Positions 1-64,000 of a DNA stretch of 64,000 bases are shown piece by piece. Source of the stretch: Nocardioides sp. (GTDB lineage Bacteria > Actinomycetota > Actinomycetes > Propionibacteriales > Nocardioidaceae); contig JAICHQ010000005.1 in the NCBI GenBank assembly GCA_025924815.1, positions 1-64,000 on the forward strand, given 5' to 3'. Position 1 is the first letter of the stretch; each line of letters begins with the position of its first letter. A program made the translations under genes and the position numbers. The notes beneath the pieces are model-generated. The model was not told the origin of the DNA, made no database searches, and saw only the letters and a list, made by a program, of their open reading frames with translations.

Positions 1-760
1 AGGGCGGCGCGACCTTGTTCTTGACCACCTTGACCCGCGTGCGGATACCGACCATGTCGTTGCCGTTCTTGAGCGTGTCCACGCGGCGCACGTCTAGCCG
101 GACCGAGGAGTAGAACTTCAGCGCCCGACCACCGGTCGTGGTCTCGGGCGAGCCGAACATCACCCCGATCTTCTCGCGCAGCTGGTTGATGAAGATGGCC
201 GTGGTGTTGGAGTTGTTGAGCGCACCGGTCATCTTCCGCAGGGCCTGGCTCATCAGCCGGGCCTGGAGGCCGACGTGGCTGTCGCCCATCTCGCCCTCGA
301 TCTCCGCGCGCGGCACCAGGGCGGCCACGGAGTCGATGACGACCAGGTCGAGGGCCCCGGAGCGCACCAGCATGTCGGCGATCTCGAGGGCCTGCTCACC
401 GGAGTCGGGCTGGCTGACCAGCAGCGCGTCGGTGTCGACGCCGAGCGCCTTCGCGTACTCCGGGTCGAGGGCGTGCTCGGCGTCGATGAAGGCCACGATG
501 CCGCCGGCACGCTGGGCGTTGGCCACGGCGTGCAGCGCCACGGTCGTCTTGCCCGACGACTCCGGGCCGTAGATCTCCACCACGCGCCCCCGCGGCAGGC
601 CGCCGAGGCCGAGCGCGACGTCGAGCGCGATCGACCCCGTGGGGATCACCTCGAGCGGGGCGCGCGTCTCGTCGCCGAGCCGCATCACCGAGCCCTTGCC
701 GAACTGCTTCTCGATCTGCGCCAGCGCCACGTTCAGCGCCTGGTCACGGTCTCCAGCCAT
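1..760 (-). CDS. recA: RecA recombinase, N-terminal 253 residues (gene runs off the window start)
   Basis: RecA is the ATP-dependent strand-exchange protein of homologous recombination and the co-protease that triggers LexA cleavage. The visible part starts [10 protein letters not shown] and has Walker A GPESSGKT at residues 65-72, the EHALDP segment near 95-100, Walker B LVVID near 139-143 and a DNA-binding loop 2 region containing PETTTGG. Identity is certain. The C-terminal third lies outside the window. The ATG at 760 is preceded by an AAGGATGG Shine-Dalgarno-like stretch. Upstream on the same strand are DUF3046, ThrE and clgR, with GNAT divergent. Two regulatory elements lie in the 260-bp region upstream, a RecA-NDp-type promoter and a LexA box, so induction by two damage pathways is expected. 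recX is usually the next gene downstream but cannot be seen. Confidence 0.98.
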
Positions 761-837
761 GTCTGTCCATCCTTGTCCGGGACCCGTCGTCCCGTCTCGC
801 TGTGCTGCCCACGGATTCGGTCTTCGTCGTCGGTCAG

Positions 838-859
838 ACGCTAGACCCGGCCACCGACA
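838..859 (-). promoter_or_regulatory. RecA-NDp (PafBC-type) promoter of recA
   Basis: Read on the minus strand, the octamer TGTCGGTG (859-852) is followed by exactly 8 nt and then TAGCGT (843-838). This matches the published mycobacterial LexA-independent damage promoter consensus tTGTCRGTG-N8-TAnnnT except for the first base. It sits about 78 bp upstream of the recA ATG, so it would give a leadered transcript with the Shine-Dalgarno seen before 760. Confidence 0.8.
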
Positions 860-928
860 GGCCGGGCGCACCGAGGTGCGGCCTGTGGAAGAAGCTGTGC
901 TGGTCGAGGTGTGCAGGCTCAATCTAAG

Positions 929-944
929 CCGAACACGTGTTCGA
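929..944 (-). promoter_or_regulatory. LexA-binding SOS box upstream of recA
   Basis: The sequence contains GAAC-ACGT-GTTC at 931-942, flanked to give CGAACACGTGTTCG. This is the actinobacterial/Bacillus-type SOS box consensus CGAAC-N4-GTTCG. On the recA strand a TAGATT hexamer (926-921) lies just downstream, so bound LexA would cover the spacer of a second recA promoter. The divergent GNAT gene starts 77 bp away on the other side and could also be affected. Confidence 0.85.
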
Positions 945-1020
945 TCCGGGACCGACACGCCGCGAACACCGACCGGTAAAGCGGTTGCCGAGCCACGGCG
1001 CCGCCAACGAGCCTGGCCGC

Positions 1021-2046
1021 ATGTCCGACCCCATGTCCGACCTGGTGATCCGACGCGTCGATCCCTCCGACGACGCCGACATGGACGGCTTCCAGCACGT
1101 CTACGCCGCCGCCGAGCTGGCCGAGGACCCCGCCGTGGGGCTGTACTCCCGCGAGGACGCCCACGCGATGCTCACCTCCTCGGACCCCTCGGCGCTCTTC
1201 GAGGGCTTCGGGGCCTTCCTCGACGGCCGGATGGTCGCCGAGTCGATCCTGATGGGGAGCAACCGCGACAACCTGCACCTGGTCCGGATCCTGTTGTGGG
1301 TCGACCCGGAGCACCAGAAGCGGGGTCACGGCGCACGCCTGCTCGCCCACACGGAGCGCAGAGCACGTGCCCTCGGTCGGAAGGTCCTGCTGGCCCAGGC
1401 GCGGGCCGGCCGAGGACTTGCCGGCAACCGGAGGTTCGCCGAGCGTCACGGCTACCGCCTGACGATGACCGAGATCGAGCGACGGCTCATCCTCCCCGTC
1501 GACCGGGCCGAGTTGGACCGGCTGGCCGACGAGGCCGCGCCGCACCACACCGGCTACGAGATCCGCTCTTCCGTCGGGAGGGTGCCGACCGAGCTGCGGG
1601 CGTCGTACGTCGCCCTCCGGAACCTCCTGGAGGTCGAGATGCCGCACGGTGAGCTGGAGGTGGAGCCGGCAGGCGGCACGGTCGACGACCTCGAGGCGAC
1701 CGAGCGCGAGCGCGAGGAGGCGAGTCGGCGCACCCTCGCCGCGTTCGCCGTGCGCGACGGGGTCGTGGTCGCCTACGCCGACGCGTCGGTGCCGGGCGAT
1801 GGCTTCACGCACATCGACCAGTACGGCACGCTGGTGCACCCCGACCATCGCGGCCACCGGCTGGGGATGGCGGTGAAGTGCGCACAGCTCCGTCTGGTGG
1901 CCGACCACTTCCCCGACAAGGAGTACGTGACCACCAGCAACGCCGAGGTCAACGCCCACATGGTCGCGATCAACGTCGCCCTCGGCTTCGAGATCCACCA
2001 GGTCTGGGACGAGTTCGAGAAGCGGCTCGGCCCTATCGCGAGCTAG
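1021..2046 (+). CDS. Tandem GNAT-family N-acetyltransferase
   Basis: This 341-residue protein has two GNAT folds. The N-terminal one spans roughly residues 5-160, with a [15 protein letters not shown] segment that resembles the acetyl-CoA-binding R/Q-x-x-G-x-G/A loop. The C-terminal one spans roughly 190-340, with [14 protein letters not shown] as a second, better match. Tandem GNATs of this size include mycothiol synthase (MshD)-like enzymes, but the substrate cannot be read from sequence. The ATG at 1021 was chosen because the fold begins directly after it; the ATG at 1033 is also possible. It is divergent from recA. Its stop codon overlaps that of the convergent thrE-type gene in a shared CTAG, so the two transcripts must overlap. 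Confidence 0.85.
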
Positions 2047-3443
2047 CCCGGCGTGCGGTTGCGTGCCCGGCGACGGCGCAGGCCGTTGACCGCACGCGCA
2101 GTGTGCGGCCCGACGAGACGGGGTCCGGCGAGCTTGCTCTCCAGCCGGCGTGCCTCGCGGCGGATCGGCTGGGCGACGTACTCGCCGAGGATCGCACCGG
2201 AGCTCAGGGCGATCGCGATCGCCGCGGCGTTGACCATCGCCAGCAACGCGGCGCTCGAGTCGGTCGCGAGCAGCGTCAGGCCGCGATAGATCGAGAGGCC
2301 GGGCAGGAACGGCGTGATGCCGGCGGCGACCACGACGAGGGCCGGGATCCGGGCCCGCGCCGCCACCGGATAGCCGGCCAGGCCGAGCAGGAGCGCTGCC
2401 AGGGCCGACGACCAGGCGATGCCGAAGCCGCGGTTGTAGGCGCCGGCGTACAACGCGATCGCCACCGCGGCCACCGCGGCGATCGGGGTGAGGGCGCGGA
2501 GCGGTGCATAGGCCGAGAAGGCGTACGCCGCGGCGGCGATCGCCCCGCCGACCACCATCACCGGGATGTCGGCGATCGCGTAGGCCCCCGGGTCGAGCCG
2601 GCCGAGGTCGACCCCGATCACATCCGCGATCTGGAGGCCGCCACTGACGCCGGCGACGACACCCGCCGTGGCCAGGAACGCCTCGAGGATCCGGGCACCC
2701 GCGGTCACCGGGAACCCGGTCAGCGCGTCCTGGATGGCGCCGAGGAAGTTCACGCCCGCCAGCAGCATCACGATGCTGGTCGAGATGACCAGGCTGGGCG
2801 ACACGTCGGCGGAGGTCGAGTCGACCCCGACCGCGATCAGCGTCGCCAGCAGGCCGCCCGCGACCTGCTGGTAGAACGTCGGGAGCCGGCGCCGGCCCAT
2901 CTGCCGCTGCAGGCGGTCGACGAGCATCGCGGCGGCCGCGGCCACGGCCACCACCAGCACGTCGCCGCCGAGCACCATGCCGACACCGCCGCCCATCACG
3001 CCGAGGGCGACCGTGACCGACCACCGGGGTCGCGAGTGGCCGGTGGAGATGATCTTGTTGAGGCGGCTCGTCGCCTCCGCCCGGTCGAGCCGGCCCTCCA
3101 CCAGGTCGCGGATCAGGTGGTCGACCGCCGTCAGGTGGCCGTAGTCGACCTCGCGGTAGCGCACCTGCCGGATCTGGATCAGGGCCGGCTCCTCCGGCGC
3201 GGGCTGATGGCTCATGGTGAGCTCGGTGAACATGACGTCGGCGGTGACGCCCCGCAGTCCGGACGCCCACGCCACGTTGCTCATCGCCGCGCTCACGTCG
3301 CTCGCGCCAGCGCCGGAGGAGAGCAGCAGCTCGCCGATCCGGAGCGCGAGGTTCATCGTCGCGGCGATCTCGCGCGTCTCGCGGGTGCCGCGGGGCGCGG
3401 GGACGACCGTCTCCTCGGGCGGCTCGGGGGGCGTGGCAGACAT
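2043..3443 (-). CDS. ThrE-family threonine/serine exporter-like protein
   Basis: The protein has 466 residues: a soluble N-terminal domain of about 190 residues (DUF1212 type), then about ten hydrophobic segments to near residue 420. This is the layout of the Corynebacterium glutamicum ThrE exporter. The soluble part contains the SSGAGASDV segment typical of the family, and the membrane part has ThrE-like paired repeats. By homology it exports small amino acids such as threonine or serine with the proton gradient; the true substrate is unknown. The ATG at 3443 lies 7 bp after the stop of the DUF3046 gene, so the two are probably co-transcribed. The C-terminus is very basic (arginine-rich) and ends convergent with the GNAT gene. 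Confidence 0.88.
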   Translation of the reverse strand: MSATPPEPPEETVVPAPRGTRETREIAATMNLALRIGELLLSSGAGASDVSAAMSNVAWASGLRGVTADVMFTELTMSHQPAPEEPALIQIRQVRYREVDYGHLTAVDHLIRDLVEGRLDRAEATSRLNKIISTGHSRPRWSVTVALGVMGGGVGMVLGGDVLVVAVAAAAAMLVDRLQRQMGRRRLPTFYQQVAGGLLATLIAVGVDSTSADVSPSLVISTSIVMLLAGVNFLGAIQDALTGFPVTAGARILEAFLATAGVVAGVSGGLQIADVIGVDLGRLDPGAYAIADIPVMVVGGAIAAAAYAFSAYAPLRALTPIAAVAAVAIALYAGAYNRGFGIAWSSALAALLLGLAGYPVAARARIPALVVVAAGITPFLPGLSIYRGLTLLATDSSAALLAMVNAAAIAIALSSGAILGEYVAQPIRREARRLESKLAGPRLVGPHTARAVNGLRRRRARNRTPG

Positions 3444-3450
3444 GGCGTGG

Positions 3451-3645
3451 CTACCGGGCCGATGCCGGCAGCTCGAGGGCGCGCCATACGGCGGCCCACA
3501 CCGTCTTGGGTGGCTCGCCGGCGTCGAGGGCCTCGCTCGCGGTGCGCTCCCCGAGCTCACCGATCACGACCTGGCCGGCCCAGGCACGCGCGTACGCCGG
3601 GCCGAGGGCCGACTCCAACCGCGCCCAGAACTCGGTGTGCCTCAC
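3451..3645 (-). CDS. DUF3046 family small protein
   Basis: This 64-residue protein begins MRHTEFWARL (GTG start) and has the GEPPKTVWAAVWRAL segment typical of DUF3046. The family is restricted to Actinobacteria and is usually encoded just upstream of recA-recX, as here apart from the ThrE and GNAT genes that intervene. Its function is unknown. A CATGAT hexamer ends six bases before the GTG, similar to the leaderless promoters elsewhere in the window, so it may start its own transcript. Confidence 0.88.
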   Translation of the reverse strand: MRHTEFWARLESALGPAYARAWAGQVVIGELGERTASEALDAGEPPKTVWAAVWRALELPASAR

Positions 3646-3652
3646 GGCACCA

Positions 3653-4801
3653 TCATGCGCGAACCGCCAGTGCGGCCAGCCACGGCTCCCGCTCGCTGCC
3701 CTCGGTGCGCACGACCTCGCGGACCGACCAGCCCGCCGCCTCCAGGGCCGAGCGCAGCGGCTCCTCGCGCCAGAACGTGAAGAACCGGGGCGCGGTCACG
3801 TTGCCGTGGATCGACCAGTCCTCGCCGTCGCCCTCCTTGACCGACACGAACAGCCCACCACCGGGCCGGGTCGCCCGGGCGAGCCGCGCCAGAACGGTCG
3901 GCAGGTCCTCGCGGTCGACGTGGAGCAGGCTCGCGTCGGCCCAGACCCCGTCGTACGCCGCCTCGGGCGTCGCCGGGTCGGCCAGGTCGTCGACGAGCGG
4001 GTCGAGCCGGTCGGCCACCTGCCCCCTGGCTCTGAGCAGGTCGACGAAGGCCGGCGTGATGTCGGTCCGGCGCACCGACAGCCCGGCCTGCTCGAGCGCC
4101 AGCGCGTCGCGACCCGAGCCGCTGCCCACCTCCAGCACCCGGCTGCCGGGCGGGACGACCCGGACGAACCGCCCGATCGCCGAGGCGATCGCCGCCGGCA
4201 GCTCCTGGGTGCGTTCGAGGTAGTCGGTCGCTGACGCGTCGTACGCGCGGACCGTCGCCGACCGCGCGGCATGCCGAACATCGTGCAGGTGGTGGACCAC
4301 GTCATGCAGCTGGTAGCGCGCGAGGCTCTCGATCGTGAAGCCGCTGCCGTCGCTACGCCTCCCCTGCCGGTGCCACGCCAGCGGCGGAACGGAGTCGTAG
4401 AGGTCTCCGATGGCGTACGCCGCGGCGACCAGCGTGGGCCCGACGATCGCCGGCAGCTGGTCGGCGTAGCGTCCATCGACAGCCGACCGGTCCTGATCCC
4501 AGTCGTCGAAGACCGGGTCGTCCTCACCGAGCATCTGGGTCACCCGGTCGTGGTAGATCTGGTGGACGTCGTGCACGTGGCAGGCGTACTCCAGCGTCGA
4601 CCAGCGATCGGCGCGGATGCGCTCGCCGGCGCTCGGGTCGGCCAGGAGCGCGAACCACACGTGGGCGTTCTTCCGGAAGGCCCGCGGGATCGCGTGGCGG
4701 TCGTACGCCGAGGCGTCGAAGCCGCACTCGTCGCAGGGCCGGTCGAGCACCCAGGTCCAGTCCTTGGTGTCCGGTTGGAGGCTCACCGGCTCGCGCGTCA
4801 C
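3653..4801 (-). CDS. DinB-like domain fused to a class I SAM-dependent methyltransferase
   Basis: The N-terminal ~185 residues form a helical DinB/maleylpyruvate-isomerase-type domain with conserved histidines (WSTLEYACHVHDV, and HDVVHHLHDV near 170-180) that could bind a metal. Residues ~200-380 are a Rossmann methyltransferase, with motif I VLEVGSGSGRDAL near 220 and a VWADASLLHV segment. An N-terminal cysteine pair (CDECGF) could add a metal site. No substrate can be assigned. The GTG start at 4801 is preceded by CAGGAT ending six bases upstream, a weak version of the leaderless -10 pattern. It ends 7 bp before DUF3046. The fusion is treated as a finding. Confidence 0.82.
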   Translation of the reverse strand: MTREPVSLQPDTKDWTWVLDRPCDECGFDASAYDRHAIPRAFRKNAHVWFALLADPSAGERIRADRWSTLEYACHVHDVHQIYHDRVTQMLGEDDPVFDDWDQDRSAVDGRYADQLPAIVGPTLVAAAYAIGDLYDSVPPLAWHRQGRRSDGSGFTIESLARYQLHDVVHHLHDVRHAARSATVRAYDASATDYLERTQELPAAIASAIGRFVRVVPPGSRVLEVGSGSGRDALALEQAGLSVRRTDITPAFVDLLRARGQVADRLDPLVDDLADPATPEAAYDGVWADASLLHVDREDLPTVLARLARATRPGGGLFVSVKEGDGEDWSIHGNVTAPRFFTFWREEPLRSALEAAGWSVREVVRTEGSEREPWLAALAVRA

Positions 4802-4846
4802 CCGGCCATCCTGACGTACGAGGTCGCGTCGTACGAGCAGCAGGGC

Positions 4847-5641
4847 TCAAGTCAGCAGCAGCGTGTCGAGCCGGCGCCGTACGACGAGCAGGCCGAACAG
4901 CCCCATCGCGACCAGGTAGCCCACCGAGACCGCCGACTCCCAGGTGAGCGCACCGGTGGTGAGCTCGCGGCAGAGCACGACGCCGCGGTAGAGCGGCGTC
5001 GCCTCCACGGCCCACCGCAGCACGCCGTGGAACGCGGTGACCGGGAAGAAGGTGCCGGAGAAGAGGAACATCGGCAGCTGCAACAAGGTGATCTTGTCGA
5101 AGTCCTGCCACGACGTCATCCAGGTCGTCAGCGCCATGCAGACCGCGCTGAAGGCGAAGCCGATCAGCAGCGTGGCCGGGAACGCGAGCACGGCCCACCA
5201 CGAGTGCACCAGCCCCATCGCCCACATCACGGCCAGGAAGGCCACGGAGTAGGACGCGCCGCGGAGCTGCCCCCAGATGATCTCGCCCCGGGCGATGTCG
5301 GAGGTCGTCAACGGGGTGGCGAGCATCTGGTCGTAGAGCTTCTCGTAACGCAGCTTGAAGAAGACGTTGAAGGTGCTGTCCAACAGGGCGCCGTTGAACG
5401 CCGACGCCGCCAGCATGCCGGGCGCGACGAACTCGGCATAGGGGATCGAGTGGCCGTTGACCTCGAAGCCCGGGATCAGCTTGCCGACCCCGATGCCGAT
5501 CGAGAACAGGTAGAAGACCGGCTCCAGGAAGCCGGTGAGGAAGAGCTTCCACTGCGTGCGGTAGGTGATGTAGTTGCGGAGCACCAGCAGCCGGGTGCCC
5601 TCGAGTCGCCTCAGCGGAGAGGAGGTCGAGATCGCCGTCAC
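4847..5641 (-). CDS. ABC-2 type transporter permease (second of a pair)
   Basis: This 264-residue permease has six predicted membrane segments. The ABC-2 core includes a cytoplasmic loop LRYEKLYDQMLATPL and the PLYRG segment before the last helices. It belongs to the DrrB/NodJ-like group that forms the membrane half of drug, antibiotic or polysaccharide exporters. The GTG start at 5641 overlaps the upstream permease stop by 4 bp (GTGA), so translation is coupled. With the gene at 5638-6474 it would form a heterodimeric channel driven by the ATPase at 6474-7427. Confidence 0.9.
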   Translation of the reverse strand: MTAISTSSPLRRLEGTRLLVLRNYITYRTQWKLFLTGFLEPVFYLFSIGIGVGKLIPGFEVNGHSIPYAEFVAPGMLAASAFNGALLDSTFNVFFKLRYEKLYDQMLATPLTTSDIARGEIIWGQLRGASYSVAFLAVMWAMGLVHSWWAVLAFPATLLIGFAFSAVCMALTTWMTSWQDFDKITLLQLPMFLFSGTFFPVTAFHGVLRWAVEATPLYRGVVLCRELTTGALTWESAVSVGYLVAMGLFGLLVVRRRLDTLLLT

Positions 5642-6474
5642 TGCGCGAGCCTCCGCTCCAGCGTGCGGGTCGCCACCCGCCACCCGACCACCAGCACCGC
5701 CACGAGGACCCCGACGTTGACCAACGCGAGGCTGCCGTCGACGTGGTCGAGGCAGAGCATCCGGGTCAGGTTGACGCCGTGCCACAGCGGCGTCACCTTG
5801 GCCACGGCCTCGAGCACAGGACCGAGGTTGCTGATCGGGAAGAACGAGCCCGAGAACAAGAACAGTGGGATCAGCCCGAGGCGGAAGATCAGTCCGAAAG
5901 ACGCCTCACTGCGGATGAAGGCGCTGAACGCGAACGTCCAGACCGCGAACGCCATCCCGGTCAGCAGGGTGACCGGGAACGCGAGGACGGGCCCCCACCA
6001 GCTGGCGAACACCCCGAACGGGGCCATCACCACCAGGTAGACCGCACTGGTCGAGGCGACCCGGAACAAGGTGAAGGCGAGCATCGCGTTGGCCAGGTCG
6101 CGCGCCTCCAGCGGGCTCGCGAGCTGGGCGTAGAAGCTCTTGTGCCACTTCAGGGCACCCATCACCGGGTACGTCGTCTCCAGCACCGCGGTCTGCATCG
6201 CCTGGGCCGCGACCAGACCCGGGACGATGAAGGCGAGGTAGGACGTGGCGCCCTCCAGCCGGGAGGGCGGCGAGTGGACGAAGCCGCCCAGCAGCACGCC
6301 CATCGCCAGCACGTAGAGCAGGGGTGAGGCGAACGAGGTGATGATCGAGCTCTTCCAGGTGCGCTTGTAGACCGTCCACCAGTAGTCGTACTGGCGGACC
6401 ACGCCCCGCCACGGACTCAGCCGCCGGTCGTCGCGCACGACCGCGTCGGTGGCGCCTGTCGAGACCACGGCCAT
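5638..6474 (-). CDS. ABC-2 type transporter permease (first of a pair)
   Basis: The 278-residue protein begins MAVVSTG. After a soluble N-terminal stretch of about 45 residues it has six hydrophobic segments of the ABC-2 membrane domain, with LKWHKSFYAQLASPL in the first loop and PLWHGVNL before the last helices. It is paralogous to the next permease. The ATG at 6474 shares one base with the ATPase stop (TGATG), giving tight coupling. The cargo of the exporter is unknown; DrrAB-type systems export hydrophobic drugs or lipids. Confidence 0.9.
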   Translation of the reverse strand: MAVVSTGATDAVVRDDRRLSPWRGVVRQYDYWWTVYKRTWKSSIITSFASPLLYVLAMGVLLGGFVHSPPSRLEGATSYLAFIVPGLVAAQAMQTAVLETTYPVMGALKWHKSFYAQLASPLEARDLANAMLAFTLFRVASTSAVYLVVMAPFGVFASWWGPVLAFPVTLLTGMAFAVWTFAFSAFIRSEASFGLIFRLGLIPLFLFSGSFFPISNLGPVLEAVAKVTPLWHGVNLTRMLCLDHVDGSLALVNVGVLVAVLVVGWRVATRTLERRLAQ

Positions 6475-7427
6475 CAGTCCACCAGCGTCCGTCCGGTCAG
6501 CCGCAGGAAGACGTCCTCGAGCGTCGAGCGGCGTACGAGCGTCGCGATCGGCGTCAGCCCGCGCGCGTGGACCTGCTCCAGGACGTGCTCGCCGTTCTCG
6601 CTGTAGACCAGCAGCCGGTCGGGCAGCACCTCCACCCGCTCGCCCAGGTCGGAGACCTTCTCCGCCGTCGCGTCGTGGTCGCCGACCGGGAAGCGCAGCT
6701 CGGCCACCTCGCGCGTCGAGTGTGCGCGGATGAGCTCGAGCGGCGAGCCCTCCGCCGCGATCACGCCGCGGTCCATGACCACGAGCCGGTCGCAGAGCTG
6801 CTCGGCCTCGTCCATGTAGTGCGTGGTGATCACCAGGGTCACACCCTGCTGCTTGAGCCGGAACAGCCGGTCCCACAACACATGGCGCGCCTGCGGGTCG
6901 AGGCCGGTGGTGGGCTCGTCGAGGAGCAGGATCTCGGGCCGGTTGATGAGCGAGCGGGCGATGGTCAGCCGGCGCTTCATGCCCCCGGAGAGGCTCTCGA
7001 CCTTGGCGTCGCGCTTCTCGCCGAGCTGGACGAACTCCAGGAGCTCGTCGGCGCGCTCGCGCACCTCGCGCTTGGGGATGCCGAAGTAGCGGCCGTAGAT
7101 GTAGAGGTTGTCGAAGACGTTCAGCTCGTTGTCGAGGGTGTCCTCCTGCGGGCAGACGCCGAGCCGGGAGCGGATGGCCGGACCGTGCTCCGCAGGGTCC
7201 ATCCCGAGGATGCGCAGCTCGCCCGCGGTCACCGGCGACACCGCCGCGATCATCCGCATGGTGGAGGACTTGCCGGCGCCGTTGGGGCCGAGGAAGCCGA
7301 ACGCCTCGCCCCGGCGTACCTCGATGTCGATGCCCTTGACCGCCTCGACGGTGGCACCCGACTTGTCGTCGAACGACTTGCGCAGTCCGCGGGCCGAGAT
7401 CATGGCGTCGCTGGTCAGGTCTGGCAC
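6474..7427 (-). CDS. ABC transporter ATP-binding protein, DrrA-like
   Basis: This 317-residue ATPase has Walker A GPNGAGKSS, Q-loop CPQEDTLD, signature LSGGMKRR, Walker B ILLLDEPTTGLDP and switch histidine TTHYMDEA, followed by the C-terminal DrrA-type extension to ...GRTLVD. It energises the two permeases that follow without gaps. The GTG at 7427 was chosen because a perfect TAGGGT -10 ends eight bases upstream; the ATG at 7403 (MISARGLRKSF) is the alternative and lacks a clear ribosome-binding site. The promoter carries a RecA-NDp-like octamer, so the exporter may be damage-inducible. Confidence 0.92.
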   Translation of the reverse strand: MPDLTSDAMISARGLRKSFDDKSGATVEAVKGIDIEVRRGEAFGFLGPNGAGKSSTMRMIAAVSPVTAGELRILGMDPAEHGPAIRSRLGVCPQEDTLDNELNVFDNLYIYGRYFGIPKREVRERADELLEFVQLGEKRDAKVESLSGGMKRRLTIARSLINRPEILLLDEPTTGLDPQARHVLWDRLFRLKQQGVTLVITTHYMDEAEQLCDRLVVMDRGVIAAEGSPLELIRAHSTREVAELRFPVGDHDATAEKVSDLGERVEVLPDRLLVYSENGEHVLEQVHARGLTPIATLVRRSTLEDVFLRLTGRTLVD

Positions 7428-7435
7428 GTTGACCG

Positions 7436-7457
7436 ACCCTACAAACGACCGCCGACA
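7436..7457 (-). promoter_or_regulatory. RecA-NDp-like promoter of the ABC exporter operon
   Basis: On the minus strand TGTCGGCG (7457-7450) is followed by exactly 8 nt and then TAGGGT (7441-7436), which ends 8 nt before the GTG at 7427. The arrangement equals tTGTCRGTG-N8-TAnnnT with two differences in the first element (its optional first base, and T to C at the seventh base of the octamer). The same octamer is found facing lhr in the same intergenic region. Confidence 0.55.
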
Positions 7458-7577
7458 TGAGGACAGTCGTTTCCCGGTCCACGGTGGCGCTGCTGATCCC
7501 GCCCCACCCAGCCCGGTGGAAGATCCACGATTCCGGGACCCAGAACGGTGGACAACCCACCGCCGCCCGCTCTTCGC

Positions 7578-7599
7578 TGTCGGCGGCGTGAGCAAGGAT
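7578..7599 (+). promoter_or_regulatory. RecA-NDp-like element upstream of lhr
   Basis: TGTCGGCG (7578-7585), 8 nt, then AAGGAT (7594-7599), which ends exactly 6 nt before the lhr ATG at 7606. The octamer is identical to that of the divergent ABC operon. AAGGAT departs from TAnnnT at its first base and could equally be read as a Shine-Dalgarno, so the call is tentative. Confidence 0.4.
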
Positions 7600-7605
7600 G
7601 GAGCC

Positions 7606-12180
<4,575 letters not shown>

Positions 12181-12194
12181 CGATGTGGTGATCG

Positions 12195-12986
12195 ATGCCT
12201 GAGGGCGACACCGTCTGGCGCGCCGCCCAGCTGCTCGACGGGGCACTGAGCGGCAAGGTCCTGACCCGCACCGACGTCCGGGTGCCGGCGTACGCCACCT
12301 GGGACCTGGCCGGTGCCCGGGTCGTGGAGACCGTCTCGCGCGGCAAGCACCTGCTCACCCGCATCGACGGCGAGCGGCGCTGGACGCTGCACACCCATCT
12401 GAAGATGGAGGGCGGCTGGAGAGTCCTGCGACCCGGCGGGCGCTGGCCGCGCCCGGCCCACACAGCCCGGGTGATCCTGGAGACCGCCGACACCGTCGCG
12501 GTCGGGTTCCAGCTGGGCATCGTCGAGCTCGTGGCCCGCGAGGAGGAGGACACGATCGTAGGTCACCTCGGCCCCGACCTGCTCGGCCCCGGCTGGGACG
12601 CCGCCGAGGCGGTTCGGCGCCTGCACGAGCAGCCGGACCGCGCGATCAAGGAGGCGCTGCTCGACCAGACCCGGCTGGCGGGCGTCGGCAACATGTACGC
12701 CTGCGAGCTCCTGTTCCTCGCCGGGGTCGCCCCGGAGACCCCGGTCCGAGCCGTTCCCGACCTGCTGCGGATGGTCGAGCGCGCCCACCAGCTGCTCGAC
12801 CACAACCGTCATCGCGCGGTGCAGTCCACCACCGGTGACCTGGCCCGGGGGCGCAACCTGTGGGTCTACGGGCGCGGTGGACAGCCCTGCCGTCGCTGCG
12901 GCACGCCGATCGTGGAGGCGACCCTGGGCGACGCGGGACGCGCACGGGTCACCTACTCATGCCCGAGCTGCCAGCCCGCTTCGTGA
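12195..12986 (+). CDS. nei: Fpg/Nei family DNA glycosylase (endonuclease VIII)
   Basis: This 263-residue base-excision repair enzyme has the catalytic Pro2-Glu3 (MPEGDTVW; the initiator Met is removed so Pro becomes N-terminal) and the conserved TRLAGVGNMYA helix-two-turn-helix. A C-terminal zinc finger has CRRC and CPSC pairs. A glycine-rich GRGGQPC region precedes the finger. Nei-type enzymes remove oxidised pyrimidines and nick the abasic site. It follows lhr closely and in the same direction. Its TGA overlaps a short TGAGCTCA palindrome that also contains the stop of the convergent lipoprotein gene. Confidence 0.95.
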   Translation: MPEGDTVWRAAQLLDGALSGKVLTRTDVRVPAYATWDLAGARVVETVSRGKHLLTRIDGERRWTLHTHLKMEGGWRVLRPGGRWPRPAHTARVILETADTVAVGFQLGIVELVAREEEDTIVGHLGPDLLGPGWDAAEAVRRLHEQPDRAIKEALLDQTRLAGVGNMYACELLFLAGVAPETPVRAVPDLLRMVERAHQLLDHNRHRAVQSTTGDLARGRNLWVYGRGGQPCRRCGTPIVEATLGDAGRARVTYSCPSCQPAS

Positions 12987-12988
12987 GC

Positions 12989-14161
12989 TCAGGCCCCCAG
13001 CCGGGCCAACGTCGCCGGGCGCTGCACGTCGAGCCAGGCCACCAGGTCACGGAAGGGCACGCACTCGGTCTCCGGGCGGCCGCACGTGTGCAGCACGAAC
13101 GAGGTGAGCGCGTCGACGTAGGCACCGTGGTTCCAGTCGTTGAAGTGGTTGCCCAGGACCACCGGCGCCCGGTTGCCGTGCCACGACCGCCGGTAGAGAT
13201 CGTCGTACGTCGCCCGCACCTGCCGCTGATCGGCGCGCGCCTGGGCGAGGGTGCCGTCGACGCCGCCCCGCTGGGTGAAGAAGTAGTTGTAGTCCATCGT
13301 CGTGACGGGGTGATCGGTGCCGTGCAGGGGGAAGGTCGTCATCCCGATCTGCCACAGGCCGCTTCGCCGATCCCTGGTCGGCCAGGTCAGCGCCGGCCGC
13401 GTGAACGACGCGTCGTAGGCGAAGTCGTGCACGGCCAGCGCGGGATACAGGGCGGCCGGGTGGCCCTCGAGGCACGGCGTGCGGTCACCGGTGACGTCTC
13501 CGGCGTGCACGCGCAGCTCGGTCGAGGCGGCCAGTGCGTTGTCGGTGCGGTAGTCGCGCAGCAGGTGGAAGAACTGGTCGAGCTCGACATCCCAGTCGTG
13601 GGTGGACCAGGTGTTTCCCCCGCTGGGGAGGCCGGCAGTGGCGCAGAAGTGCCCGTTGAAGTGCGTCCCGACCTCCATGCCGGCCGCCACCGCACGGTTG
13701 AGGTCGGCGATCTCCACGGGGAGGTCGGCCGGGGTCCCCCAGCCGATCTCGGAGGTGCCCGGCGGGTAGTACGGCGGGTGGTAGCGGTCGCGGGTCGCAT
13801 CGCTGAGCAGATAGGTGCCGGACAGGAAGCCGGTGAACCGGAACGGCACCCGACGCGCCACCGCCATCCAGTGCTGCCACTCCTGGTGCCAGCCGACGCC
13901 GTCGAAGCTCACCACCACGAACTGCGGCGGGCGTTGTCCCGGCCGCACGCGGGTCGGCACGAACCCGTCGGGCAGCGGCAGACCGGCCCGCGGGCGAGCG
14001 AACGTCGCAACCGGGGCGGCCGAGGCCGTGGTGCCGGGAGGGGTGACCACTGCGACGGGCGACGTCTCCACCGGCGCGGTCGGCCGCGGATGGGTGCCAC
14101 AGCTCGCGAGGGCTCCCGCGAGCGCCACCAGAAGGGACAACACGACCGGACGACGGTTCAC
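12989..14161 (-). CDS. Secreted lipoprotein, polysaccharide-deacetylase-like
   Basis: The 390-residue product has a lipoprotein signal peptide (hydrophobic LSLLVALAGA, lipobox LASC near residues 18-21), then a Thr/Pro-rich tether to about residue 60. The remaining domain resembles the NodB/CE4 fold: an early VVVSFDG strand with the catalytic-type Asp, a GTHFNGH motif (H-x3-H) that could hold a metal, and VVLGNHFNDW near the end. Similar actinobacterial proteins are annotated as polysaccharide deacetylase-like with unproven activity. It is last in a run of minus-strand genes starting at the histidine kinase (gap 43 bp after DUF1348). It is probably anchored outside the membrane and acts on cell-wall polymer. 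Confidence 0.72.
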   Translation of the reverse strand: MNRRPVVLSLLVALAGALASCGTHPRPTAPVETSPVAVVTPPGTTASAAPVATFARPRAGLPLPDGFVPTRVRPGQRPPQFVVVSFDGVGWHQEWQHWMAVARRVPFRFTGFLSGTYLLSDATRDRYHPPYYPPGTSEIGWGTPADLPVEIADLNRAVAAGMEVGTHFNGHFCATAGLPSGGNTWSTHDWDVELDQFFHLLRDYRTDNALAASTELRVHAGDVTGDRTPCLEGHPAALYPALAVHDFAYDASFTRPALTWPTRDRRSGLWQIGMTTFPLHGTDHPVTTMDYNYFFTQRGGVDGTLAQARADQRQVRATYDDLYRRSWHGNRAPVVLGNHFNDWNHGAYVDALTSFVLHTCGRPETECVPFRDLVAWLDVQRPATLARLGA

Positions 14162-14204
14162 ACTGCTGGGACGACTCCGGCCCGTGGGTTGGTTGCGGCC
14201 AGGG

Positions 14205-14675
14205 TCAGAGGTCGAGGTCGCTGAGCCCGGGATGGTCGAGCGGGCGGGGCCCGTCGAGAGCCCAGTGGAACAGCCGGTCGCCCTCGGCGATGGCCACGTC
14301 GTTGATGCTGGCGTGCCGGCGCGCCATCAGTCCGTGCTCGTCGAACTGCCAGTTCTCGTTGCCGTAGGAACGGAACCAGGCGCCGTCCTGGTCGTGCCAC
14401 TCGTAGGCGAAGCGCACGGCGATGCGGTCGTCGTCGAACGTCCACATCTCCTTGATCAGCCGGTAGTCGAGCTCCTTGGCCCACTTCCGGGTCAGGAAGG
14501 CGACGATCGCTGCGCGACCCTCGACGAACTCCGAGCGGTTGCGCCAGCGGCTGTCGGGCGTGTAGGCGAGGGCGACCCGCTCGGGGTCACGGGTGTTCCA
14601 CCCGTCTTCGGCGCCACGGACCTTGGCCACAGCGGTGTCGCGGGTGAACGGCGGGAGCGGCGGCTTGGATTCCAT
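14205..14675 (-). CDS. NTF2-like protein of the DUF1348 type
   Basis: The 156-residue protein (ATG at 14675) is a small alpha+beta barrel of the NTF2/SnoaL superfamily. It carries the run [14 protein letters not shown] at about residues 24-37 and the WRNRSEF and ...FLTRKW segments diagnostic of the DUF1348 family (Bacillus YesE-like). No catalytic role is established for this family. The start lies 4 bp after the stop of the HTH regulator gene, so the two are almost certainly co-transcribed, though no functional link is evident. Confidence 0.85.
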
Positions 14676-14679
14676 GAGC

Positions 14680-14973
14680 TCACGCCGCCGAGGCGACGAC
14701 CTGGCGACGGCCGGTGATCGGTGTCGGTGCCGTCGCGGCTTCTTCGATCGCCACCGCTTCCGAGACGTCCCGCAGCACCGCGGACAACGGTGCGTCGAGG
14801 GCGGTGCACAAGGATGCAAGGAGCTCCGACGACGCTTCCTTCTGGCCGCGCTCGATCTCGGAGATGTAGCCCAGGCTCACCCGGGCATCGGCGGAGACCT
14901 GGCGCAGTGTCAGGCCCTGCTCGAGGCGACGCTCGCGCAGGACGTCGCCCAGCAGGCGGCGGAACAGCGCCAT
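14680..14973 (-). CDS. clgR: ClgR-like XRE-family transcriptional regulator
   Basis: This 97-residue regulator (ATG at 14973) has an XRE helix-turn-helix at about residues 10-65, with [23 protein letters not shown] covering the two DNA-binding helices. ClgR homologues activate clp protease and stress genes, and the mycobacterial homologue Rv2745c has been reported to bind the RecA-NDp promoter motif. The position after cinA and before recA is the conserved actinobacterial location. The C-terminal EEAATAPTP tail ending VVASAA resembles the degradable Ala-Ala end of ClgR proteins, which fits Clp-controlled turnover. Confidence 0.85.
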
Positions 14974-15019
14974 GGGTCCTCCTGGGGTGTCGGCGGGTGA
15001 GCCCGTCTCGGGACAAACG

Positions 15020-15529
15020 CTACCCGAGCGGAGGTTGTTCCTCACGGACGGTCCCACACAGTGCCGACAATGCCTCACGACACGCCCGGTCCTGAATCTG
15101 GTGCCGGTCACCGACCAGCTCCATGCTCAGCACCGAGACTCCGCCGGGGCCGGCGACGCCGACGTAGACGGTGCCCACCGGCTTGCCCTCCTGCCTCTCG
15201 GGGCCGGCCACGCCCGTCGTGGCCAGTGCATACGTCGCTCCGGTCGCCTCGCGGCCGCCCAGCGCCATCGCGCGCGCACACTCCGCCGACACCACGCCGT
15301 ACTCGTCGACGACGGCGTGGGGCACGCCGACCAGCGTCTCCTTCAGCGCGGTGGCGTAGGTGACGAACCCGCCCAGATAGCTCGCCGACGCGCCTGGCAC
15401 GGCGGTGATCAGGGCCGCGAGTCGCCCCCCGGTGAGCGACTCGACGGTCGCCAGCGACGCCTGCGCCGCGACCAGCAGCGCGAGGGCGGTCTCAGCGTCG
15501 TCCGCGCCTGCTCGCCTGCGCACGACCAC
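15020..15529 (-). CDS. cinA: CinA C-terminal domain protein (nicotinamide-nucleotide amidase, PncC-type)
   Basis: At 169 residues this is only the C-terminal amidase domain of CinA; the N-terminal MoaB/MogA-like domain is absent, as in many actinobacterial homologues. The family motif [18 protein letters not shown] lies near residues 31-48 and a second [15 protein letters not shown] near 110. It deamidates NMN to nicotinate mononucleotide. The GTG at 15529 is three bases after the response-regulator stop; the GTG at 15523 is equally possible with better spacing from a GAGAGG ribosome-binding site. It lies in one operon with the two-component genes upstream and clgR downstream. Confidence 0.92.
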
Positions 15530-15532
15530 CTC

Positions 15533-16195
15533 TCAGCGCCTTCCACGGCGCAGGCGGTAGCCGCTCTCGTAGGCCAGCACCACCGCCTGGACCCGGTCTC
15601 GCAGGCCGAGCTTGGCCAGGATCCGGGCGACGTGGGTCTTCACGGTGGCCTCCCCCAGGAACAGGGTCTGCGCGATCTCGGCGTTGGACGCACCCGAGGC
15701 GAGGTGGCCGAAGACCTCCAGCTCACGAGCGCTGAGCGCACCAAGGGCGTCGGGCACCCCGGCGGCTGGTGGCGGCTCCGCCACGAAGCGGTGGACGAGC
15801 CGGGTCACCACCGCCGGTGCCAGCACGGCGTCGCCGCGCGCCACCATGCGGACGGCCGCGACCAGCTGCTCGCGCGGCACGTCCTTGAGCAGGAAGCCGC
15901 TGGCGCCGACCCGCATGGCGTCGTACACATGCTGGTCGAGGTCGAAGGTGGTGAGGACGAGGACCCGGACCGCCGAGCCCGCCGCGACCAGCCGCCGGGT
16001 CGCCTCGATGCCGTCCATCGTGGGCATCCGGACGTCCATCAGCACGACGTCGGGCGACAGCTCCGCCACGGCCCGCAGGCAGGCCGCTCCGTCCGCCGCC
16101 TCCCCCACCACCTCGATGTCACCGGCCAGCTCCAGGATCATCCGGAAGCCGGCGCGCACCAGCTCCTGGTCGTCGCACAACAGCACACGGATCAC
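15533..16195 (-). CDS. NarL/LuxR-family response regulator
   Basis: The 220-residue regulator has a receiver domain (acidic pair CDDQ near residues 7-10, phosphoacceptor Asp in VVLMDVRMP near 55, conserved Lys in LLKDVPRE near 106). The C-terminal LuxR-type helix-turn-helix (SARELEVFGHLA... TVKTHVARIL) spans about 150-215. The GTG start at 16195 overlaps the kinase stop by 4 bp (GTGA), which pairs it with the kinase. The regulated genes are unknown. Confidence 0.93.
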   Translation of the reverse strand: MIRVLLCDDQELVRAGFRMILELAGDIEVVGEAADGAACLRAVAELSPDVVLMDVRMPTMDGIEATRRLVAAGSAVRVLVLTTFDLDQHVYDAMRVGASGFLLKDVPREQLVAAVRMVARGDAVLAPAVVTRLVHRFVAEPPPAAGVPDALGALSARELEVFGHLASGASNAEIAQTLFLGEATVKTHVARILAKLGLRDRVQAVVLAYESGYRLRRGRR

Positions 16196-17340
16196 GGGAG
16201 ACCTCCCTCCGCCCACGGCAGCCGCACCACCAGGGAGAACCCGCCGACGGGGGTGGGGCCGGCGTCCAACGAGCCGCCGGCGGCCTGGGTGCGCTCGCGG
16301 ACCCCGACCAGCCCCAGCCCCGTCGAGAGCGGCGATGCCGGGACGGTGAGGGGCGGGGCGTCGTTGTGGACCTCGACGCGCAGCTCGTGGTCGCGACCGG
16401 TCACCAGCAGCCGCGTCGGCACGGTGCCCGCGTGTCGGCGTACGTTCGTCAGCCCTTCCTGGGCGATCCGGTAGACCGCCAGGCCGAGACCGCTCGGCAG
16501 GTCGTCGGGCACTCGGATGTCGACGTCCAGCGCCAGGCCCGCGTCCCGCATGCCGGCCACCAGCTGCGGCAGGTCGGCGAGGCCGCGAGCCGGCGAACGG
16601 TCGTCGGTCTCCCTGTCGTCCTCGACCCGGAGCAGGTAGAGCATCTGCCGCATGTCCCCGAGCGCGTCGCGGGCACTGCCGCGGATCGCCCGCAGGGCCT
16701 GACCCACGCGATCGGGGTCGACCTCGAGCGCGGCCTCGGCGGCGTCGGCCTGGACCGAGATGACGCTGAGGCTGTGGGCCACCACGTCGTGCAGCTCACG
16801 GGCGATCCGGGTGCGCTCCGCGGCGACCGCCAGGCGTGCCAGGTCGCGCTGGTGCTGCTCGGCGTACGTCGCGCGGGAACGCCAGGTGCGCACCGCTCGC
16901 CCGAGCAGCCAGATGCCGCCGATCTCGATGGTGACGAACGCGTAGTCGCTGCCGTGGTCGAGCCACTCCTCCAGCAGCGCCGACCCCAGCACGGCCGTGA
17001 GGGCGATCGAGGCCATCCCCTCCTCGCACTCGGCGCCGGCCGAGTAGACGACCAGGAGGATCTCGACCAGCCCCATGATGGTGCCGGGAGAGCCGTCCCC
17101 GAACGCCGACTGGGCCAGGCCGGCGAGCGCCACGGCCAGCGCGGCCTGGAACGCCCACCGGGCGCGCACGGCGACCGCCGAGCCGCCGACCAGGGCCACC
17201 GGGATCGTCACCCAGCGTGGTCCCTCGTCGACCTCGCCGGTGAGGATCGCGCCGAGCGAGGCGACCACCAGGACGAGCGCCAGCGCGACGTCGCTCACCG
17301 GCAGGCCGTGCAGACGGAGGTGGCGCGGGCTCCGGATCAC
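16192..17340 (-). CDS. NarL-type sensor histidine kinase
   Basis: The 382-residue protein begins with a block of about four to six membrane helices (residues ~15-150), with no large external sensor domain. It continues with a HisKA_3 phosphoacceptor region (RIARELHDVVAHSLS, phospho-His near 190) and a HATPase domain ending with the STGLGLVGVRERT G-box near 350. It belongs to the family that pairs with the next gene, a NarL-type regulator. The GTG at 17340 was chosen because TACGCT ends six bases upstream. A start at 17472 would also be in frame but lies outside the family's usual length and overlaps the divergent gene. Confidence 0.9.
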   Translation of the reverse strand: MIRSPRHLRLHGLPVSDVALALVLVVASLGAILTGEVDEGPRWVTIPVALVGGSAVAVRARWAFQAALAVALAGLAQSAFGDGSPGTIMGLVEILLVVYSAGAECEEGMASIALTAVLGSALLEEWLDHGSDYAFVTIEIGGIWLLGRAVRTWRSRATYAEQHQRDLARLAVAAERTRIARELHDVVAHSLSVISVQADAAEAALEVDPDRVGQALRAIRGSARDALGDMRQMLYLLRVEDDRETDDRSPARGLADLPQLVAGMRDAGLALDVDIRVPDDLPSGLGLAVYRIAQEGLTNVRRHAGTVPTRLLVTGRDHELRVEVHNDAPPLTVPASPLSTGLGLVGVRERTQAAGGSLDAGPTPVGGFSLVVRLPWAEGGLP

Positions 17341-17346
17341 GCCGCG

Positions 17347-17352
17347 AGCGTA
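17347..17352 (-). promoter_or_regulatory. Putative leaderless -10 element of the histidine kinase operon
   Basis: TACGCT (minus strand) ends 6 nt before the GTG at 17340. This is the TAnnnT-N6 to N8-start-codon arrangement of leaderless actinobacterial mRNAs. It would transcribe kinase, regulator and possibly cinA-clgR and beyond. Confidence 0.5.
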
Positions 17353-17470
17353 CGGCCATCGCGCGAGCCACGGCTCCGCCACTCGGCGGACAGAGCCTCC
17401 ACCCGGGGGTGGACCCGGTTCGTCACCGCTGCCGACGCGCGGCAGGGCCGGCAGCTCCCAGCCTGGAGCC

Positions 17471-18151
17471 ATGACACCACACTCCTTCCGTCGCACGGCG
17501 GCCCTCGGTCTGACCGGCGGCCCGCTGCTGTTCACCCTGGGCGACCTGCTGCGTCGCCTGGTCGAGCCCTCCGGGAACCCCTCGGCGACCCAGCTCACCC
17601 AGGCCGTCGGCGACCATCCGGTCACCTGGCTGTCGGCCGGTCTGCTCAGCGTGCTGGCGGCACCGCTCATCCTGGTCGGGGTCGCGGGGCTCCTCGTCGA
17701 CGCCGTCGGCCGCGGAGCCCGGACGACGGTCGCCGGCGTGGCCCTCGTGGCGGTCGGCGCCTGCGCGTCGGTCGGCCACGCCGCGGCCTTCTACGCGCCG
17801 TACGCCCTCTACGACCGGGCCGGCACGCCGCACACCGCACTGCGCGCACTGGACGACACGTCCGGGAGCTATCCGCTCCTCGTCTGCCTGATCACCGCGT
17901 TCGTGGTGGGGATGATGCTCGGGTCGATCGTGCTGTTCGTCGGCCTGCGCCGGGCCAGGCGCGTACCCCTGTGGGCGGTGATCTCAGCCGTCGTGTTCGT
18001 GGCCGCCGGCAGCAGTGGTGGCGTCGTGGCCGGCGTGGTGGGGGTCCTGGCAGCCGGGGTCGCCTTCGGCGCGGCGGCCGGTTCGCTCACCCGCTCGGCA
18101 CCACCCGCGGCTGCGGTTCCCGAACGACGCGAGGCTAACCTGCCCGTGTGA
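17471..18151 (+). CDS. Hypothetical multi-pass membrane protein
   Basis: The 226-residue protein has about six hydrophobic segments, at roughly residues 10-30, 50-75, 85-110, 135-160, 165-185 and 185-205. It has no recognisable catalytic motif, and I do not recognise a family. It has an in-frame ATG at 17471 preceded by CTGGAGCC. It is divergent from the kinase and overlaps the GH15 start by 4 bp (GTGA), which suggests co-translation with the glycosidase. A sensory or transport role can only be guessed. Confidence 0.7.
   Translation: MTPHSFRRTAALGLTGGPLLFTLGDLLRRLVEPSGNPSATQLTQAVGDHPVTWLSAGLLSVLAAPLILVGVAGLLVDAVGRGARTTVAGVALVAVGACASVGHAAAFYAPYALYDRAGTPHTALRALDDTSGSYPLLVCLITAFVVGMMLGSIVLFVGLRRARRVPLWAVISAVVFVAAGSSGGVVAGVVGVLAAGVAFGAAAGSLTRSAPPAAAVPERREANLPV
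18136..18141 (+). promoter_or_regulatory. Putative leaderless -10 element of the GH15 gene
   Basis: TAACCT ends 6 nt before the GTG at 18148, inside the end of the upstream gene. It implies that GH15 can be transcribed on its own as a leaderless mRNA as well as by read-through from the membrane-protein gene. Confidence 0.55.
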
Positions 18152-19926
18152 GTCGGCCGATCGAGGACTACGCGATGATCGGCGACCGACACACCGCCGC
18201 GCTGGTCGGCACCAACGGCTCGATCGACTGGCTGTGCGTGCCGCGCTTCGACTCTCCGGCGTGCTTCGCCGCCCTGCTCGGGGACGAGGACAACGGCCAC
18301 TGGCAGCTGTGCCCGGTCGGCGACTACGAGGTCTCGCGGGCCTACGTCGACCACACCACGGCGCTGCAGACGACCTTCACCACCGAGACCGGTGTGGTGA
18401 TGCTGCTCGACGTGATGCCCACCGGCGACCACCGCATCGACGTCGTACGTCGTCTCACCGGCGTGAAGGGCACGGTCCGGATGCGCCACGAGTGGGTCGT
18501 CCGGTTCGACTACGGCTCGGCGGTGCCCTGGATCCGGCGCCGGCACGAGGACCGCGACGAGCCGGTCATCACCGCGGTCGTCGGGCCGGACAAGCTGGTG
18601 CTGCGCGGACCGCGGCTGCCGGTGGCCCACGGTCACCGGCACGTCGACGAGTTCGACGTCGGCGAGGCGCAGGTGCTGACGTTCTCCACGACCTGGCTGC
18701 CGTCGCACCTGCGGACCCCCGGCCCCCACCGCTCGATGGTCGACGAGACGATCCACGAGGACGTCAGCTGGGTCGCCCGGCTCGATCTGTCCGGAGTTCC
18801 GCACGCCGACGTCGTACGCCGATCGCTGCTGACCCTGCACCTGATGACCCACGACGACACCGGCGGGATCGTCGCCGCGCCGACGACGTCGCTGCCGGAG
18901 GACTTCGGCGGCGAGCGGAACTGGGACTACCGCTACTGCTGGCTGCGCGACGCAGCCCTCACCATCGGCTCGCTGATCGCCGCCGGCGCGACCGAGGAGG
19001 CGCACTTCTGGCGCGACTGGCTCCTCCGGGCCGTTGCCGGGGACCCGGCCGACCTGCAGATCATGTACGCCGTCGACGGGGCGCGACGCCTGCCCGAGCT
19101 CACCCTCGACGCGCTCCCCGGGTACGCCGGGTCGCGGCCGGTGCGAATCGGGAACGGCGCCGTCGAGCAGCGGCAGACCGACGTCGTGGGCGAGGTGATG
19201 CTGGCGCTCGAGGCAGCGCGCGAGTCGACGCTCGGCCAGAGCGAGGACACCTGGAGCCTCCAGCGGGTCCTGGTCGACCACCTCGCCGACACCTGGCAGG
19301 AGCCGGACAACGGGCTGTGGGAGATCCGCGGGCCGCAACGACACTTCACCCACTCGCGGGTGATGGTCTGGGTCGCGTTCGACCGGGCGGTGAAGGCCGT
19401 CGAGCGGCACGGCGTCGAGGGTGACGTCGACCGCTGGCGCGACCTGCGTGACCGGGTGCGCGACGAGGTGATGGACCACGGCTTCGACGCCGAGCGGAAC
19501 ACCTTCACCCAGCACGATGCCACGACCGAGGTCGACGCCTCGCTGCTGATGCTCCCGCTCGTCGACTTCATCGCGGCCGACGACCCGAAGATGCTCGGCA
19601 CCATCGCCGCGGTCGAGGAGGACCTGATGCGCGACGGCCTGCTCCTCCGCTATCGCACCGAGACCGGTGTCGACGGGCTCGCGGGTGACGAGCACCCGTT
19701 CCTGGCCTGCTCGTTCTGGCTGGTCTCGGCCTACGCCAAGGCCGGCCGCCTCCACGACGCCCACGCCCTGTTCGACCGGTTGTGCGCGCTGACCAACGAC
19801 GTCGGCCTGCTCGCCGAGGAGTACGACGGCGAGCACGCGCGGATGGTCGGCAACTTCCCGCAGGCGTTCAGCCACCTCACGCTGGTGCAGGCCGCGTTCG
19901 CGCTGCGGGATGCCGCCGCCGGCTGA
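18148..19926 (+). CDS. Glycoside hydrolase family 15 protein (glucoamylase/trehalase type)
   Basis: The 592-residue protein begins SRPIEDYAMIGD and has NGSIDWLCVPRFDSP in its N-terminal beta-sandwich. It has the GH15 core (alpha/alpha)6 barrel with the first catalytic Glu region FGGERNWDYRYCWLRDA near 250-270, and the C-terminal acid region FPQAFSHLTLVQAA near 565. Bacterial proteins of this architecture include trehalase (Mycobacterium Rv2402) and glucoamylases. There is no signal peptide, so an intracellular role in trehalose, glycogen or maltodextrin turnover is likely, but the substrate cannot be fixed. GTG start at 18148. Confidence 0.9.
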   Translation: MSRPIEDYAMIGDRHTAALVGTNGSIDWLCVPRFDSPACFAALLGDEDNGHWQLCPVGDYEVSRAYVDHTTALQTTFTTETGVVMLLDVMPTGDHRIDVVRRLTGVKGTVRMRHEWVVRFDYGSAVPWIRRRHEDRDEPVITAVVGPDKLVLRGPRLPVAHGHRHVDEFDVGEAQVLTFSTTWLPSHLRTPGPHRSMVDETIHEDVSWVARLDLSGVPHADVVRRSLLTLHLMTHDDTGGIVAAPTTSLPEDFGGERNWDYRYCWLRDAALTIGSLIAAGATEEAHFWRDWLLRAVAGDPADLQIMYAVDGARRLPELTLDALPGYAGSRPVRIGNGAVEQRQTDVVGEVMLALEAARESTLGQSEDTWSLQRVLVDHLADTWQEPDNGLWEIRGPQRHFTHSRVMVWVAFDRAVKAVERHGVEGDVDRWRDLRDRVRDEVMDHGFDAERNTFTQHDATTEVDASLLMLPLVDFIAADDPKMLGTIAAVEEDLMRDGLLLRYRTETGVDGLAGDEHPFLACSFWLVSAYAKAGRLHDAHALFDRLCALTNDVGLLAEEYDGEHARMVGNFPQAFSHLTLVQAAFALRDAAAG

Positions 19927-19931
19927 CCGGC

Positions 19932-22811
19932 CTACGGGTTGCCGTTGGTCACCGTGACCGTGGTGGTGGCCCTGCCCGGCGCGGTGACGTCGTCGCCGAG
20001 GTACCTGACCGTGATCGTCCGGACGCCAGCGGTCGGGAACGGCCCGACGACGAAGCTCGCCGTCCCGCCGGCCAGCGTGGCCCGGCCGGCCCTCACGCCG
20101 TCCACACGGATCCTGACCTCGCCGGTCGGGGTGACGCCCTGCGCACCGGTCACGGTGATGTCGATCCGGGCGGTCGACTGCTTCTTCCGGATCCGGTCGG
20201 GCGTGGCTGTCGCGGTGACCGCCGACGCCTGCTGGCTGAACGGGGCGGACAGGCCGACCAGCTCCGGGTTGTGGTCGGAGGCGCGGAACTGGTCGGGACG
20301 GTAGAGCAGGATCGCGTTGTAGTCGTACCGGCTGTACTCGAAGCCGACCGACTCCTCGGCGTTGATCTGCCAGACGTCGCGCCCGGTGACCATGCCGGCC
20401 GCCGCGGTGTTGGCCAGCACGTGGTCGAGCGAGCCGGCCATCCCGCCGTACTCGTACGACGTGTCCCGCGGGTCGTCACTGGACTGGTTGACGAACCCGT
20501 TCTGGTAGAGCACCTGCATCGGGTCCTCCTGGGTGTAGGAGTTGAAGTCACCCACGAGGAAGATCTTGTCGGTGCCGTCGGCCTGCGCGGTGGTCCGGGC
20601 GAAGTCGACCAGGGCATGAGCCTGGCGGACGCGGTCGCCGTTGAAGGCGCCCTGGATGCCGTCGGCGTTGTCGCCGGTGGCCGCCGGGTCGCTGTCGCCC
20701 TTCGACTTCAGGTGGTTGACCACCACCAGGAACCCGTCGGCGTCCAGCGCGCCCTTGCGCTTGAACTCCTGCGCGAGCGGCTCGCGGGCGTTCGCGAACG
20801 GCTGACCCGGGCCTGACTGGTCGGCGAGCACCTGCGAGCCCCCGACCAACGCGACCTTGTCCGGGTTGTAGATGAAGGCCGTGCGGATCACGTCCTGCTC
20901 CGTGATGTCGGGCAGCTGTGAGGCGTCCGGCGAGGGTGCGAACGCCCATCGCCGGTAGCCGGCATCGGCGTTGAGGGCCTCGACCAGCGACTTCAGGGCG
21001 TCGTCGCGGTCGCTCTCGCCGAGCGCCACCGAGTTCTCGATCTCCTCCAGCGACATGATGTCGACGTCCATGGTGTTGATCGCCCGCACCTCCTTGGCCC
21101 GCTGCCGCTCCAGGTCTGCGGTCGGCGCGGACAGGTCGGTGCCGCCACTGGACTCCGCGGCACCGCGCGGCCCGTTGTCCGAGCACGATTTGTCGGTCAC
21201 GGGACTGCCCGTGCGGTCGTCGTAGAACGTGCAGGTGTGCCCGGCTGCGACCCACTCGGCACCGGTGGTGTCGAAGTAGTTCAGGACGTTGAAGGTGCCG
21301 AGCTCGAGGTCGCCGCCCACGTCGCGGGGCGTCTGGTTCTCGGTGCGGGTGTCGCCGAACGTGGCGACGTCGCTGCCCACGCCCCTGACCTGCGTCGTGG
21401 GCTGGAACTTCCACGTGCTGTTGCGGTAGTCGAGTATCACCGGCTGGTGCAGCGTGGCCGAGGAGCCGATCCGCACCGGGTTGTCGGGCGTCAGCCACGA
21501 CATCGGCGTCGAGGAGTTCAGGAAGCTGGTGCTGGCCCCGTCGTCGAGGGTCACGGCCCGCGCCGCGTTGTCGGCCTGCACCCGGGCCACCTGGCCGGGC
21601 TCCAGGTTGGGGTTGTACAGGTCCGTGGGCTGCCAGAGCTGCTGGTCGCCGGTGGCCAGGCCGATCTCGCCGTACTGGAAGGTGTCGTAGTTGTCGGTGA
21701 CGGTGAACCGGTCGGTCGGCGCGAGCAGCTCGCTCTCGTGTGCCTCGCGGGCGGCGTCCGTCGTCGGGTACGCCGTGGCCAGCGCCACCGGAGGGTGCGC
21801 GTCGACACCGTGGTCGACCACCTCCGTGGACGGCACCGAGAGCTCGGTCAGGGTCTGGGGGTTAGAGCTCGTCGCTCCGAACTCGCTGACGGTCCCGGTC
21901 ACGGTCAGGGAGTGCCCGATCGTGGCCGTGACCGCGTTCCTGGGCTGGTACACGTAGATGGCGTCGGAGGCGCCGGGCGTCTGATCGGTGCCGTCACCGG
22001 TGCCGGCGGTCTGCAGCACGTAGCCGTAGAAGCCGCCGGCCGGGTACGTCGCGGTCACGACGCCCGTGGTCGTCACGGTCCTGCCCACGAACGGGCTGGT
22101 GCCCGTAGTGCCCTGGATCCCGGCGATCGTCTGCACCGTGGGGGGCGGCGGCGGGGTCGCCGGGCACGCGTCACCGCAGGCGCTGGGCGTCGGCGGGTCG
22201 GAGACGATGAAGTCCGCGGAGTTGTCGTTGGTATCGGCACCCGAGGCGTTGCGCGTCACCGACGACGCGTTGCTGGTGGTCGACGCCGCCGCCGTCTCGT
22301 AGCTGGTCGTGCTGTTCCCCCACCCGACGAAGTCGACGACGTCGGCGTTCGCGATGTTCAGGCTGCCCGGATTGATGCCGGTCGTGCCCTGGGCGAGGTA
22401 GACCTGGCCGCCGGTGCCGGAGAGGTTGATCGTGCTGGTCGCGTCGGGCGTCGGCAGCACCGGGGCCGGGGGGCTGTTCGTGCCGGTGGCGCCCGCCACC
22501 AGATACGTCCGGCCCGCCGGAACGTCGACCGTCGGCAAGGCGAAGACGTTGGTGGACGGCGAGTTCGAGCCCGCCGAGCGGTATTGCAGGCTCAGCCCCC
22601 CCAGCGACACGACCTGGTCTGTGGTGTTGCGCAGCTCGACGAAGTCCCTGTCGAAGCTGGCGCTGCTGTTCCCACCACCGCCGTACACCTCGTTGATGAC
22701 GAGGCCGGGCCCGGCCGTGTTGGCGTGTGCCGGAGAGAGGAGGGCGCCACCACCGGCGACGACCGTCGCGACGGAGGCGAGGACAGCCGACGCTGACCGC
22801 ATGGGGGGCAT
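19932..22811 (-). CDS. Secreted ExeM/NucH-like extracellular endonuclease
   Basis: The 959-residue secreted protein has a signal peptide ending SPAHA-N near residue 30, a lamin-tail (LTD) beta-sandwich at ~35-170 (GLVINEVYGGGG...FVELRN) and an OB-like region at ~235-480. The endonuclease/exonuclease/phosphatase domain spans ~490-860, with LGTFNVLNYFDT, MSLEEIENS, VGDFNSY and RASDHNPELVG catalytic blocks. A C-terminal Ig-like domain runs from ~870 to 959. This is the architecture of the ExeM/NucH family, which degrade environmental DNA. ATG at 22811 follows GGAAGG. Convergent with GH15; it lies between pgsA and GH15 and is not a usual member of this neighbourhood. Confidence 0.88.
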   Translation of the reverse strand: MPPMRSASAVLASVATVVAGGGALLSPAHANTAGPGLVINEVYGGGGNSSASFDRDFVELRNTTDQVVSLGGLSLQYRSAGSNSPSTNVFALPTVDVPAGRTYLVAGATGTNSPPAPVLPTPDATSTINLSGTGGQVYLAQGTTGINPGSLNIANADVVDFVGWGNSTTSYETAAASTTSNASSVTRNASGADTNDNSADFIVSDPPTPSACGDACPATPPPPPTVQTIAGIQGTTGTSPFVGRTVTTTGVVTATYPAGGFYGYVLQTAGTGDGTDQTPGASDAIYVYQPRNAVTATIGHSLTVTGTVSEFGATSSNPQTLTELSVPSTEVVDHGVDAHPPVALATAYPTTDAAREAHESELLAPTDRFTVTDNYDTFQYGEIGLATGDQQLWQPTDLYNPNLEPGQVARVQADNAARAVTLDDGASTSFLNSSTPMSWLTPDNPVRIGSSATLHQPVILDYRNSTWKFQPTTQVRGVGSDVATFGDTRTENQTPRDVGGDLELGTFNVLNYFDTTGAEWVAAGHTCTFYDDRTGSPVTDKSCSDNGPRGAAESSGGTDLSAPTADLERQRAKEVRAINTMDVDIMSLEEIENSVALGESDRDDALKSLVEALNADAGYRRWAFAPSPDASQLPDITEQDVIRTAFIYNPDKVALVGGSQVLADQSGPGQPFANAREPLAQEFKRKGALDADGFLVVVNHLKSKGDSDPAATGDNADGIQGAFNGDRVRQAHALVDFARTTAQADGTDKIFLVGDFNSYTQEDPMQVLYQNGFVNQSSDDPRDTSYEYGGMAGSLDHVLANTAAAGMVTGRDVWQINAEESVGFEYSRYDYNAILLYRPDQFRASDHNPELVGLSAPFSQQASAVTATATPDRIRKKQSTARIDITVTGAQGVTPTGEVRIRVDGVRAGRATLAGGTASFVVGPFPTAGVRTITVRYLGDDVTAPGRATTTVTVTNGNP

Positions 22812-22910
22812 GAGGCGTACCTTCCGAGCCGAGAGCCGAGAACCGAGAACGTCGAAGTACCGACGACCTGTGTGTCGCGCGTCACCTTAGTACGACCACC
22901 CGCCGATCCC

Positions 22911-23516
22911 TCACGCCGCGCGGATGGACTCACGCTGACGCCACACGTCCCGGAAGAACTCGTATCCCGACCACAGGGTCATCGCCACGGCCACGGCGAG
23001 GGTCGCCTCGAAGGCGTAGAAGAGGACCTCACCGAGGCGGTGGAGCGGGGCGTGCACCTGGCGCAACGGCAGGCTGAGGCCGGTCAGGGCCACCGCCTGC
23101 AGCACGGTCTTGACCTTGCCGCTCTGAGCAGCCGCCACGACCACCTTCCGGAGGATCGAGAGCCGCAGCAAGGTCACCGACCACTCGCGCAGCAGGACGA
23201 CGATCGTCACCCACCACCAGATGTCGCCCACCATCGAGAGCCCGACCAACGCCATCCCGGTCATCGCCTTGTCGGCGATCGGATCGGCGATCTTGCCGAA
23301 GTTGGTCACCAGCCCGCGGGAGCGGGCGATGTCGCCGTCGATCTTGTCGGTGACCATCGCGGCGAAGAAGAGCACGGCCGCGACGATGCGCCAGGCGATC
23401 GAGTTCCCGCCGTCGTGGAGCAGCGCGACCCCGAAGAACGGGACGATCACGATGCGTACGCCGGTCAGGACGTTGGGCAGGTTCCAGTTGCCGGAGGTGC
23501 CGACCTCATCGGTCAT
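22911..23516 (-). CDS. pgsA: CDP-diacylglycerol-glycerol-3-phosphate 3-phosphatidyltransferase
   Basis: This 201-residue membrane enzyme makes phosphatidylglycerolphosphate, the first step of phosphatidylglycerol and cardiolipin synthesis. It has the CDP-alcohol phosphotransferase motif D-x2-D-G-x2-A-R-x8-G-x3-D-x3-D between residues ~57 and ~84 (DKIDGDIAR ... GKIADPIAD) and about five membrane segments. The ATG at 23516 overlaps the rimO stop by 4 bp (ATGA), so the two genes form one operon, as in other actinobacteria upstream of cinA. Confidence 0.96.
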
Positions 23517-24991
23517 CGACGCTCCCCCGGCCGGGTCGGCTCGGCGACCAGGTCGGCACCTTCGGCGGCGACCACGCGGGCCGGCACGAGGTCGCCCACG
23601 GCAGGGGAGCCGGCGGTCAGGCGGGTCGTGCCGTCGACCTCCGGGCCCTGGTGGTCGGCGCGGCCCTCCGCGACCCGGCCGTCGCCGGTGTCCTCCAGGG
23701 ATTCCACGAGGACCAAGACCTCCTCGCCGACACGCGCCTCGGCCCGCTCGGCCGTCAGCTGCTCCACGAGATCGGTGACGTGCTCGACGCGGGCCCGGAT
23801 CTCGTCCTCGCCGAGCTTCCCGTCGTACGCCGCCGCCTCGGTGCCGTCCTCGTCGGAGTAGCCGAAGACCCCGGTGACGTCGAGGCGCCCGGCCACCAGG
23901 AAGTCGCAGAGCGTCTGCAGGTCGTCGTCGGTCTCGCCGGGGAACCCCACGATCACGTTGGAGCGCACGCCGGCGGCCGGCGCCAGCACTCGCACCCGGT
24001 CGAGCAGGCCGAGGAAGCTCTCCGGGTCGCCGAAGCGACGCATCCGCCTCAGCACCGTCGCGCTGGCGTGCTGGAAGGACAGGTCGTAGTAGGGGCTGAC
24101 GCCGGGGGTGGTGGCGATGGCCTCGACCAGGCCCGGCCTGGTCTCGGCCGGCTGCAGGTAGGAGACCCGCACCCGCTCGATGCCCTCGACCGCGGCCAGC
24201 TCGGGCAGCAGGGTCTCCAGGAGCCGGAGGTCACCGAGGTCCTTGCCGTACGACGTGCTGTTCTCGCTGACCAGGAACAGCTCGCGCACGCCCTCTCCCG
24301 CCAGCCAGCGGGCCTCGGCCAGCACGTCGGCGGGGCGACGGCTGACGAACGAGCCGCGGAAGCTCGGGATCGCGCAGAAGGCACAGCGGCGGTCACAGCC
24401 GCTGGCGAGCTTCAGCGGAGCCATCGGGCCACCGGCCAGGCGGCGGCGTACGGCGCGCGGGCCGGTCGTCGGACCATGGGCGCCGATGCCGTCGGTCGAG
24501 CTCACGCCGTGCCCCGGCACCGAGACGGTGCTCGCGTCGCGGGCAGCCGGGGAGATGGGCAGCAACCGGCGCCGGTCCTGCGGCGTGTGCGGGTGGAGCA
24601 CCTCACCGGCCAGGATCGAGCGAAGCCGGGCGGCGATGTCGGGGTAGTCGTCGAAGCCGAGCACCGCGTCGGCCTCGGGCAGCGACTCGGCGAGGTCCCT
24701 GCCGTAGCGCTCGGCGAGGCAGCCGACCGCCACGACCGCCCGGGTGCGGCCGCCCTCCTTGAGGTCCGCGGCCGCCAGCAGGGTGTCGACGGAGTCCTTC
24801 TTGGCGGCGTCGACGAACCCGCAGGTGTTCACCACGACCGTCTCGGCGTCGTCGGGGTCGTCGACCAGCCGGAAGCCGTCGGCGGCCAGCCGGCCGGCGA
24901 GCTCTTCGGAGTCGACGTCGTTGCGCGCGCAGCCCAGGGTCACCAAGGCGACGGACAGGTCGCGGTGGGTGCCGGGAGTCGTGGTGGTCAT
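23513..24991 (-). CDS. rimO: Ribosomal protein S12 methylthiotransferase RimO
   Basis: The 492-residue radical-SAM enzyme has the N-terminal UPF0004 domain ([15 protein letters not shown] at ~17-31, [12 protein letters not shown] at ~53-64, and AVGCLAERY at ~88), the radical-SAM CDRRCAFC triad near residue 199-206, and a C-terminal TRAM domain from ~425. It adds a methylthio group to an aspartate of S12. It carries an extended insert between the first domain and the SAM core ([10 protein letters not shown] ... GAHGPTTG), which is common in actinobacterial RimO. Overlaps pgsA downstream. Confidence 0.96.
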
Positions 24992-25051
24992 CAGGGCCGA
25001 GTATGCCGCCCGGTGCCCCCGGGACCCGAAGTCACGCCGCGGTGAGTGACC

Positions 25052-26599
25052 TCACCGGCGCACGACGTACGACTGCGTGGCGGGACGACCCGCGGGCCCC
25101 ATGCGCCCGCGGTCCTGCCCGTCCACGGTCACCCGCACCGATCCGTCGGTCGACTGGATGCGCACCGGCGGCGAGGCCTGGAGGGTGTGCTTCTGCCCGT
25201 AGGAGAGGCCTCCGGAGAACACCAGCGTGCCGGCGCCGTCACGGACCACGACCCGCGCTCCCCCGCCGGCGGCGGTGAGGGTGACCGGCACCGGCTTGGC
25301 CGCCGCGATCCGGCTGTGGTTCGGGCCACCGGACCCGGTCAGGGCCGCCTGGTCGGCGCTGCCGTCGGCGCCGCCGGTCACCAGCCGCGCGACCGACCAG
25401 CACAGCACCAGCGCCATCACGGCCGCCACCAGCACCGACCAGTTCGGCCCGCCGCGCGTGGCACGGATCGAGCCCGCACCGGCCAGCTCGGCCTCGAACA
25501 CCCTGCGCGGGTCGATCGGGGCGTCGGCGTAGCGTTCGTCGTACGCCGCGAGCAGCGGTGCGACCTCCACCCCGAGCACGCGAGCGAGCGTCCGCAGGTG
25601 ACCGCGGGCGTAGAAGTCGCCACCGCACGCGGTGAAGTCGTCGACCTCGATCGCCTCGATCACGTGCGGCCGGATGCGGGTGCGGTCGGCCAGCTCGTCG
25701 ACGGAGAGGCCGAGACGCTCGCGCGCCGCAGCGAACTGCGGGCCCACCACCGGGTCCACAACGGGGAGGGGGACGGCGTCGGCGTTGTCGACGAGGAGGG
25801 GCTCCTCGACCTCGGGCACGGCGACCTCGATGCGGCTCTCGTGCAGCACCTCGGCCCGGGAGGCCATGACAGGCTCGCGTGACGGGGCCGGCGTCAGGCT
25901 GGCGACCAGTGGGGGCTGCTCGGTCTCGACGTCCTCCGGGAGGTCCGCGAGGTGGCGGGCGTCGTCCCGGCTCGAGCGCTCGAACCGGGCCGCGGCGACG
26001 CCGATCAGGTGGGCGATCGCCGGGCGCGGGTCGCGTAGCACGGTGACGTCCTCGGCCGGTGTCGTCTCGACCACCGGGGCGCGGTCGTCGGCGAGGTCGC
26101 GCAGGGCGGTCGTCAGGTCGGTCTCGGACCCCACCACGCGGGTGCCGAGGCCGAGCGGCACGGCCAGGGGCGAGCCGTGCAGGCGCCGGTTGATCCGGGC
26201 GACCCGACGGGCGCCGGGGTCGAGGTCCTCGAGCACGCGCTGGACGTAGTGGGTACGGACGGTCAGCAGGCCGTCGTGCCACCAGCCGCGCCGCTCTCGG
26301 TGCTCGATCTCGTGCAGACCGGCCCAGGGCAGGCCCACCCAGCTCCGGCCCAGACGCAGCCGGACGCCGAGCTCGTCGGCGACCAGCAGCGGGGTGCGGG
26401 CGTCGAGCAGGGCCGCCAGGTTGGCGACGCCGATCACTCCCAGCACGACCACCAGCACCCAGTCGACGGCCGAGCCACCGCTCACCGCCCGGGCGAGGTA
26501 GGCCACCGCGACCAGCGACGCGCCGACCCCGAGGGCGGCAGCGAGGCCGGGACGGCGGCGTACCTCCAGCACGTGGTCGTCGGTGAAGTCGGTGCTCAT
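25052..26599 (-). CDS. RodZ-like HTH/DUF4115 protein with N-terminal membrane and PH-like extension
   Basis: The 515-residue protein has two N-terminal membrane helices (about 18-37 and 46-64), a PH-like or bPH segment (70-165) and a polar linker. Next come a helix-turn-helix of the HTH_25 type (about 288-345, RIRPHVIEAIEVDDF), a single membrane helix (about 387-408) and a C-terminal external domain of the DUF4115 type (about 425-510). RodZ-type proteins link the cytoskeleton or cell-wall machinery to the membrane. The rest of the RodZ family lacks the N-terminal half, so this gene looks like a fusion. It sits between ftsK and rimO, the usual location of the HTH protein. Confidence 0.82.
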   Translation of the reverse strand: MSTDFTDDHVLEVRRRPGLAAALGVGASLVAVAYLARAVSGGSAVDWVLVVVLGVIGVANLAALLDARTPLLVADELGVRLRLGRSWVGLPWAGLHEIEHRERRGWWHDGLLTVRTHYVQRVLEDLDPGARRVARINRRLHGSPLAVPLGLGTRVVGSETDLTTALRDLADDRAPVVETTPAEDVTVLRDPRPAIAHLIGVAAARFERSSRDDARHLADLPEDVETEQPPLVASLTPAPSREPVMASRAEVLHESRIEVAVPEVEEPLLVDNADAVPLPVVDPVVGPQFAAARERLGLSVDELADRTRIRPHVIEAIEVDDFTACGGDFYARGHLRTLARVLGVEVAPLLAAYDERYADAPIDPRRVFEAELAGAGSIRATRGGPNWSVLVAAVMALVLCWSVARLVTGGADGSADQAALTGSGGPNHSRIAAAKPVPVTLTAAGGGARVVVRDGAGTLVFSGGLSYGQKHTLQASPPVRIQSTDGSVRVTVDGQDRGRMGPAGRPATQSYVVRR

Positions 26600-26600
26600 G

Positions 26601-29174
26601 TCAGGCCCCCATCTCCCCGTGAAGGGTGGCGATCACGCCGTCGATCTCATCGGGTTTCACCAGCACGTCGCGTGCCTTCGAGCCCTCGGAGGGCCCGACG
26701 ACGCCGCGACTCTCGAGGATGTCCATCAGCCGTCCGGCCTTCGCGAACCCGACCCGGAGCTTGCGCTGCAGCATCGAGGTCGAGCCGAACTGCGTCGACA
26801 CCACGAGCTCGACGGCCTGGACCACGAGGTCGAGATCGTCGCCGATGTCGTCGTCCAGGTCGCGCTTGGTCTGCGGCGGTGCGGTCACGTCCTCGCGGTA
26901 GGTCGGCGACAGCTGCTTGGTGCAGTGGGCAACCACCTGGTGGATCTCGGCCTCGGTGACCCACGACCCCTGGACGCGCACCGCCTTCGAGGCGCCCATC
27001 GGGAGGAACAGGCCGTCGCCCTGGCCGACCAGCTTCTCCGCGCCCGGGTGGTCGAGGATGACCCGGCTGTCGGCCAGGCTGGAGGTCGAGAACGCCAGCC
27101 GGGACGGCACGTTCGCCTTGATCAGACCGGTCACCACGTCGACGCTGGGTCGCTGCGTGGCGAGCACCAGGTGGATGCCGGCCGCGCGGGCCAGCTGGGT
27201 GATCCGCACGACCGCGTCCTCGACGTCCCTCGGGGCGATCATCATCAGATCGGCGAGCTCGTCGACGACGACCACGAGGTAGGGGTACGGCGCGATCTCG
27301 CGCTCGCTGCCCGGGGGCGCCGTCACCTTCCCGGCACGCACCGCCTTGTTGAAGTCGTCGACGTGACGGAAGCCGAAGTTGGCCAGGTCGTCGTAGCGCA
27401 GGTCCATCTCGCGCACGACCCAGGCCAGGGCCTCGGCCGCCTTCTTGGGGTTGGTGATGATAGGGGTGATCAGGTGCGGGATGCCCTCGTAGGCGTTCAG
27501 CTCGACCCGCTTGGGGTCGATCATGATCATCCGCACCTCGTCGGGGGTGGACCGCATCAGCAGCGAGGTCACCATCGAGTTGATGAAGCTCGACTTGCCG
27601 GAGCCGGTGGCGCCCGCGACCAGCAGGTGCGGCATCTTCGCGAGGTTGGCCACCACGAACCCGCCCTCGACGTCCTTGCCGAGACCGACCACCAACGGGT
27701 GGTGGTCGGAGCGCGCCGTGCTGGAGCGGAGCACGTCGCCGAGGGAGACGATCTCCTTGTCGACGTTGGGGATCTCGATGCCGATCGCGGACTTGCCGGG
27801 GATCGGGCTCAGGATCCGCACGTCGGCCGACGCGACGGCGTACGCGATGTTCTTCGACAGCGCGGTGACCTTCTCGACCTTCACCGCCTGGCCGAGCTCG
27901 ACCTCGTAGCGCGTCACGGTCGGTCCGCGCGTGTAGCCGGTGACCTGGGCGTCGATGCCGAACTCGTCGAGCACCTGGGTCAGCCGGTGCACGACGTCGT
28001 CGCTGGCCCGGGAGCGTGGCTTGTGCACCGATCCCGGCTTGAGGACCTCGCTGCCGGGGAGCGCGTAGACGACGTCGCCGGAGAGCTCGAGCTGCTCCAT
28101 GCGCTCCGGGAGCGGCGTGTGCGGGGGCGCAACCAGGTCGGTCGCCGTGTCGGCATCGGCCGCGGTGACCGAGATCGCCTGGGTGGCGTCGGGGTCGGCC
28201 TCGGTGTCGTCGAGCAGGCCGCGCTTGCGCCGCTTCCGCAGCTCGCGTTCGGACAGGACCGGGCTGTCGTAGGCCGGGTCGCCCATCTCGTGGTCGACCT
28301 CGTCGTCGTAGCGGGGACCGCCGCGCTTGCTACGGACGCCGTTCGCCGGCAGGTCGGACTGCTCGACCGGCGTGCGGCCGAGCATGCGGTCGCGGAGCGC
28401 GGCGAGCCTTCCCGGCACCTGGTACACCGGCGTCGCGGTGATCACCAGCACCCCGAAGAACGCGAGCAGGAGCAGCAACGGCACCACGACGTACGCCGTG
28501 CGGAGCAGGTCGAGGAGCAGGCTCGACACGACGTAGCCGATCGCTCCGCCGGCGTCGCGCAGATCGGAGGAGTCGCCGTTGACCGGCGCCGGGTTGCCGG
28601 CGGCGATGTGCACGGTGCCGAGAACGCCGAACGCGAGGGCGACCCAGCCGACGACCTGCCGGCCCGCGGGCCCGTTGCTCTCGGGGTCACGCATGGTGCG
28701 CCAGCCCACCCAGACCAGCAGCAGCGGGACCAACCAGCCGACCTTGCCGACCGAGCCGGCGACGATCGTGCGGATCCCCTCCATCAGGCCGCCGGGCAGC
28801 TGCCACCACACCGCGGCCGCGGCCACGACGGCGGTCCCGAACAGGAACAGGCCGGCGCCGTCGCGGCGGTGCTCGGGCTCGAGGTCGTGGGCCGTCCGGC
28901 CGATCCGACGGGCGACGGCGCCGAGGGCGTGGGCGACGCCGAGCCAGATCGCGGCCGCGCCGCGACCCAGCGACGCGAACAGGCGCAGGACGGGACCGCG
29001 CCCCGAGCGGACGGCTCGGGGCGCCGGACGTCGGCCGCGCCCCGACGTGCGGGAGCGCTTCTTCGACGTACTCCGGGACCGCGAGCTGCTGGTGCGTCTC
29101 TTCGAGCCCTTCGAGCTCTTCGAGGACGCACTCCTGCTACGCGAACCCGGCGGGGAAGACGTACGGGTCGCCAT
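26601..29174 (-). CDS. ftsK: DNA translocase FtsK
   Basis: The 857-residue protein has a very basic Ser/Arg/Lys-rich N-terminus (1-60), about four membrane helices between ~95 and 240, a linker, the alpha/beta motor domain with Walker A GATGSGKSS (near residue 518) and DPKRVELN. The C-terminal gamma winged helix ends ...GEMGA and contains the QRKLRVGFAKAGRLMD segment that recognises KOPS/FRS sites. It pumps chromosome DNA through the division septum. The ATG at 29174 was chosen because TAGATT ends seven bases upstream. One base separates its stop from the next gene (RodZ-like), which suggests co-transcription. Confidence 0.97.
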   Translation of the reverse strand: MATRTSSPPGSRSRSASSKSSKGSKRRTSSSRSRSTSKKRSRTSGRGRRPAPRAVRSGRGPVLRLFASLGRGAAAIWLGVAHALGAVARRIGRTAHDLEPEHRRDGAGLFLFGTAVVAAAAVWWQLPGGLMEGIRTIVAGSVGKVGWLVPLLLVWVGWRTMRDPESNGPAGRQVVGWVALAFGVLGTVHIAAGNPAPVNGDSSDLRDAGGAIGYVVSSLLLDLLRTAYVVVPLLLLLAFFGVLVITATPVYQVPGRLAALRDRMLGRTPVEQSDLPANGVRSKRGGPRYDDEVDHEMGDPAYDSPVLSERELRKRRKRGLLDDTEADPDATQAISVTAADADTATDLVAPPHTPLPERMEQLELSGDVVYALPGSEVLKPGSVHKPRSRASDDVVHRLTQVLDEFGIDAQVTGYTRGPTVTRYEVELGQAVKVEKVTALSKNIAYAVASADVRILSPIPGKSAIGIEIPNVDKEIVSLGDVLRSSTARSDHHPLVVGLGKDVEGGFVVANLAKMPHLLVAGATGSGKSSFINSMVTSLLMRSTPDEVRMIMIDPKRVELNAYEGIPHLITPIITNPKKAAEALAWVVREMDLRYDDLANFGFRHVDDFNKAVRAGKVTAPPGSEREIAPYPYLVVVVDELADLMMIAPRDVEDAVVRITQLARAAGIHLVLATQRPSVDVVTGLIKANVPSRLAFSTSSLADSRVILDHPGAEKLVGQGDGLFLPMGASKAVRVQGSWVTEAEIHQVVAHCTKQLSPTYREDVTAPPQTKRDLDDDIGDDLDLVVQAVELVVSTQFGSTSMLQRKLRVGFAKAGRLMDILESRGVVGPSEGSKARDVLVKPDEIDGVIATLHGEMGA

Positions 29175-29181
29175 GGTCACG

Positions 29182-29187
29182 AATCTA
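29182..29187 (-). promoter_or_regulatory. Putative leaderless -10 element of ftsK
   Basis: TAGATT on the minus strand ends 7 nt before the ATG at 29174. It is the likely promoter of the ftsK-rodZ-like-rimO-pgsA run and decides the start codon. Confidence 0.55.
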
Positions 29188-29241
29188 GGTCAGAGTCACT
29201 CCCGTCACACGGATCACACGCCGCACGCGAGCCCCAGGTTC

Positions 29242-29748
29242 CTACCGACGCTCGAGCAGACCCCGGACGTACTGCGCCTGCCCGAGGTGGGCGTTGACCT
29301 CGTTGACGACGCTGACCAGCCGCACCCCGAGGGTGACCGGCGGATCCCACGCCTCGTCGACGACGCGGTCGAGGTCGCCGGGTCCGAGCGTCGCGACGTA
29401 CGCCTCGCTGCGGGCCGCGACCGCCTCGTAGTATCCCGCCAGCAGCCCGGCGCCGGCGCGCACTCTTCCGACGTCGGCGACGCTCATGGCGTAGCCGTGC
29501 TCGTGCACGTCGAAGGGCAGGTCGAAGCGCTCGGCCCAGCCGTCGGCCACCCACACCTGCTCGCTGCCCGCCACCGCCGCGACGTGGTCGTCCTCGATAC
29601 GGCTGAGGTGCCAGACCAGCCAGGCGATGGAATTGGCCCCGGGATCGGGGCGCCAGGCGAGGTCGTCGTCGCTGAGGCCGGCCACGACGTCGGGCATCCG
29701 CTCGCGGACGCGCCCCAGGGAGTCGGCAAGGAGATCGTTGACGTTCAT
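29242..29748 (-). CDS. DinB-like (DUF664-type) protein
   Basis: The 168-residue four-helix bundle protein contains the motif SIAWLVWHLSRIEDDHVAAV (His near residue 48, DDH near 54-56) and a C-terminal NEVNAHLGQAQYVRG with another conserved His. These three histidines form the metal site of DinB/YfiT-like proteins. Many are thiol-dependent S-transferases (mycothiol or bacillithiol). No substrate is known. It is divergent from the YhhN gene with 47 bp between starts. Confidence 0.87.
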   Translation of the reverse strand: MNVNDLLADSLGRVRERMPDVVAGLSDDDLAWRPDPGANSIAWLVWHLSRIEDDHVAAVAGSEQVWVADGWAERFDLPFDVHEHGYAMSVADVGRVRAGAGLLAGYYEAVAARSEAYVATLGPGDLDRVVDEAWDPPVTLGVRLVSVVNEVNAHLGQAQYVRGLLERR

Positions 29749-29795
29749 GCCAACACCTTGGCACGGGCCGCCCCCACGCCTGTCATGCTGCGGCC

Positions 29796-30428
29796 GTGCA
29801 GCTGATCTGGGTGGCGCCCGCGGCTCTCGCGCTCGTCGACTGGTACGCCGTGGCGCGGGGCGACCGGCGTACCGAGACCTGGGCGAAGCCCGCGACCCTG
29901 GTCGCCCTGATCGCGGTCGCGCTCGTGCTCGGCGCGACCGACACCTCCGCCGGGCTCTGGCTCCTGGTCGCGCTCGCGCTCGGGCTGGCCGGCGACGTTC
30001 TCCTGCTCGGCGCCTCCGACACCCGCTTCCGGCTCGGCCTGGCGTCGTTCCTGCTCGGGCACCTCGCGCTCGTCGTCTCGTTCACCCGGCTCGGCCTCGC
30101 ACCGCCGGGCTGGCTGTGGGTCGCCTGGCTGGTCCTGTTCGCCTGTCTGATCGCCACCCGGCGAGTGGTCCCCGCGACGTTCCTGCGCGGCGGTCGCGCC
30201 CTGGCCGTCCCGGTCGCGGTGTACACCGTCGTCATCGGCGCCATGGTGATCTTCGCCTTCGACACCGGCGAGCCGCTGATCGCGGTCGGCGCCACGGTCT
30301 TCGCCGCGAGCGACTCGATCCTGGCCGTCAACCGCTTCGTCTCACCGCGGCCCTGGGCGCCGGTGGCGGTGATGGTGACCTACCACGTCGGCCAGGCCCT
30401 GATCGTGGGCGGCATCATGGCGTCATGA
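29796..30428 (+). CDS. YhhN-family membrane protein (lysoplasmalogenase-like)
   Basis: The 210-residue protein has about eight membrane segments filling its length (GTG start at 29796). It has the YhhN family's conserved features, including KPATLVAL near 32, ALGLAGDVLLLG near 64 and AASDSILAVNRF near 174. Mammalian TMEM86 homologues hydrolyse lysoplasmalogen; the bacterial role is unproven. A CATGCT hexamer ends six bases before the GTG. The stop overlaps the next start by 4 bp (ATGA), giving a two-gene operon. Confidence 0.85.
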   Translation: MQLIWVAPAALALVDWYAVARGDRRTETWAKPATLVALIAVALVLGATDTSAGLWLLVALALGLAGDVLLLGASDTRFRLGLASFLLGHLALVVSFTRLGLAPPGWLWVAWLVLFACLIATRRVVPATFLRGGRALAVPVAVYTVVIGAMVIFAFDTGEPLIAVGATVFAASDSILAVNRFVSPRPWAPVAVMVTYHVGQALIVGGIMAS

Positions 30429-31036
30429 CCGACCGCCGCTCGGCGTTCCTCTCCGCCGCGTCCTCGTTCGTCGCCCAGGTCGCGCGGATCCCGGTCGCCC
30501 ACCTCACCGATCCCGGGCTCGGCGACTGGGACCTGCGAGCGCTCGTCGGCCACGCGGCGCGGTCGCTGGTCACGGTCGAGACCTACCTCGACTCCCCCGC
30601 CGTCGAGGTGGTCGTGCCGACCTCGGCCGACTACTACCTGGCGATCGCCGGGGTCACCGGCGCAGACGGCCCGGCGGTCGTCGAGCGGGGGCGTCACGCG
30701 GGGCTGGCGCTGGGCGACGACCCGACGGGGTTCGTCCGCGATCTCGCCGCGCGGGTCGTCGAGAAGCTCGCGGCCTACGACGACGCGTACGCCCTGACCA
30801 CCATCGCCGGCGCGATGCGCCTGGAGGAGTACCTGCGCACCCGCACCTTCGAGCTGGTCGTGCACGGCTTCGACATCGCCGCCGCCTGCGGTGTCGACCC
30901 CGACGTCGCGTCGGAGCCGCTGATCGACGCCGCGACCCTCGCCGCGGAGGTGGCGGTCGGCGCCGGCCGCGGCCCGGCCCTGCTGATGGCCCTCACCGGT
31001 CGCTCACGCCTTCCCGAGCCGTTCAGCATCGTCTGA
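30425..31036 (+). CDS. Mycothiol-dependent maleylpyruvate isomerase-like protein
   Basis: The 203-residue protein has the MDMPI-type four-helix bundle, with DWDLRALVGHAARSLVTVE (His near 43) at the N-terminal part and LEEYLRTRTFELVVHGFDIAAA (His near 148) in the C-terminal part. These are positions of the metal-binding histidines in mycothiol-dependent S-transferases. The substrate is not known. ATG at 30425, coupled to the YhhN gene. Confidence 0.82.
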   Translation: MTDRRSAFLSAASSFVAQVARIPVAHLTDPGLGDWDLRALVGHAARSLVTVETYLDSPAVEVVVPTSADYYLAIAGVTGADGPAVVERGRHAGLALGDDPTGFVRDLAARVVEKLAAYDDAYALTTIAGAMRLEEYLRTRTFELVVHGFDIAAACGVDPDVASEPLIDAATLAAEVAVGAGRGPALLMALTGRSRLPEPFSIV

Positions 31037-31048
31037 GCGACCGTCCGC

Positions 31049-31051
<3 letters not shown>
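31034..31051. terminator. Small hairpin shared by two convergent stop codons
   Basis: TGAGCG (31034-31039) and CGCTCA (31046-31051) form a perfect 6-bp stem with a 6-nt loop. The two TGA stop codons (plus-strand gene at 31034-31036, rnj at 31051-31049) are its ends. There is no T-run, so it is at best a weak bidirectional terminator. Confidence 0.3.
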
Positions 31052-32734
<1,683 letters not shown>

Positions 32735-32755
32735 AGGGTTTCTCTCTCTTGGTGG

Positions 32756-33643
32756 TCAGATGAGCTGGGAGGCCCGGAGGCCGGCGCGGAGCGCCGCCAG
32801 CTCGTCGTCGGTGAGCGGGACCAGTGGTCCGCGGACGTTGCGGTTGTCGAGCACGCCGAGCAGCTGCAGGCATGCCTTCGCCGTGGTGGCGCCGTAGTTG
32901 GGCACGCCCATGATGGCGTCGGTCGCGGGCACCAGCCGCTGGTAGGTCTTGAGCGCTGCGGTGGTGTTGCCGTCGAGGAAGTCCTCGATCATGCTGCGGA
33001 TCGCCGGACCCGCGACATGTCCGACGACGCTGATCACGCCGGACGCGCCGTGCGCGAGCCAGGCGAGGTTGGCGGCGTCGTCGCCGCTGTACACGGCGTA
33101 CCCCAAGTCCATCAGCCGCACGCCGCGGGCGAAGTCGCCCACTGCGTCCTTGACCGCGACCACGGTCTCGCCCTTGATCTGCTCGTAGGTCTCGAGGTCG
33201 ATCCGCGTGCCGGTGCGGCCGGGCACGTCGTACAGAACGACCGGGATCCCGGTGGCCGCCACGACCTGCCGGAAGTGGTGGAGGACGCCGGCCTGTCCGG
33301 GCTTGCTGTAGTAGGGCGTGACCAGCAGCAGCGCGTCGGCGCCGAGCTTCTCGGCCTGCTGGGCCAGGTCGATGCTGTGCGCGGTGTCGTTGCTGCCGAC
33401 GCCGGCGATCACCGTCGCCCGGTCACCGACCGCGTCCTTGACGACACGGAGGATGTCACCGGTCTCGGCGAGTGACGTCGTGGGGCTCTCGCCCGTCGTG
33501 CCGCTGACCACCACGCCGTCGTGGCCGTGGTCGACGAGATGCCGGGCGATCGCCGCCGTCGCGTCGAGGTCGACCGCTCCGTCGTCGGTGAATGCTGTGG
33601 CCATCGCCGTCAGCATCCGCCCGAAGGGCGCCGGGGACGTCAT
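32756..33643 (-). CDS. dapA: 4-hydroxy-tetrahydrodipicolinate synthase
   Basis: The 295-residue TIM barrel condenses pyruvate with aspartate semialdehyde, the first committed step toward lysine and diaminopimelate for peptidoglycan. It has the GTTGES motif at 48-53, the catalytic Tyr in LYDVPGRTG (about residue 138) and the Schiff-base Lys in VVAVKDAVGD (about residue 165). The ATG at 33643 is preceded by TAGCCT ending six bases upstream. First gene of the dapA-rnj operon. Confidence 0.97.
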   Translation of the reverse strand: MTSPAPFGRMLTAMATAFTDDGAVDLDATAAIARHLVDHGHDGVVVSGTTGESPTTSLAETGDILRVVKDAVGDRATVIAGVGSNDTAHSIDLAQQAEKLGADALLLVTPYYSKPGQAGVLHHFRQVVAATGIPVVLYDVPGRTGTRIDLETYEQIKGETVVAVKDAVGDFARGVRLMDLGYAVYSGDDAANLAWLAHGASGVISVVGHVAGPAIRSMIEDFLDGNTTAALKTYQRLVPATDAIMGVPNYGATTAKACLQLLGVLDNRNVRGPLVPLTDDELAALRAGLRASQLI

Positions 33644-33649
33644 GAGGTC

Positions 33650-33655
33650 AGGCTA
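33650..33655 (-). promoter_or_regulatory. Putative leaderless -10 element of dapA-rnj
   Basis: TAGCCT ends 6 nt before the dapA ATG on the minus strand. It fits the leaderless pattern repeated at many genes here. Confidence 0.55.
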
Positions 33656-33669
33656 CTCGGGCGTGGCCC

Positions 33670-34776
33670 TCACGCCGTGCAGGTGGCGGCGAGCTCCCGC
33701 CAGATCTGCCGGGCCGGCTGGACGTCGTCGGTCATCCCGTTGGTGAGGACGACCAGGGTGACGCCGTCGGTGCGTCGCGCCGCCGCGACTGCCGAGAAAC
33801 CTCCGTAGGTCCCCGTGTTACCCTGCCAGGCACCGTAGGGCTCCGGCATGGCGAAGGTGCCGAGCCCGTAGGTGTCGAGGCCCGGCTCGGCCGGTCCGTC
33901 CGCCGCCGCCGGCGTGGTGGTCTCGGTCATCTGCTCGAGGGTCGGCTCGGCCAGGATCGCACCACGTACGAAGAGCCCGTCCAGGAAGCGGGCGACCCCG
34001 AGCGCGGTCCCGGCGAACAGGCCGTCCCCGAAGGGCAGACCGTACAGATCGGTGGGGATACCCGCGGCAGGATGAGCGCCGTACGCGTCGGCGTACGGCG
34101 CGTCCTGCTGCCGGTGATACCCGCGAGCCAGGCGCGAGCGAGCAGACTCGGAGCGTTCCGGGGTCAGCAGCGCGTCGTCCGGGTCGAGCCCGTCGACGGA
34201 GGCCACGAACTCTGCCCAGGCCGCCATGAGCTCGGCCGGCCCACCGCTGAGGCGAGCGAGTACCTCGGTCAGCAGGATGTAACCGCCGTTGGAGTAGGCC
34301 CAGTGCTCACCGGGGGTGACCGGCGTCTGGTAGCCGGGCGCAAGCATCGACCAGGTGAACGGCCGGTTCGGGTCGTAGTCGGTCACCTCTCCCGGCTTCT
34401 CCGGCGGCATGATCCTCCGAATGGCCGGGGACTCGTAGACCTCGGGGTACCCACCGGTGTGAGCCAGCAACATGCGCACCGTCACGAGTTCCGTGCCCGG
34501 GATCTCCGCCCCGATCGCGGACGCGACCGGTGTGTCGACGTCGAGAAGGCCCTTCTCCGCTCGCCGAAGGGTGAACGCCGCAAGCAGAAGCTTTCCGACG
34601 CTGGCCAGGCAGAACAGCGTGTCGTCGGTGACCGGTGTCCGGGCTTGGACGTCGGCCGAGCCGTAGGCACCCGTCCAGAGCACGGCGCCGTCCTGCATGA
34701 CCACCGCTTGCGCGCCGGGCACTCCCGTGCGTGCCGAGGCGGCGCCGAGAGTCTCGTCCCACAGGGTCGTCTGCAC
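33670..34776 (-). CDS. Beta-lactamase-like serine hydrolase (class C/PBP4* type)
   Basis: The 368-residue protein has the class C fold with S-x-x-K (SVGK, Ser59-Lys62), Y-x-N as YSN near residue 170 (HWAYSNGGYILL), and a C-terminal GNTGTYGGF that corresponds to the HxG/KTG position, though with a degenerate triad. It lacks a clear signal peptide. Such proteins can be esterases, D-aminopeptidases or carboxypeptidases, and the substrate is unknown. The GTG at 34776 was chosen because TACCGT ends six bases upstream. It lies between dapA and the decayed DUF222 gene. Confidence 0.83.
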   Translation of the reverse strand: MQTTLWDETLGAASARTGVPGAQAVVMQDGAVLWTGAYGSADVQARTPVTDDTLFCLASVGKLLLAAFTLRRAEKGLLDVDTPVASAIGAEIPGTELVTVRMLLAHTGGYPEVYESPAIRRIMPPEKPGEVTDYDPNRPFTWSMLAPGYQTPVTPGEHWAYSNGGYILLTEVLARLSGGPAELMAAWAEFVASVDGLDPDDALLTPERSESARSRLARGYHRQQDAPYADAYGAHPAAGIPTDLYGLPFGDGLFAGTALGVARFLDGLFVRGAILAEPTLEQMTETTTPAAADGPAEPGLDTYGLGTFAMPEPYGAWQGNTGTYGGFSAVAAARRTDGVTLVVLTNGMTDDVQPARQIWRELAATCTA

Positions 34777-34782
34777 TCGTGC

Positions 34783-34788
34783 ACGGTA
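34783..34788 (-). promoter_or_regulatory. Putative leaderless -10 element of the serine hydrolase
   Basis: TACCGT on the minus strand ends 6 nt before the GTG at 34776; it decides the start in an otherwise long open frame. Confidence 0.55.
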
Positions 34789-34823
34789 GCGGCCGGCGTT
34801 GGATGCACGAGGGCAACGGCCTG

Positions 34824-35107
34824 TCAGGCGGTTCGGGGCAGTCTTCGGGTGCCGGTGTGGTTGACGAGGTAGAGGGCCTCGTGGGGGTCTCGCCACAGGT
34901 AGATGCCGGGGAAGGGTTGTTTGACCGTCCACGTGCCGAGGGTCTTCAGGCGGTGGTGGGGGTGGTCATCGGTGCGTAGTTGCCCACCCTGGACTGCCCG
35001 GCGACCCGGAGGATCTCCACCTCGCACCACCGCGCAGTGGCGGCGAGCCGCTCGGCATGGTCGAGCAGCTCCCTGCCCGACAGCTCCTCGACCTCCACCA
35101 TCTCCAT
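34824..35107 (-). pseudogene. Remnant of a DUF222/HNH endonuclease gene with large internal deletion
   Basis: The region holds two out-of-frame pieces of one gene family, and the whole gene-sized stretch between 34,777 and 35,191 has no intact gene. From the ATG at 35107 one frame reads MEMVEVEELSGRELLDHAER and continues to EILRVAGQ; this is the DUF222 N-terminus. In another frame, up to 34824, the peptide contains LKTLGTWTVKQPFPGIYLWR and ends VNHTGTRRL, the C-terminal tail typical of actinobacterial DUF222-HNH endonucleases. About 40 residues remain at each end, against roughly 400-450 for intact members. The central DUF222 and HNH domains are gone and the halves are joined near 34,970-34,990. 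It cannot encode an active nuclease. Confidence 0.75.
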
Positions 35108-35191
35108 ATGGTCATCCAGACATGACCCACCGACACCCCGAGCGCCCAGAACCCCTCGCCCACAAGAGATTCAGTCACGAACAGGTGACGA

Positions 35192-36274
35192 TCAACCGGC
35201 CGGAGCGGACGGGTCGGATACGTCGCCCAGGGTGATCACGATCTTGACGTCCTGGCCGGCCGGCTCGTCGAAGGACTTCGGCGCGTCGGCGAGCGGCACC
35301 CGGCGGGTGATCAGTCGGTGCAGCCAGTCGGCATCCGCCTTCGCCAGCGCGTCGGCGGCGGCTCGGTAGTGGCGCAGGTTGGCGTTCACCGATCCCACGA
35401 CGACGTCGTTCTCCAGCACGAGCTCGCGGTTGAGGCCGCCGGCGTCGACCGACAGCGACCGGCCCTTCGACGACACGCCGGTCAGGCAGACGATGCCGTA
35501 CGCCGCGTTCTCTGCCATCGCGTCGAACACGAGCTGCCCCACTCCGGTCGCCTCGATGACGACGTCCGGACACGCCTGCGCGGCCACCTCTCGAACCGAG
35601 GTGGCGTGGTAGGTCGCCCCGAGGTCGCGGACGAGCTCAGGCTTCGGCCCGTCGGTCACCCGGTCGAGCACGTGCACGTCCAGCCCACGTTGCACGCCGA
35701 GCATTGCGGCGAGCAGGCCGATCGGCCCCGCGCCCGTGACCAGCGCCCGACGCGGCTCGAACCAGGCCCTGGCACCGATCCGGTCGACCTGCTCCCAGGC
35801 CTTGGCGACCACGCTCGTCGGCTCCAGCAGCACCCCGGCGAGCCCGAGGTGACCGGCCACGCCCACGGCGTACTTCTCCTCCACGGTCCAACGCTCGCTG
35901 GCGTAGCCGTCGATCTGCTTGATGCCGCGCTCGGTGTAGCGGCCGTTGCGGCACATGTCCCACTCGTCGTGGGCGCAGGCACCGCACGGCTCGGGGTCGG
36001 GTCGCCGGACGACGCCCACCACGAGGTCGCCGGCGTGGTGTGCGCTGCCCGCAGGCGCCTCGAGCACGCGACCGAGGGACTCGTGCCCGATCACCAGCCG
36101 ATCGCGACCCGCCGGCGTCCAGCCGTACTCGCCGCGCACGATCTCCTTGTCGGTGCCGCAGACGCCGACCGCGAGGCCCTCGACCAGCAGCTCGTCGTCA
36201 GCGCGGACCGGGTCGGGAACCTCCTCGACCTTCACGTCACCCGCCGTGCCGGGCTTCACCGTCAGTGCCTTCAT
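35192..36274 (-). CDS. Zinc-dependent alcohol dehydrogenase, glucose 1-dehydrogenase-like
   Basis: The 360-residue MDR enzyme has the GVCGTDKEI catalytic zinc Cys region (near 38-46), GHESLGRV near 66, structural zinc site CGACAHDEWDMC near 92-103, and the Rossmann loop VTGAGPIGLLAAML near 182. It ends with the C-terminal domain characteristic of the archaeal/actinobacterial glucose dehydrogenases (glucose dehydrogenase C-term). It would oxidise an aldose such as glucose with NAD(P)+, but the substrate is not proven. ATG at 36274 with a strong AGGGGAG site. It is the last gene of the minus-strand run from 40,064. Confidence 0.86.
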   Translation of the reverse strand: MKALTVKPGTAGDVKVEEVPDPVRADDELLVEGLAVGVCGTDKEIVRGEYGWTPAGRDRLVIGHESLGRVLEAPAGSAHHAGDLVVGVVRRPDPEPCGACAHDEWDMCRNGRYTERGIKQIDGYASERWTVEEKYAVGVAGHLGLAGVLLEPTSVVAKAWEQVDRIGARAWFEPRRALVTGAGPIGLLAAMLGVQRGLDVHVLDRVTDGPKPELVRDLGATYHATSVREVAAQACPDVVIEATGVGQLVFDAMAENAAYGIVCLTGVSSKGRSLSVDAGGLNRELVLENDVVVGSVNANLRHYRAAADALAKADADWLHRLITRRVPLADAPKSFDEPAGQDVKIVITLGDVSDPSAPAG

Positions 36275-36313
36275 CGCTCCCCTCTCCCCTTCCACTACCC
36301 GATGACCGTCCGG

Positions 36314-37240
36314 TCACACGTGCGGCAAGACCTCGTCGGCGATCAGCCGGACCTGGTCGAGATCGTGGAGGTCGAGGACCTGGAGATACATCCGGGTCGC
36401 CCCCAGCGCGGCATACCGGCCGATGGTCTCGACCACCTCCTGCGGGCTGCCGACCAGGGCGTTGGCGCGGAGGTCCTCGGGCGTGCGGCCGATGAACTCC
36501 GCCCGGCGCGCGATCTCCGCCTCGTCGACGCCGACACAGACCGTGTGCGCGTTGGAGTAGACGAGCGAGTCGGGGTCGCGGCCGATCTCCTCGCAGGCGG
36601 CCCGGACCCGGCCGATCTGCGCCTCCGTCTCCTCCAGGCCCACGAACGGGAGGTTGAACTCCTCGGCGTAGCGGGCGGCCAGGGCAGGCGTCCGCCGCGC
36701 TCCCTTGCCGCCGATGATGAAGGGCGGGTGCGGCTGCTGGGCGGGCTTCGGCAGACCCGGCGAGTCGGCGACGGCGTGCCGCGAGCCGGTGTAGGAGAAG
36801 GTCTCACCCTCCGGTGTCGCCCAGAGCCCGGTGAGGATCGCCAGGGTGTCCTCGAGGCTGTCGAAGCGCTCGCCGGTGGGCGGGAAGGGGATCGCGTACG
36901 CCGCGTGCTCGGCGTCGTACCAGCCGGCACCGATGCCGAGCTCGACGCGCCCGCCGCTCATCTGGTCGACCTGGGCGACCGAGATCGCGAGCGGGCCGGG
37001 GTAGCGGAACGTCGCCGACGTCATCATCGTGCCGAGTCGGATGGTGTCGGTCTCGCGGGCGATGCCGGCCAGCGTGACCCAGGAGTCGGTCGGGCCGGGC
37101 CGGCCGTCGACACCCATGGCGAGGTAGTGGTCGGAGCGGAAGAACGCACCGAACCCCAACCCCTCGGCCAGCCGGGCGATCGTGAGCTGGTCGTCGTAGG
37201 TGGCTCCCTGCTGGGGCTCGATGAAGATGCGCAGCTCCAT
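36314..37240 (-). CDS. LLM-class F420-dependent oxidoreductase
   Basis: The 308-residue TIM barrel begins MELRIFIEPQQGATYDD and has the TGPTDSWVTLAGIA segment and the ELGIGAGWYDAEHAAYAIPFP block typical of F420-dependent luciferase-like oxidoreductases (TIGR03560-like). These use deazaflavin F420, known in mycobacteria and Nocardioides. The substrate is unknown. The gap to the PfkB-family gene is 27 bp and to the glucose dehydrogenase gene 39 bp on the same strand. Confidence 0.87.
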   Translation of the reverse strand: MELRIFIEPQQGATYDDQLTIARLAEGLGFGAFFRSDHYLAMGVDGRPGPTDSWVTLAGIARETDTIRLGTMMTSATFRYPGPLAISVAQVDQMSGGRVELGIGAGWYDAEHAAYAIPFPPTGERFDSLEDTLAILTGLWATPEGETFSYTGSRHAVADSPGLPKPAQQPHPPFIIGGKGARRTPALAARYAEEFNLPFVGLEETEAQIGRVRAACEEIGRDPDSLVYSNAHTVCVGVDEAEIARRAEFIGRTPEDLRANALVGSPQEVVETIGRYAALGATRMYLQVLDLHDLDQVRLIADEVLPHV

Positions 37241-37267
37241 GCCACCCACCCTGCCACCACCCACGGC

Positions 37268-38155
37268 TCAGGCCTCGGGGCGTCCCCCGGTCGTCCGGCA
37301 GGCGGCGGCTGCCAGCGCATGTCCGTCGCGCAGGCACACCTCGGGCGTCGCCTCTCGAGCGCGGGCGGCGAGGAAGCCGGCCGCGAAGGCGTCTCCGGCG
37401 CCCGTCGTGTCCAGCTCGGGTCGCTGCAGTGGCTCCGCCGCCAGGGTGGCGGTCGCCTCGCCGTTACTCCAGGCGGCGGTACCCGAGCCGGCCGTGACGA
37501 CCGCCTCGCGGCCGCCGGTCGCGAGGCGACGGGCCAGCTCACCGGCCTCGTCCGAAGGTCCGGCCAGGACGGCGGCCTCCTTCTCGTTGGCGAACAGCAG
37601 CGCATCGTCGGGGACCATCATCAAGAAGCCCGGGGCGCCGATCGCCGTCAGCGGCGCGGCCGAGGCGGCACCGACCGAGACGGTCATCCCGGCCGCACGG
37701 GCGGCGGCCATGGCGTGCAGTGCGGCGTCGCGGGAGTCGCGCAGGAGTGCGTAGCCGGACACGTGCAGGTGGTCGCCGGCAGTGAACTCGTCGACGGGCA
37801 CGTCGTGCTCGAGCAGCGAGAGGTTGGCACCCGGGTCGGGGACCATGGTCCGCTCCCCCGACGGCGCGACCAGCACCAGGCAGGTGCCCGTGGGGCGGGT
37901 CCGGTCGACCCGGAAGCGGACGTCGACCCCGAGCCGGTGCAGGCTCTCGAGCTGCGACTGCCCGGCCGGGTCGTCCCCGATCGCCCCGATGAACGTCGTC
38001 GACTCGCCGACCCGGGTCAGCCACGCCGCCGTGTTCGCGGCCGAGCCGCCGCCGACGTAGGAGATGACTCCCGGGCTGTCGGAGCCCTCCGCGAGCGGGC
38101 CGAAGAGCCGGGCCACGACATCGACCATCAGGTCGCCGAGGCAGAAGCTGGTCAC
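37268..38155 (-). CDS. psuK: PfkB-family carbohydrate kinase, probable pseudouridine kinase PsuK
   Basis: The 295-residue ribokinase-fold enzyme has the N-terminal GGGSAANTAAWL glycine motif near 40-50 and the C-terminal PfkB signature DTTGAGDAFAAGFL near 245-258 with the catalytic Asp in the GAGD loop. It also has an ATP-binding NEKEAAVLAG segment near 185. PfkB kinases cannot be assigned by sequence alone; the direct coupling with psuG (GTGA overlap at 38,152-38,155) makes pseudouridine kinase the best call. It would phosphorylate pseudouridine for the next enzyme. Confidence 0.8.
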   Translation of the reverse strand: MTSFCLGDLMVDVVARLFGPLAEGSDSPGVISYVGGGSAANTAAWLTRVGESTTFIGAIGDDPAGQSQLESLHRLGVDVRFRVDRTRPTGTCLVLVAPSGERTMVPDPGANLSLLEHDVPVDEFTAGDHLHVSGYALLRDSRDAALHAMAAARAAGMTVSVGAASAAPLTAIGAPGFLMMVPDDALLFANEKEAAVLAGPSDEAGELARRLATGGREAVVTAGSGTAAWSNGEATATLAAEPLQRPELDTTGAGDAFAAGFLAARAREATPEVCLRDGHALAAAACRTTGGRPEA

Positions 38156-39066
38156 GAGGGGCGCTCCAGGCCGGCGTACGCCGACGCGACCTCCGCGGCC
38201 AGCCGCGCGTTGGAGCGGACCAGGGCGACGTTCGCGCGCAGCGACCTGCCCTGGCTCTCGCGGTGGAACCAGTCCAGGAGGTACGGCGTGACGTCCTTGC
38301 CGTGGACGCCGTCGCGGTCGGCGGCGGCCAGGCCGGACTCCAGGAGCGAGTCGTGCAGGGCGCGGTCGAGCTCGTCGCCGGGCGCGATCGGGTTGGCCAG
38401 GATCAGGCCGAGGTTCCGCGTACCGACGCGCTCGCGGGCGGCCAAGATGGCCGCGACCTCCTCGGGGGACTCGACCCGCCAGCCAGCGTCGTGCCCTGAG
38501 TCGGCGAGGTAGAAGCCCGGGAAGCGGTCGGTGCGATAGCCGGCCACGCCGACTCCCAGCGTCTCCAGCCGCTCGAGCGTCGCGCCGACGTCGAGGATCG
38601 ACTTGACGCCCGCGCACACCACGAGCACGCCGGTGCGGGACAGCGTCGTCAGGTCGGCCGACTCGTCGAAGGTCTCCTGGGCGCCGCGGTGCACGCCGCC
38701 CAGACCTCCGGTCGCGAAGACGGTGATCCCGGCCATCGCGGCGAGGTGGGCCGTCGAGGCGACCGTGGTCGAGCCGACGCCGCCGCGGGCGGCGACCGCC
38801 GCGAGCTCCCGGACGCTGACCTTCACCGCGTCCTCGTCGTTGGCGAGGCGGTCGAGCGCGGCGTCGTCGAGACCCACCCGGGCCTGGCCGTCGATCACGG
38901 CGACCGTCGCGGGGACGGCGCCCCCGTCGCGCACCGCCTGCTCGAACTCGCGGGCCAGCCGTGCGTTGTCGGGGCGCGGCAGGCCGTGGCTGATGATCGT
39001 GCTCTCCAGTGCGACCACCGCGCGGCCCTCGGCCACGGCGTCGCGGACCTCATCGTGCACCAGCAC
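38152..39066 (-). CDS. psuG: Pseudouridine-5'-phosphate glycosidase
   Basis: The 304-residue enzyme has the family motifs VALESTIISHGLPRP near 18-32 with the conserved catalytic Glu, TVASTAHLAAMAGI near 100-115, and TGGLGGVHRGAQETFDES with the Lys/His region near 120-136. It splits pseudouridine 5'-phosphate into uracil and ribose 5-phosphate, recycling the base from RNA turnover. GTG start at 39066 with GGGGGAT upstream. The next gene upstream is the GntR regulator (24 bp). Confidence 0.92.
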   Translation of the reverse strand: MLVHDEVRDAVAEGRAVVALESTIISHGLPRPDNARLAREFEQAVRDGGAVPATVAVIDGQARVGLDDAALDRLANDEDAVKVSVRELAAVAARGGVGSTTVASTAHLAAMAGITVFATGGLGGVHRGAQETFDESADLTTLSRTGVLVVCAGVKSILDVGATLERLETLGVGVAGYRTDRFPGFYLADSGHDAGWRVESPEEVAAILAARERVGTRNLGLILANPIAPGDELDRALHDSLLESGLAAADRDGVHGKDVTPYLLDWFHRESQGRSLRANVALVRSNARLAAEVASAYAGLERPS

Positions 39067-39090
39067 CGGCGTATCCCCCTTGGAAGCAGT

Positions 39091-39450
39091 TCAGCTGCTG
39101 ATCGGCCGGTCGAAGGCCCGTCCCACCAGCCCGAGAGCCTCATCCTGCCCGATGCCCAGGGCCCGCATCGCCTCGGCGTACGTTGCCGCGGCCTCCTTCG
39201 CCGCACGTTGCCTGCCGTCGTCGTTGACCACTGTGCCGTTGCGGCCCCGGGTGCTGACGACGCCGGAGTGCTCCAGCTCGCGGTAGGCACGGGCCACGGT
39301 GTTGGGGGCGATGCCGAGCGTCGACGCCAACGCACGGACCGTGGGGAGTCTCGTTCCCGGCGACAGCTCACCCGAGGCGACCTGTCCGGCGATCTGGGTG
39401 CGGATCTGCTCGTACGGAGGTTCGGCGGCCGAGGTGTCGAGGGTGATCAC
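39091..39450 (-). CDS. YtrA-type GntR transcriptional regulator
   Basis: The 119-residue protein has only a GntR winged helix (residues ~10-75: YEQIRTQIAGQVASGEL, TRLPTVRALASTLGIAPNTV, YRELEHSGVVSTRG) and a short C-terminal helix pair, which is the small YtrA subfamily. Such regulators usually control the adjoining genes in response to small ligands, so psuG-psuK are the obvious targets. GTG start at 39450, 14 bp after the stop of the upstream membrane-protein gene. Confidence 0.88.
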   Translation of the reverse strand: MITLDTSAAEPPYEQIRTQIAGQVASGELSPGTRLPTVRALASTLGIAPNTVARAYRELEHSGVVSTRGRNGTVVNDDGRQRAAKEAAATYAEAMRALGIGQDEALGLVGRAFDRPISS

Positions 39451-39464
39451 GAGACAACCCCGGC

Positions 39465-40064
39465 TCAAGCCGGGAGCCGCGGAGCGTGGTAGGCCACCCG
39501 ACGTAGCAGCAGGACACCTGCCACTGCCCACGCCAGGCAGAACGGGATGGCGAAGAGCACTCGCGCGGTCTGCTCGTTGACGAGCGCGAGCAGGAGCGTC
39601 CCGATCGCCACGAGCGCGACCGACCACATGGGCAGGATCCGGGCCCGGAAGACCGACACCGCCAACAGGACGAGACCGACCACCAGGCCCGCGAACCCCG
39701 GCAACACGAACGCCGGCATCGCGTCCTCGCTGGGGCCGGGGAACAGCACCGCGAAGACTCCACCGGCCGCGAGGACCGCAGCGCCGGCCACGAGCAGACC
39801 GCACCCCAAGCCGCCGAGCCGACCGAGCTGTCCTCGACGCCGCAGCAGCAGTCCGATCCCCAGAACGGAGGCCACCAGCAGTGCGCCACCACCGTCGAGG
39901 AGCAGCGTCACGGTGGTCGGTGTGTCACGCATCGCCCGCCCGTCGCACCCGTCGCCGATGCATCCGACCGGCTCCAGGCTCTGAAGGTAGGCCGCCAGCG
40001 CCAGGATCAGCCCCGCCGCGACGGCGAGAGCGCCGCTGAGCCGCGTGAGGACGTCGTCGGTCAT
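39465..40064 (-). CDS. Hypothetical membrane protein
   Basis: The 199-residue protein has about five or six hydrophobic segments (~10-30, 50-72, 85-108, 115-140, 145-165, 168-188) and a short loop with CIGDGCDG containing two cysteines near residue 35-40. I do not recognise a family. It is immediately upstream of the GntR gene on the same strand, suggesting that it belongs to the same transcription unit. It could be a transporter or sensor, but nothing in the sequence shows this. Confidence 0.65.
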   Translation of the reverse strand: MTDDVLTRLSGALAVAAGLILALAAYLQSLEPVGCIGDGCDGRAMRDTPTTVTLLLDGGGALLVASVLGIGLLLRRRGQLGRLGGLGCGLLVAGAAVLAAGGVFAVLFPGPSEDAMPAFVLPGFAGLVVGLVLLAVSVFRARILPMWSVALVAIGTLLLALVNEQTARVLFAIPFCLAWAVAGVLLLRRVAYHAPRLPA

Positions 40065-40095
40065 GGCGCCATGGTGACCGAGCCGAGCCGAGGTG

Positions 40096-40584
40096 TCACG
40101 ACACTTTTCGCTCCCACCAGACCCACGCGAACCCGTCGCGCGGCTCGCGGCGGGTCTCGACCCAGTCGGCCGTCGAGAAGTCCGGGTAGTGCGCGTCGCC
40201 GTCGGGCTCCAGGTGCACCTCGGTCAGGACCTGGTGGGTGGCCAGCGGGAGGGCCTGCTCGTAGATCTGCGTGCCGCCGACGACGAACGTCTCCCCCGGC
40301 TGCTCGCCGGCGAGGTCGAGCGCGGCCTCCAGCGAGTGGGCGGCCAGGACGCCGTCGGCCGCCCAGTCGGGGTTGCGGGTGACGACGATCGTCGTCCGCC
40401 CGGGCAGCGGCCGGCCGATCGAGTCGTACGTCGCGCGGCCCATGACCAGGACCCCGCCCATGGTGGTCGTCTTGAAGTGGGAGAAGTCGTCGGGGAGGTG
40501 CCACGGGATGTGGCCGTGGTCGCCGATCACCCGGTTGGCGGCGTACGCCGCGACGAGCGTCAGCCGCCGTGGGTCAGACGGCAA
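40096..40584 (-). CDS. dfrA: Dihydrofolate reductase
   Basis: The 162-residue protein has [19 protein letters not shown] (Trp, Asp active site) near 16-34, the [19 protein letters not shown] segment and [10 protein letters not shown] near 105. It reduces dihydrofolate to tetrahydrofolate. The only start in register is a TTG at 40584, which lies inside the end of thyA, giving an 11-bp overlap; translational coupling to thyA is likely. In Mycobacterium the order thyA-dfrA is the same. Confidence 0.94.
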
Positions 40585-41368
40585 TGGGGGCCTTGATGCC
40601 CGGGTGGGGGTCGTAGCCCTCCACCGCGACGTGCTCGAGGTCGAAGGCGTCGAGCTCGGTCACCGCGGGGTCGAGGCGGAGGGTCGGCAGGGGCCGAGGG
40701 TCGCGGGTGAGCTGGAGCCGGGCCTGCTCGAGGTGGTTGGTGTAGAGGTGAGCGTCGCCGAGGGTGTGCACGAAGTCGCCGACGCCCAGCCCGGTGACCT
40801 GGGCGACCATGTGGGTGAGCAGCGCGTAGGACGCGATGTTGAAGGGGACCCCGAGGAACACGTCGGCCGAGCGTTGGTAGAGCTGGCAGGACAGCCGCCC
40901 CTCGGCGACGTAGAACTGGAACATCGTGTGGCACGGCGCGAGCGCCATGTCGGGGATGTCGGCGACGTTCCACGCGGAGACGATGTGGCGACGGCTGTCG
41001 GGGTCACTGCGCAGCTGTTCGACGACCTGCGCGATCTGGTCGATGTGGCGGCCGTCGGGGGTCGGCCAGGAGCGCCACTGGTAGCCGTAGACGGGGCCCA
41101 GGTCGCCGTTGTTGTCGGCCCACTCGTCCCAGATCGTCACACCGCGGTCCTGCAGCCACTTGACGTTGGTGTCACCGCGCAGGAACCACAGCAGCTCGGC
41201 GAACACCGACCGGGTGTGGATCTTCTTGGTGGTGACAAGGGGAAAACCCTCGGCCAGGTCGAAGCGCGACTGGTGGCCGAAGACGCTGAGGGTGCCCGTG
41301 CCGGTGCGGTCGGACTTCTCGACCCCGTCGTCGAGGATGCGCTGGAGGAGGTCGAGGTAGGCCTGCAT
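40574..41368 (-). CDS. thyA: Thymidylate synthase
   Basis: At 264 residues this has exactly the length of the Escherichia coli enzyme. The catalytic Cys lies in [13 protein letters not shown] (Cys146 by count), with RRHIVSAWN near 127-135 and the folate-binding C-terminus GIKAPIAV. It methylates dUMP with methylene-tetrahydrofolate and produces dihydrofolate, which dfrA reduces. The ATG at 41368 was chosen because TAGGGT ends six bases upstream. Confidence 0.98.
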
Positions 41369-41374
41369 GACCAC

Positions 41375-41380
41375 ACCCTA
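41375..41380 (-). promoter_or_regulatory. Putative leaderless -10 element of thyA-dfrA
   Basis: TAGGGT on the minus strand ends 6 nt before the ATG at 41368, in the short space before the OYE gene. Confidence 0.55.
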
Positions 41381-41399
41381 GGACGGTGCGCCGACGGCG

Positions 41400-42461
41400 T
41401 CAGGGACGCGCGCGCAGGTACTGCTCGGGCCAGTAGACGTCGTCGCCGAGCTCGGCGGCGGCGAGCTGCGGCCAGTGCGGGTTGCGGAGCAGCTCGCGGG
41501 CCAGGAAGACAGCGTCGGCCTCGCCGTCGACCAGGATCTTCTCGGCCTGCCGCGGCTCTGTGATCAGGCCGACGGTGGCGACCGGGAGACCGGATGCCTC
41601 CCTGATCCGGGTCGCGAACGGCACCTGGTAGCCGGGCGCCGAGGGGATCCTCTGGTCGGGGCTGTTGCCGCCGCTCGAGACGTCGACCAGATCCACCCCG
41701 CGCCGGGCGAGGCCGGCGGCGACCTCGGCCACCTCGTCGACCTCGAGCCCGCCGTCGACCCAGTCGGTGGCGCTGACCCGGAGGAAGAGGGGCCGGTCGT
41801 CCGGCCACACCGCGCGGACGGCGTCGACCACGTCGCGCAGCAGCATGCTGCGCCCGGCCAGGTCGCCGCCCCATGCGTCGGTGCGCCGGTTGGACAGCGG
41901 CGAGAGGAACTCATGGAGGAGGTAGCCGTGGGCGGCGTGGATCTCCGCGACCTCGAAGCCCGCGTCGAGCGAGCGCCGGGCGGCGTCGGCCCACCGGCCG
42001 GGCAGGGCGGTCAGCTCCTCGGCGGTGAGCTCCCGTGGCGCCGGCCAGTCGGCGTACCCGACGGGAGAGGGCCCGACCGTCCGCCAGCCGCCCTCGTCGA
42101 CCGGCACGTAGCCGCGGCCGCGCCACGGCGCCCGGGTCGAGGCCTTCCTGCCCGCGTGCGCGAGCTGGATGCCCGGGACCGCCCCCTGCGTCTTCACGAA
42201 GTCGACGATCCGTGCGTAGTCGTCGGCCTGCTGGTCGGTCCAGATGCCGGCGTCCTCCGGCGAGATGCGGCCCTCGGGCGTCACGGCCGTGGCCTCGGTC
42301 ATCACCAGCCCGGTGCCACCCTGCGCCAGCGCGCCGAGGTGGACCAGATGCCAGTCGGTGGGGCGGCCCTCCTCGGAGGAGTACTGGCACATGGGAGACA
42401 CCCAGACCCGGTTGCGGAACGTCGTGCCGCGCAGGGTCAGTGGGGAGAAGAGGAGGCTCAC
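41400..42461 (-). CDS. Old Yellow Enzyme family NADH:flavin oxidoreductase (YqjM-like)
   Basis: The 353-residue TIM barrel binds FMN. It has SPMCQYSSEEGRPTDWHLVHLG (Cys near 25 and the His pair), HAGRKAS near 104 and EIHAAHGYLLHEFLSPLSN near 175-195 (catalytic Tyr), with the FLARELLRNPHWP end motif. YqjM-type enzymes reduce activated alkenes and quinones with NADPH. The GTG at 42461 was chosen to match the family's N-terminus (SLLFSPLTLRG); no strong ribosome-binding site or -10 is visible. Confidence 0.92.
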   Translation of the reverse strand: MSLLFSPLTLRGTTFRNRVWVSPMCQYSSEEGRPTDWHLVHLGALAQGGTGLVMTEATAVTPEGRISPEDAGIWTDQQADDYARIVDFVKTQGAVPGIQLAHAGRKASTRAPWRGRGYVPVDEGGWRTVGPSPVGYADWPAPRELTAEELTALPGRWADAARRSLDAGFEVAEIHAAHGYLLHEFLSPLSNRRTDAWGGDLAGRSMLLRDVVDAVRAVWPDDRPLFLRVSATDWVDGGLEVDEVAEVAAGLARRGVDLVDVSSGGNSPDQRIPSAPGYQVPFATRIREASGLPVATVGLITEPRQAEKILVDGEADAVFLARELLRNPHWPQLAAAELGDDVYWPEQYLRARP

Positions 42462-42501
42462 GTGAGGGCGCAACCCCCCGAGTGCCTGGGTTGTTCCTGG
42501 G

Positions 42502-43017
42502 TCAGACCGCGATCCCTCGCTCGGCGAGCAGCTCGTCACGCTTCCACGCGTAGCCGACCATCCAGGCCGGCTCGAGCCGCCACATCACCACGTCACCCCA
42601 CGACATCGGCGAGGAGCCGTAGTGGGCGGTCCAGTGCGCGTCGACCTCGGCGAGCTCGTCTCCGCTCAGCTCGACGACCCGGCCGTGGCTGAACACGGCG
42701 AACGCCTCCCCGTCGATGTGGGCCACGGAGATCGCCGGCCGGTCGGCCAGGTGGCGTGCCTTCGCCGACGTGCGGCTACTGGAGAACGTCCAGGTGCCGT
42801 GCAGGAAGTGGCCGTCCATCGCGCTGATCCGCGGCTCGCCGTGGGCGGTCACGGTGGCGGCCGAGATCACCCGCATCCCGGTGAGCAGGGCCGCGATCTG
42901 GGCGGCGCTCAGGGTGCGCTCCGGGTGGATGATCCCGCGTAGGTGCTCGGTGGCGCGGGCGTGGGAGGCGTCGAGGAGCGTCTGGAGTCGGGCCAGTACG
43001 TCGGGTGTCTCGAGCAT
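42502..43017 (-). CDS. PNPOx-like flavin/F420-binding split-barrel protein
   Basis: The 171-residue protein has a split beta-barrel fold of the pyridoxamine-5'-phosphate oxidase superfamily. Recognisable are TVTAHGEPRISAMDGHFLHG near 56-75, the SSSRTSAKARHLADRPAISVAH segment near 80-101 and the SHGRVVELSGDE block. Members bind FMN, F420 or haem; the reaction is not known. There is a leaderless -10 six bases before the ATG at 43017. Confidence 0.8.
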   Translation of the reverse strand: MLETPDVLARLQTLLDASHARATEHLRGIIHPERTLSAAQIAALLTGMRVISAATVTAHGEPRISAMDGHFLHGTWTFSSSRTSAKARHLADRPAISVAHIDGEAFAVFSHGRVVELSGDELAEVDAHWTAHYGSSPMSWGDVVMWRLEPAWMVGYAWKRDELLAERGIAV

Positions 43018-43023
43018 GGTCCG

Positions 43024-43029
43024 ACGCTA
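43024..43029 (-). promoter_or_regulatory. Putative leaderless -10 element of the PNPOx-like gene
   Basis: TAGCGT on the minus strand ends 6 nt before the ATG at 43017. It overlaps the 3' end of the phzF-like gene (its stop is at 43027-43029). Confidence 0.5.
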
Positions 43030-43857
43030 GACGCCCAGACCGACGACGCCCTTGATCGTCGTTGCCGCGTCTCCGCCGACCCAGACCGTGTCGCCGACCT
43101 TCTCGACGTGGACCCGGCCGGCACGACCGAGCACGGTGCCCTGGGCCGCGACGTACGACGCGGGCAGCCGGTCGCCGGCGAGCCACTGGCCGATGCTGGC
43201 GTTGAGGCTTCCCGTCACGGGATCCTCCACGACCCCGATGCTCGGGCAGAAGGCTCGCACCTCCACGGCGCACTCCGAGCCCGGTGGGTGGAGGCCCGCG
43301 ACCCCGATCTCGAGGCCGCCGAAGGAGGACCAGTCGGGCCGGACGGCGAGGACGGCGTCCGCGTCGCGCAGGAGCGCCACGACCCACCCCGGGCCGTTGT
43401 CGCCCCAGCTGAGGTCGACGACGTCGTCGTCGGTCAGGTCGAGCGCCGCCAGCACCTGGCCCCGTTCGGCGTCGGTGACCGGGCCGTGGCGGAGCAGGGG
43501 CGGGGCCGCGAAGGCGAGCCGGTCGAAACGCCGGATCCGCAGCAGCCCGGCACCGCACTCCTGAACGAGCAGGTCGTCGGAGTTCGGCACTCCCCCGGCC
43601 TCCAGCCAGGCGTGGGCGCTCCCGATCGTCGGGTGCCCTGCGAACGGCAGCTCCTCGCTCGGGGTGAAGATCCGCAGCCGGTAGTCGGCCCCCGGATCCG
43701 TCGGGGGCAGCAGGAACGTCGTCTCCGAGAGGTTCGTCCAGTGGGCGAAGCGCCGCATCTCATCGTCGCTGATCCCCTCGGCGTCGTGCACGACCGCGAC
43801 CGGGTTCCCCTTGAACGGCTCGGTGGCGAAGACGTCGACCTGGCTGAAGGGGCGCAT
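43027..43857 (-). CDS. PhzF-family isomerase/epimerase-like protein
   Basis: The 276-residue protein begins MRPFSQVDVFATEPFKGNP with the family's GNP motif and catalytic Glu in the NLSETTFLLPP segment (near 41-51). It has PFAGHPTIGSAHAWL near 71-84 and the C-terminal VEDPVTGSLNASIGQWL block near 210-226. PhzF proteins catalyse isomerisations such as the phenazine precursor step, but most members have no known substrate. The ATG at 43857 is set by TAGCGT seven bases upstream. Confidence 0.93.
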   Translation of the reverse strand: MRPFSQVDVFATEPFKGNPVAVVHDAEGISDDEMRRFAHWTNLSETTFLLPPTDPGADYRLRIFTPSEELPFAGHPTIGSAHAWLEAGGVPNSDDLLVQECGAGLLRIRRFDRLAFAAPPLLRHGPVTDAERGQVLAALDLTDDDVVDLSWGDNGPGWVVALLRDADAVLAVRPDWSSFGGLEIGVAGLHPPGSECAVEVRAFCPSIGVVEDPVTGSLNASIGQWLAGDRLPASYVAAQGTVLGRAGRVHVEKVGDTVWVGGDAATTIKGVVGLGV

Positions 43858-43864
43858 ACACCGC

Positions 43865-43870
43865 ACGCTA
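43865..43870 (-). promoter_or_regulatory. Putative leaderless -10 element of the phzF-like gene
   Basis: TAGCGT on the minus strand ends 7 nt before the ATG at 43857. It lies in the 3' end of the upstream gene. Confidence 0.5.
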
Positions 43871-44473
43871 GCGGCGGACGACTCGCAGTTGATGCCTGAC
43901 CAGCTCGCCGTGCGGTGTCCGGGTGCCGACCGCGAGATCGTGGTCCCCCGCGGGCAGCAGCTCGAGGTCGAACGCCGAGCCGAGCGTCAGCTCCGCGTCT
44001 GCCACCGTGACTCCGACCGCGAACGGGTGCACGGGCGAGAACGCGAGGCCAGGGCCGCCGAGGTCGACGACGCCGGTCTCGAGCTCGGACAGATCCGGGT
44101 GGGTCACCGCGTCGTCCCGTACCACCTGTGGTGTCGTCGACGGCTCCCCTTGGAACACCGGGACCAGCGAGTCGGTCCACAGCAGTCCCGTCGACGACGA
44201 GGCGTGGAAGTAACGCCACCAGGCGTCCTGGTCGTCGTCGCCAACCTTCCGTGCCGTGAGGCACATGTCCGGGCGCGGGACGCCGGGCACCGGATCGCCT
44301 CCGCTGCCGTACGTCGCCAACGCCGCGGCGGGAGCCCACAGGTGGGGCCACCAGGCCGGGTCCTCCGCCTCGAGGCGGCCGGCCAACTCCAGGACGCACG
44401 ACCAGTCCTCTGCCCGTAGTGCGGCCTCTGCCTTCGACCGCAGCTCGGCCAGGTCGCGAGGGGTGGGACGCAT
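43868..44473 (-). CDS. Hypothetical protein
   Basis: The 201-residue soluble protein begins MRPTPRDLAELR with a helical first 60 residues, then a beta-rich C-terminal half (for example GGPGLAFSPVHPFAVG near 142-157). I recognise no motif or family. It is a single gene with its own leaderless -10 six bases before the ATG. It is divergent from the MFS transporter. Confidence 0.65.
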   Translation of the reverse strand: MRPTPRDLAELRSKAEAALRAEDWSCVLELAGRLEAEDPAWWPHLWAPAAALATYGSGGDPVPGVPRPDMCLTARKVGDDDQDAWWRYFHASSSTGLLWTDSLVPVFQGEPSTTPQVVRDDAVTHPDLSELETGVVDLGGPGLAFSPVHPFAVGVTVADAELTLGSAFDLELLPAGDHDLAVGTRTPHGELVRHQLRVVRR

Positions 44474-44479
44474 GGGGTC

Positions 44480-44485
44480 ACGGTA
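44480..44485 (-). promoter_or_regulatory. Putative leaderless -10 element of the hypothetical gene at 43868-44473
   Basis: TACCGT on the minus strand ends 6 nt before the ATG at 44473, within the 59-bp divergent space shared with the MFS gene. Confidence 0.5.
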
Positions 44486-44532
44486 GGCAATATTCGGATG
44501 AGACCGTCGGCGGTTCCTGATCCGATAGGGAC

Positions 44533-45879
44533 GTGACCAGTCTCGGAGCCTCCCTGCGGCGTCTCGTGCCGCCCACGCCGCTCTCGCGCAAGCTGGCGAC
44601 CCAGTCGCTGTTGTTCGCGACCGCCGAGGGCACGTTCCTCACCGGGTCGGCGGTGTTCTTCACCCAGGTGGTGGGGCTGCGCGCCGCGCAGGTCGGGCTC
44701 GGTCTCACGATCGCCGGCGTCGTGTCGTTCCTGGTCGCCTACCCCGCCGGGAAGCTGACCGATCGGGTCGGCCCGAAGCGGATGTGGGCCGCCGGCGCTC
44801 TGGTCGGTGCCCTGATGTTCGCGGCGTGGCCCTTCATCGACAGCTTCGGCCACTACGTCGCCATGGTGGTGGTCTTCGAGATCGTCGAGAACGCCGGAGG
44901 CGCCGGCCGCAACGCCTACGTCCTCGACGTGATGCCCGAGGACGAACGAGTGGCCACCCAGGCCTACATGTACTCGGCGCTCAATGTCGGCTTCACGCTC
45001 GGCGCCGTGATCGGCGGCATCGCCCTGGCCTTCGACAGCGTCACCGTCATGCGGTGGCTGCCGCTGTTCACGCTGGCGATCGGCGTGGTCAACGCCGTCT
45101 TCATCTTCCGCCTCCCGCAGGCACCGCACGACGTCCGGAGGCCCGACCGCGACGCGCCGCAGGTCCCGGTGCGCGGCCGCGGCCCCCTGCGCAACGTCGG
45201 TTGGATGCTCGCCAGCATGTGCAACGGCACCCTGTGGACCAACCAGGTCCTGCTGAACGTGGTGATCCCGTTGTGGCTCGTGCAGGCGACCGACGCTCCC
45301 CACTGGCTGCTGGCCTGGCTGTTCGGCACCAACACGGTGCTGTGCATCTTCCTGCCCGCCTACACCTCGCGCGGCGTGGCAACGGTCGCGGACGCCCTGC
45401 GGTCGGTGCGCATCTCGGGTCTCTTCTTCGTCGCGGCCTGCCTGATCACGATGGCCACCCACAGCACCTCCGGCCTTCTGACGATCTTCCTGGTCTGGCT
45501 CGGACACGTGGCGGTGACCGGGGCCGAGCTCTACGTCTCCGGCGCCAGCTGGGCGTTCCAGGCGCGGCTGATGGATCCCGCCCGCCGCGGCGAGTACGGC
45601 GGGGTGGCGGAGGTGTTCAGCACCCTCGGAGGTCGCTGGGCTCCCGCTCTCTACACGCTGCTCGCCATGTCCTGGCACCCCGCGGCGCTGCCGGGCGCCG
45701 GCTGGCTGGTGATCGCCGGGCTCGGACTCCTGGCGGTGGTCGGCATGCACCCGTCGGCCCGGATGGCCGAGCGGTTCTTGCAACGCGAGGGCATCGTGGT
45801 CGGGGACCTCCCTGCGAGCGTGGAGGCCGAGGAGCCCGTGCCGTCCCTGATCGGTGACCCGGCCGGCCCGGTGACGTGA
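44533..45879 (+). CDS. MFS transporter
   Basis: The 448-residue protein has twelve predicted membrane helices. The MFS loop 2-3 motif is GKLTDRVGPKRMW near residue 76-88, and the central cytoplasmic loop (VRRPDRDAPQVPVRG) is near residue 205. It belongs to the drug/proton antiporter-like part of the superfamily, but the substrate is unknown. The GTG at 44533 lies 5 bp after GATAGGG, a poor -10 candidate. The C-terminal tail (about 40 residues) is acidic and soluble. Confidence 0.88.
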   Translation: MTSLGASLRRLVPPTPLSRKLATQSLLFATAEGTFLTGSAVFFTQVVGLRAAQVGLGLTIAGVVSFLVAYPAGKLTDRVGPKRMWAAGALVGALMFAAWPFIDSFGHYVAMVVVFEIVENAGGAGRNAYVLDVMPEDERVATQAYMYSALNVGFTLGAVIGGIALAFDSVTVMRWLPLFTLAIGVVNAVFIFRLPQAPHDVRRPDRDAPQVPVRGRGPLRNVGWMLASMCNGTLWTNQVLLNVVIPLWLVQATDAPHWLLAWLFGTNTVLCIFLPAYTSRGVATVADALRSVRISGLFFVAACLITMATHSTSGLLTIFLVWLGHVAVTGAELYVSGASWAFQARLMDPARRGEYGGVAEVFSTLGGRWAPALYTLLAMSWHPAALPGAGWLVIAGLGLLAVVGMHPSARMAERFLQREGIVVGDLPASVEAEEPVPSLIGDPAGPVT

Positions 45880-45902
45880 CGGCTCCCCGTCGCTCGAAGG
45901 TC

Positions 45903-47023
45903 TCAGAACGTCGCGCCCCACTCGAAGCTGCCGGTCAACGCGTCGTACACCGAGATGTCACGACCGAAGAAGGCCGGAGGCGCCCGGTGGCCGCAGCACG
46001 GGCCGCCCAGCGATCCGACGAGCGTGCGCGGGGTCAGGACCAGCCAGACGAGGCGGTGCCGGATCTCCGGGACGCCGTTGCGACTCGGGTCGTCGGAGGT
46101 GACCCGCCGCAGCTCGAGCTGGGAGTCCCACACACTCGGATGTCGGGAGAGCCCGGCCTCGATCCGGGCGCGGCTGCGCGCGATCTGCTGCTGGTCGGTC
46201 GCCGAGACGGTGCCCAACGGCTCGACGTGGACCCCCTGCCTGGCCAGGAGGTCGTCGCTCATCGCCTGCTCCTGCCCGAGGCCCGTCGACACGGTCAGCA
46301 CGATCGTGTCGCCTCGCCGCAGGGGCGTGCCGAAGTCGGGGTCGCTCCCGATCACACTGCCGGCCCGGTAGGAGCTGGCGACCTCGTGCACCTGCACGTC
46401 GTACGCGCGCAGCGCGGCCTGCGCTGCGGGCAGGTCGCTCCCGGCCGTGCTCGGCGGTGCCGCGACGCCCGGCGGCGTACGGAGTGCGCTGGAGACGATG
46501 CGCTGTACCAACGCCCGCGACGTCGCCTGCGCCACGAACAGCCGTGTGCGGACGGCACGACCAGTGACTGGTACCAGTAGCCGCCGGCGTCCCCACCCTC
46601 GCGCCACGGCTCACTGCGTCGTGCGCCGAGACGCGGCAGGTCGACGTGTGCCTTCAGGTAGGCCTCGCCGCCGTACCCGCTCCGGGCCGCCCGCGTCGTG
46701 AGCACCCAGAGCGCGGCCGGCCGTTGCTCGCGTCCTGGGCCCGTGTCCTGACAGGTGGTCCAGTAGCCGGCGTCGTACACGACGGCCGGTCGCGGATCGT
46801 CCTCGCACCCGTACTGGGAGTCCGCCCAGGCAGACGGCACCGCGAGCACCACGCCGCCTACACCGACCCAGCGCGCACCATGGGGCGCGGCCAAGGCCTC
46901 TGACGCCGGCTCCGGCGGGGTCCGGTCCGGCGCTCCGGGAGTGGCGACGGCGAGTCCGATCATCAACGCGACAGCGGCGGCGACGGCGAGCACCACGACG
47001 ATCGAAGGGCCGCGACGGGTCAT
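45903..47023 (-). pseudogene. Membrane-anchored PASTA-domain protein, interrupted by a frameshift
   Basis: The first frame starts at an ATG (47023) with a perfect AGGAGG site. It encodes a membrane anchor (SIVVVLAVAAAVALMIGLAV at ~7-26) and an extracytoplasmic domain to GGYWYQSLVVPSA near residue 160. The second frame picks up with VRTRLFVAQATSRALVQRIV, a C-terminal PASTA domain (VIGSDPDF, GDTIVLTVSTG) and a cysteine-containing tail ending FEWGATF. The change of frame lies between about 46,535 and 46,575 and is consistent with one missing base. Each half is proline- and motif-conserved, so the frameshift is either a recent mutation or a sequencing error. PASTA domains usually bind peptidoglycan or muropeptides. 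Confidence 0.7.
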
Positions 47024-47107
47024 CGTGCCTCCTCATGCAGTCGCCCGCAGGTCCCACGGTCCGACGCGGTGGCCCGCCCGATGGTTCCGCTCGGGCATGC
47101 TGGCGAC

Positions 47108-47752
47108 ATGGTCGATCTCCTCGCCTGGTCTCAGCACGTCGCGTCGTGGCGCCGGGAGGTGCACGCGCTCTACGCCGACGTCCGGACGAGCGGTGACCCC
47201 GCCACGGCCCACGCCGACTGGGTCGAGCGTCGGACCGAGCTGTTCGACACGCATCCCGCGACGGCGCGTCAGCAGGGGCAGGCGCTTCGCCACGCGGCGT
47301 ACGACCCGGCGTACCGGTTCGTCGTCGAGCTGCAACCGGCCGAGCCCGCCGAGTGGGCACCGGCGACCGGAAGTGACGGCGCCGTCCCGTTCACGCGGGC
47401 GGGGCGGTTCGAGATCCCCGGGATCGGCAGCCTCGACGTGTGGTGGCTGGGGTCCTACGGCAACGGGATCTTCCTGCCTCTGCGAGACGCGACCGCCGGG
47501 CACTCCACGTACGGCGCGGGACGCTACCTGCTGGACACGGTCAAGGGCGCCGACCTCGGCCGGGAGGGCGACTCCTGGGTGCTGGACCTGAACTTCTCGT
47601 ACAACCCCTCGTGCGCCTACGACCCCGCCTGGGCCTGCCCACTGGCGCCCCTCGGCAACCGGCTGACCGCCGAGGTCCCGGTCGGCGAGCTCAGCCCGGC
47701 CCTTTCCGAAGCGACCTGGACGACTCAGGCCGACAGGGACATCGGGCCGTAG
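47108..47752 (+). CDS. DUF1684 family protein
   Basis: The 214-residue protein (ATG at 47108) has the DUF1684 core. It includes FLPLRDATAGHSTYGAGRYL near residue 120-139 and VLDLNFSYNPSCAYDPAWACPLAPLGNRL near 158-186, with two cysteines in the YNPSCAY...CPL part. The family is widespread in bacteria and has no proven function. A CATGCT hexamer ends six bases before the ATG, a weak -10 candidate. Its 3' end overlaps the small convergent gene by 28 bp. Confidence 0.85.
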   Translation: MVDLLAWSQHVASWRREVHALYADVRTSGDPATAHADWVERRTELFDTHPATARQQGQALRHAAYDPAYRFVVELQPAEPAEWAPATGSDGAVPFTRAGRFEIPGIGSLDVWWLGSYGNGIFLPLRDATAGHSTYGAGRYLLDTVKGADLGREGDSWVLDLNFSYNPSCAYDPAWACPLAPLGNRLTAEVPVGELSPALSEATWTTQADRDIGP

Positions 47753-47982
47753 ACCTCGCGCTCGTGCTCGACGAGGGTGACCGCGGCGACGCCGACGGCT
47801 GCCAGCTCGACCCACACCTCGCCGACCCAGGACTCGGCATCGGCCTGCGACGCGAAGCGTTGCTGGGCGAACTCCTCGGGCACGCGGGCCTCCGCTCCGG
47901 ACCCGTCGAGGAGCCTCCACCACCACGGACGCTCGGCCGGAGAGGGCGGACGGAAGGTCGCCGGCTGGTCGGGCAGGTTCAT
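47725..47982 (-). CDS. Small hypothetical protein
   Basis: The 85-residue protein begins MNLPDQPATFRPPSP and has RPWWWRLLDGSG near 18-29 and a helix FAQQRFASQADAESWVGEVW near 38-57. Similar short proteins occur upstream and downstream of gcvT in actinobacteria, so it appears real, but nothing is known of its role. It precedes nothing on its strand except the convergent end of the DUF1684 gene; the gcvT stop is 7 bp upstream. Confidence 0.6.
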   Translation of the reverse strand: MNLPDQPATFRPPSPAERPWWWRLLDGSGAEARVPEEFAQQRFASQADAESWVGEVWVELAAVGVAAVTLVEHEREVYGPMSLSA

Positions 47983-47989
47983 CCGGCGC

Positions 47990-49114
47990 TCACGACTCCC
48001 GCACCGACGTGTCGACGAACGGCAGCCTGGTGGACACGAAGATCTCGCGGCGGGTGCGCACCTGGACCCCGAGCTCTGCCTCCGGGTCGACGAACGTCGG
48101 CACCAGGGCCATTCCGATCCCCTTCTTCAACGTCGGCGAGAACGTGCCGGACGTGATCTCGCAAAGCGGTACGTCGGGCACCAGGCTCACCATCATCCCC
48201 GGCCGGGGGATGCCGCGCTCGAGTGCGACCAGCCCGCGCAGCAGCCGCTGCGGCCCGTCATCCTTCTCCTTCAGCAGGGCCTCGCGTCCCCAGAAGGCGT
48301 CCTTCTTCCAGCCCACCGCCCAGCCCAGGCGGGCCTGGTTGGGGGTGACGTCGATGGTGATGTCCTGGCCGTGCAGCGGGTAGCCCATCTCGGTGCGCAG
48401 CGTGTCGCGTGCACCGAGGCCGCACGGCAGCATTCCGAACGCGCGGCCCGCCTCCAGGAGCCGGTCCCACAGCGCGCCGGCCACCTGGTCGAGGGCGATC
48501 AGCTCGTAGCCCCGCTCACCGGTGTAGCCGGTGCGGCACACCACGACCCCGGTCTCCTCGAACTCCGCCTCGGTGAAGGACATGTACTCGTGGCCGGACG
48601 GGAGGCCGATCGCGGCGAGGACCTCGTCGGACTTCGTGCCCTGGACCGCCAGCACGGCGTACTGCCGGTGATGGTCGAGCACCTTCACACCCTCCGGAGC
48701 CTGAGCCGAGAGCCGAGCGGCGACCTCGGCGGAGTTGGCCGCGTTGGGGACCAGGAGCACGTGCTCGTCGTCGTGGAAGTAGGCGATCAGGTCGTCGACG
48801 ATGCCGCCGGTCTGCGCGTCGCAGCACAGGGTGTACTGCGCCTTGCCGTGCCCGATCTTGTCGAGGTCGTTGCTCAGCGTCGCGTTGACGTACGCCGCGG
48901 CGCCGGACCCGGTGACCATCAGCTTGCCGAGGTGGCTGACGTCGAAGATGCCCACGGCCTCACGCACGGCCGTGTGCTCGGCGACGACGCCGGAGGAGTA
49001 CTCCAACGGCATCGACCATCCGCCGAACTCCGCGAACTTCGCACCGAGTGCGACGTGCCGGTCGTGCAGCGGCGACTGCAGGAGCGGCGTCCCGGCGGCG
49101 GTCTCCTCTGCCAT
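47990..49114 (-). CDS. gcvT: Aminomethyltransferase (glycine cleavage system T protein)
   Basis: The 374-residue T protein has GGWSMPLEYSSGVVAEH near residue 31-47, VSHLGKLMVTG with the folate-site Asp-Val near 59-69, GYTGERGYEL near 197-206, and the C-terminal RLGWAVGWKKDAFWG block. It transfers the aminomethyl unit from the lipoyl arm of the H protein to tetrahydrofolate. The gcvH and gcvP genes are not in the window. The ATG at 49114 has a -10 seven bases upstream, divergent from pepA. It belongs with the lipoate-dependent genes downstream in this region. Confidence 0.96.
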   Translation of the reverse strand: MAEETAAGTPLLQSPLHDRHVALGAKFAEFGGWSMPLEYSSGVVAEHTAVREAVGIFDVSHLGKLMVTGSGAAAYVNATLSNDLDKIGHGKAQYTLCCDAQTGGIVDDLIAYFHDDEHVLLVPNAANSAEVAARLSAQAPEGVKVLDHHRQYAVLAVQGTKSDEVLAAIGLPSGHEYMSFTEAEFEETGVVVCRTGYTGERGYELIALDQVAGALWDRLLEAGRAFGMLPCGLGARDTLRTEMGYPLHGQDITIDVTPNQARLGWAVGWKKDAFWGREALLKEKDDGPQRLLRGLVALERGIPRPGMMVSLVPDVPLCEITSGTFSPTLKKGIGMALVPTFVDPEAELGVQVRTRREIFVSTRLPFVDTSVRES

Positions 49115-49121
49115 GACCGCG

Positions 49122-49127
49122 AACCTA
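49122..49127 (-). promoter_or_regulatory. Putative leaderless -10 element of gcvT
   Basis: TAGGTT on the minus strand ends 7 nt before the gcvT ATG at 49114. With the pepA element it makes a compact divergent promoter in a 51-bp intergenic region, leaving no room for a riboswitch. Confidence 0.55.
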
Positions 49128-49153
49128 CACCGGCAGCGGCCCGGCTCCGGCCC

Positions 49154-49159
49154 TATCCT
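49154..49159 (+). promoter_or_regulatory. Putative leaderless -10 element of pepA
   Basis: TATCCT on the plus strand ends 6 nt before the GTG at 49166, divergent from the gcvT element. Confidence 0.55.
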
Positions 49160-49165
49160 GCCCCG

Positions 49166-50674
49166 GTGACCACCTACCACCTGCGGGGCGCGAGTCCGGC
49201 CAAGACTCGGGCCGACGCCGTGGTCGTCGGGGCCTGGAAGACCAGGCAGGGTGTCGCCCTGGCCGACGGCGCGGAGGACGTCGCCTCCGCCCTCGGCCGG
49301 TCGCTGCGTCCCCTGCTCAGCACCCTGGGCTTCCTCGGCAAGCCCGGCGAGGTCGCCCGCGTACCGACGGCCGGGAAGCTCGCGACACCGCTGCTGGTTC
49401 TGGTCGGCCTCGGGGAGCGGCCGCGTGACCGCGCGGCCGAGCTCCTCGCCGTACGCCGTGCCGCGGGTGTCGCCGCCCGGTCGACGGCCAACGCCGCATC
49501 GGTCGCCCTGGCCCTCCCCGCCAGCGACCCGGGTCTGGTGCGCAATGTGCTGGAGGGCTACCTGCTCGGCGGCTACGCCTTCTCGCGCTACCGGTCCACG
49601 AGCCCCGACCAGCGGGCCGGCACCGTCAGCGTCCTCAGCTCCGTGGCCCGCCGCCAGGAGGCGACGTCGGCGTTCGAGGAGGCGCAGGTCGTGGCTCGGG
49701 CCGTCCATGGGGTCCGCGACTGGGTCAACACCCCGGCCGGAGACCTCACCCCTCCGCTCTTCGCCGCGGAGATCGCGAAGGCGACCAAGGGCACCCCGGT
49801 CAAGGCGACCGTCCTGGACGAGGCGAAGCTCGCAGAGCTGGGCTGCGGCGGGCTGCTCGGGGTGGGCGGCGGGTCGAGCGCACCCCCGCGGCTGGTGGAG
49901 CTGCGCTACTCCCCCGCCGACGCGGTCGCCCATCTGGCCCTGGTCGGCAAGGGCATCACCTTCGACTCCGGCGGTCTCAGCATCAAGACCGCAGCCGGCA
50001 TGGAGACGATGAAGTGCGACATGGCCGGAGCCGCGACCGTCATCCAGGCGACGCTGGCGATCGCCCGGCTCGGCCTGCCGGTGCGGGTCACGGCGTACGC
50101 CTGCCTGGCCGAGAACATGGTCTCGGGCAGCTCGATGCGCCCCGGCGACGTCCTCACGATCTACGGCGGCACGACGGTCGAGGTCCTCAACACCGACGCC
50201 GAGGGGCGCCTGGTGCTGGCCGACGGGCTCGTCCGCGCGGTGGAGCAGGAGCCCGACGTGATCATCGACGTGGCGACCCTGACCGGTCACATGATGACGG
50301 CGCTCGGCGGCCGGGTGGGTGCGGTCTTCGGCAGCGACGAGGTCGTGGAGTCCCTGGTGGAGGCCGGCCGGGAGTCGGGCGAGAGGCACTGGCCGATGCC
50401 GATGCCGCAGGACGTCGTGGACCGGGTGCACGCCAGCCAGATCGCCGACCTCGCCCAGCACGACTGGATCCGTTGGGGCGGCGGACTGTTCGCCGCCGCC
50501 TTCCTGCGCGAGTTCACCGGGCAGCGACCCTGGGGTCACCTCGACATCGCCGGTCCCGGGTTCCACAAGGGGGCCGCCGCCGGAGACTGGACCACCGGCG
50601 GGACCGGCTTCGGCCTCACCACCCTGGTCGACTACGCGCGCGGTCTCAGCGCTCCCGCTGCTTCTGGCGTCTGA
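49166..50674 (+). CDS. pepA: Leucyl aminopeptidase
   Basis: The 502-residue M17 enzyme has an N-terminal regulatory domain (~1-170) and a C-terminal catalytic domain. The metal-binding NTDAEGRL motif lies near residue 346-353, with GKGITFDSGGLSIK (Lys, Asp) near 262 and MKCDMAGAA near 282-290. It hydrolyses N-terminal residues of peptides with two metal ions. The GTG at 49166 is set by TATCCT six bases upstream. Its 3' end overlaps the small convergent gene by 29 bp. Confidence 0.96.
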   Translation: MTTYHLRGASPAKTRADAVVVGAWKTRQGVALADGAEDVASALGRSLRPLLSTLGFLGKPGEVARVPTAGKLATPLLVLVGLGERPRDRAAELLAVRRAAGVAARSTANAASVALALPASDPGLVRNVLEGYLLGGYAFSRYRSTSPDQRAGTVSVLSSVARRQEATSAFEEAQVVARAVHGVRDWVNTPAGDLTPPLFAAEIAKATKGTPVKATVLDEAKLAELGCGGLLGVGGGSSAPPRLVELRYSPADAVAHLALVGKGITFDSGGLSIKTAAGMETMKCDMAGAATVIQATLAIARLGLPVRVTAYACLAENMVSGSSMRPGDVLTIYGGTTVEVLNTDAEGRLVLADGLVRAVEQEPDVIIDVATLTGHMMTALGGRVGAVFGSDEVVESLVEAGRESGERHWPMPMPQDVVDRVHASQIADLAQHDWIRWGGGLFAAAFLREFTGQRPWGHLDIAGPGFHKGAAAGDWTTGGTGFGLTTLVDYARGLSAPAASGV

Positions 50675-51011
50675 TGTACTCACGCATCCGGGTCGGGATC
50701 CCCACGACGCCTGCCTCGTACGCCGCGATGCCGCGCCGCTGGCAGAAGGCGTAGGCCCACTCGGCCGAGGGCACCCTGCGGCGGGTGAACTCACCGTCCC
50801 AGGCCACCAGGAGCAGGGTCACGTCGCTCACGGCCGTGCGCGGCTCGACGAATCCCTCGACGCCCTCCCGGCTGGTCACGAAGCTCTCGAGGTGCTGCTC
50901 GTCCTCGCCGGAGGAGGCCCGTACACGCGTCGACCCCGTGCGCGCGGTGTCCCCGCCGGGGCGGCGGAACCGCTGTCCGCGACCGCGTCCGAAGAGTCTC
51001 ATGAAGGCCAT
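50646..51011 (-). CDS. Small hypothetical protein
   Basis: The 121-residue protein has a basic N-terminus (MAFMRLFGRGRGQRFRRPGG), a central ESFVTSREGVEGFVEPRTAV segment, and a C-terminal RRRVPSAEWAYAFCQRRGIAAYEAG block that resembles a small alpha/beta domain. Similar short proteins occur between pepA and lpd in Nocardioides-like genomes. I do not know the family. The start could also be the ATG at 51002. It is convergent with pepA and divergent from lpd. Confidence 0.6.
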   Translation of the reverse strand: MAFMRLFGRGRGQRFRRPGGDTARTGSTRVRASSGEDEQHLESFVTSREGVEGFVEPRTAVSDVTLLLVAWDGEFTRRRVPSAEWAYAFCQRRGIAAYEAGVVGIPTRMREYIRRQKQRER

Positions 51012-51078
51012 GATGCCTGGTGCCTGGCAGCCTTGCCCTCCTTGTGGACGGCGTGGCAAAGAGTGCAAGGATGACGGG

Positions 51079-52476
51079 GTGACCGACGGCGAGTTCGACG
51101 TACTCATCCTCGGGGCTGGTTCCGGTGGCTATGCCTGTGCGCTCCGCGCGGCCCAGCTCGGCCTCTCGGTGGGGCTGGTCGAGAAGGGCAGCCTCGGCGG
51201 TACCTGTCTCCACGTCGGCTGCATCCCGACCAAGGCCCTCCTGCACGCGGCCGAGATCGCCGACCAGACCCGTGAGTCCGCCCGGTTCGGCGTGAGCGCC
51301 ACGCTCGAGGGCATCGACATGGCCGGCGTCAACTCCTACCAGGACAAGGTCGTCTCGCGGCTGTTCAAGGGCCTCACCGGCCTGATCAAGGGGCGCGGCA
51401 TCACCGTGATCGAGGGCTCCGGGCGCATGAGCGGCCCGCACCAGGTGACCGTGGTCCCGTCCGACTCGACCGACGAGACGACGTACACCGGCAGGCACCT
51501 CGTGCTCGCCTCGGGGTCCTACAGCCGGTCCCTGCCCGGGCTCGACATCGACGGCGAGCGGGTGCTGACCTCCGAGCACGCGCTGCGCCTCGACCGGGTC
51601 CCGTCGTCGGTCGTCGTGCTGGGCGGTGGTGTGATCGGCTGCGAGTTCGCCAGTGTCTGGGCCAGCTTCGGCGCCCGGGTCACGATCGTCGAGGCGCTCC
51701 CCCGGCTGGTCCCGGTCGAGGACGAGGCGTCGTCCCAGGCCCTCGAGCGCGCGTTCCGCAAGCGCAAGATCGAGGTGCGCACCGGCACCCCGTTCCAGAG
51801 CGTCAAGGTCACCGACGACGGTGTGGCGGTGACCGTCGACGGCGGTGACCTGATCGAGGCCGAGCTGCTGCTCGTGGCGGTCGGTCGCGGCCCCACCACC
51901 GACGGGCTCGGCTACGACGAGCAGGGGATCGCGATGGAACGCGGCTTCGTGCTCGCCGACGAGCGCTGTCGCACCAACCTCGACGGCGTCTACGCCGTGG
52001 GCGACATCGTGCCGGGGCTGCAGCTGGCCCACCGAGGCTTCCAACAGGGCATCTTCGTCGCCGAGGAGATCGCCGGCCTCGGGCCGGCGGTGATCGACGA
52101 GGCCGGCATTCCGCGGGTCACCTACAGCCACCCCGAGGTCGCCTCCGTCGGCCTGGACGAGGCCGCCGCGCGCGCAGCCCTGGGCGACGACGCCGTCGAG
52201 ACCGTGACCTTCGACCTCGGCGGCAACGGCAAGAGCCAGATCCTGATGACGCAGGGGTTCGTGAAGCTCGTGCGACAGAAGGACGGGCCGGTCGTCGGCG
52301 TCCACATGGTCGGCGACCGGGTCGGAGAGCTCATCGGCGAGGCCCAGCTGATCTACAACTGGGAGGCCCACGCCGAGGACGTCGCCCCGCTCGTGCACGC
52401 CCACCCCACCCAGAACGAAGCTCTCGGCGAGGCCCACCTGGCCCTGGCCGGCAAGCCGCTGCACGCCCATTCTTGA
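51079..52476 (+). CDS. lpd: Dihydrolipoyl dehydrogenase (E3)
   Basis: The 465-residue flavoprotein has FAD loop LGAGSGGYACALRA near 11-24, redox pair GGTCLHVGC (Cys43 and Cys48), NAD loop VVVLGGGVIGCEFAS near 177-191, and the C-terminal His-Pro HAHPTQNEAL active site near 444-453. E3 reoxidises dihydrolipoyl groups of SucB, the pyruvate complex and GcvH. GTG start at 51079 with AAGGATGAC upstream. sucB follows after 48 bp, so the two may be transcribed together. Confidence 0.97.
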   Translation: MTDGEFDVLILGAGSGGYACALRAAQLGLSVGLVEKGSLGGTCLHVGCIPTKALLHAAEIADQTRESARFGVSATLEGIDMAGVNSYQDKVVSRLFKGLTGLIKGRGITVIEGSGRMSGPHQVTVVPSDSTDETTYTGRHLVLASGSYSRSLPGLDIDGERVLTSEHALRLDRVPSSVVVLGGGVIGCEFASVWASFGARVTIVEALPRLVPVEDEASSQALERAFRKRKIEVRTGTPFQSVKVTDDGVAVTVDGGDLIEAELLLVAVGRGPTTDGLGYDEQGIAMERGFVLADERCRTNLDGVYAVGDIVPGLQLAHRGFQQGIFVAEEIAGLGPAVIDEAGIPRVTYSHPEVASVGLDEAAARAALGDDAVETVTFDLGGNGKSQILMTQGFVKLVRQKDGPVVGVHMVGDRVGELIGEAQLIYNWEAHAEDVAPLVHAHPTQNEALGEAHLALAGKPLHAHS

Positions 52477-52524
52477 CCCAGCCCGACCACACGACCGGAA
52501 ACCAGACAGGAAGATCCCCCTCAC

Positions 52525-54333
52525 ATGGCCACCGAAGTCAACCTCCCCGAGCTCGGCGAATCCGTCACCGAAGGCACGGTCACCCGATGGCTGAAGCAGG
52601 TCGGTGACCAGGTGGCGGTCGACGAACCGCTGCTCGAGGTCTCGACCGACAAGGTCGACACCGAGATCCCCTCACCCGTGGCCGGGACCCTGCTTGAGAT
52701 CAGGGCCGCCGAGGACGAGACGGTCGACGTCGGCGCGGTGCTCGCCGTGATCGGCGCGGCCGACGAGTCCACCGGCGGTGGCGCCGGTGCAGGTTCCGGC
52801 GACGACCAGCCCGAGCAGGAGACCGTGCCGGAGCAGGCTCAGGCCACCCGGACGCCGCTGGACGAGGAGAAGGTCGAGCGCGACCAGGCCCACGACCAGG
52901 CCGAGCAGGCCGACATCCCCGACGAGCAGCCGGCTGCTGCCGAGCAGCCCTCGGAGTCGCCGGGCGAGCAGACCGTCGTTCGGCTCCCCGAGCTCGGCGA
53001 GTCGGTGACCGAGGGCACCGTGACCCGCTGGCTGAAGCAGGTGGGCGACCAGGTCGGGGCCGACGAGTCGCTCCTGGAGGTGTCCACCGACAAGGTCGAC
53101 ACCGAGATCCCCAGTCCCGCAGCGGGCACGCTGCTGGAGATCAAGGTCCAGGAGGACGAGACCGTCGACGTCGGTGCCGAGCTGGCCGTGATCGGTTCGG
53201 GCGAGGCTCCCAGCAAGCCGGACGACTCCGGCCAGTCGGCGCCCCAGGCCGAGCCCGAGCCCGAAGCGGAGCCGGAGCCCGAGCCGGCGCCGGAGCCCGA
53301 GCCGGAGCCCGAGCCGGCGCCCGAGCCGGAGCCGGAGCCGGAGCCGGAGCCCTCGCCGCCGGCGACCGAGTCGGCTCCCTCCGGCGGCCGCGACTCCTCG
53401 GCGTACGTCACCCCACTGGTCCGCAAGATGGCCGCTCAGCACGGGGTCGATCTCGCCACCCTCGCTGGGACCGGCGTCGGTGGTCGCATCCGCAAGCAGG
53501 ACGTACTGGCAGCCGCCGAGAAGCAGGGCACCGACACCACGCCCACCCAGCCGGCGGCGGCCGCAGCAGCTGCCGCCGAGCCGGCGCCGACCGCCGCCCC
53601 GGCCGCTTCGGTGCCGTCGCCGCTGCGCGGCAAGACCGAGCCGATGTCCCGGCTGCGGAAGGTGATCGCCCAGCGGATGGTCGAGTCGCTGCAGGTCAGT
53701 GCCCAGCTGACCACGGTGGTCGAGGTCGACGTGACCGCGATCTCGCGGCTGCGCGACGCGGTCAAGGCCGAGTTCGCGACGCGCGAGGGGGTGAAGCTGT
53801 CCTACCTGCCGTTCTTCGCCAAGGCGGCCGTCGACGCGCTCAAGGCCCACCCGAGCCTGAACGCCGCGATCGACGTCGAGAAGGGCGAGATCACCTACTA
53901 CGACCGTGAGAACCTCGCGGTCGCCGTCGACACCGAGCGTGGACTGCTGACCCCGGTGATCAAGGAGGCCGGGGACCTCTCGATCGCGGGGCTGGCCCGC
54001 AAGATCGCCGACGTGGCCGAGCGCACCCGGACCAACAAGATCACCCCGGACGAGCTGTCGGGGGGCACCTTCACGCTGACCAACACCGGCAGTCGTGGAG
54101 CGCTGTTCGACACCCCGATCATCAACCAGCCCCAGGTCGCCATACTCGGCACCGGGTCGGTGGTGAAGCGGGCGGTCGTGATCGACGACCCCAACCTCGG
54201 CGAGACGATCGCGGTGCGCCAGATGGTCTACCTCGCCCTGACCTACGACCACAGGTTGGTCGACGGTGCCGACGCGGCGCGCTTCCTCGGTGACGTGAAG
54301 GCGCGGCTCGAGGCCGGGCAGTTCGAGGTCTGA
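52525..54333 (+). CDS. sucB: Dihydrolipoamide acyltransferase E2 with two lipoyl domains (2-oxoglutarate dehydrogenase type)
   Basis: The 602-residue E2 has two near-identical lipoyl domains. Lys43 and Lys190 are each in a [11 protein letters not shown] motif. A long Pro/Glu linker of EPEP repeats lies near 232-277, followed by a peripheral-subunit binding domain ([20 protein letters not shown] near 293-312) and a catalytic domain (~370-600) with [13 protein letters not shown] near 576-588. In actinobacteria such proteins serve the 2-oxoglutarate and sometimes the pyruvate complex. ATG at 52525 is preceded by AGGAAGA. The lipoyl cofactor comes from lipB and lipA in the same region. Confidence 0.96.
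53250..53352 (+). repeat. Low-complexity GAGCCS hexamer repeat inside sucB
   Basis: About 100 bp of imperfect GAGCCC/GAGCCG/GCGCCG units encode the EPEP linker between the second lipoyl domain and the E3-binding domain. It is coding sequence, not a separate element. Such linkers keep the lipoyl arms mobile. Confidence 0.8.
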
Positions 54334-54347
54334 GGAGAGACGACCCC

Positions 54348-55247
54348 TTGCACATCGTCGTCGGTGGCGCCTCGGGCTTCCTGGGGCGCCACCTGATCGC
54401 CTCCCTGCGAGCGCAGGGCCACAGCACGACGTCCTTGGTACGCCGTGCGCCGGAGGCCGACGCCGAGTCCCAGTGGGACCCGGCGGCCGGGCGGATCGTC
54501 GCCCAGGTGATCGAGGACGCCGACGTGGTCGTCAACGTGGCCGGCAGCCCCACCATCGGCATCCCCTACTCGAAGCGGTGGGCCACCAACCTGCGCGAGT
54601 CGAGGGTGACGACCACCCGCACGCTCGCCGAGGCCGTCGCCGCCTCGGAGCGGAAGCCCGCCTTCCTGGCCGGGAACGCGGTTGCGATCTACGGCGACCA
54701 CGGCGACGCGGAGGTGACCGAGGCCGGGGACAGCCGCGGCCACGCGCTGATGACCGAGGTGACCCGGGCGTGGGAGGCGGCGGCCCAGCCGGCCGTCCGG
54801 GCCGGCGCCCGTGTGTGTGTGCTGCGGACGTCGCCGGTGATGGACCGCGAGTCCGAGCCGCTGCGCATGCTCCGTCGGATCTTCGGCCTCGGCCTGGGCG
54901 GCAGGATCGGCAGCGGGGAGCAGCACTTCCCGATGGTCTCCTTGCGCGACTGGCTCGGCGGGGTGCTCCATCTGGTCGAGCATCCGGACGCGCAGGGTCC
55001 GTTCAACCTCTGCTGCCCCCAGACTCCCACGAACGCCGAGTTCACCCGGGCGCTCGCTCGCGCGTTGGGCCGACCGGCGTTCGTGCCCGTCCCGGCCCCG
55101 GCGATCCGGCTGGGAGCCGGCCCGCTCGCCCCCGAGCTCCTCGGCTCGGTCAACCTGGTGCCCCAGGCCCTGACCGCCGCGGGCTACGAGTTCCGCGACC
55201 GCGACGTCACCGCGGTCCTCGCCGCCGGGCTGGCAGGCTTGCGTTAA
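54348..55247 (+). CDS. TIGR01777-family NAD(P)-binding epimerase (SDR39U1-like)
   Basis: The 299-residue extended short-chain dehydrogenase has the VGGASGFLGRHL Rossmann motif near residue 4-15. It has the family markers AGSPTIGIPYSKRW near 66-79, SRVTTTRTLAEAV near 84-96, and a FPMVSLRDWLGGVLH segment near 200-214. It is the usual neighbour of lipB in actinobacteria (Rv2216 type) and has no proven reaction. The TTG at 54348 is preceded by a GAGGAGAG site eight bases upstream, which decides this start. Confidence 0.9.
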   Translation: MHIVVGGASGFLGRHLIASLRAQGHSTTSLVRRAPEADAESQWDPAAGRIVAQVIEDADVVVNVAGSPTIGIPYSKRWATNLRESRVTTTRTLAEAVAASERKPAFLAGNAVAIYGDHGDAEVTEAGDSRGHALMTEVTRAWEAAAQPAVRAGARVCVLRTSPVMDRESEPLRMLRRIFGLGLGGRIGSGEQHFPMVSLRDWLGGVLHLVEHPDAQGPFNLCCPQTPTNAEFTRALARALGRPAFVPVPAPAIRLGAGPLAPELLGSVNLVPQALTAAGYEFRDRDVTAVLAAGLAGLR

Positions 55248-55286
55248 GCCACCCGTCCCGAACGGGGCGATCCGAAATTGAGAGGC

Positions 55287-55300
55287 GACCGTCGACGGTC
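55287..55300. promoter_or_regulatory. 14-bp perfect palindrome upstream of the fused ABC exporter
   Basis: GACCGTCGACGGTC is its own reverse complement. It lies between a TTGAGA (55278-55283) and a TACCGT (55306-55311), the latter ending 10 nt before the GTG. It is placed where an operator could control this exporter. No regulator gene is next to it. Confidence 0.4.
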
Positions 55301-55321
55301 CGACGTACCGTCGCAAGAGCC

Positions 55322-58300
55322 GTGACTACGACCGATCTCGCTCCCACCGACGCACGCCCGACGACCACCCGGCCGCGGGTGCCCGACGGGCGTACGCCGG
55401 TCACCTGGCACCGGATGAAGTCTCCGCTGGCGGGCATGTCGATCGTCTTCTCGTTCATCAGCGCGGTCGGGATGTCGCTGGGTTCGGTGATCGCGGGACA
55501 CCTCGCCCAGAATCCGACCAGTCGCCTGGTGGAGCTGCTCGCCCTCTGCGTCGTCGGCGGCTCGCTGCTGGACACGATCGGCCGCACCGTCTGGGCCGGG
55601 CTCGTCGACAGGGCCGAGGGGCGGCTGCGCGCAGACCTGCTCGACGCGGCGATGGCGCAACCACTTTCGGAGCTCAGCGAGCAGGCCGTGGGCGAGATGC
55701 TCGACCGCATCGACGACGACACCCACGAGGTCGGCACCCTGCTCCGGCAGAACATCTGGATGGTCGTCCGCGTCGGCATGGCCGCCGGTCCCCTCTGGAT
55801 CGTCGGCGGGCTGACCTGGTGGCCGGCGTTCGTCCTGTTCCCCGTGACCGGCGCCGGCGCGCTGCTGCTGGTCAAGCGCATGCTGCCGCGTCTGGCCGAG
55901 CTGAAGGTCTTCGAGGAGATGGCGTGGACCGACCACGCGGCCGCGATGGAGGAAGGGGTGGCGGCCCGCGACGACCTCCGCACGAGCCTGGGTCAGCCCT
56001 ATGTGATGCGACGCTCCACCGAGCTCGCCGGCCAGATCCACCGCCGCTTCGCCGACGTCGTGTCGCTCGAGGCGGGCATCGGACGGCGCACGGGCGTGCT
56101 CCTGCACGGCGTCCTCGCGGCCACGGCGCTCGTCGGAGTCCTCCTGGTCGTGGACAACCGTCTGTCGACGGCGTCGCTGGTGACGCTGTTCTTGGTGACC
56201 ACCATGTTCGTCGGTCAGGTCGACCAGCTGGCCCGGCACATTCCGGACCTGCAGGAGGGTCTCGGGGCCGTGATCCGGCTGCGTCAGCTGATGGCCTCCG
56301 ACCCCGAACCCGAGGGCGGGCTCGACCTGCCCGAGGGCCCTCTGTCGGTGCGATTCGACGGCCTCCACTTCGCCTACGAGCACGGCACGTTCGCGCTCTC
56401 GGGCGTCGATCTGACCGTGCCGGCCGGTACGACGTGCGCGCTGGTCGGCCGCACCGGATCCGGCAAGTCCACCCTAGCCTCGCTGGTCTCCCGTGCGGTC
56501 GAGCCCGAGCCCGGGTCACTGCTGCTCGGTGGCGTCGACGTGCGCGACCTCGAGCTCCAGCAGCTGCGGGCCTCGGTCGGGGTCGTCACCCAGCGCACCG
56601 AGATCCTGGCGGGAACCCTGGCGGAGAACATCACGCTGTTCGCCGGCCTCCCCCGCCCGGTGATCGAGGGCGCCGTCGCCGAGCTCGGCCTCTCGGCCTG
56701 GGTCGCAGGGCTCCCCCACGGGCTCGACACCGTGCTCGGGCCGGGCGGCACCAGCCTGTCGGCGGGCGAGGAGCAGCTGGTCGCCTTCGCGCGGTTGCTG
56801 GTGCGCGACGTGCGGGTGGTGGTCCTCGACGAGGCGACCGCCCGTATGGACCCGCTCACCGAGGCACGGGTCGTGAGTGCCGCCGACCGCCTGCTCGCCG
56901 GGCGCACCGGCATCCTCGTGGCCCACCGACTCTCGACCACCGAGCGTGCCGAGCAGGTGGCGGTCCTCGACGGCGGCAGGGTGGTGCAGAGCGGGCCCCG
57001 CGAGGTCCTTGCCGCCCGGCCGGGCGCGTTCCGCGACCTGCTGGACGCCAGTGCCCGCGAGTCCGCCCTCGGTGGAATCGATGGGGACGGACTCGCGGGG
57101 ACCGACGCCGACCCCGATGAGCACGACCTGACCAGCGCTGCCGTCGGCACCCAGCGCCGCACCGGCGCTCCGCCAGCGAGTCCCGACCTTCAGCCGCTGC
57201 CGAGCCTCACCCGCGCGACCACGAGCGCCCTGTTCATCGAGCCACAGTGGGGCCTGGTCGGGATGGCGATCTTCCTGGTCTCGGCGCTCACCGGTGCCTT
57301 CGGCGCCATGACCGGCTGGATCTGGGGCCACGCCGTCGCCGACCTCCAGCAGGGTCAGCGACCGGTGCTGCTCGTGGCGCTCCTCATCGTCTCGCTGATC
57401 GGCTCGCCCCTGCTGCTCGCGGTGGCCATCCGGCGCTACCCGCAGTGGTGGATCTCGGTGATGCTGCGGGCACGCACGCGAGTCCTGCACGGGCAGACCA
57501 GCACCCACCGGCTCGAGCGCACCCCGCCGGGCGAGGTCGTTGCCCGCACCATGGACGCCGACCGGATGGCGCGGTACGCCGACCGCTGGGTCGACTTCCT
57601 CAACGGCCTCGCGATCGCGGTGATCACGGCGGTCGTGGCCGGCACCGCGCTGGCGGGCGGCATCCTGCTGGCCGTGATGACGGCCTCTGCCGTGGCCTCG
57701 TCGTTCGGACGGCGCGTCGCCGGCCGCTCGGCAGCGGCTTCCTCGGCGGCCCGGGCCAGGTTCGGCCGGTCCCTGGTGTCCTCGCTCGACTCGATCCGCA
57801 CGGTCAAGCTCGCCGCGGCCACCCCTGCCGTCCACCGCCACCTGCGCGGGGTCGACGGCGGACGCGTGGAGGCCGCCGTCCGCGAGCACCGCGTGCAGGC
57901 GATGCTCGACGGTGTCCCGATCGTGATGGTGCAGGTGGGTGTCGTAGCTGCCTGGGCGATCCTCGCGGCCGGGTGGTGGGGACTGGCCACTGCGCTGATG
58001 GTCGCGGGGGCGGTCAACGGCTTCGACTGGTTCGGCCGGGTCGCCGGATCGGTGATCACCGAGGCGCCGGGGGTGCGAGCGTGGCTGCATGCGACCAGCC
58101 GGCTCGCGGGCGGCGGCGACCTGATGCACCTGCCCGAGGGCGTGCATCTCGTCGATGGCATCGCCCCCGACCCTGCACCGCAGCCGTACGACCCGCTCAC
58201 CGAGCTGCGCCTGACCGGTCTGACGGCCGTCCATGACGACGGGACGATCGGCGTCAGCGACGTCGACCTCGAGCTGGTGCCCGGCGAGCTGGTGCTGCTG

Positions 58301-58879
58301 CTGGGACAGGTCGGGTCCGGCAAGTCGAGCCTGCTCGGGGCGTTGGCCGGGTTGGTGAGCAGCACCGGTGAGATTCGCTGGAACGGCCGGGTGCTCGCCG
58401 ACCATCAGGCCGACCTGCGGCCGGGCCGGGTCGCCCACGTCGCCCAGGTGCCGCGCGTGCTCTCCGGCACGTTCCGCGGCAACATCGCGCTCGATCATCC
58501 GGGCCGCGAGGTGACGTCCGCGGTCCGGGCCGCTCGGCTGGAGCGTGACGTCACCGATGCGGGCGGACCCGACGCCCTTGTCGGGCACCGCGGCGTGCGC
58601 CTGTCGGGGGGCCAGGTGCAGCGCCTCGCCCTGGCCCGCGCCCTGGCCTGTGACGCCGCGCTGGTGCTGGCCGACGACGTCTCGTCGGCACTCGACGCCA
58701 CGACCGAGGTCGAGCTCTGGTCAGCGCTGCGCGAGCGCGGCGTCACCGTGATCGGTGCGACCTCAAAGTCCGCTGCGCTGAGCCAGGCCGACCGGGTGGT
58801 CGTCCTGGTCGAGGGACGCGTCGCCGACACCGGCCCGTGGTCCCGGCTCGCTGCCCGCTGGGGTCACCTGGCCGGCTGA
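55322..58879 (+). CDS. Fused double ABC exporter (TMD-NBD-TMD-NBD)
   Basis: The 1,185-residue protein contains two full ABC half-exporters. NBD1 has Walker A GRTGSGKST near residue 377, signature SLSAGEEQ near 478, Walker B VVVLDEATARMDP near 500 and switch VAHRLST. NBD2 has Walker A GQVGSGKSS near 995, signature RLSGGQ near 1093, but Walker B LADDVSSALD near 1115 and the switch position GATSKSA. NBD2 thus lacks the canonical catalytic Glu and switch His. Two membrane blocks lie near 45-280 and 640-890. It is related to bacterial ABCC-like/CydDC-type exporters, but the cargo is unknown. A soluble linker near residues 585-630 joins the halves. GTG at 55322. Confidence 0.88.
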   Translation: MTTTDLAPTDARPTTTRPRVPDGRTPVTWHRMKSPLAGMSIVFSFISAVGMSLGSVIAGHLAQNPTSRLVELLALCVVGGSLLDTIGRTVWAGLVDRAEGRLRADLLDAAMAQPLSELSEQAVGEMLDRIDDDTHEVGTLLRQNIWMVVRVGMAAGPLWIVGGLTWWPAFVLFPVTGAGALLLVKRMLPRLAELKVFEEMAWTDHAAAMEEGVAARDDLRTSLGQPYVMRRSTELAGQIHRRFADVVSLEAGIGRRTGVLLHGVLAATALVGVLLVVDNRLSTASLVTLFLVTTMFVGQVDQLARHIPDLQEGLGAVIRLRQLMASDPEPEGGLDLPEGPLSVRFDGLHFAYEHGTFALSGVDLTVPAGTTCALVGRTGSGKSTLASLVSRAVEPEPGSLLLGGVDVRDLELQQLRASVGVVTQRTEILAGTLAENITLFAGLPRPVIEGAVAELGLSAWVAGLPHGLDTVLGPGGTSLSAGEEQLVAFARLLVRDVRVVVLDEATARMDPLTEARVVSAADRLLAGRTGILVAHRLSTTERAEQVAVLDGGRVVQSGPREVLAARPGAFRDLLDASARESALGGIDGDGLAGTDADPDEHDLTSAAVGTQRRTGAPPASPDLQPLPSLTRATTSALFIEPQWGLVGMAIFLVSALTGAFGAMTGWIWGHAVADLQQGQRPVLLVALLIVSLIGSPLLLAVAIRRYPQWWISVMLRARTRVLHGQTSTHRLERTPPGEVVARTMDADRMARYADRWVDFLNGLAIAVITAVVAGTALAGGILLAVMTASAVASSFGRRVAGRSAAASSAARARFGRSLVSSLDSIRTVKLAAATPAVHRHLRGVDGGRVEAAVREHRVQAMLDGVPIVMVQVGVVAAWAILAAGWWGLATALMVAGAVNGFDWFGRVAGSVITEAPGVRAWLHATSRLAGGGDLMHLPEGVHLVDGIAPDPAPQPYDPLTELRLTGLTAVHDDGTIGVSDVDLELVPGELVLLLGQVGSGKSSLLGALAGLVSSTGEIRWNGRVLADHQADLRPGRVAHVAQVPRVLSGTFRGNIALDHPGREVTSAVRAARLERDVTDAGGPDALVGHRGVRLSGGQVQRLALARALACDAALVLADDVSSALDATTEVELWSALRERGVTVIGATSKSAALSQADRVVVLVEGRVADTGPWSRLAARWGHLAG

Positions 58880-59382
58880 GCGACCGCCTCCGCGACGCGC
58901 CACCCCCCACCGAGGTGCCGGAGCGCGACACGGTGGGTGGCCCAGGCACTGGTCGGGACCGCCGTACGCCGCCCGCGCCCCTCGGCGATCCCGTCGACGG
59001 TGCGCTCGGTGACGACCACGACGATCCGGGCCGGGGACCGGGCGACGACACGGAGGGACGCCACCTGCTGGCGCAGCCCGCTGACGTGCAGGCCCCGACC
59101 GACCCACCGGCGCAGGTCACCGACGTCGCGCGCCCCGGTGCGCGACCCGCGCACGTAGAGCCGAGCCAGCGCGCCCGGGTCGCCCACACGCCAGGCCGCC
59201 GCGCGCTGGCGGTCCCACGTGCTGAGGACCGCCAGCGCCCGGGCCGTCGCCGAGTATCCGTCGCGGGAGAGCAGCGCGGCCGGGGCTGCCTCCGGCCCCC
59301 GCTCCCCAACGGGCGGGCCGGCCAGCCAGATCGGCACGATGGTGGCCATCGTGGCCAGCAACAGGGGGGTCCGGGTCCGCAT
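58864..59382 (-). CDS. Small secreted hypothetical protein
   Basis: The 172-residue protein has a hydrophobic N-terminus (MRTRTPLLLATMATIVPIWL) that looks like a signal peptide or anchor, then a compact alpha+beta domain with LSTWDRQRAAAWRVGDPGAL near 48-67 and ARIVVVVTERTVDGI near 116-130. It resembles small NTF2-like exported proteins but no match can be claimed. The ATG at 59382 has CACAGT ending six bases upstream. Its stop overlaps the ABC gene's end by 16 bp (convergent). Confidence 0.68.
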   Translation of the reverse strand: MRTRTPLLLATMATIVPIWLAGPPVGERGPEAAPAALLSRDGYSATARALAVLSTWDRQRAAAWRVGDPGALARLYVRGSRTGARDVGDLRRWVGRGLHVSGLRQQVASLRVVARSPARIVVVVTERTVDGIAEGRGRRTAVPTSAWATHRVALRHLGGGWRVAEAVAQPAR

Positions 59383-59436
59383 CCGACCACTGTGACCCGA
59401 TCGCGCCGCCTCCCGCAGGGCCTGTCCACAGGCCCC

Positions 59437-59442
59437 TACGGT
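59437..59442 (+). promoter_or_regulatory. Putative leaderless -10 element of the broken hydrolase gene
   Basis: TACGGT on the plus strand ends 6 nt before the GTG at 59449. The promoter is intact although the gene is interrupted. Confidence 0.5.
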
Positions 59443-59448
59443 GAGTTC

Positions 59449-60332
59449 GTGTCCCTCTCCCGCCGCGGGCTGCTGATCGGCGCCGGCGGCGCCGCCGCGG
59501 CCCTCGGGACCCTCGGCGTCGCGGTGGACGAGGGTCTGCTCCCGGGGCGGACGCGGCTGCAGCATGCGCTCGGGCTGACCGATCCGGCCGGGCACGTCCC
59601 CGACGCACGCCCCGGATACGCCGTCAGCGGCTCCTTCGCGTCCCGGCACCGGCTGGGAGCCGAGACGGGGTGGTCGGTCCTCTACCCCGGGCCGCGTCCC
59701 CGCCGACTGCCGGTGCTGGTCGCCCTGCACGGCCTGCACGGCGACCATCGGTCCTGGGTCACCGAGCTCGGGATCGACCGGTTCCTCGTCACCGCCGTGC
59801 AGTCCGGCGTCCCGCCCTTCGCGATCGCGACGGTCGACGGCGGTTCGTCGTACTGGCACCCGCGCCCCGACGGCGAGGACTCCGGCGCCATGGTGACCGA
59901 CGAGTTCCTGCCGCTGCTCAGCAGGCAGGGCCTGGACACCGGGCGGCTGGGCTTCCACGGCTACTCGATGGGCGGCTACGGCTCGCTGCGGCCCGCGCCG
60001 ATCGTCGGCGCACCCTCGTCCGGGCGGTTGCGGCGCTGAGCGCCGCCATCTGGCAGCCGGGCGGCGGCTTTTCGTCCTCGGGCTTCGCCAGCCAGGCGGA
60101 GTACGACCGGTTCACGGTCTTCGGACGCCAGTCCGGCCTCGACGGCATCCCACTGCGCCTCGACTGCGGCACCGACGACCCGTTCTGCCCGGCGGACCGG
60201 GCGTACGTCGCGGGGTTCGCCCGACCCGTCACCTCGACGTTCACCGCGGGCGGCCACGACCCGGCGTACTGGACCCGGATGCTGCCGGCGCAGCTGTCCT
60301 TCGTGGGACGCGCGTTAGGCTCGAGCCCGTGA
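59449..60332 (+). pseudogene. Secreted alpha/beta hydrolase (esterase-like) interrupted by a frameshift
   Basis: The first frame (GTG 59449) has a Tat-like signal peptide (SRRGLLIGAGGAAAALG), then an alpha/beta hydrolase core with LVALHGLHGDH near residue 89-99 and the nucleophile elbow GYSMGGYGS near 170-178. It then runs off into a stop at 60039. The second frame picks up after the elbow with [19 protein letters not shown] and completes the fold: CGTDDPFC (catalytic Asp) and AGGHDPAYW (catalytic His). The frameshift falls near 59,975-60,000 and is consistent with one missing base. As read, no active enzyme can form. Its 3' end overlaps lipB by 4 bp (GTGA). Confidence 0.75.
60316..60321 (+). 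promoter_or_regulatory. Putative leaderless -10 element of lipB
   Basis: TAGGCT on the plus strand ends 7 nt before the lipB GTG at 60329, so lipB can be transcribed despite the damaged gene before it. Confidence 0.6.
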
Positions 60333-61060
60333 GCGAGCCGGTGTTCCGCGAGGTGGGTCTGGGCCCGGGCGCCGTCGACTACCTCGCCGCGTGGGACACC
60401 CAGCGCGAGCTCCACGCCGAGGTCGCGAGCGGCGCGCGTCCCGACACCGTGTGGCTGCTCGAGCACCCCCCGGTCTTCACCGCGGGCAAACGCACCGCAC
60501 CCGGCGACCGGCCGGTCGACCCCGGCGGCGCCCCCGTCATCGACGTCGACCGCGGCGGGATGATCACCTTCCACGGCCCGGGCCAGCTGGTCGGGTACCC
60601 CATCGTCAGACTCCCCGACCACGTCAAGGTCGTCGACTACGTCCGCCGGGTCGAGGAGGCGCTGATCGGCGTCTGCCGCGACCTCGGCCTCGAGACCGCC
60701 CGCGTCCCCGGACGCAGCGGCGTCTGGCTCCGCGCCGACGGGCCCCGGTCGGAACGCAAGATCGCCGCGCTCGGCATCCGGGTCAGTCAGGGCGTCACGA
60801 TGCACGGCTTCGCGCTCAACTGCGACGTCGACCTCTCGTGGTTCGACCGGTTCGTGCCGTGCGGCATCTCCGACGCCGGCGTCACGTCCCTGAGCGCCGA
60901 GCTCGGCCGCGACGTCACCGTGTACGACGTGCTGCCCAGCGTGCGCCGGCATCTCACCGACCTCCTCGCGTGGGCGCCGTACGACCCGACCCCGGACTAC
61001 GAGCCACGTCCCGAGCCGGGTCGCGAGGCTCTGGTCCCGGTGCTGGGCCTGCCCGGCTGA
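60329..61060 (+). CDS. lipB: Octanoyltransferase LipB
   Basis: The 243-residue enzyme transfers octanoate from acyl carrier protein to the lysine of E2 and H proteins. It has the [18 protein letters not shown] motif near residue 74-91, the [24 protein letters not shown] block near 141-164 with the catalytic Lys, and the catalytic Cys in [14 protein letters not shown] near 176-189. GTG at 60329, overlapping the hydrolase stop. Separated from lipA by an inserted ABC transporter pair. Confidence 0.97.
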
Positions 61061-61148
61061 CCAACGAGACCGGGCGCCCCCGGCGCGGCGTGAGGTCATC
61101 GCCCATCGCGACTGCCAGCATCTGTCCCCATCGAGGGAGAGGTGACCG

Positions 61149-62102
61149 GTGACCGACCTCGTGATCGAGACGACGGGGCTCCGCAAGGAGTTCCGTGACC
61201 GTCGTGGTCGCCGACGCGTCGCTGTGGCCGGCCTCGACCTGGCCGTCCCCAGCGGCGGCGTCCACGGGTTCCTCGGACCCAACGGCTCGGGAAAGACCAC
61301 CACGATCCGGATGCTGCTCGGGCTGGCCCGGGCGACGCGCGGCTCGATGCGACTGTTCGACACGGAGGTCCCACGTCGGCTGCCCGCGGTCATCGACCGG
61401 ATCGGGGCCGTCGTGGAGTCGCCGAAGTTCTCCCCCACCTTCACCGGCCGGCAGAACCTCCAGCTCCTGGCCCGCAGCCTCGGCACGCCGACGAGCAGAG
61501 TCGACGCCGCGATCGAGACGGTCAGCCTCACCGGGCGCGACGGCGATCGCTACAAGTCCTACTCCCTGGGCATGAAGCAGCGGCTCGCGATCGCGGCGAC
61601 GCTGCTCAAGGATCCGTCCCTGCTGATCCTCGACGAGCCGACCAACGGGCTCGACCCCGCGGGCATCCGGGAGATCCGCGACACGATCCGCGACCTCTCG
61701 GAGTCCGGGGTCACCGTGCTGTTGAGCTCGCACATCCTGGCCGAGGTGCAGCAGGTGTGCACCTCGGCCACGATCATCGGCAACGGCCGGATGCTGGCCT
61801 CCGGCACCGTCGAGGACCTCCTCCGATCCGGCGCCTCGTCCTTCCGGATCGGCATCTCCGACCCGGACGCCGCGGTGCAGGTGCTCAGCGAGGCGGGGTT
61901 CACATCTACGCGCACGGGCGAAGCGGTGGAGGTGGAGACCGAGCGACCCGGCTCGGACGTCGCACGGGCCCTGGCCGCTCGCGATCTGTGGGTCGACTCG
62001 CTGGTGCCGGTGCGGCAGGACCTCGAGTCCTTCTTCCTCGACCTGACCGCGAGCGACACGCTGGGTCATGCTCCGGCCGACCACCCGCAGGTCGGCTCGT
62101 GA
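61149..62102 (+). CDS. ABC transporter ATP-binding protein
   Basis: The 317-residue ATPase has Walker A GPNGSGKTT near 42-50, signature SLGMKQRLA near 138-146, Walker B LLILDEPTNGLDP near 158-170 and the switch His in LLSSHILAEV near 192-201. It has a C-terminal extension of about 90 residues as in the ABC-2-type exporter ATPases. GTG at 61149 after GGGAGAGG. It overlaps the permease start by 4 bp (GTGA). It belongs to an uncharacterised ABC-2 pair inserted between lipB and lipA. Confidence 0.92.
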   Translation: MTDLVIETTGLRKEFRDRRGRRRVAVAGLDLAVPSGGVHGFLGPNGSGKTTTIRMLLGLARATRGSMRLFDTEVPRRLPAVIDRIGAVVESPKFSPTFTGRQNLQLLARSLGTPTSRVDAAIETVSLTGRDGDRYKSYSLGMKQRLAIAATLLKDPSLLILDEPTNGLDPAGIREIRDTIRDLSESGVTVLLSSHILAEVQQVCTSATIIGNGRMLASGTVEDLLRSGASSFRIGISDPDAAVQVLSEAGFTSTRTGEAVEVETERPGSDVARALAARDLWVDSLVPVRQDLESFFLDLTASDTLGHAPADHPQVGS

Positions 62103-63079
62103 TCCGGCTCCTCGGCGTCGAGCTGACCCGGCTGCGCTGGCGACGGGCGGCCCTGGTCCTTCTGGGGGCGTGTGTGCTCCTCCCGACGGTGATCTTCGCG
62201 GTCACGGCCTGGAACACCCGCCCCGTCTCGAGCGCGGAGCTCCGGCACGCCCAGCAGCAGGTCCAGCAGATGCGCACCTCCGACCCCTCCTTCGCGCGTG
62301 AGATCGAGCGCTGTCAGAAGCGACCGGAGCGCTTCGGTGCCTCCTCCCCTGACCAGTGCGAGACCCAGCTCGGGCCCCAGATCGAGTGGTTCGTCTCGCG
62401 CTCAGCGCTGGACGTTCGCGACCTGTCCCGCGGCCTCGGCCCGACCGTGATCGTGCTGCTTGCCGGCCTGCTGATGCTGGTCGGAACGACGTTCGCCGGC
62501 GCCGACTGGAACTCCGGGTCGATGAGCAACCAGCTCCTCTTCCAGCCACGCCGGCTTCGCGTGTGGACCGCCAAGGCGGGTGCGGTCGTGATCGTCTCCG
62601 CGGTCACCAGCGCGGTGGTGCTCGCGGCGTTCTGGGCAGCGATCCTGGCGCTGGCCTCGTCGCGCGGGATCGACGTCCCGGCCCACCTCACGTCGTATAT
62701 CCGTGGCCAGGGCCTGCGTGGCGTGGGCCTGTCGACGGCCGGTGCCCTGGGCGCCTTCGCCCTCACGATGTTCTTCCGCAGCACGGTCGCGACCCTGGGC
62801 ATCCTGTTCGGCACCGCACTGGTCGGCTCGCTCGTCCTGGCCGCCCTGGGCGTCGGCGAGCGATGGTTCCCCCACGTCAACGTGGGGGCCTGGCTGCTCG
62901 ACGGCGTGCGCTACTACGTGACGCCGCCGGTCTCGTGCCGGTCGGCGACTCGGATGACCGCGGAGTGCCAGGGGGTGCGCTGGGTCAGCAAGGGCGACGC
63001 CGCGGCGTACCTCGGGGCGTTCCTGGCCCTCGCGGTCGGCCTGTCGACGCTGAGCTTCCGGCGGCGCGACGTGCCCTGA
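62099..63079 (+). CDS. ABC-2 type permease
   Basis: The 326-residue membrane protein has about six hydrophobic segments: an N-terminal one near 18-40, a long external loop with charged residues (LRHAQQQVQQMRTSDPSF near 51-68), then helices near 112-135, 155-180, 212-230, 232-258 and 295-315. It lacks the ABC-2 motif of the exporter at 4,847-6,474 and belongs to another ABC-2 subgroup with a large extracytoplasmic first loop. Substrate unknown; partner of the ATPase just upstream. Confidence 0.85.
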   Translation: MIRLLGVELTRLRWRRAALVLLGACVLLPTVIFAVTAWNTRPVSSAELRHAQQQVQQMRTSDPSFAREIERCQKRPERFGASSPDQCETQLGPQIEWFVSRSALDVRDLSRGLGPTVIVLLAGLLMLVGTTFAGADWNSGSMSNQLLFQPRRLRVWTAKAGAVVIVSAVTSAVVLAAFWAAILALASSRGIDVPAHLTSYIRGQGLRGVGLSTAGALGAFALTMFFRSTVATLGILFGTALVGSLVLAALGVGERWFPHVNVGAWLLDGVRYYVTPPVSCRSATRMTAECQGVRWVSKGDAAAYLGAFLALAVGLSTLSFRRRDVP

Positions 63080-63101
63080 CCGATGACACCGGACGGCCAC
63101 G

Positions 63102-63107
63102 TAGAAT
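63102..63107 (+). promoter_or_regulatory. Putative leaderless -10 element of lipA
   Basis: TAGAAT on the plus strand ends 8 nt before the GTG at 63116. The ABC pair upstream therefore need not supply lipA transcription. Confidence 0.55.
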
Positions 63108-63115
63108 CGACCGAC

Positions 63116-64000
63116 GTGACCCCAGTCCCGACGAGCTCACCCACCGACAGCAGCCGCAACGTCGCCCCGGAAGGACGCCGGCTCCTCCGGCTCGAGGTCC
63201 GCAACGCCGAGACCCCGATCGAGCGCAAGCCGGAGTGGATCAAGACGCGCGCCAAGATGGGCCCGGCGTACTCCGAGCTCCACGCCCTGGTGAAGTCCGA
63301 GGGGCTGCACACCGTCTGCCAGGAGGCCGGCTGCCCCAACATCTTCGAGTGCTGGGAGGACCGCGAGGCGACGTTCCTGATCGGCGGCGACCAGTGCACC
63401 CGGCGCTGCGACTTCTGCCAGATCGACACCGGCAAGCCGCAGGCGCTCGATCGCGACGAGCCTCGCCGGGTGGCCGAGAGCGTGGCGAAGATGGGACTGA
63501 AGTACGCCACCATCACCGGCGTCGCCCGCGACGATCTGCCCGACGGCGGGGCCTGGCTGTACGCCGAGACGGTGCGCGCGATCCACGCCCTCAACCCCGA
63601 TACCGGCGTCGAGAACCTGATTCCCGACTTCAACGGAGTCCCCGATCGGCTGGCCGAGGTGTTCGACAGCCGCCCCGAGGTGCTGGCCCACAACGTCGAG
63701 ACCGTGCCGCGCATCTTCAAGCGCATCCGGCCGGGGTTCCGCTACGACCGCTCGCTCGCCGTGCTCACCGCCGCTCGCGACTTCGGCCTGGTCACCAAGT
63801 CCAACCTGATCCTCGGCCTGGGCGAGACCCGCGAGGAGGTCGGCCAGGCCCTGCGCGATCTGCACGCGGCGGGCTGTGAGCTGGTCACGATCACCCAGTA
63901 CCTCCGCCCGTCCGCGCGGCACCACCCGGTCGAGCGCTGGGTGAAGCCCGAGGAGTTCGTCGACCTGGCCGCCGAGGCCGAGGAGATCGGCTTCTCCGGC
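63116..64000 (+). CDS. lipA: Lipoyl synthase, N-terminal 295 residues (gene runs off the window end)
   Basis: This radical-SAM enzyme inserts two sulfur atoms into protein-bound octanoate. It has the auxiliary cluster motif C68-x4-C73-x5-C79 (in [12 protein letters not shown]) and the radical-SAM motif C94-x3-C98-x2-C101 (CTRRCDFC), with [11 protein letters not shown] near residue 40-50. The visible 295 residues are most of the ~320 expected. GTG at 63116 with TAGAAT eight bases upstream. It completes lipB's product for SucB and GcvH. Confidence 0.97.

Follow-up and report, generated by a model that had tools for sequence, protein, structure and literature searches.

Two outward-facing promoters of the RecA-NDp/PafBC type were found in the 178-bp gap between a three-gene ABC exporter operon and the operon lhr-nei2 of Nocardioides sp. 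From the comparison of orthologous promoters, the exporter is a probable recurrent member of the PafBC regulon, and cells would probably make the pump upon DNA damage. We consider it very likely that the exporter and lhr-nei2 stand under separate PafBC-dependent promoters, are transcribed as leaderless mRNAs and are damage-induced together with the recA regulon. The main find is the exporter promoter, rather than the lhr side. The claim made here is broader than that of an earlier note on this DNA: judged by sequence, the exporter site is present in several actinobacterial families, and many orthologues are without it.

Layout of the divergent region

All positions refer to the window, i.e. 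the whole stretch of 64,000 nucleotides that was analysed. The divergent gap 7428-7605 separates the exporter operon (minus strand) from lhr-nei2 (plus strand). The octamer TGTCGGCG occurs once per strand in this gap, at 7457-7450 (minus) and 7578-7585 (plus), and from each copy a spacer of exactly 8 nt leads to a -10-like hexamer. The exporter hexamer is TAGGGT (7441-7436, minus), 8 nt ahead of the GTG at 7427, and the lhr hexamer is AAGGAT (7594-7599, plus), 6 nt ahead of the ATG at 7606. Octamers, strands, spacers, hexamers and start codon distances are exactly those given in the earlier note. Its statement that recA in the same window carries the canonical form was also confirmed, the recA element being TGTCGGTGGCCGGGTCTAGCGT at 859-838 (minus). 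The features are as follows.

838..859, minus: recA RecA-NDp promoter, canonical TGTCGGTG-N8-TAGCGT, used as the in-window comparison
929..944, plus: LexA (SOS) box near recA, one mismatch to TCGAAC-N4-GTTCGA
4847..5641, minus: ABC-2 permease 2 (Pfam PF01061), GTG overlapping the stop codon of permease 1
5638..6474, minus: ABC-2 permease 1 (Pfam PF01061), ATG overlapping the stop codon of the ATPase gene
6474..7427, minus: exporter ABC ATPase, starting with GTG and probably leaderless
7436..7457, minus: predicted promoter core of the exporter operon, RecA-NDp/PafBC-type, TGTCGGCG-N8-TAGGGT, from pattern and conservation at exporter orthologues
7470..7472, minus: AAA of an A-rich box, -31 to -29 as counted from the start of the -10 hexamer, enriched at exporter promoters
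7578..7599, plus: predicted lhr promoter core, RecA-NDp/PafBC-type, TGTCGGCG-N8-AAGGAT, hexamer beginning with a base other than T, retained upstream of lhr in 47 of 68 regions of the genus
7606..12180, plus: lhr helicase with Lhr winged-helix domains (Pfam, NCBIfam)
12195..12986, plus: nei2-like glycosylase/AP lyase gene, 14 nt behind lhr

The consensus of the LexA box is TCGAAC-N4-GTTCGA. With up to three mismatches allowed, no LexA (SOS) box was found in 7428-7605, as expected for LexA-independent control of the two operons.

Occurrence of the element in window and genome

The RecA-NDp consensus octamer is tTGTCRgtg, as quoted in PMC5656591. The exporter octamer TGTCGGCG agrees with it except for one substitution (T to C); the base ahead is A and not t, at a weak, lower-case position. 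The earlier note had assigned the RecA-NDp architecture to both sites. This holds in full for the exporter site, where TAGGGT follows after 8 nt and fits TAnnnT, and for octamer and 8-nt spacer of the lhr site, whose AAGGAT lacks the first T of TAnnnT. The T-to-C change shared by both octamers, pointed out earlier, is not special: C occupies this position in 6 of the 14 strict sites of the genome, the exporter site included.

The count of the bare octamer in the window is not very remarkable (18 against 9.65 expected; 1 of 100 shuffles as high). Octamer-N8-TAnnnT occurs twice in the window, at recA and at the exporter, with 0.03 expected, and TGTCRGYG-N8-TAnnnT was found 14 times in the 3.29 Mb draft genome compared to 0 times for the reversed pattern. 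The octamer arrangement at the exporter and lhr is not due to chance. Inclusion of the lhr site required loosening of the hexamer to NAnnnT, which gave 75 matches in the genome versus 5 for the reversed pattern. Since the lhr site fails TAnnnT and the loose form matches this often, it has to be judged by conservation and not from its own genome alone.

Putative PafBC regulon of the genome

The repair genes behind the 14 strict sites encode RecA, UvrB, RadA, DnaX, an Mfd-like protein, an AlkZ-like glycosylase, a DEDD/GIY-YIG exonuclease and a PD-(D/E)XK nuclease. RecA, RadA and UvrB were named by NCBIfam; UvrB (131 aa, at a contig end) and the Mfd-like protein (cut by the locus end) are fragments scoring below the cut-offs. 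The remaining sites precede genes for a DUF6504 protein, an EamA transporter, an alpha/beta hydrolase, two proteins without Pfam match and the exporter ATPase. A start codon lies 6-8 nt past the hexamer at 10 of the 14 sites, as for a leaderless transcript, and farther away at recA (77 nt), the Mfd-like gene (56 nt), the DUF6504 gene (110 nt) and one unnamed gene (156 nt).

Two adjacent WYL-domain proteins are encoded on contig C96, followed by tatA- and tatC-like genes. We take this pair to be adjacent pafB- and pafC-like genes, the adjacency and the tat-like neighbours matching the pafB-pafC arrangement.

The site of the EamA-family transporter (locus L002, C4:62719-62740 of the same genome, minus) is a complete RecA-NDp-type element at a distance of a few nt from the GTG start, which makes this a second transport gene in the putative regulon. 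Two near-matches were seen elsewhere in the window. At 41396-41375 (minus), CGTCGGCG-N8-TAGGGT lies 6 nt before the ATG of what is presumably a thymidylate synthase gene and is one base off the RecA-NDp element. At 43045-43024 (minus), CGTCGGTC-N8-TAGCGT lies 6 nt before another ATG, with C replacing the first T.

Conservation of the exporter promoter

Orthologues of the exporter ATPase were present in 82 of 116 relatives and in 90 of 296 genomes of a class sample; from the latter figure, the exporter is dispensable. For promoter analysis, 156 exporter upstream regions were taken, which are related by descent, so that counts over them are not independent. The matches of 12 of the 82 relatives and G120 were left out, G361 contributes two regions, and three regions were oriented by the strand of the match.

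The strict element is present in 33 of the 156 regions versus 35 of 36,660 random 180-bp windows from the same fetched loci. Scores above the 99% level of 12,250 random windows were reached by 95 regions and scores above the 99.9% level by 27; because the random windows may still hold some true sites, this control is conservative. The 33 strict regions comprise 20 from the genus, 1 from the rest of its family and 12 from five other families (f3, 5; f34, 3; f38, 2; f18, 1; f21, 1). An assignment of f3 to Streptomyces was dropped as wrong or at least lacking support: for each of the 16 f3 regions, Kribbella steppae is the nearest named relative. The strict pattern is missing from 123 of the 156 regions, 61 of which fall under the 99% level of the random windows. 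Families without a site above this level are f25 (10 of 10 regions), f6 (3 of 3) and nine families of one or two regions each.

Among 80 named loci, 58 were scored (left out: L245, L282, L287, L288, L293-L298, L300-L311), and 10 of these carry the strict element: two Nocardioides MAGs, Amycolatopsis pittospori, A. eburnea, two Microtetraspora, Agromyces, and MAGs of Pseudonocardia, Cryobacterium and Actinomycetales. Near forms were found in Kribbella steppae (TGTCGGCT), Nocardioides terrigena (TGTCGGTC) and in Micromonospora chokoriensis and Salinispora (both TGTCGGAC). Scores did not exceed 8.4 in six loci of Arthrobacter and in Sinomonas, Zhihengliuella, Kocuria and Micromonospora rosaria. 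The strict element is absent from the scored orthologues of Chloroflexi, Acidimicrobiia and Spirochaetes MAGs (highest score 10.1). A PafB-like protein is encoded in 79 of the 80 exporter genomes searched; thus, presence of PafB failed as a discriminator.

The spacing of the element is fixed. When gaps of 3-15 nt were allowed between TGTCGG and TAnnnT, the gap at the exporter was 10 in 64 of 64 occurrences. For an alignment free of octamer selection, upstream regions were anchored on TAnnnT and an in-frame start codon only, which was possible for 139 of 156 regions (17 had no anchor). Columns -16 to -11 of these anchored promoters spell TGTCGG. The hexamer TGTCGG is found in the N10 register in 66 of the 139 (28 of 56 in the genus, 38 of 83 outside) and in none of 27 other registers. 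The earlier note had named loss of the octamer-N8 spacing in related genomes as an observation that would speak against its reading; the spacing is conserved both at the exporter and at lhr.

A further signal was found upstream of the core. In exporter promoters with a core (n=62), A occupies positions -31 and -30 from the -10 hexamer in 66% and 80% of cases, compared to 16% and 7% for lhr (n=68), 3% and 10% for recA loci (n=30) and 28% and 28% for the strict sites of the own genome (n=14). The triplet AAA lies within -33 to -27 in 50 of the 139 anchored exporter promoters (11 of 56 in the genus, 39 of 83 outside). For the windows -40 to -34, -47 to -41, -54 to -48 and -26 to -20, the numbers are 1, 2, 5 and 0 of 139, respectively, and 13 of 139 for -24 to -18. 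The window copy of this box is the AAA at 7472-7470 (minus). With a transcript start at the start codon, the box would be located near -43 and might serve as an UP element or as the site of a second regulator.

Since both operons look leaderless and many exporter promoters have an A-rich box resembling an UP element, TGTCGG-N10-TAnnnT might be a strong SigA promoter type used generally by leaderless genes of these GC-rich genomes, unlinked to damage. Against this, a control of 93 other genes from the same loci with TAnnnT 6-8 nt before the start yielded only 2 with TGTCGG in register, an exporter gene missed by the filter and, as the sole non-exporter, the exonuclease with a site of the own regulon. 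Six of these 93 genes have the AAA box. Furthermore, repair genes are frequent behind the 14 genomic sites, and we rate such a general promoter form as very unlikely.

The lhr promoter

In total, 90 lhr upstream regions were obtained, 68 from 69 matches in the genus and 22 from 40 others of the order. TGTCGGYG-N8-NAnnnT is present near the start codon in 47 of the 68 and in 9 of the 22, respectively. The gap between TGTCGG and NAnnnT before lhr is 10 in 68 of 84 occurrences and thus not exclusive. While A2 and T6 of the lhr hexamer were imposed by the search pattern, positions 3 and 4 were left free by it and are G or A in 52 and 54 of the 56 conserved sites, respectively. The first base is T in 4 of the 56 sites and non-T in 52. 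Because of this, the missing first T is a feature of lhr promoters and not a flaw of this copy, and AAGGAT is a usual lhr form. The lhr site is best called a variant, which would work like a RecA-NDp promoter. The distance from the hexamer to the first ATG or GTG is 6 or 7 nt in 48 of the 56 sites.

AAGGAT could also be mainly a ribosome-binding sequence, with the octamer upstream being coincidental, as AAGGATGGAG resembles a Shine-Dalgarno site. Orthologous hexamers include CAGACT, GAGGAT, CAAGAT, GAGACT and TAGGTT; CAGACT, GAGACT and TAGGTT among them keep A2 and T6 without a purine run and at unchanged distance from the octamer. On the evidence of these CAGACT-type orthologues, the ribosome-binding explanation was rejected as highly improbable.

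The lhr product contains the domains PF00270, PF00271, PF19306, PF23236, PF23235, PF23234 and PF08494, which cover the helicase core and the winged-helix part, and scores 1777.7 against NF007284 (cut-off 1496). The nei2-like protein scores 323.6 bits against NF040775, below the cut-off of 400, and its Pfam domains Fapy_DNA_glyco and H2TH are above cut-off. The nei2-like gene presumably shares an operon with lhr.

Adjacency and octamer variants

Six genomes of the genus (G000, G004, G028, G040, G058 and G061) have lhr and the exporter in divergent orientation with their starts no more than 300 bp apart. Elsewhere, the exporter retains its element beside other neighbours, and among the flanks of 37 named exporter loci lhr was found in 2 and recA in 1, all Nocardioides. 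As the exporter retains the element in genomes with lhr at another place, the pairing of the two genes is, by this comparison, incidental.

These genomes bear on two other explanations. Being identical and inverted within the 178-bp gap, the two octamers could form one operator for a single local regulator of both operons. However, each octamer stands at a fixed distance from its own -10 where the genes are apart, and TGTCGGYG is kept at both genes in four of the six adjacent genomes (G000, G040, G058, G061), but not in G004 and G028. A shared operator is extremely unlikely and was rejected on the conservation in genomes with the genes apart. Alternatively, only the lhr side might be a live PafBC promoter, with the exporter octamer being a relic or a neighbourhood effect of the shared 178 bp. 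This would agree with lhr-nei2 as the established target, as reported in PMC11323726, and with the absence of TGTCGG from half of the anchored exporter promoters of the genus. It is at odds with an exporter element that is kept without lhr as neighbour, other families included, and with an exporter -10 closer to the consensus than the lhr -10. We judge a relic very improbable and retain two separate promoters as the explanation.

In nine genomes (G007, G012, G017, G019, G022, G030, G045, G046 and G053), lhr has a changed octamer, for example TGTCGGAC or TGTCGTAC, and the exporter element is either modified or lost. Clade-wide octamer drift, or a general change of PafBC specificity, was ruled out as a cause since recA in these nine genomes is unaltered (TGTCGGTG or TGTCAGTG). 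Considering these nine genomes together with the half of the genus promoters that lack TGTCGG and the families without a site above the 99% level, membership of the exporter in the regulon appears to depend on lineage, being gained or lost.

The recA loci L222, L223 and L224 (genomes G051, G025 and G064) have TGTCGGAC-N8 in place of TGTCGGTG, which suggests that changes at octamer positions 7-8 are tolerated. Further recA variants are TGTCGGAG in G054, and TGTCCGAC and TGTCCGTC in two f3 genomes.

The exporter operon

The genes for ATPase, permease 1 and permease 2 overlap by start and stop codons in the window, and the three stay together in 37 of 37 named actinobacterial loci whose neighbourhood was examined (of 80 named loci). 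The label 'DrrAB-type' used earlier is loose. An ATPase of the DrrA/NodI kind and ABC-2 permeases are indeed encoded, but the curated cut-offs were not reached: the ATPase scores 272.9 versus 312.45 for drrA (TIGR01188), and the permeases score 56.9 and 56.3 versus 223.05 for drrB (TIGR01247), so that the operon does not classify as a DrrAB exporter. Among proteins of solved structure, those closest to the ATPase in sequence are ABCA lipid transporters.

The nearest named locus of the ATPase is a Nocardioides MAG (91% identical). Identity is 57-79% in the other named loci examined, except for one MAG with the ATPase split in two pieces, and the permeases drop to about 27-55% identity outside Nocardioides-type loci. 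The stronger divergence of the permeases fits a conserved motor with changing substrate parts, which the operon may represent.

A gene for a 382-aa protein with a C-terminal methyltransferase domain (3653-4801, minus) starts 45 nt behind permease 2. It was considered as a fourth operon member and discarded for lack of conservation: the methyltransferase recurs in 4 Nocardioides-type loci among the 37 named loci, in addition to one weak 30% match in an Arthrobacter locus.

Proposed mechanism and significance

Two RecA-NDp promoters would give rise to leaderless mRNAs whose 5' ends coincide with, or lie beside, the start codons of lhr-nei2 and the exporter operon. DNA damage would produce single-stranded DNA, upon which PafBC would let SigA-RNA polymerase use the octamer instead of a -35 element. 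Both operons would be switched on with recA, uvrB, radA and others, independently of LexA. Activation by ssDNA-bound PafBC is inferred from mycobacterial work. According to PMC11804915, ssDNA-bound PafBC makes SigA polymerase use promoters with a -26 motif; transcription in vitro with SigA-RNA polymerase, PafBC and ssDNA was carried out there on a template derived from recA. The exporter would most likely remove DNA-damaging small molecules or toxic damage products during repair.

A more far-reaching proposal, which we offer tentatively and regard as possible rather than probable, is that actinobacteria carry an old export arm of the damage response. It would consist of a stand-alone three-gene ABC-2 pump, controlled by PafBC sensing of ssDNA and an exporter-specific A-rich input. 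Being induced by damage and not by any one drug, it could protect from unknown genotoxins, the ATPase being conserved and the permeases changing fast.

If true, damage sensing would be linked directly to export in actinobacteria, giving a drug-independent switch for an efflux pump. Amycolatopsis and Micromonospora are genera known for antibiotic production, and the link would include antibiotic-producing genera such as these. The exporter promoters offer targets for testing PafBC outside mycobacteria.

Comparison with known systems

As the named loci contain no Streptomyces, the conclusions are not extended to this genus. The record on PafBC outside mycobacteria is mixed. A RecA-NDp promoter has been described for the UV-induced gene SCO6735 of Streptomyces in PMC5087735 and PMC9411070. 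According to a 2022 study (PMC9380542), an initial search found the M. smegmatis PafBC motif not to be conserved in Streptomyces venezuelae, and the pathway was left open there. A report of a PafBC-controlled exporter was not found in a literature search that did not cover the mycobacterial target lists of Muller 2018 and Gamulin 2004; either may contain a prior description.

From DrrAB and NodIJ ABC-2 exporters, with which it shares a single DrrA/NodI-like ATPase and permeases of the ABC-2 type (PF01061), the operon differs by two different permease genes and by scores under the curated nodI, drrA, nodJ and drrB cut-offs for all three proteins. SCO6735 of Streptomyces coelicolor is similar in having a RecA-NDp promoter outside mycobacteria at a UV-induced gene that is not a classical repair gene (PMC5087735); it encodes a macrodomain hydrolase, whereas the window operon encodes an exporter.

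On the lhr side, the damage-response target proposed in the earlier note is supported by PMC11323726, which describes lhr-nei2 as PafBC-regulated in mycobacteria; as a PafBC target, lhr-nei2 is already known. Gene order and damage-response promoter are like those of the M. smegmatis operon, and the difference is that six genomes of the genus start the operon within 300 bp of a divergent exporter. The putative regulon as a whole resembles the mycobacterial RecA-NDp/PafBC regulon in the TGTCRG octamer, the 8-nt spacer, TAnnnT, the repair genes, lhr-nei2 as a target and the lack of a LexA box between the operons. It differs in having T or C at octamer position 7, a start codon 6-8 nt past the hexamer at 10 of 14 sites, an lhr -10 lacking the first T, an A-rich box in many of the exporter promoters, and an ABC-2 exporter as a recurrent putative target.
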